From the IMG/VR virus record IMGVR_UViG_3300044701_003884, positions 1-20,130 of that record: DNA of 20,130 bases, one strand, 5' to 3'. The translations under genes and the position numbers were made by a program. The notes below the pieces were generated by a model. The model saw nothing but the letters and a program-made list of their open reading frames with translations, was not told where the DNA came from and ran no database searches. Shown in pieces: positions 1-20,130 of the stretch. The stretch comes from a virus. Each line of letters begins with the position of its first letter. The stretch's first letter is position 1.

Positions 1-33
1 CCGGCCACGGTTTCCACAAGACAGGAGGACTAA
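1..33 (+). CDS. 3' end of an upstream gene (partial)
   Basis: Frame 1 is open from the first base to a TAA at 31-33 and would encode the last ten residues (ending RQED) of a gene starting outside the window. The stop lies inside the ribosome-binding region of the next gene, which matches the close packing seen elsewhere here. Ten codons cannot prove a gene, so this is an inference from context. Confidence 0.3.
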   Translation, partial: PATVSTRQED

Positions 34-36
34 GGG

Positions 37-279
37 ATGGCCAAGAAGCTGTTTGCCGTCGAGATCGTCTACAAAGCCTATGCATGGGCAGAAGACGAGG
101 CGGAAGCGTGCGACATGCACAACGAAATTGCCAGAACTGAAGACTTTCCACGGGTTACTGCCGTTGAAGTCGAGTCGAACGTTCTCGGCTGGGATCCGAA
201 GTGCTGCGTCTATCACAGCGACAGTGGCGACATTGAACTCCGCGACGTACTGGTCAACACTCAAACCATCTACAAGTGA
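37..279 (+). CDS. Small hypothetical phage protein, 80 aa
   Basis: The ATG at 37 follows a strong Shine-Dalgarno (CAGGAGGA at 22-29), which supports this start. The product is acidic, with a short basic start (MAKKL), an alternating pattern typical of a small alpha/beta fold, and a CC pair near residue 57. It has no signal peptide, membrane segment or family motif that I recognise. The next gene starts 13 nt after its stop behind its own GAAGGAGA site, so the two are probably co-transcribed as part of a run of small accessory genes reaching 1322. The function is unknown; an early host-takeover role is only a guess from position. Confidence 0.7.
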   Translation: MAKKLFAVEIVYKAYAWAEDEAEACDMHNEIARTEDFPRVTAVEVESNVLGWDPKCCVYHSDSGDIELRDVLVNTQTIYK

Positions 280-292
280 AGGAGACTAGAAG

Positions 293-454
293 ATGATCAA
301 TCGCCTGCTTTGCCTCATTAACGTTCATGCCTGGCACTACAGGTTGAGCGAGGTTGGCTATGTGCCATTGAATGGATGGCCACCTGGAACGACTTGCGAA
401 TACTGCGGCAAGGCACACCCCAACCCGCTGCCACCTCGTAGAGGAACACACTAA
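293..454 (+). CDS. 53-aa putative zinc-ribbon protein
   Basis: The ATG at 293 is preceded by GAAGGAGA (278-285). The 53-codon frame ends with TAA at 452-454, whose last A is the first base of the next gene's ATG (TAATG), a sign of translational coupling. The product begins MINRLLCLINVHAWHYR and later carries CEYCGKAHP. The layout C-x4-H, a spacer, then C-x2-C resembles small phage proteins of the DUF1660 type, which may bind one zinc. The family link is by pattern only. It is rich in proline near the C-terminus and has no membrane segment. The role is unknown. Confidence 0.65.
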   Translation: MINRLLCLINVHAWHYRLSEVGYVPLNGWPPGTTCEYCGKAHPNPLPPRRGTH

Positions 455-936
455 TGACCGACACCTTCCGCGCCTTGTGCGCTGAATTACTGGAAGCACT
501 GGAATCGTGGTCGCCAACAGGCGGCGGTCCGATTGAAGGCACAGAGGCGCAGCGTGAAGCTGCCTTGATCACCCGCGCCCGCGCTGCCTTGGCTCAGCCG
601 GAGCCGGAGAGCCCGACGGATGAGGAGCTAGAGGACTTTGCGCTGCAGAATGGCGGCGGTTATTTCAACTGCGACTGCCAGGAGGAAGAGGACATCCTCA
701 CTCAGAAGCACGTCAGCAACTACCGCGCCGTCCTTGCTCGCTGGGGCCACCCCACCCCTCAGCCCATCCCAATCTCGGACCGGCTGCCGGGGGCGGAAGG
801 ATTGGCGGAGCGTGGATTAAATGCGCTGCGAAATCAGATTCTTAACTCACAAGACGATTACGACGCAATCTTTGCAGCGTTGAAGCGCTTGGCTGACCTG
901 GAGGCTGCCCAGGATTCCTCTAGAGAGAACATTTAA
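454..936 (+). CDS. Accessory protein, paralogue of the next gene, 160 aa
   Basis: The start ATG overlaps the previous stop and its own TAA (934-936) overlaps the next ATG, so it sits in a coupled chain. The N-terminus (MTDTFRALCAELLEALE) and a middle block (ARWGHPTP-PIPISDRLP) are nearly the same as in the next gene, so the two are paralogues. Between the shared blocks it carries an acidic insert with a CDC pair. After RLP it departs from the DUF551-like ending of its neighbour and instead has about 40 residues of predicted helix (ALRNQILNSQDDYDAIFAAL). It looks like a duplicated gene whose tail was replaced. The biochemical role is unknown; such proteins recur in Synechococcus phages. Confidence 0.75.
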   Translation: MTDTFRALCAELLEALESWSPTGGGPIEGTEAQREAALITRARAALAQPEPESPTDEELEDFALQNGGGYFNCDCQEEEDILTQKHVSNYRAVLARWGHPTPQPIPISDRLPGAEGLAERGLNALRNQILNSQDDYDAIFAALKRLADLEAAQDSSRENI

Positions 937-1322
937 TGAGCGACACATTCCGCGCCCTGTGCGCTGAGCTAGTCCAAGAGCTGGAGCGCTACCAAGACGA
1001 TTTCCCGGCCAAGACAGACAAGATGGCTTATCGCGCCATGGCTGCCGATGCGGTGCTTGATCGCGCCCGCGCCGCCCTGGCCCGCTGGGGCCACCCCACC
1101 CCCACCCCCATCCCGGTGAGCGAGCGGCTGCCGGAGCCGGAGGACTGCGATGCGGAGGGCTTCTGCTGGTGGTTCTCCGCCGCTGATCCAACGGTCAGCA
1201 CGTTTGGCGTCGCTGCCTGCTGGGTTCTGAGGAAGCATGAGCCCGAGGACGACGATTGGCGCACTCATTGGCTCCCCGCCACCGCTCTGCCCCTGCCCCT
1301 GCCCCCTAGTGACCACCTCTAG
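936..1322 (+). CDS. DUF551-domain accessory protein, 128 aa
   Basis: The protein shares its N-terminal helix with the preceding gene. Residues about 50-125 have the DUF551 layout: PIPVSERLPEPEDCDAEG, an aromatic strand (FCWWF), a second strand (ACWVL), then THWLPATALPLPLPPSD. DUF551 proteins are small, common in phages and prophages, and of unknown function. The start is coupled to the previous stop (TAATG). The stop TAG at 1320-1322 interlocks with the stop of the convergent dcd gene: both use the palindrome CTAG (1319-1322), leaving no room for a terminator between the two units. Confidence 0.8.
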   Translation: MSDTFRALCAELVQELERYQDDFPAKTDKMAYRAMAADAVLDRARAALARWGHPTPTPIPVSERLPEPEDCDAEGFCWWFSAADPTVSTFGVAACWVLRKHEPEDDDWRTHWLPATALPLPLPPSDHL

Positions 1323-1900
1323 GCCCTGGCCAGGGTCACCGCCTCCGGCTGGTCCTGGTACTTGCCGGCCCGGTCGTGATAGCTGGTAACGCAGGGCATG
1401 CCCCGGAAGAACAGGGCCTGGACGATCCCCTCCCCCGCATAGACCCGGATGTCGGCGCTGCTGCTGTTGCTGAACTCCAGCGTCAGGTGGCCCCGCCAGC
1501 CAGCCTCCCCAGGGGTGAGGTTGGCGATCAGGCCGCAGCGCGCGTAGGTGCTCTTCCCGATGAACAGCGCTGTGACGTCCGGGGGGAGCTCTAAGTGCTC
1601 GAGGGCCACCCCCAGCCCGTAGCTGTGATGGGGCAGCACGAAGAACTCTCCCCACTCATCCCGCTGCAGGGTCACCGGCTCGAGGTTCGCCGGATTGAAG
1701 GCCTTTGGGTTGACCACGGTGCCGGGCACGTGCCGGCAGACCAGGAACTCTCGTGGCGAGAGCCTCAGGTCGTAGCCGTAGCTGCTGCAGCCGAACGACA
1801 GGGCCGGCCGCCCCTCCACCTCACGGATCAGGGAGCCCAGGAAGGGGCTGATCATGCCGGCCTGGCCCAGGCGGCTGATCTCCACGTCGCTCAGCAGCAT
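1319..1900 (-). CDS. dcd: dCTP deaminase (Dcd/dUTPase superfamily)
   Basis: The 193-aa product has the normal length for dCTP deaminase, which converts dCTP to dUTP and feeds dUMP to thymidylate synthesis. Visible motifs are the SYGYDLRLS block near residue 40, GKSTYARCG at 115-123 (the signature with the substrate-binding Ser/Arg), GWRGHLTLEFSN at 134-145 with the expected catalytic Glu142, GEGIVQ at 157-161 and the C-terminal YQDQP. It is the last gene of the alpha-CTD-like/thyX/68-aa/dcd operon, and its ATG overlaps the previous stop as TGATG. A dUTPase or bifunctional enzyme cannot be excluded from sequence alone, but deaminase is favoured by the GxxxLTLE context. With ThyX it would form a short route from dCTP to dTMP in the infected cell. 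Confidence 0.9.
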   Translation of the reverse strand: MLLSDVEISRLGQAGMISPFLGSLIREVEGRPALSFGCSSYGYDLRLSPREFLVCRHVPGTVVNPKAFNPANLEPVTLQRDEWGEFFVLPHHSYGLGVALEHLELPPDVTALFIGKSTYARCGLIANLTPGEAGWRGHLTLEFSNSSSADIRVYAGEGIVQALFFRGMPCVTSYHDRAGKYQDQPEAVTLARA

Positions 1901-2106
1901 CAGCCCAGGGCGTCGAAGGGTGTGGGATGGCCGCCTAGCCGGTCAGCCGCGGCCAGCTCGCGGAAGTAGAGGCAGCGCGCCTCGGCTGCGCTTTTCATGG
2001 CCTGCTTGGCCTCATCCTCGAGCCGGGCCGCCTCGGCGCCGGCCAGGTGGGCGCGGCGTGTGGCGCACTGCCGCAGATTCAGTATCAACTCGTAGCGGTC
2101 GCTCAT
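1900..2106 (-). CDS. 68-aa helical protein between thyX and dcd
   Basis: The ATG (2104-2106) overlaps the thyX stop as ATGA and the stop overlaps the dcd start as TGATG, so the gene is locked into the operon on both sides. The product is highly charged and alanine-rich, with a heptad-like stretch (AEAARLEDEAKQAMKSAAEA) that suggests a short coiled coil, followed by LGGHPTPFDALG. It has no recognisable catalytic motif. Its place between two dNTP enzymes suggests a role with them, for example as an adaptor, but that is inference from gene order only. Confidence 0.65.
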   Translation of the reverse strand: MSDRYELILNLRQCATRRAHLAGAEAARLEDEAKQAMKSAAEARCLYFRELAAADRLGGHPTPFDALG

Positions 2107-2849
2107 GGTGCAAGGCGGGCCTTGCCCAGTCTGTTGGCCTCATACCAGCCTGCGATCTCCGGCGTCCACGTCTGGAACTTCGGCCAGATGAGGTCGCAAA
2201 GGGCCCGGATCTCCGGCTGGGCATCGGCCTTAGAGCGGAGATCTAGGAAATGCATCATGGCCCGCAGGCTGAAGCTCACTACGAAGTGCTGCCGGTAGTC
2301 GAAGGGCAGCAGGCCCCGGGCATGCTCCTCCGCCCAACCATCCTTCTCCACCCGGTCCCGGTAGACGGCCGCGGCCACAGAGCAGAGGCCGATGTCGTGG
2401 TCGCGCTGGGCCTGGGTGTAGGTGTAGCTGTGGCCCTGCCGGTCCCGGTAGGTGCCCAGGGGCCGCAGGTAGAACACCTCCTCGAGGGCCTCGAGAGTGT
2501 TGAGCTCGGCCGCCCGGCAGATGCGGGCACCGGTGTATCGCATGCTCTGCACGTCAAAGCTCACCCCGACCCGATGGGTGCGGGCCTGCTGCATGACGCT
2601 GTGGGGGAAGAAGCCCACGTTGAGCACGATCTGGGCATGCTCCAGGGGCCCGAAATGGCCACGCTCACCGGCAAGCAGCCGTTTGACGCAGACCTCGCCG
2701 GCCCGCTCCTCATCGGGCCAGCTGTCGCGCTCATCGGCCACAAAGCCCTCGGCGTAGTCCTGGTGCATGCCGGCCCAGCAGGCCTGCTGCGGGTTGGGCG
2801 TGGCGGCGATCACCGCCACCCGGAACAGGGGATCCTGCAGGAGCTTCAT
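2103..2849 (-). CDS. thyX: Flavin-dependent thymidylate synthase ThyX
   Basis: The 248-aa product matches ThyX, which makes dTMP from dUMP using FAD, NADPH and methylene-tetrahydrofolate. Evidence is FGPLEHA (66-72) before the flavin region, then RTHRVGVSFDVQSMRYTG (90-107), the ThyX signature that binds FAD and dUMP. The spacing is slightly unusual: eight residues, not seven, lie between THR (91-93) and S102, and the first Arg of the usual RHR is Thr, with R90 just before it. I recall this variant from marine cyanobacteria and cyanophages. A helical C-terminal block (HFVVSFSLRAMMHFLDLRSKADAQPEIR) carries the second conserved arginine region. The start overlaps the upstream stop (ATGA). Phages often carry thyX to raise dTMP supply during replication. 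Confidence 0.93.
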   Translation of the reverse strand: MKLLQDPLFRVAVIAATPNPQQACWAGMHQDYAEGFVADERDSWPDEERAGEVCVKRLLAGERGHFGPLEHAQIVLNVGFFPHSVMQQARTHRVGVSFDVQSMRYTGARICRAAELNTLEALEEVFYLRPLGTYRDRQGHSYTYTQAQRDHDIGLCSVAAAVYRDRVEKDGWAEEHARGLLPFDYRQHFVVSFSLRAMMHFLDLRSKADAQPEIRALCDLIWPKFQTWTPEIAGWYEANRLGKARLAP

Positions 2850-3424
2850 GCGCGGTGCTCCAGCAGCACGGTGGCCAGGGTCCGGAGGTGTTCTGGGCCA
2901 TGGGCCGCGGCCAGGTCGGCGGCGTGCAGCAGCAGAGCCGCCTGGCGCTCCTGATCCTCGACAAGGCTCTGGAAGGCAGAGTCGATGCTCTTCAGATGCT
3001 CGTCAAGGTTGGCGCAGGGCGCTGCTGTGGCGGTCGGGGCTGCGCATGCCTCAGTCCACTGCAATGCCTCGGCGGGGGCCTGAGCCTTGCGTCGCTGGTA
3101 CTGCCTGACCGCAAACACCACCTCATTGGCGATCGTCTCGCCCACCCCCTTGATCTCGGTGAGCTGCCAGGTCGTCAGGAGCTCCACCTGGTCGACCCAG
3201 GAGATGCCGTTCCGGCGGAGAGCGTTATGGGCCAGGGTGCTGAGGTTGAGATCCGAAAGCGGTGCTCGAGGCAGTTCCGGCACCTTGCCGGTGCGCAGGG
3301 TGCGAGCGACGTCGTTCGTGTATCTGAGCAGCTGCTCGATGACAGGGTTGCGGCTGTGGCGATTCCAGAGGCCGATGGCCACCGATGGAGGGATCGCCGC
3401 TTCGAGGACGGGGGAGGCTGTCAT
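2846..3424 (-). CDS. RNA polymerase alpha-CTD-like protein, 192 aa
   Basis: Residues 55-108 (from PLSDLNLSTLAHNALRRNGI through LTEIKGVGETIANEV) follow the RNA polymerase alpha C-terminal domain: the 'I.eL.LS.ra.N.L...gI' helix, then 'L..ikg.G..s..Ei', the helix-hairpin-helix-like element that touches UP-element DNA and activators. There is no alpha N-terminal dimerisation domain; the first 50 residues and the last 70 (helical, two cysteines) are unfamiliar. It is the first gene of the thyX/dcd operon, and its stop overlaps the thyX ATG as ATGA. No clear Shine-Dalgarno precedes the ATG, and a near-perfect dyad lies 8 nt upstream (3432-3449). A free alpha-CTD could act as a regulator, a decoy for host activators or simply a DNA-binding HhH domain. 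The fold match is good by eye; the function is inferred. Confidence 0.6.
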   Translation of the reverse strand: MTASPVLEAAIPPSVAIGLWNRHSRNPVIEQLLRYTNDVARTLRTGKVPELPRAPLSDLNLSTLAHNALRRNGISWVDQVELLTTWQLTEIKGVGETIANEVVFAVRQYQRRKAQAPAEALQWTEACAAPTATAAPCANLDEHLKSIDSAFQSLVEDQERQAALLLHAADLAAAHGPEHLRTLATVLLEHRA

Positions 3425-3431
3425 GGAGAAA

Positions 3432-3449
3432 TGTCCAAGATCCTGGACA
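3432..3449. promoter_or_regulatory. 18-bp near-perfect dyad, putative operator
   Basis: TGTCCAAGATCCTGGACA is an inverted repeat matching its reverse complement at 16 of 18 positions. It lies 8 nt upstream of the minus-strand start at 3424, in the divergent region facing the gene at 3503. It contains TCCA-N6-TGGA, the same spaced half-sites as the dyad at 13183-13200. An operator for a phage repressor or activator is the simplest reading; the HTH protein at 10802-11497 is one candidate binder. No binding protein is shown by the sequence. Confidence 0.5.
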
Positions 3450-3472
3450 GGGTAGGTTCAGGGAGCAGATGA

Positions 3473-3507
3473 GGATGGCCCTGTTGCCATCCAGAAACTG
3501 AGATGGC
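3473..3507. promoter_or_regulatory. Overlapping inverted repeats before the 3503 gene
   Basis: Two dyads overlap. GGATGGC (3473-3479) pairs with GCCATCC (3486-3492) across a 6-nt loop. CCATCCAG (3487-3494) pairs with CTGAGATGG (3499-3507) if one A is bulged. The CATCCAG half-site also occurs in the dyad at 13183-13200. The second dyad covers the ATG at 3503, so it could be an operator or an RNA structure that hides the start. Confidence 0.4.
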
Positions 3508-3742
3508 CGAATCCGCCCCCGCTGCCCCAGTGGACCTGCAGGCCCTGGTGGACCTATTCACGGTCGCCTCCTACAAGGCCGAGGGGCATGCCACCGGCAC
3601 CCATTCCGGTGTCGCTGCGGTGCTCGAGGCCCTGTCAGACGCAGCGCAGCGCCAGGCGGCCCGGCAGGTGGAGCGGTACGACCACCGAAGCCTCTACGAG
3701 TTCGCCGTGGCCCTGAAGCGAGCAGGGCGCCCCAACACGTAA
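3503..3742 (+). CDS. 79-aa hypothetical protein
   Basis: The ATG at 3503 lies just after the dyad region and lacks a clear Shine-Dalgarno. The product has an Ala/Pro-rich start (MAESAPAAPVDLQALVDLF), a helical middle with QRQAARQVERYDHRS and a basic C-terminus ending KRAGRPNT. I do not recognise a family. The last codons (CGCCCCAACACGTAA) are part of a repeat that also forms the end of the gene at 4570-4791, whose product ends KRPNP. The two genes therefore share the 3' end and the following promoter leader although the rest of their proteins differs. Confidence 0.6.
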   Translation: MAESAPAAPVDLQALVDLFTVASYKAEGHATGTHSGVAAVLEALSDAAQRQAARQVERYDHRSLYEFAVALKRAGRPNT

Positions 3743-3815
3743 CGCACCTGCTACAATGTGGAAGCCGGGGGAGGCCCCGGCGCCACCATCGACCGGCCTT
3801 GCCGCCGGAGAAGCC
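3727..3815 (+). promoter_or_regulatory. Leader repeat 1: extended -10 plus GAGG-loop hairpin
   Basis: TGCTACAAT (3749-3757) is an extended -10 promoter element with TACAAT at 3752-3757; no good -35 is seen. Seven nt later CCGGGG (3765-3770) and CCCCGG (3775-3780) form a hairpin with loop GAGG. Then comes CGCCACCATCGACCGG and, about 20 nt on, the ATG at 3816. The same order is found at 4776-4866 and, shorter, at 13204-13257. The hairpin would sit at the very 5' end of the transcript. The homology between leaders is what sets the start of the following gene. Confidence 0.65.
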
Positions 3816-3971
3816 ATGAATCCCGTCGACTGGATGGACATCGCCGCCGCTGGCCTGGCCGGCTGGGCGTTGATCCAGGCCCAACGCGAGGCTGAAGCCG
3901 CCGCCGAGGCGGCCCTGGTGCCGGTGCCCATTCCGGTGCCGGTGGATGACCAACCCCAGCAGGAGGGCTGA
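3816..3971 (+). CDS. 51-aa Ala/Pro-rich hypothetical protein
   Basis: An in-frame ATG at 3756 lies inside the -10 element, so it cannot be the start of a message made there. ATG 3816 is chosen because it aligns with the starts after the other two leader copies and has GGAG 9 nt upstream. The product is MNPVDWMDIAAAGLAGWALI, then a Glu/Ala helix and a VPVPIPVPV proline stretch ending in acidic residues. The first 20 residues are mildly hydrophobic and could touch a membrane, but are short for a transmembrane helix. The next gene begins 3 nt after its stop. No family is recognised. Confidence 0.55.
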   Translation: MNPVDWMDIAAAGLAGWALIQAQREAEAAAEAALVPVPIPVPVDDQPQQEG

Positions 3972-3974
3972 GTC

Positions 3975-4304
3975 ATGGCCGTTCGCACTTTCCAGAGCCG
4001 CTGGGGTGACTACCGGGTCACCGAGGTGGAGCTGGCCTGCAAGCCCGAACCCAAGGCTGACGGATGGATTCACCAAGGCGTGATGCGCATCCGCATCAAC
4101 GACATGAGCGAGGTCTGCACGGTCGCCAGCTGGACGATCTTCCTTGGCCCTGACGGCACCAACTTCACCGGCAACGGCCACAGCTTCACCACGGTCAAGG
4201 AGAAGGCCCGCAGGCACTACCTCGAGGCCATCAAGCCGACCGATCACAAGGTTCGGGTGAACTGGGTCTACAGCCTCGAGGAGCCCTGGATCGTGCCCTG
4301 CTGA
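3975..4304 (+). CDS. 109-aa hypothetical protein
   Basis: The ATG lies 3 nt after the previous stop, with AGGAGGG (3961-3967) as a good ribosome site in the end of the previous gene, so the two are co-translated. The product has alternating strands (RTFQSRWGDYRVTEVELACK, MRIRINDMSEVCTVASWTIF, NGHSFTTVKEKARRHYLEAI), consistent with a small alpha/beta fold, and ends VNWVYSLEEPWIVPC. There is no catalytic motif, signal or membrane segment that I can name. It belongs to the small-gene cassette 3503-5343. Confidence 0.65.
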   Translation: MAVRTFQSRWGDYRVTEVELACKPEPKADGWIHQGVMRIRINDMSEVCTVASWTIFLGPDGTNFTGNGHSFTTVKEKARRHYLEAIKPTDHKVRVNWVYSLEEPWIVPC

Positions 4305-4318
4305 CCAGCCACGGCCCG

Positions 4319-4335
4319 CCGGGAGCCCATCCCGG
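4319..4335 (+). promoter_or_regulatory. Hairpin upstream of the 4362 gene
   Basis: CCGGGA (4319-4324) pairs with TCCCGG (4330-4335) over loop GCCCA. It lies in the 57-nt gap between two genes and is followed by CCCATCG, the same element that follows the hairpins of the three leader repeats. It lacks the extended -10 and the GAGG loop, so it may be a decayed copy. No T-run follows, so a terminator is unlikely. Confidence 0.35.
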
Positions 4336-4361
4336 CCACCCCTCCCATCGCTGCTGAAACC

Positions 4362-4577
4362 ATGTCCACAAGTCGCGCCCACTACTACAAGGGCTGGAGC
4401 TTCCGCCAGCACGCTCGAGGTCGCTGGGGCCTGCTGCGCCTGACTGACGGCTACACCAGCTGGCACAACTCCTACGGAGGCTGCAAGTCCTTCATCCGTC
4501 AGCACGGCGAGGCACCAGACCCCGATCAGAGCTACGAGCTCGCCATCGCCAGCAACCGGATCCCGGCCCATGGCTGA
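4362..4577 (+). CDS. 71-aa basic hypothetical protein
   Basis: The product is basic and aromatic (MSTSRAHYYKGWSFRQHARG, then GGCKSFIRQHG) and looks like a small beta-rich nucleic-acid or protein binder, but no family is recognised. The ATG follows the CCCATCG leader element and has no strong Shine-Dalgarno. Its 3' end overlaps the next gene by 8 nt (ATGGCTGA at 4570-4577), the same type of overlap found three times in the minus-strand operon at 11494-12425. Confidence 0.6.
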   Translation: MSTSRAHYYKGWSFRQHARGRWGLLRLTDGYTSWHNSYGGCKSFIRQHGEAPDPDQSYELAIASNRIPAHG

Positions 4578-4791
4578 CCCCACCGGCGCCGAGCGTCAGC
4601 GACGATGGAGAGAGCGCCAGGCCGGCCAGCGCCCCCCGGCAGAGCGGCTGGCCTGCTCGAGCTGCGGGGCAGCCTGCACCGGCAGCCATGGGGACCTCTG
4701 CGCCCGCTGCTGGCGCCGCACCCCTGAGGGGAAGGAATGGCAGCGGCAGCGGATCGCGGCCTACCGGCGCTTGAAGCGCCCCAACCCGTAA
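4570..4791 (+). CDS. 73-aa putative zinc-binding protein
   Basis: The first 25 residues are strongly basic (ERQRRWRERQ). The middle holds CSSCGAACTG and CARCWRRTPEGKEW: two C-x2-C pairs about 15 residues apart that would form one zinc ribbon or knuckle. The C-terminus is basic and ends KRPNP. A nucleic-acid-binding role fits charge and fold type but is inferred. The start overlaps the preceding stop by 8 nt. The last codons belong to the second copy of the leader repeat. Confidence 0.65.
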   Translation: MADPTGAERQRRWRERQAGQRPPAERLACSSCGAACTGSHGDLCARCWRRTPEGKEWQRQRIAAYRRLKRPNP

Positions 4792-4866
4792 CGGGTGTGC
4801 TACAATCAAAAGCGTCGGGGGGAGGCCCCCGGCGCCCCATCGACCGGCCCCGTCGCCGGAATGACC
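4776..4866 (+). promoter_or_regulatory. Leader repeat 2: extended -10 plus GAGG-loop hairpin
   Basis: The order is as in leader 1: GCGCCCCAAC, CGTAACG, TGCTACAAT (4798-4806), then stem CGGGGG (4816-4821) and CCCCCG (4826-4831) around loop GAGG, then CGCCCCATCGACCGG and an ATG. Most of the roughly 90 nt aligns with 3727-3815, about 1.05 kb upstream. Bases in the hairpin stem differ between the copies while pairing is kept. Confidence 0.65.
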
Positions 4867-5343
4867 ATGACCGCTCAAGCAGCCCTTCCCAAGCTCGACG
4901 CCAAGTTCCGGGCCAAGGCCCGCGCGATGCGTGGCGACGCCGAGCTCTACTGCACCGCCCTCGCCTTCGCCCAGACCATGCGCGAGCAGGTGGATGCGAT
5001 CGCGGCCCGGTTGCTCGCCGAAGAGTGCCCCCTCTACATGGACCTGAATGGCCGCGGCGACCGGATCGTCGCGCCAAAGGACACCTGGCTGTGCGAAGAC
5101 CAGCCGGCCCTCGACGCCTACTACGCCGCCATGGATCGTGAACTGCGGGCCGCCGGCCTCAAGCCCGACGAGATGGAGGACGGCTACTGCCCCGCCCTGG
5201 TGGCCGAACACAACGCCCAGAAACTCCGGTGGGCGATCATCGACGCCATGGCCCCCCTGGTCGGCATCGACCGGAAGCAGCTCTGGGGCGACAACGAGGC
5301 GAAGTTCTTCGAGCTCGTGATGGGCCTGATCCTCAACGCCTGA
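4867..5343 (+). CDS. 158-aa hypothetical protein
   Basis: ATGs occur at 4861 and 4867. 4867 is preferred because it aligns with the start after leader 1. The product is mostly helical and acidic, with a Cys-containing region (AEECPLYMDLNGRGDRIVAPKDTWLCED), EMEDGYCPALVAEHNAQKLRWAIID and a hydrophobic C-terminus (FFELVMGLILNA). It has no transmembrane segment of full length. I do not recognise the family. It is the last gene of the cassette and is followed by a hairpin terminator 8 nt after its stop. A HIP1-type octamer (GCGATCGC, 4996-5003) lies inside it. Confidence 0.7.
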   Translation: MTAQAALPKLDAKFRAKARAMRGDAELYCTALAFAQTMREQVDAIAARLLAEECPLYMDLNGRGDRIVAPKDTWLCEDQPALDAYYAAMDRELRAAGLKPDEMEDGYCPALVAEHNAQKLRWAIIDAMAPLVGIDRKQLWGDNEAKFFELVMGLILNA

Positions 5344-5350
5344 TCACCCT

Positions 5351-5372
5351 GGCCCCGGGGGGAACCGGGGCC
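5351..5372 (+). terminator. Strong hairpin, probable terminator
   Basis: GGCCCCGG (5351-5358) and CCGGGGCC (5365-5372) form a perfect 8-bp stem with loop GGGGAA, just after the stop at 5343. Only TTCGTGT follows, so the T-run is poor. It separates two convergent units. Confidence 0.5.
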
Positions 5373-5481
5373 TTCGTGTAACCATGGTCCAGCTGGGTCG
5401 GCCCATCTTCCGCAAGGGGGGCGCGGTGAGGGGCTTTTCGATGGGGCCTCTCTGAAACCGTACCGAAGGCCCAGCACCCCT

Positions 5482-5703
5482 TCACGACGCCTCGAACAGA
5501 GACGGATGCAGCGGCCGCGGCTTCAAGAAGGTCTGCTGCAGCATCGCGTTGCTGGCCCGCTGCTGCATCTCGAACATGTCCACCAGCATCAGGGCCTTGC
5601 GCTGCAGCAGCTCGAGATCAGCCGTTTCCTTGATCTCGCAGCGCATCAGCTGAAACTTCAGCTTCGCCTCGAGGGACAGCTGAGGCACGACGGGGTCAGG
5701 CAT
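5482..5703 (-). CDS. 73-aa protein, possibly NblA-like
   Basis: The frame is open further upstream, but ATG 5703 (MPDPVVPQLSLEAKLKF) starts just before the conserved-looking part and after the sigma-factor stop. The product is one helical hairpin: LSLEAKLKFQLMRCEIKETADLELLQRKALMLVDMFEMQQRASN in outline. The LSLE start, the 60-75 aa size and the helix-turn-helix-pair pattern recall NblA, the small phycobilisome-degradation adaptor that some freshwater cyanophages carry. The similarity is weak: the NblA C-terminal LLKHQW-type motif is replaced by MLQQTFLKP. It could instead be another small cyanobacterial helical family. It lies 43 nt downstream of the sigma gene, probably in one transcript. 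Confidence 0.45.
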   Translation of the reverse strand: MPDPVVPQLSLEAKLKFQLMRCEIKETADLELLQRKALMLVDMFEMQQRASNAMLQQTFLKPRPLHPSLFEAS

Positions 5704-5746
5704 GACCGGCGCAGCATTTCGCCATTCTGACCAGAACCCTGAATGC

Positions 5747-6907
5747 CTACGTTGTCGGCAGCCGGTTACCCCTCGCCGCAAGGGGCCTCAGTCTCTTCCT
5801 GGGAGGGTGGGGAGCACAGGACCTGCACAGCAGGATCTGAGGTCTGGGTGGCCGGCCCCCCTCCAGCAGGGTCATCTGCCCCGGCGGTGGCTCGGTGCAG
5901 CGCCGCCGGTAGATTCGCCGCGGCTGGTGACGGACCTTAGAGGCCGCCACTTCGACCAGGGCCAGCTGATCCAGCACCTCTGCAGAGGGCCCGTTCCACT
6001 CCGGCAGCGGCACCGGCGGCAAGGTCGCGACAGGCGGCCCCATCTCCGGCCCCTCGCCCTCCATCGCCACCCAGGCGCGGAGCTTGTTTCGGGCGGTGGT
6101 CTCGATCTGTCGGATCCGCTCACGGCTCAGGCCCAGCTCGGACGCAATGGCCTGGTGCGTGCTGTTCTGCAGGTAGTAGCGGTGCATCACCATCTGCTCC
6201 TGGGGCAGGAGCCTGGGCAACAGCCGCTCGAGGATGGTCTGCTGCACGCTGGCCTCGACCGAATCCATCGGATCGCCTTCGGTGCTCCGGGGGCAGGGGA
6301 TCGCGTCCCAGAGCGCCAGGTTGTCGCCCACCGGCTTGTCGAGGCTGGTGACCGCACGACGCAGCGCTGCCGTGCGCAGCAGCTCCAGCTGGCTCGGATT
6401 GAGGTTCAGGGCGGTGCAGATCTGGTCGTCGCTGGGTCGCACCCCGCGGTGCTCCTGCCTGGCGACGTAGGCCTCCACGTTCCGCAGCTTGTCGCCGATG
6501 TTGCAGGGCAGCCGGATGGAGCCGCTCATGTTGCTCAGGGCCCTGGTGACCGACTGGCGGATCCACCAGTAGCTGTAAGTGCTGAACGCATACCCGCGCG
6601 CCGGGTCATAGAGCTCTGCTGCCCGGCTCAGGCCGATGGCCCCCTCCTGCACCAGGTCCTCGAGAGGCAACCCCAACTTCTGGTACTTGCGGGCGATCGA
6701 AACCACCAGTCGCATGTTGGTCTCGACCAGGCGCCGCTTCGCCCTGGTGCCGGCCCTGCGCACCCCTGGCGGGGCATTGTCCGGCCCACCCTTCCAATCC
6801 AACCAGCGGCGCACCAGGCGGCCAGCCTCGAGCTGCTGCTCATGGCTGAGGATCACGAAGCGCCCGAACTGATCGAGCATGCGGTCACAGGCGGTTTGCA
6901 CGGCCAT
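5747..6907 (-). CDS. Sigma-70-family RNA polymerase sigma factor
   Basis: Numbering here is from the upstream ATG at 6976. Region 1.2-like sequence ([20 protein letters not shown]) starts at residue 33. Region 2 spans about 81-150: [18 protein letters not shown], the core-binding [14 protein letters not shown], and the -10-recognition [17 protein letters not shown]. Region 3 follows to about 230, and region 4 (249-305) ends in the [23 protein letters not shown]. This resembles cyanobacterial group-2/3 sigma factors. About 95 residues follow region 4 as a Pro/Arg-rich tail, which is unusual. The start is uncertain: 6976 leaves only 39 bp to the divergent portal gene, 6880 begins at region 1.2, and 6907 is taken here; none has a good ribosome site. 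It probably directs host polymerase to phage promoters. Confidence 0.85.
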
Positions 6908-7015
6908 ACAGGAGCCAGGACGCGCGCAGCCTACGGAATCCCTGCATCCACGGCCATGGATGCCGAGATTCTGCATCCTGAACCGTCTCTAGCCTGATCC
7001 GATGGGCTGATCGGG

Positions 7016-9136
7016 ATGGATTTCGAGGAAAGGCAGGACGGTGTGCTGGTCAATGCCCTCACGGGCATGGGCACCAGCAGGGACCGCACGGCGATCACCA
7101 CGGTGGCGTCGCCGGAGTTCCTGGGGGAGGCCGATCTCGACAGCCTCTACCTCAACTCCTGGCTGTGCCGGAAGGTGGTGAATATCACCGCCAGCGAGGC
7201 CACCCGCATGGGCTGGGACATCGCCCTGGGCGACGACACCAAGAAGGCCCGCCGGCAGTCCGACGACCTCATCGCCGCCGGCGAGCGGGTGCGAATCCGC
7301 AAGCACGTCCGCCGAGCGGTCCAGCTGGCCCGGCATCACGGCGGCGCGGTGCTGATCATGCTGGTGGATGACGGCGCCAAGGGCTTTGAGCAGCCGATCC
7401 GCTGGCGTGCCCTGAAACGCATCCGAGGCCTCTACGCCCTCGATCGCTGGAGGATCTGGCCCGCGCCGGGCTGGAGCGGGATAGGCGTCCCGGACTACTA
7501 CGAGTTCAACACCAACGCCGACGCCGATCTGGCCCGCATGGGGCTGGAGGGCACCCAGACGGTGAAGATCCACTCCAGCCGGGTGTTGAGGTTCGAGGGG
7601 GAGGAGGTGCCCTGGCGCTGGCGGTCCCACTTCAACTGGTGGGGCGTGTCGGTGCTGCAGCCGATCTGGGAGGTGTTCCGCCGCTACGAAACCGGCCAGA
7701 ACAGCGCGGCCAGCCTGCTCCATGACTTCGACCAGTTCGTCCACAAGATCCCCGGTCTTGGGCAGATGATCTCCTCCGGCAATCAGGAGGCCATCACCCG
7801 CCGGCTGGAGGTGAACCAGATGGCGCGCTCCGTCTATCGGGCCCTGGTGCTCGATGCCAACGAAGACGCCACGTTCATCACCCGATCGGCCGCCGGCATC
7901 GCCGATGTGTTGGATCGCCTCACCCAGGAGGTGACCGGCGCCTCCGGCATGCCCCACACGAAGCTTTGGGGCGAATCACCCAGCGGTCTGGGGGCCACTG
8001 GCCGCAGTGAGGACCGGTCGTTCGCGCAAGACATCGCCGAATACCAGGAGGACTTCCTACAGGACCCCCTGCGGCAGTTCTACGAGACCCTCATGCGCTG
8101 CAGCGATGGGCCCTTCACCGGCGAGCCCCCCGAGGACTGGCGCATCCAGTTCCGGCCCACCTTCGTGATGACCGACGAGGAATCCGCCACACTGCGGCAA
8201 TCGGTGGCCGCGGCCGACGTCCAGTACATCCAGGCCGGCGTGCTCAAGCCGAACGAGGTGGCCCTGGCGCGGTTTGGGCGGCCCGAGTTCTCCCTTGACA
8301 CCACCCTCATCGATCGGGAGCCCGATGGCTCGATCAAGGAGGAGGAGCAGGACCCGAACGCGATCGAGTTCGGAGGTGATTTCGGCCAGCAGGCCCAGGC
8401 GGAAGGGGAAGAGGGGGCCGGCGGGGAGGCCCCGGGCCTCAATGGGGCTGAGGTGGCTGGCCAGCAGGCTGCCGCCGGCGCCCAGCAGGCCCAGCAGCTG
8501 CGCACCACAACGGACGCCGCCGATGAGCCCTGCTGCGCCTCCTGCGGCCGCGGCGAGGACTGCGAAGAGGACTGCGACGGCTCCAGCTGTGAGAAGGAGG
8601 ATGAACAGCCGGATGACCCCGACATGCACAAGCACCCCGACAAGGTGGGGCAGGTGATGCACCGCTGGAAGCACGGAACCCTGCACAGCGGCACGGGTGT
8701 GAAGGGTGAGCACCGCGGCCCGGTCCGTTACAGCAAGGGCAACCGCAAGCAGGCGATCGCCATCGCCCTGTCGATCGCCGGCAAGAGCAAGCCCCGCCGC
8801 CGGCAGGGCCGCCGCCGCACCGTCCGGGAGGATGCCTGGGAGCTGCCCGCACGCCTCACCGTCGCCGGTGTGACGGTCGACGTGGGCACCGATGGCACTG
8901 GCGCCCTGATCGGCCCCTATGGCACCCCCACGCCCCATCAGGCGGTGGTGGGCCCCGACCCGGCCGGCCTCTGGGAGGTGATGGACAGCACAGGTGAGTG
9001 GTTCGCCGTGGTGGGCGTCGCTGACCAGCAGGCCCTCGAGGCCGCGGCCGGCCCTGATGCCAGGGTGCGCCGCCTCGATGCCATCGACCTCGTGGCCCTG
9101 GGGGTGCGCTGCGACGCCTACCAGGAGGGCGAGTGA
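7016..9136 (+). CDS. Phage portal protein (DUF1073 type) with C-terminal extensions
   Basis: The first 430 residues of this 706-aa protein match the DUF1073 portal family: LYLNSWLCRKVVNITASEATRMGW in outline, a central region with RVLRFEG, the SVLQPIWEVFRRYETG helix, TGASGMPHTKLWGESPSGLGATGRSEDRSFAQ, and the DEESATLRQSVAAAD-type stem helices. Portals form the dodecameric DNA gate of the head. Some databases label this family Acb1-like; the length and the MuF neighbour favour a portal. Beyond it come an acidic Gln/Ala linker, a cysteine cluster (CCASCGRGEDCEEDC, about 503-517), a DUF6496-like block (VGQVMHRWKHGTL to KQAIAIALSIAGKSK), a basic RRRQGRRR stretch and an unknown 95-aa domain. Its stop overlaps the next ATG (TGATG). 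No terminase gene lies upstream in this window. Confidence 0.9.
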   Translation: MDFEERQDGVLVNALTGMGTSRDRTAITTVASPEFLGEADLDSLYLNSWLCRKVVNITASEATRMGWDIALGDDTKKARRQSDDLIAAGERVRIRKHVRRAVQLARHHGGAVLIMLVDDGAKGFEQPIRWRALKRIRGLYALDRWRIWPAPGWSGIGVPDYYEFNTNADADLARMGLEGTQTVKIHSSRVLRFEGEEVPWRWRSHFNWWGVSVLQPIWEVFRRYETGQNSAASLLHDFDQFVHKIPGLGQMISSGNQEAITRRLEVNQMARSVYRALVLDANEDATFITRSAAGIADVLDRLTQEVTGASGMPHTKLWGESPSGLGATGRSEDRSFAQDIAEYQEDFLQDPLRQFYETLMRCSDGPFTGEPPEDWRIQFRPTFVMTDEESATLRQSVAAADVQYIQAGVLKPNEVALARFGRPEFSLDTTLIDREPDGSIKEEEQDPNAIEFGGDFGQQAQAEGEEGAGGEAPGLNGAEVAGQQAAAGAQQAQQLRTTTDAADEPCCASCGRGEDCEEDCDGSSCEKEDEQPDDPDMHKHPDKVGQVMHRWKHGTLHSGTGVKGEHRGPVRYSKGNRKQAIAIALSIAGKSKPRRRQGRRRTVREDAWELPARLTVAGVTVDVGTDGTGALIGPYGTPTPHQAVVGPDPAGLWEVMDSTGEWFAVVGVADQQALEAAAGPDARVRRLDAIDLVALGVRCDAYQEGE

Positions 9137-9477
9137 TGGGGGAGCAGGATCCGACAGGGCGGAGCGCCCATGAGCCTGGCGCCAAGCTGGACGCTGGCAA
9201 GGTCCGGGCCGGGCTGGTGCTGGGAGGCTTCAGCCGGGCCCTGTGGGCTGTGTCTGAGGTGGGCACGTTCGGCGCGCGGAAGTACACCCCCAACGGCTGG
9301 CGATCGGTGCCCGATGGAATCGAGCGCTATACCGACGCACTGGAGCGCCACCGGTTGCTCGAGGCCATGGGCCACTGCACCGATCCAGATTCAGAGCTCC
9401 TGCATGCGGCGCACACGGCCTGGAACGCCCTCGCCCGCCTGGAGCTGCTGCTGCTTGAGCTGGAGCAGCCCCAGTGA
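9136..9477 (+). CDS. dATP/dGTP diphosphohydrolase-like protein (DUF5664 type)
   Basis: ATG 9136 forms TGATG with the portal stop; a GTG at 9133 is an alternative start one codon earlier. The 113-aa product matches the DUF5664 / dATP-dGTP diphosphohydrolase N-terminal pattern almost throughout: HEPGAKLDAGKVR, LVLGGFSRALWAVSEVGTFGA-KY, NGW, RYTDALERH, then DSELLHAAHTAWNALARLEL. The conserved His/Asp/Glu and Trp-Asn positions suggest a metal-dependent all-alpha (MazG-like) nucleotide hydrolase. Related phage proteins cleave dATP or dGTP, but the family is mostly untested. It is unusual to find it between portal and MuF genes. It ends in a GTGA overlap with the MuF gene, so it is translated with the head genes. 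Confidence 0.8.
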   Translation: MGEQDPTGRSAHEPGAKLDAGKVRAGLVLGGFSRALWAVSEVGTFGARKYTPNGWRSVPDGIERYTDALERHRLLEAMGHCTDPDSELLHAAHTAWNALARLELLLLELEQPQ

Positions 9478-10838
9478 GCCAGGAGAGGCGGGAGCAGCTG
9501 GCCCAGCAGCTGAGCGATGAGCTGCGGGGCCTCGAGGACCAGCAGATCGCCCGCATCGGTCGGGTGTGGGAGTCAGCCCTACGGCAGACCATCCGCCGGG
9601 TGATGCGCCTCTTCGATGGGATCGAGGATCAGCCCTGGTACGACCCGAAGACCACCCCGGGCGCCTTCCTCGGCTCTACCCCGGACGGACCGGTGCCGAT
9701 CGATCCCACCCAGAAGAACCAGGCGGCCCTCTACCTCGAGGGGCAGCTGATCCAGGACCTGCGGCGGGTGCTCAGCGAGATGACGCTCACCCCCCAGCAG
9801 GAGGCCCGGCTGGAAGAGGAGCTCGCCACCCTGTTCAACCGGGCCCAGGACCTCGGCACCGAGTACGCCATCCAGCTGACGCGCGAGGACCTCGAGCCGG
9901 CCCTGCAGGCCATCCGGCGCCCGGAGCAGGATCCGGTGCTGCAGCAGTGGCCCGATCGCGAGCAGGCCCGCTACCAGGAGGGGCAGCGCTTCACGCGCCT
10001 GTTCGACATGGCCGGATCAGTGGCCGCGGCCGAGCGGGACTTTCGCAGCCTGGCAATGAACTACCTGCGGCAGCGGGAGCTGGCCACCGATGCCCACGTG
10101 GCCGCCTCGAAGCACTACTACTTCAAGTGGTGGCGGCACTGGGGGGAGACCGTGTCGTTCCTCACCGCCCGGCAGATGGCGGCCGGCCCCGATCCACGGC
10201 GGCTGAAGCGGGAGCTGCAGAAGGCCATCCCGAACGTCAACGAGGCCTTCCGGAACCGGGCTGAGACCATCGCGAGGACTGAGACACTAATGGCCTCCGG
10301 CGAGGCCCAGGAGCGCACCTACCGGCGCCTGCGGGTGGGCTTTGTGCAGTACGTCGCCACCAGGGATGACCGCACCTGTGAGTTTTGCGCGCCCCGGGCC
10401 GGGGCCCTGTACTGGATCGGTTCGGTGAAGACCCCGATCCATCCGAACTGCCGCTGCGATCTCACCCCGGTGACGCTGGAGAGCCTGGTTCTGCAGAACA
10501 GCTTCTCGGATGGGGCTGGCGGCACCTGGGAGGCGGAGGCCCAGGCCCAGGCCGCGGCGGTGCAGAAGCACTTTGAGGCCACCAATGGCGAGGGGGCAGC
10601 CATGAAGCCGATCGGCGGCCCCGGGCAGGCCCGCAGCCCCCGAGACCTGCCGCTGATGGAGCGCAACGGCTTGCCGATGACGAAGAAGCGGCAGGCCCTG
10701 CCGGCCGATGACCCCCGCAACGCCGGCTCAAGGCCCTGGCCCGCGGGGGAGCCTGTGTGGTGCCCCCGGCGGGGCTGGCTGGATCCGAACGCCCGCGCCA
10801 CCTATGAGGCGGTGGTGGCCGAGGTCCGGGACCTGTAG
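9474..10838 (+). CDS. MuF/SPP1 gp7-type minor head protein
   Basis: The start is GTG 9474, overlapping the previous stop as GTGA. The first 250 residues are helical and charged. Residues about 260-335 carry the MuF signature: AETIARTETLMASGEA, then TRDDRTCEFCAPRAG (C302, C305) and TPIHPNCRCDLTPV (C326, C328), the Cys/His set typical of this domain. MuF proteins sit inside the head at the portal, enter with the DNA in some phages and help head assembly. The last 120 residues (Gln/Ala helix, then a basic Pro-rich segment) are unfamiliar and may be a linker or a packaging tail. The 3' end overlaps the convergent HTH gene by 37 nt. The gene order portal-MuF is the classical one. Confidence 0.92.
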   Translation: MSQERREQLAQQLSDELRGLEDQQIARIGRVWESALRQTIRRVMRLFDGIEDQPWYDPKTTPGAFLGSTPDGPVPIDPTQKNQAALYLEGQLIQDLRRVLSEMTLTPQQEARLEEELATLFNRAQDLGTEYAIQLTREDLEPALQAIRRPEQDPVLQQWPDREQARYQEGQRFTRLFDMAGSVAAAERDFRSLAMNYLRQRELATDAHVAASKHYYFKWWRHWGETVSFLTARQMAAGPDPRRLKRELQKAIPNVNEAFRNRAETIARTETLMASGEAQERTYRRLRVGFVQYVATRDDRTCEFCAPRAGALYWIGSVKTPIHPNCRCDLTPVTLESLVLQNSFSDGAGGTWEAEAQAQAAAVQKHFEATNGEGAAMKPIGGPGQARSPRDLPLMERNGLPMTKKRQALPADDPRNAGSRPWPAGEPVWCPRRGWLDPNARATYEAVVAEVRDL

Positions 10839-11497
10839 GAGGCCTCCCAGCGATCCAGCCACTGCTGGGGCCTGTAGGTGTCCCCCTCGACCCACAGCTG
10901 CGCCAGCTCCGGCGGGCTGTAGTTGGCGAACCCGGTGAGCACCGCGAAGAACCGGGCCCGATCAGCATCAGGCGCCTCTGCGGCCAGGGCCTTCAGGGCA
11001 TCCTCCGGATCGAGGGCCAGATCGGCCACCACCCTGCGCATCTGAGTCCTCCACCGGCCAGAGATTTCAGAGGCCCGGCGCTGGCCGATGGCAGGAGCGG
11101 GGCTGGTGCGGAAGGCATCGGGCACCTCCCGGAGGCCGCAGTAGCAGGCCCACATCTCCAGCGGCGTCCAGAGCGGGCAGGCCTCGTCGCCCAGGGGGAT
11201 CGCCCCCTTGAGCTTTTCCTTGATCGCCTGGTCCTTGACCGGCCCCCAGTCCCTCTCGGCGATGCGCCGGTTGATCTCCCCCAGCTGCCAGAAGGCCTTC
11301 TGCCGGAGCTCGCCGGCCTTGCCCTGCTCGATCACCGAAAGGTTGCCGTAGGAGATCGCCTCAAAGCCCGCCTCCTTGGCCCAGGTGCAGGCCGTGTACT
11401 GGGTCCATCCGTTGCGCCGGCGCCAGTTGAGCAGCATGCGGCCAAACGCCGCGCGGTTCTCCTGCTCACGCTCGACCAGCTCTGCGTAGGGGATCAC
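10802..11497 (-). CDS. HTH (XRE-like) DNA-binding protein, 231 aa
   Basis: GTG 11497 is chosen because it forms GTGA with the upstream stop; the open frame extends to 11551 but that part lies within the previous gene. Residues about 16-60 (FGRMLLNWRRRNGWTQYTACTWAKEAGF, then SYGNLSVIEQGKAG) fit an XRE-type helix-turn-helix. The middle part (PLWTPLEMWACYCGLREVPDAF) and the C-terminal helices ending YRPQQWLDRWEASYR are unfamiliar but recall phage-encoded XRE proteins of picocyanobacterial viruses. It is the last gene of the minus-strand operon and could regulate that operon or the facing late genes. Its 3' end is antisense to the last 37 nt of the MuF gene. Confidence 0.65.
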   Translation of the reverse strand: MIPYAELVEREQENRAAFGRMLLNWRRRNGWTQYTACTWAKEAGFEAISYGNLSVIEQGKAGELRQKAFWQLGEINRRIAERDWGPVKDQAIKEKLKGAIPLGDEACPLWTPLEMWACYCGLREVPDAFRTSPAPAIGQRRASEISGRWRTQMRRVVADLALDPEDALKALAAEAPDADRARFFAVLTGFANYSPPELAQLWVEGDTYRPQQWLDRWEASYRSRTSATTAS

Positions 11498-11736
11498 GCG
11501 CTGCCTCCCAGGACGAACGGATCCTCTCCGGGGCCCCACTCGCCGCACCAATCCTCAGGCACAACGGTGGGCCAGATGGCATACGCCTGGGGATCCGGAC
11601 TGGCATGAAGGTCTACCAGTGAGTCCAGCACGGTTGGGGCATGTCGAGCGCAGATGAGTCCGTTGTCTTCCGGCCGGCTGTAGCGGCAGTTGAGACAGTG
11701 CTGGAAGGCCAGAGGCGGGTATCCGTGGTCAGACAT
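11494..11736 (-). CDS. 80-aa cysteine-containing protein
   Basis: The start is ATG 11736, giving an 8-nt overlap (ATGTCTGA) with the preceding gene. The product has HCLNCRYSRPEDNGLICARHAPTV and ends with WPTVVPEDWCGEWGP. The layout C-x2-C-x-[YF], about ten residues, C-x-[RH]-x-[PA], then WCGEW is a recurrent small-protein pattern in phages and probably binds one metal ion with its four cysteines. No function is established that I know of. It is coupled to the HTH gene by GTGA. Confidence 0.65.
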   Translation of the reverse strand: MSDHGYPPLAFQHCLNCRYSRPEDNGLICARHAPTVLDSLVDLHASPDPQAYAIWPTVVPEDWCGEWGPGEDPFVLGGSA

Positions 11737-11971
11737 CAGCGCAGCCCTCCAGCTCGTCGGCGATGTTCCGCAGCTCCTGACGGGTCTTTTCTGATGGGTG
11801 CCAGTGGCAGAACGGCCCCTCGGTCCGTGGGGGTGGCTTGTGGCCTGCCAGCACGCGCAGGGCCGCGGCCAGACAGACCTCCTGCCAGTTGCCCTCAAAG
11901 GGCCCCAGAAGCTCGTAGCGGATCTCGAAGGCCTTCAGGGCGGCCGCGGCCGCGGGGGAGAGGTCAGCCAC
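11729..11971 (-). CDS. 80-aa hypothetical protein, GTG start
   Basis: The start is GTG 11971 inside an 8-nt overlap (GTGGCTGA) with the upstream gene. The product begins with an alanine-rich helix (LSPAAAAALKAFEIRYELLG), then NWQEVCLAAALRVLAGHK, a short CHWHP segment and a helical end. The opening resembles small accessory proteins common in Synechococcus phages ('LSPAA..vL.A...'). The function is unknown. Two copies of the palindrome GGCCGCGGCC lie in this short gene. Confidence 0.6.
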   Translation of the reverse strand: MADLSPAAAAALKAFEIRYELLGPFEGNWQEVCLAAALRVLAGHKPPPRTEGPFCHWHPSEKTRQELRNIADELEGCADV

Positions 11972-12425
11972 GCTCCACCTCCTCGCGCAGCCAGCGAGCG
12001 GCGGCGAGGGCGCATCCGACCTTCTGGGATTCCAGCCAGTCCGCTACGGCTTGGACTGCGCCGCGGGCCTGCGATTCAGTACCACCGTCCAAGGCGTCCG
12101 CCACCCGCTCCACCAGCCCACCAGCTGGTTCAACCCCCTGCTGTACCTGGATCGGAACAACCACAGTGGGCCCGCCTTCCTGGGGAGTAGTGGGAAGCAC
12201 TTGAGCCTCAGGCCGGGCCTCGAGGGCGTTCAACCGCTCACCGGCGTTGACCAGGGCGTCGACCAGCAGCTGCACCGAGCGCCGCAGATCGATGATGCAG
12301 GTGGCGGTGCTTTTGTTCTCTTCGTTGACGTGGTCGCAGAGCTCAGCCAGGCAAGTGGCGTAGATACCCCCCTCGGCGGCATGGGCGCGCACCTGGGCCC
12401 AGTGATGACCGTTCCGCTCACTCAT
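11964..12425 (-). CDS. 153-aa helical hypothetical protein
   Basis: ATG 12425 has a strong site upstream (AGGAGGTG) and overlaps the previous stop by 8 nt (ATGAGTGA). The first half is helical with three cysteines (YATCLAELCDHVNEE, ATCIIDLRRSVQLLVDALV). A Pro/Val-rich linker (VVVPIQVQQGVEPAG) joins it to a second helical part (ERVADALD, ARGAVQAVADWLESQ, AARWLREEVERG). The C-terminal block is the kind of helical repeat seen in other small proteins of cyanophage accessory regions. No enzyme motif is visible. Confidence 0.6.
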   Translation of the reverse strand: MSERNGHHWAQVRAHAAEGGIYATCLAELCDHVNEENKSTATCIIDLRRSVQLLVDALVNAGERLNALEARPEAQVLPTTPQEGGPTVVVPIQVQQGVEPAGGLVERVADALDGGTESQARGAVQAVADWLESQKVGCALAAARWLREEVERG

Positions 12426-12717
12426 AGGGCACCTCCTGGGAGAGCTTCGGGTGGTGGGCGCCTTCGAGGAGCATGCGGGCGACCTCGTGAGCATCCATCG
12501 AGCCACGCATGTGCTGCATGGCCATGATCTCGGCGGCCAGGTGCTCCAGCACCAGCGACATGCCCCTGGTGGTCGCCAGGCAATGGCCGGGGGCCTCGTT
12601 GTAGGCCCGCATGCAGCGCCCAAGCAGCGTGTTCTCCGTGCCTGGATAGGTCGCAGCTGGCTGCGGTCGACAGGGTTCTGCCAATGCTCGCCGAGAGAAA
12701 AGCCTGTCAAGGAACAT
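12418..12717 (-). CDS. 99-aa hypothetical protein
   Basis: ATG 12717 forms TGATG with the preceding stop, which decides it over the in-frame ATG further upstream at 12777. The product starts MFLDRLFSRRALAEPC, a short amphipathic basic helix, then TENTLLGRCMRAYNEAPGH and a methionine-rich helix (LEHLAAEIMAMQHMRGSMD). It ends SQEVPYE. Nothing matches a family known to me. Its N-terminal hydrophobic/basic pattern is similar in style to the next upstream product, so both could lie at the membrane with the 47-aa protein, but that is speculation. Confidence 0.55.
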   Translation of the reverse strand: MFLDRLFSRRALAEPCRPQPAATYPGTENTLLGRCMRAYNEAPGHCLATTRGMSLVLEHLAAEIMAMQHMRGSMDAHEVARMLLEGAHHPKLSQEVPYE

Positions 12718-12938
12718 CACAGGCCCCTCCGCTTCAGCTCTGCATCGCAAACAGCTCCGCCCCATTGGCGCGAACAACGTTTGAGTTCGGAATTGCTCAT
12801 GGCGGCCATGCGAGCTGCCTGCCTCATGGCCCGGTCACGCCTGGAGTCGATGACCGTGAACCGACGCCGCTGCATCTGGCGCGCGACGCGGAAGGCGGCC
12901 TTGAACGCCGCCCAGAAGTCGTTCAGGAAGCTGATCAT
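12717..12938 (-). CDS. 73-aa basic protein with amphipathic N-terminus
   Basis: The ATG overlaps the upstream stop as ATGA and the stop overlaps the next start as TGATG. The first 20 residues (MISFLNDFWAAFKAAFRVAR) form an amphipathic aromatic helix. The rest is strongly basic (QMQRRRF, SRRDRAMRQAARMAAM) with two cysteines near the end. This could be a membrane-surface or nucleic-acid-binding peptide. No family is recognised. Confidence 0.55.
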   Translation of the reverse strand: MISFLNDFWAAFKAAFRVARQMQRRRFTVIDSRRDRAMRQAARMAAMSNSELKRCSRQWGGAVCDAELKRRGL

Positions 12939-13078
12939 CGCTTGATCGGGCGGGTGGCCTGGATGGGCGACGGATCGCTGAGTGCAATGGCGTCGCGGAC
13001 GCAGCTGAAGACCGCCAGGCCGCTGATCAGCAGCAGGGCGGGCAGATACAGGAAGAGGGCCTCACTCCTTGTGGGCAT
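12935..13078 (-). CDS. 47-aa single-pass membrane protein
   Basis: The ATG at 13078 has GAGGA 5-9 nt upstream and its TGA overlaps the next ATG (ATGA), so it is the first gene of the minus-strand operon. Residues about 8-26 (LFLYLPALLLISGLAVFSC) form a hydrophobic segment long enough for one transmembrane helix, preceded by TRSE and followed by a short polar tail ending RPIKR. A lone cysteine (C26) ends the helix, but the context does not look like a classical lipobox. Small phage membrane proteins include holin-like, spanin and superinfection-exclusion factors; nothing here picks one. Confidence 0.55.
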   Translation of the reverse strand: MPTRSEALFLYLPALLLISGLAVFSCVRDAIALSDPSPIQATRPIKR

Positions 13079-13125
13079 GGTTCCTCATGGCAAATGGACC
13101 GGCCGCCGATCGACGACCACGGGCA

Positions 13126-13145
13126 CCATACAGGAGCTTGGATGG
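13126..13145. promoter_or_regulatory. Imperfect dyad in divergent control region
   Basis: CCATACAGGAGCTTGGATGG matches its reverse complement at 14 of 20 positions. It lies about 50 nt upstream of the minus-strand operon start. Its first 12 nt (CCATACAGGAGC) recur exactly at 6904-6915, upstream of or over the sigma-factor start. On the minus strand it reads TGTATGGT, a possible weak -10. Confidence 0.3.
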
Positions 13146-13182
13146 CTGCGCAGTCCTTCGGGCACCCGGATCTTGGCCTAGT

Positions 13183-13200
13183 CATCCAGAAGCCTGGATG
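13183..13200. promoter_or_regulatory. Perfect-stem dyad, putative operator
   Basis: CATCCAGAAGCCTGGATG has 7-bp arms CATCCAG and CTGGATG around AAGC. It ends 3 nt before the extended -10 at 13204, where a repressor or activator would be expected. It contains TCCA-N6-TGGA, as does 3432-3449, and its left arm CATCCAG repeats at 3488-3494. It is probably an operator for the forward promoter; the binding protein is unknown. Confidence 0.5.
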
Positions 13201-13203
13201 CTC

Positions 13204-13257
13204 TGTTATCATTCAGGGGCCGGGGGGAGGCCTCCGGTGTTCCATCGCGAGAGAGTC
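13204..13257 (+). promoter_or_regulatory. Leader repeat 3: extended -10 plus GAGG-loop hairpin
   Basis: TGTTATCAT (13204-13212) is an extended -10. Seven nt later CCGGGGG (13220-13226) pairs with CCTCCGG (13231-13237), with one G-T pair, around loop GAGG (13227-13230). TTCCATCG and then the ATG at 13258 follow. The stem bases differ from leaders 1 and 2 but the fold, the loop and the -10-to-hairpin distance are kept. Confidence 0.6.
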
Positions 13258-13836
13258 ATGCAACAGCTGTTGCTGCCTGACAACGTCATTCCCCTCTTCG
13301 GCTACTGCCTGCGCGGCTGCGGCAGGCCTGCCACCCGCCGGGTGCCTCAGCCCAACGGCGACATTCACTGCCTCTGCGACGACGAGCCCAACTGCAGGCA
13401 GAAGGCCCGCGAGCTTTACATGCCCGCGTACTGCGATCCGGCCAATGAGGTGCGTGGCAACCTCTATGACCGCGACCTGGACGTCAAGGAGATCGCCAAG
13501 CGCATGCGCCAGGCCATTAAGGCCGAGCTGCCCGGCGTGAAAGTCAGCGTCAAAATCCAGCGTTACAGCGGCGGCGCGTCGATCGACGTCTGGGTGAAAG
13601 AGATGCCCTGCGACTGCCAGCCGATCATCCCCCGGCAGCAGTGGCATGAAGAGCGCGACCGGACCGGCATCTTGCGGCCCTGGCGCGAAAACTACAAGCC
13701 TGAGATGGCTGCCGCCATGGACAAGATCAAGGAGATCCACGGTCGCTGGAACCGCGACAACAGCGACACCATGGTCGACTATTTCGATGTCAACTACTAC
13801 GGCAGCGTCCACGATCCCAACGGGACCAGCTGGTAG
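13258..13836 (+). CDS. LPD29-type polyvalent-associated protein, 192 aa
   Basis: The frame opens upstream, but ATG 13258 lies at the end of leader repeat 3 and is taken as the start. Residues 17-46 hold a cysteine cluster (CLRGCGRPATRR, CLCDDEPNC) that may bind zinc. Residues about 72-185 match the large polyvalent protein-associated domain LPD29: DVKEIAKRMRQAIKAELPGV, KVSVKIQRYSGGASIDV and near the end NSDTMVDYFDVNYYG. LPD domains are known from phage and plasmid polyvalent proteins, where they accompany effectors; their activity is unknown. Here the domain is in a stand-alone protein directly before the two large polyvalent genes. A terminator follows 24 nt after the stop, so it is probably its own transcript. 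Confidence 0.7.
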   Translation: MQQLLLPDNVIPLFGYCLRGCGRPATRRVPQPNGDIHCLCDDEPNCRQKARELYMPAYCDPANEVRGNLYDRDLDVKEIAKRMRQAIKAELPGVKVSVKIQRYSGGASIDVWVKEMPCDCQPIIPRQQWHEERDRTGILRPWRENYKPEMAAAMDKIKEIHGRWNRDNSDTMVDYFDVNYYGSVHDPNGTSW

Positions 13837-13860
13837 GTGCCCCCTGGCTCAGATGAAATT

Positions 13861-13884
13861 GCCCGCCGAAATGGCGGGCTTTTT
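13861..13884 (+). terminator. Rho-independent terminator
   Basis: GCCCGCC (13861-13867) pairs with GGCGGGC (13873-13879) over loop GAAAT and is followed by TTTTT. It lies 24 nt after the stop of the LPD29 gene. This is the clearest intrinsic terminator in the window. Confidence 0.85.
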
Positions 13885-13890
13885 GCTGCC

Positions 13891-13896
13891 TACAGT
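13891..13896 (+). promoter_or_regulatory. Possible -10 element
   Basis: TACAGT lies 6 nt after the terminator T-run and 22 nt before the ATG at 13919. A new promoter is expected here because of the terminator. The same hexamer occurs at 16371-16376 before another small gene. No -35 is evident. Confidence 0.3.
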
Positions 13897-13918
13897 GACC
13901 CAGTGCAACACGCCTTCA

Positions 13919-14212
13919 ATGGCACAGACGAATGCCGCCTTCGCGCTCCAGACCCTGGGGCAGTGGTGCCGTAGTCATGGCATCTACGAGGTGAGGGACA
14001 CCCTGGCCAAGGCGGCCCACCTGGCCGCCGAAGCAGAATCCTCTGAGCTGCTGGCCGCGGCCCTCGAAGAGGCGGCGATTGCGGCTGACGTGGTTGTCTG
14101 CCCCGCTCCAATTCCTGCCCCTGCACCGGCATCAGCGCCAGCAGAGGATGACGACCACGCAGCGGAATCGTCGCCTGCAAAGCGTTCGTACCGTGGCAAG
14201 AAGGCTGATTGA
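13919..14212 (+). CDS. 97-aa Ala-rich hypothetical protein
   Basis: ATG 13919 is taken as the start because the terminator lies just upstream; the longer open frame runs through that terminator. Residues 1-60 are helical (FALQTLGQWCRSHGIYEV, DTLAKAAHLAAEAESSELLAAA). A Pro/Ala linker (CPAPIPAPAPASAPAEDDD) leads to a basic end (KRSYRGKKAD). The layout of helical domain, proline linker and basic tail suits a small virion or DNA-associated protein, but no family is recognised. The gene lies 24 nt before the J-domain/zeta polyvalent gene and is likely transcribed with it. Confidence 0.6.
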   Translation: MAQTNAAFALQTLGQWCRSHGIYEVRDTLAKAAHLAAEAESSELLAAALEEAAIAADVVVCPAPIPAPAPASAPAEDDDHAAESSPAKRSYRGKKAD

Positions 14213-14236
14213 TTCGGGCCGGCCCGCCATAGACCC

Positions 14237-16354
14237 ATGACCAATCTGCAGGAAATCGCCCGACTCGTTCGCGAGGAGCTGCTCACGCTGATCCGCCCGG
14301 TTCAGCTGCTGTCAGTCAACCCGAAGAAGGCGACAGGGGAGGTCTCCGGCAGATTCAAGTCGAATGGGATCCTGTTCGACTACTCGATCCAGGGCGGCAC
14401 GGTCACTTACAGGCCCGTGGGCGCCGGCGGCGGCCGCAGCGATTCGGCCGATCACGTGGTTGAAGCTGGTGCGCGTCTGGACGCTGCTAGGGGCAAGCCT
14501 CGCAACTGCACCACCGGCTACGCCTGCGGGAACACTTGCATCCAGAAAGGACGGAAGTGCCGCGCCAAGGGGGGCGCCGCCGCTGCCAAGCTCGAGCAGG
14601 CCGTGAAGATGCTCCCTGCTGCTGGACAGAGCAGCGGCGAGGCTGCGCCACAGCGAACGGCTGCGCCGAAGAAGAACCCGGCAGCGGCCCCAGCCGCCAA
14701 GGCCTCCGGGAAGGGCCCCAGCCTGAAGGAAGCGAAGAGCGCTGTGCTGGAGGCGTTCGACGTCGAGAGTGTGGCCGCCCTCAAGGCGGACGATGAGTTC
14801 AAGATGTCCATGGCCGGCGAGGAGACCAACCCGCTGCGCAGCAAGGAGGACTGGCTGAAGCTCTACCGGCGCTTTGTGAAGGTGCCAGAAAACGAGCGCA
14901 ACCTGCCCGACGGCCCCACCGTGGTCAACGGCATCGATGTGATCAAGAACTTCAGGCCCTGGGCTGTGTTTGGCCTGAATCCCAGGACGGCGACCGCAGA
15001 TAACGTGAGATCAAGGTTCCGCGAGCTGATCATGCAGCACCACCCGGACAAGGGTGGTGATCCCCGAGTGGCGGAGCGACTCAAGAAAATGCGCGATTCC
15101 ATGCTTGCCTTCATGCCCAATGACCGGAGGGCTGGGAGTCGGAGCGATGCCGACTTATCAGAGACAGCGGAGCTGGTCCGGGCCCTGCGCGTCTCTCAAC
15201 AGTCCCTGCGCCATCGCTGGAGCACGGCGCGGGCCGATGGCTATCAAGAGGCGCTGGAGCGGCTCGATGCAGCCAAGAAGAACTGCAGCACGGGCTACGG
15301 CTGTGGCAGCACCTGTATCGAGGTCAGCAAGCTCTGCAGGAAGAAGGGTGGAAGAGCTGCCAAGAAGCTGTCCGAGGCCGTCAGCGGTGGCGGCGCATCC
15401 AGGCCTGCACAAAGCGCGGCTCAGAGGGAGAAGCGCATCGCCGCACTGAATGCCAGGCGCAACCAGATTGGCGCAGATCTTGTGACCGCCCTGATGCGGC
15501 CGCGGCCTGATGGCCAGGGCAACTACATCGAGAACCCCGATGCTGCTGCCATGCAGCGGATCAGGCGGGCCAAGAAGCGGGTGGCGGAGATTGACGCGGA
15601 GCTCAATGTGCTGGAGGGCAAGGACCCCAAGACCAAGCGCTGGATTGAAGGCGACCCCTACGGGCTGCAGCAATACTCCGACTTCCAGAGTCCTGGCAGG
15701 CGCGCCTACGAAGAGAACGTCATCATCCCCAGGGAGATGAGTGGTGCCGAGGTGGGGGACCAGGCGGTCTTCATGTCCGGCGGCCCTGCATCAGGGAAAA
15801 CCTCGTTGCTCAAGGCTCGGTTTGGCGAGGCAGAAGGGTTCGTGACGATTGACCCCGATCGGCTCAAGGACTATGACCCGGTCATGGCGATCGGCGTCGC
15901 CATGGGGATGAGAGAGGCGGCAGCGCTGGCCCATGAGAACTCCAGCCGCCTTGCAAAGGAGATCTACGCGCGAGCGCGAGACGGCCACTTCAACATCGTG
16001 GTGGACGGGACTGGGGCCAAAGCTGACAAGTACATCGAGCAAATGGAGGAGCTCAAGGGCAAGGGCTATGGCATCACGCTGCTGGCGCAACACATCCCGA
16101 AGGAAGAAGGAGTGAAGCGCGCAGAGGCCAGAGCGGACCGCACAGGCCGGTTCGTTCCACTGAAGTTCATCGCAGAGGCCTACGACATCATCCCTGGCAA
16201 TTTCGAGCGCCTAGCTCGCGTCGCTGGCAAGGCCACGTTGAACGATGGAGAAAGCGGAGAGGTGATCATGGAGTACCAGGACGGCCGCCTGGTGGGTGGG
16301 AATAAACAGCGCATCTCCGCCTACCGCAAGCAGTACGGTCAGCCGAAGCGCTGA
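14237..16354 (+). CDS. Polyvalent protein: J domain plus zeta-toxin-like kinase, 705 aa
   Basis: Domains in order: an unknown N-terminal part; cysteine motif 1 at 91-113 (C-x2-GYACG-x2-CI-x5-CR); an Ala/Pro/Lys linker; a J-like domain at about 240-290 with HPD at 269-271, in a HHPDKGGD context as in DnaJ; a helical segment; cysteine motif 2 at 350-372; a helical spacer; and a zeta-toxin/AAA-type kinase from about 505, with Walker A GGPASGKTS (K521), IDPDRLKDYDP, VVDGT (D590) and RTGRFVP near the end. Zeta toxins phosphorylate UDP-GlcNAc, and related kinases have other targets. J and zeta domains are both listed among polyvalent-protein modules of phages. The protein lies downstream of MuF and has no signal peptide. 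It may act in the host soon after DNA entry. No antitoxin (epsilon) gene is seen beside it. Confidence 0.8.
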   Translation: MTNLQEIARLVREELLTLIRPVQLLSVNPKKATGEVSGRFKSNGILFDYSIQGGTVTYRPVGAGGGRSDSADHVVEAGARLDAARGKPRNCTTGYACGNTCIQKGRKCRAKGGAAAAKLEQAVKMLPAAGQSSGEAAPQRTAAPKKNPAAAPAAKASGKGPSLKEAKSAVLEAFDVESVAALKADDEFKMSMAGEETNPLRSKEDWLKLYRRFVKVPENERNLPDGPTVVNGIDVIKNFRPWAVFGLNPRTATADNVRSRFRELIMQHHPDKGGDPRVAERLKKMRDSMLAFMPNDRRAGSRSDADLSETAELVRALRVSQQSLRHRWSTARADGYQEALERLDAAKKNCSTGYGCGSTCIEVSKLCRKKGGRAAKKLSEAVSGGGASRPAQSAAQREKRIAALNARRNQIGADLVTALMRPRPDGQGNYIENPDAAAMQRIRRAKKRVAEIDAELNVLEGKDPKTKRWIEGDPYGLQQYSDFQSPGRRAYEENVIIPREMSGAEVGDQAVFMSGGPASGKTSLLKARFGEAEGFVTIDPDRLKDYDPVMAIGVAMGMREAAALAHENSSRLAKEIYARARDGHFNIVVDGTGAKADKYIEQMEELKGKGYGITLLAQHIPKEEGVKRAEARADRTGRFVPLKFIAEAYDIIPGNFERLARVAGKATLNDGESGEVIMEYQDGRLVGGNKQRISAYRKQYGQPKR

Positions 16355-16370
16355 TGGGCCCACAGTCGAT

Positions 16371-16376
16371 TACAGT
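16371..16376 (+). promoter_or_regulatory. Possible -10 element
   Basis: TACAGT lies 21 nt before the ATG at 16397, in the short gap after the zeta gene, and matches the hexamer at 13891-13896 in sequence and in distance from the start. No -35 is clear. Confidence 0.25.
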
Positions 16377-16396
16377 TGTCCCGGAGGTGACCCCCC

Positions 16397-16576
16397 ATGA
16401 AACGAGATCGTGATGCTGAGTTCTTCGACCAACTGAAGAAGGAGATCGACGCCGAGCGCAACGTCGACTATGGCGCCCGTTCGGCCGACGAGGATGCCCG
16501 CATTGCCAACTACCCCAAGGACACCCCTCCTGGGTATGCCGGAATCAAGGCTGCTGACTTCTTCGACGGGGACTGA
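16397..16576 (+). CDS. 59-aa acidic hypothetical protein
   Basis: ATG 16397 has a strong Shine-Dalgarno (GGAGGTGA, 16383-16390). The product is very acidic (MKRDRDAEFFDQLKKEIDAE, then ARSADEDARIANYPKD) and ends GIKAADFFDGD. It is small, soluble and without cysteine. It lies between the zeta-kinase and ParB-like polyvalent genes. Size and charge would fit an antitoxin or DNA mimic, and its place would fit an immunity partner for one of its neighbours, but there is no family match, so this remains a guess. Confidence 0.6.
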   Translation: MKRDRDAEFFDQLKKEIDAERNVDYGARSADEDARIANYPKDTPPGYAGIKAADFFDGD

Positions 16577-16604
16577 ATCTGGCTGAAATAGGCGGATTCA
16601 GAAT

Positions 16605-16625
16605 GCAGGTACTGAGGTGACCTGC
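16605..16625 (+). promoter_or_regulatory. Hairpin with Shine-Dalgarno in its loop
   Basis: GCAGGT (16605-16610) pairs with ACCTGC (16620-16625). The 9-nt loop ACTGAGGTG holds GAGGTG, the ribosome site for the ATG at 16630. The fold could present or tune the site. A 6-bp stem may be chance. Confidence 0.35.
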
Positions 16626-16629
16626 GCAA

Positions 16630-19600
16630 ATGGCCGCGGCCAGGGGAGTGAGGATTGATGCAGTTGCGGCTCAACTCGCGCGGCTCGATGCGCGGGTGAA
16701 GCTGGGTGGGGCCCGTTCATCGGCCGGCCGGCAGAGAGTGACTGCTGCTCCTGGCCAGCTGGGCCTCGATCTCACGGGCGGTGGCCAGGGGCAGGCCTGT
16801 GGTGACGGTTGGATTGCGTCGGGCCTGACATGCCACAAGGGCCAGTCCGGTCAGCAGGCGCCGCGGAAGGAAGGGAGCAAGTCTGAGGAGAAGCCCGGAT
16901 CGGATTCGGGCACCAGCCTGGCCAAGCGCACAAACGAAGCGCGCCGGCGGCTTGTGACAACCATTGGCGAGGCAGGTGGCCTCAGCGACGAGGATGCCGG
17001 CCTGGTGGCTGACTTCTACCTGGCGAAGAGCAAGGAGGGCGGCGCCGGTGCCGCGAAACTCGATCCCCACGTCGGGCAGTTCACTGTCATCCATGGGGCC
17101 TTCATGGAGCGGGACTCGCTGCAGAAGGCCCTGGCCGCGGCCAGACAGTGGAAGGCCGGCAAGGAGCCTGTGCTCACCACTCCCAGCCGGGTGGACCCTG
17201 GCCTGGCGCCGAAGGCCAAGCAGTCGGGCATCAATGCTCAAGACGTGACCACTACTGCCCAGCAGGCCCAGCTGGCCCGCCAGCAGCGCCAGGCCGCGGC
17301 CGCCGCCGGTGACAAGGCTGGCGCCAAGGCCTGGCAGGAGGCGGAACGCAAGGCGGAACGCGATCGCCTCAAGATGGCCATGAACCGGGGCCAGCAGCAG
17401 CAGTCCTCCCTGTTCGGCGTCACCGAGTACGACGAGACCATGCCGCTGTTCCAGCGCCGGGACAGCGTCGACCCTGTGGCCCAGCTGGTGGGCAAGATCC
17501 TGCGCGACCAGCTCCCCGGGGCGGAGGTGCTCGACTGGAGCCGCCAGCCGCGGGGTATCACCGCCGGCCGGGCCGTCAGCGAGGGGCTGGTCTACCGGTT
17601 CCGCTGTGATTCCGACTCGATCGGCTACCAGCCCGCCTGGGACGGGATCGATGAGCGGCAGTGGGAGCTGCGCTCCGAGGGCTTCCTGATGGCCCGCGAC
17701 CCCTCGATGCGCCTCGACTTCAAGCGAGGGGGCGGCGTCAAGTTCCAGCAGGCGAAAACGAAGCGCCAGTGCAGCAAGGGCTATGGCTGCGGTTCGGCCT
17801 GCATCGCGATGAACAAGGAGTGCCGCGTCCAGCCCGCCAGCGCGATCAGCAAGGTGCGGCTCAAGCAGCTGCAGGCCCTCGCGCAGGAGGGTGACGCAAA
17901 GGCCGCGGCCCGGGCCCAAGAGCTGCAGATGGAGCGGGACGTCAAGGCCCAGGGGCTGCGGAAGGGCCGGCAGACCGCGAAGCTCGAGAAGCTGCTCGAG
18001 GATCCCCGGGTGGCGGAGATGGTTCGCACCGGGAAGATCCCCGAGGCTGGAGGCCAGGGCGGCGATGGAGCCCCGCAGCCGGGGCAGGTGCGGAACGTCA
18101 AGCCCGGCGAAGTGGAGGTGGATCCGGAGCGGTTCCAGTACAAGATCGGCAGCAGCGCCACCGGAGAGGTGGGAAGCCTGAGTGGCGTGCAGCGCTGGGA
18201 TCCGAACCTGGCCGGGGTGATCAGCGTCTGGCAGGACCCAGAGGACGGCAAGACCTATGTGGTGAACGGGCACAACCGGCTGGCCCTGGCGCGCCGCCTG
18301 GGGGCCGAGGAGGTGACTGTCCGCTACCTGAAGGCCAAGGACGCCCAGGAAGCCCGGTCGATCGGGGCCATGCAGAACATCGCCGAGGGCGCGGGCAGTG
18401 AGATCGACGCCGGCAAGTTCTTCCGCGACAGCGGTGTCAAGACAATCGAGGAGGTGAAGGCCAAGGGGCTGCCCCTGAACAGCGGGAAGGCGGAGAAGGG
18501 CCTGGCCCTGGCTCAGCTGCCCGATGAGATGTTCCAGGACGTGGTGCAGGGCAACCTGCGCGTGCGCCGGGCTGCGGTGATCGGCGCCTCAGGTCTGGAT
18601 CAGGACAAGCAGCGGGAGGTCTACAAGATGCTGAAGGCCCGGCCGTCAATGACCGACGAGACTCTGGCCGAGTACGTGGAGCACCTGGCTGTCAGCACGC
18701 GCCAGAGCCAGACCGAGATCGATCTGTTCGGCGCTAATGAGACGTCGGTGGATACCGGCCTGGCCCGGGCAGAACTGGCCAATGGCCTGAAGAAGGCCCT
18801 CGGCCGTGAGGCGCGCCTGCTCGGTGCTGTCTCCAAGACCCAGCAGGCCAAGGAGCTACTCGAGCAGAAGGGCGGCAACGTCATCAACGTCGAGCAGAGC
18901 CAGAAGCAGGCCAGCGAGGCCAGCAGCGTGCTGCGCACCTTTGACCGTCTCAAGAACTTCTCCGGGCCCATCCGCGCTGCCCTGGATGAGGCCGCGGCCA
19001 GGGTCACCGCCGGCGAGAACCGCAACAAGGTGGCCCGTGAGCTGCGCGAGGCCGTGGTGCAGGCGATGGAAGAGGAGCTCCGCAACGCCGGCCTGAGGCC
19101 CGAGCAACCCCCCCGCGACGAGCTGACCATGAACCTGTTCGACTCCGCCGATCGCTTTGATGCCCTGGCGGCCCGGATCGATGCCCTGAAGCGCAAGTGC
19201 AACACCGGCTATGCCTGCGGCAGCACCTGCATCAGCCCCGCCAAGGAGTGCCGGTCCGAGGGGGGCACCAGCAAGCAGCGGGCCCAGCGCCTCGAGGAGA
19301 TCGCCCAGGGTGGCAAGGCTGGCCGCGGCATCGGCCAGCTGCGTGGAGAGGCTGCAGCGGCAAAGGCCGAGGAAATCCGCGGCGCCCGATCGGAGCGTGC
19401 CGCCCAGCTGCGTCAGCAGCGTGCCCAGCAGCGCAGGGGCGGGGCCCTGGCCGTGAGCGGTGGTCAGCCCGGTGCCATCGACGTGGAAGTGGTGTCCAGC
19501 TCCATCAGCCGGCCGGCGCCGGCCCGGCCCAGCGGAGGCAAGCCGGGTGGCATCGCTGACACCATGCGGCAGGCCCTCAACGCCATGAAGGCAGCCGATG

Positions 19601-20130
19601 CCCGTCAGATGGGCATGGTGGCCGAGCAGCTGTTCGAGAGCGAGTGGATCCTCGAGCGCCGCAAGCGCTATCGGGGCATGAGCAAGGATCAGGCCCGCGA
19701 GGCGTTCAAGGCGAAGTTCGCCAAGGATCTGCAGGAGGCCGACCAGGCCCGCCGTGCTGCGGGGCCCTCTGATGCAGCTCGCCGCGCGGCAGAGGCCGGC
19801 AGCGTCGCCGGTGCGATGCGCTCGCTGATCAAGGACATGAAAGCCTCGGATGAACGACTGCAGGAGCTCACCGAGCGGACGATCGATCTGCGGGTACAGG
19901 CCGAGGAGTTCAACGAGGGCGGCGACGATGGAGCCCTGGGCGGCACTGCCAAGCGCCGGCGCCTAGGGGGCCGCCGCCGTGATTCGGCATCCAGTGGTGG
20001 CGGGGAGCCGTGCGGGAACAGCTGGATCGATCCCAACAAGACCTGCCGAAAGGGGGGCGGATCCGAAGCGGGACTCAAAATTGTTGAGAAACAGGAATGG
20101 CAGCCAGGCGCGAGCGCAACCGCTGTAGCC
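16630..20130 (+). CDS. Large polyvalent protein with ParB-like domain (3' end outside window)
   Basis: The frame is open from ATG 16630 to the last base (1167 codons, no stop), with GAGGTG upstream. In order it has: a CG-x2-WI-x5-C motif (57-68); an unknown domain (about 85-180); a Gln/Ala helix; QSSLFG; an unknown domain (about 250-375); a full cysteine motif (381-403); a ParB/sulfiredoxin-like domain (about 495-600) with TYVVNGHNRLALARRLGAEEV and an AMQNIAEG helix; helical segments with QTEIDLF (694-700); a second full cysteine motif (857-879); long Ala/Arg/Gln-rich helices; and a second CG-x2-WI-x5-C (1128-1139). ParB-like domains are common modules of phage polyvalent proteins, where they may bind or cut DNA or hydrolyse nucleotides. 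The cysteine motifs link it to the J/zeta protein. The rest is unfamiliar. Confidence 0.78.
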   Translation, partial: MAAARGVRIDAVAAQLARLDARVKLGGARSSAGRQRVTAAPGQLGLDLTGGGQGQACGDGWIASGLTCHKGQSGQQAPRKEGSKSEEKPGSDSGTSLAKRTNEARRRLVTTIGEAGGLSDEDAGLVADFYLAKSKEGGAGAAKLDPHVGQFTVIHGAFMERDSLQKALAAARQWKAGKEPVLTTPSRVDPGLAPKAKQSGINAQDVTTTAQQAQLARQQRQAAAAAGDKAGAKAWQEAERKAERDRLKMAMNRGQQQQSSLFGVTEYDETMPLFQRRDSVDPVAQLVGKILRDQLPGAEVLDWSRQPRGITAGRAVSEGLVYRFRCDSDSIGYQPAWDGIDERQWELRSEGFLMARDPSMRLDFKRGGGVKFQQAKTKRQCSKGYGCGSACIAMNKECRVQPASAISKVRLKQLQALAQEGDAKAAARAQELQMERDVKAQGLRKGRQTAKLEKLLEDPRVAEMVRTGKIPEAGGQGGDGAPQPGQVRNVKPGEVEVDPERFQYKIGSSATGEVGSLSGVQRWDPNLAGVISVWQDPEDGKTYVVNGHNRLALARRLGAEEVTVRYLKAKDAQEARSIGAMQNIAEGAGSEIDAGKFFRDSGVKTIEEVKAKGLPLNSGKAEKGLALAQLPDEMFQDVVQGNLRVRRAAVIGASGLDQDKQREVYKMLKARPSMTDETLAEYVEHLAVSTRQSQTEIDLFGANETSVDTGLARAELANGLKKALGREARLLGAVSKTQQAKELLEQKGGNVINVEQSQKQASEASSVLRTFDRLKNFSGPIRAALDEAAARVTAGENRNKVARELREAVVQAMEEELRNAGLRPEQPPRDELTMNLFDSADRFDALAARIDALKRKCNTGYACGSTCISPAKECRSEGGTSKQRAQRLEEIAQGGKAGRGIGQLRGEAAAAKAEEIRGARSERAAQLRQQRAQQRRGGALAVSGGQPGAIDVEVVSSSISRPAPARPSGGKPGGIADTMRQALNAMKAADARQMGMVAEQLFESEWILERRKRYRGMSKDQAREAFKAKFAKDLQEADQARRAAGPSDAARRAAEAGSVAGAMRSLIKDMKASDERLQELTERTIDLRVQAEEFNEGGDDGALGGTAKRRRLGGRRRDSASSGGGEPCGNSWIDPNKTCRKGGGSEAGLKIVEKQEWQPGASATAVA

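Follow-up and report, generated by a model that had tools for sequence, protein, structure and literature searches.

Why would two neighbouring proteins of one virus carry six copies of the same short cysteine motif? The question is raised by a stretch of viral DNA of 20,130 nucleotides (hereafter the window), in which the motif CG-x2-[CW]-I-x5-C recurs in two polyvalent proteins, here called A and B. The initial annotation, made from the sequence alone, offered three possible roles for this element: a zinc or disulfide knuckle, a tag that gets proteins packaged into the head, or a processing site between modules. How phages choose the enzymes that they pack and inject is known in few models. 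Phages and conjugative elements encode polyvalent proteins, which, like A and B, are of the virion type and combine several domains, effector domains among them; fusions of MuF with zeta-like kinases have been described, and cyanobacteria have few polyvalent proteins (Iyer et al. 2017, PMC5512222). The main text of this survey says nothing of a cysteine module, and the word 'cysteine' does not occur in it.

Six copies of the motif in two virion-type proteins

Protein A (705 aa; ORF at 14,237–16,354, plus strand) consists of a motif copy, a DnaJ-like domain, a second motif copy and a zeta-toxin-like kinase domain. The kinase domain (residues 510–661; 15,764–16,219, plus strand) matches Pfam Zeta_toxin at 5e-24. 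The DnaJ-like domain (residues 249–287; 14,981–15,097, plus strand) is sub-threshold, at 8.6e-6 and 26.2 bits against a Pfam cut-off of 27.8 bits. Among PHROG profiles, A matches phrog_16619, a 'minor head protein' (7e-10). Protein B (at least 1166 aa; ORF at 16,630–20,130, plus strand) is open at its 3' end, where the contig ends at position 20,130. It begins with a short copy of the motif, followed by a long copy, a ParB-like region, another long copy and another short one. B matches phrog_21 at 1.3e-58. Its ParB-like/phrog_21 C-terminal region, placed by the PHROG profile at residues 446–814 (17,965–19,071, plus strand), has its homologues in proteins of Prochlorococcus phage P-SCSP1, and the stretch at residues 321–418 matches Planktothrix phage PaV-LD. 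Upstream of A and B lies a virion module with a portal protein (7,016–9,136, plus strand; Phage_portal_3, 1.6e-68), followed by a MuF-like head morphogenesis protein (9,474–10,838, plus strand; Phage_Mu_F, 1.3e-9). The mark of polyvalent proteins, several unrelated effector or DNA-related domains within one phage protein, is found in A (DnaJ-like and zeta-like kinase) and in B (ParB-like, with more than 1166 aa in all).

A motif scan recovered all six copies noticed earlier, with the core at residues 97–108 and 356–367 of A and at 57–68, 387–398, 863–874 and 1128–1139 of B, and there was no further match in any of the six frames of the window. In four long copies, as the initial annotation had described, C-x2-GY-x stands before the core and R after it, giving C-x2-G-Y-x-C-G-x2-C-I-x5-C-R with four cysteines (C1 to C4). 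These are A-1 (CTTGYACGNTCIQKGRKC, residues 91–108, 14,507–14,560), A-2 (CSTGYGCGSTCIEVSKLC, residues 350–367, 15,284–15,337, with a phrog_33618 match at 350–369), B-2 (CSKGYGCGSACIAMNKEC, residues 381–398, 17,770–17,823) and B-3 (CNTGYACGSTCISPAKEC, residues 857–874, 19,198–19,251), the last being the first sequence of our alignment A1 and of its structure model. B-1 (CGDGWIASGLTC, residues 57–68, 16,798–16,833) and B-4 (CGNSWIDPNKTC, residues 1128–1139, 20,011–20,046) are short two-cysteine copies (C-G-x2-W-I-x5-C), where Trp indeed replaces the middle Cys and the first Cys is missing too. All six lie on the plus strand. When A and B were shuffled, 0 of 20,000 trials gave even one motif match. 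The motif accounts for 8/8 cysteines in A and 12/13 in B (20/21 together).

The copies fall between domains, as had been noted: both copies in A lie outside the DnaJ-like and zeta domains, and the two long copies in B lie outside the phrog_21/ParB-like region. The spacing had been called invariant, which holds within the window; in relatives, the gap between C1 and C2 ranges from 5 to 7 residues (6 or 7 in PaV-LD, 5 or 6 in Aphanizomenon phage CL131), whereas C2-x3-C3-x6-C4 is constant. Third-position codon differences had been taken to point to selection on the protein. The synonymous changes are real and on their own weak; the strong evidence for such selection is conservation over more than 100 contigs.

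A widespread module for which we found no name

The pattern C-x2-G-x2-CG-x2-CI-x5-C was found in at least 119 viral contig stretches, whereas shifting two of its gaps by one base each, as a rough chance control, left 3 viral matches. In an alignment of 76 motif copies, seven columns are invariant (C, G, C, G, C, I, C) and the flanks are variable. In line with the earlier statement that no named family is known for this element, Pfam and NCBIfam searches returned no profile above cut-off at the motif; Excalibur, like any other Pfam or NCBIfam domain, was rejected as its identity on this basis. No solved structure in the PDB matches the phage motif profile, and a text search for motif core strings found none in a relevant literature context. 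Among PHROGs, phrog_33618 ('unknown function') and phrog_16619 cover the motif region only within whole-protein clusters; their profiles span it without setting it apart as a module of its own. For the module itself, its cysteine logic and its spread over cyanophage portals and effectors, we could find neither a name nor a description.

Cysteines are paired within the motif and avoided outside it

In a scan with C2, C3 and C4 fixed and C1 left free, C1 was present in 66/66 non-redundant genuine copies. It stood at the standard distance in 60 and one or two residues farther away in six, mainly of the CKHCxxxSKPCGDSC type; seven more matches, in frames of 20–89 aa, were judged by eye to be due to chance and left out. 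When an aromatic residue or His was fixed at C3, C1 was missing in 14/14 copies. The co-occurrence of C1 and C3 (66:0 versus 0:14) gives a Fisher value of ~5e-16 (computed with 67 in place of 66), which assumes independent copies, is inflated by their relatedness and is thus too strong. The joint loss of the two cysteines may stem from few evolutionary events. In short forms, the residue at C3 is mostly His, Phe, Trp or Tyr, and some proteins with a C3-less motif have exactly two cysteines in total. The extra cysteines of 6-Cys variants, at +4 and +13, are gained together, and 2-, 4-, 6- and 8-Cys forms of the module dominate.

Outside the motif, cysteine is scarce. The motif proteins of PaV-LD, CL131 and S-CBWM1 contain 4 Cys in 7,894 residues beyond the motif (0.05%), versus 202 Cys in 24,628 residues (0.82%) for the other genes of the same stretches; this comparison rests on annotated genes, and the control ORF set held spurious frames. 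Six PaV-LD proteins of 360–808 aa have exactly four cysteines each, all inside the motif. In the window, A and B together have 1 Cys outside the motif, versus 78 in the 3,869 residues of the other genes. Such avoidance is to be expected if a protein is exposed to oxidising conditions. From the paired cysteines, the nearly Cys-free protein bodies and the predominance of secreted proteins among the bacterial relatives, we infer C1–C3 and C2–C4 disulfides in preference to zinc binding. Of the 'zinc or disulfide knuckle' first proposed, the disulfide half is thus favoured, and the zinc half is less supported in view of the cysteine pairs, the lack of a CxxC and the mostly secreted relatives.

AlphaFold2 models the motif as a short hairpin, with strands from C1+4 to C2 and from C3-1 to C3+1; pLDDT reaches ~80–86 in the motif only, and the flanks are unsure. 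The 8-Cys relative is predicted with confidence as a small beta fold (pLDDT ~93). A fold search with the 8-Cys model returned no similar solved fold, a result that shows little for 40 residues. The sole solved relative is a cyclotide, cliotide T10 (PDB 7s55), matched at E = 0.06 by the 8-Cys form only. Cyclotides and knottins (CGE[ST]C loop) also have CG-x2-C followed by a hydrophobic residue within a small disulfide beta structure. In contrast, cyclotides have six cysteines and a cyclic backbone, whereas the copies in the window have four or two cysteines. Membership in the cyclotides or inhibitor cystine knots, which require six cysteines, was rejected for this reason, and the likeness is probably convergent.

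Relatives in secreted bacterial proteins and cyanobacterial prophages

A scan of bacterial genomes showed that the motif is not exclusive to phages, an idea that we rejected on this ground. Among the matches listed, most are small secreted proteins, mostly from Proteobacteria, with the motif right after the signal peptide. An 8-Cys version (CC-x2-C1...C4...GCAC) sits at the C-terminus of bacterial proteins, including secreted SNase and GmrSD_C-type nucleases. By a crude test, at least 47/67 bacterial relatives have a signal-like N-terminus, and many of the others have uncertain starts. Alignment A1 contains a few secreted-type sequences, so that its detection of secreted relatives is not independent of them. 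The initial annotation had named random placement in unrelated non-phage proteins, or a match to a known domain, as observations that would count against a distinct element. Non-phage proteins do carry the motif, but its positions there are not random, being either just after the signal peptide or C-terminal, and no named domain explains it. Secreted bacterial relatives have no capsid; the primitive function of the module must therefore be more general.

Of 292 cyanobacterial genomes, three had a match, which in two cases lay in a large protein of phage type; this makes the motif essentially a (pro)phage feature in this phylum. In a Calothrix prophage, a motif-bearing Portal_Mu protein adjoins the large terminase, and within 30 kb of this locus DnaJ-like and ADP-ribosyltransferase (ART) proteins each carry the motif.

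Portals, effectors and virion kinases carry the motif

In phages, portal proteins are recurrent carriers. The architecture portal–motif–ART is found in L009 and L087, and portal–motif in L079, L017 and L038; all five have a C-terminal extension, and the motif sits beyond the portal match or close to its end. Profile searches identified the other carriers as ART, kinase, DnaJ, zeta, lipase-like, InPase, Endonuclease I and ParB-like proteins. A single phage may have several different motif proteins: seven in PaV-LD, four in CL131 (gp044, gp045, gp047 and gp048) and five in S-CBWM1 (gp023, gp035, gp036, gp084 and gp091). The first copy begins within 60 aa of the start in 26/52 phage proteins, and the copies in the window are partly internal.

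Synechococcus phage S-CBWM1 provides a link to the virion. Its APH-like kinase has the motif at the N-terminus (residues 6–23), and in its ChoK-like and RIO-like kinases the motif lies shortly before the annotated starts, in the same frame. The motif is also present in gp091 and in gp023, an annotated virion structural protein that adjoins the major head protein. All three kinases were detected in S-CBWM1 virions, as stated in PMC10665884 with reference to Xu et al. 2018. We found no motif in the PknB-like kinase gp024, another annotated kinase in the stretches covered; that paper does not name it among the virion kinases, which need not mean that virions lack it. The same paper reports an S-CBWM1 NMNAT-like protein and a kinase of S-CRM01 in virions. 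There is no annotated NMNAT among the five S-CBWM1 motif proteins, and a motif search of S-CRM01 gave no match, an empty result that alone shows little. Among these cyanophage virion kinases (PMC10665884; Xu et al. 2018), the three of S-CBWM1 thus differ from that of S-CRM01, and we rejected the idea that virion kinases in general bear the motif. Nor is it necessary for packaging, since other virion proteins are apparently packaged without it. Packaging of motif-bearing effectors is supported, the best evidence being the kinases of one phage, S-CBWM1, reported second-hand in PMC10665884. Among the roles initially suggested, the evidence favours the packaging tag along with the disulfide knuckle.

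Discussion

We propose, with a probability of roughly one half, that the cationic disulfide hairpin works as an interchangeable handle by which virion cargo is addressed or anchored. The motif would be a mobile mini-module of ~18–25 residues, strongly cationic in its long form, which folds into a small beta-hairpin clamped by the C1–C3 and C2–C4 disulfides, or by C2–C4 alone in the short form. Cyanophages would attach one to four copies to virion proteins, namely portal extensions, minor head proteins and host-acting 'polyvalent' effectors. During assembly, this handle may position and retain unrelated cargo near the portal or the genome, either through its charge on packaged DNA or through a common virion partner. 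In this model, A and B would be effectors that the phage injects, their working domains separated by several such handles. The module itself, its conservation, its charge, its paired cysteines and the architectures of its carriers are observed; the tag role, the disulfides and the delivery into the host are what we infer.

In the main rival reading, the same module would be structural only, a sturdy spacer between domains, or a cap, in oxidising places such as the virion and the periplasm, with no function in addressing. Paired and otherwise avoided cysteines fit this equally, as do the secretion of the bacterial relatives and the location of copies at module junctions. In single-domain kinases, however, the motif is at the extreme N-terminus (residues 5–6), where there is nothing for a spacer to separate, and it is common to several unrelated proteins of one phage; we consider this reading rather unlikely. 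The charge of the module, which also counts in favour of the tag reading, brings up another possibility, that of a cationic knuckle binding the packaged genome (in bacteria, the anionic envelope or extracellular DNA), with packaging as a by-product. Phage copies have a mean net charge of +5.1 per 26 aa and cellular copies +4.2, over a background of +0.5, and the 8-Cys form is C-terminal on secreted nucleases. Since the short copies in the window lack a positive net charge (-1 and 0), and the motif matches no DNA-binding domain by sequence or fold, this reading of packaging as a by-product of nucleic-acid binding appears improbable.

A zinc-binding knuckle of four cysteines, folded in the cytosol, would account for four spaced cysteines, for the missing signal peptides of the large phage proteins and for the His at C3 in many short forms. 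Yet C1 and C3 are lost jointly, and where Phe, Trp or Tyr takes the place of C3, two cysteines are left. The set of residues found at C3 in most short forms (His, Phe, Trp or Tyr) is ill suited to a metal ligand. The lack of a CxxC, the dominance of even-numbered cysteine forms, the mostly secreted relatives and the avoidance of Cys elsewhere in the proteins argue in the same direction, and no Pfam zinc family matches at the motif, so that we hold zinc binding to be very unlikely. Least probable of all is a site at which a head protease or another enzyme severs effectors from structural parts. Copies do lie at portal/effector junctions, where release would be needed (L009, L079 and L087), but neither secreted bacterial relatives nor N-terminal tags on kinases need a release, a hairpin clamped by disulfides would be hard for a protease to cut, and the flanks are variable.

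The tag reading has a precedent. Internal proteins of phage T4 carry a capsid-targeting sequence, a short and often N-terminal tag on unrelated packaged proteins that include the ADP-ribosyltransferase Alt. The T4 tag is not a Cys module, and it is removed by the prohead protease. Both elements are short and sit on unrelated cargo, while the motif described here is a Cys module that is also internal, multi-copy and present on portals. A common short packaging tag is hence a known idea, of which the cyanophage Cys module would be a new version. More speculatively, the clamps may close under the oxidising conditions of the virion and come apart again in the cytosol of the host. A redox-gated packaging code, in which cargo collected at the portal is locked by oxidation in the virion and freed in the reducing cytosol, with a module derived from secreted bacterial disulfide peptides, is an attractive elaboration that we regard as doubtful.

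Taken together, the results delineate a probable disulfide module, as yet without a name, that is common to phages and secreted bacterial proteins. If the tag reading is true, it would explain why several unrelated proteins of one phage carry the motif, and the motif would be usable as a portable loading tag. With a sequence that marks cargo, the injected effectors of uncultured cyanophages would become predictable from sequence alone.

Motif relatives and a candidate partner

In the Synechococcus phage S-CBWM1, an in-frame ATG and the motif lie upstream of the annotated starts of the kinases gp036 (L362:2331-3203) and gp084 (L243:20399-21325); both starts are probably mis-annotated. Cysteine-richer forms occur among the relatives. 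Six-cysteine variants in four stretches (L089, L098, L051 and L145) carry an additional pair at C1+4 and C1+13, counted from the first motif cysteine. In many bacteria, nucleases that are secreted, as well as small secreted proteins, carry an unnamed eight-cysteine C-terminal domain, CC-x2-C-x2-GKACGDSCIxxxxxC...GCAC (L195, L208 and L231 and, as one example of the small proteins, L183:613-795).

The window portal contains an acidic, Cys-rich stretch, EPCCASCGRGEDCEEDCDGSSCEKE (residues 504-528; 8525-8599), directly followed by DUF6496. Its charge is the reverse of the motif's, and it is a possible partner of the motif. A protein with LPD29, a large polyvalent protein associated domain (13069-13836, +), has ten cysteines, none of which belongs to a motif copy.

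Metabolic and transcription genes

Domain matches predict a nucleotide-metabolism set comprising a dCTP deaminase-like protein (1319-1900, -), ThyX (2103-2849, -) and a dATP/dGTP diphosphohydrolase N-terminal domain protein (9133-9477, +), whose gene sits between those for the portal and the MuF-like protein. Two further genes (2846-3424 and 5747-6976, both -) code for a protein that matches the RNA polymerase alpha C-terminal domain (PF03118, 1.4e-6) and for a member of the sigma-70 family of factors (2.2e-19). Their presence suggests that the phage redirects host transcription.
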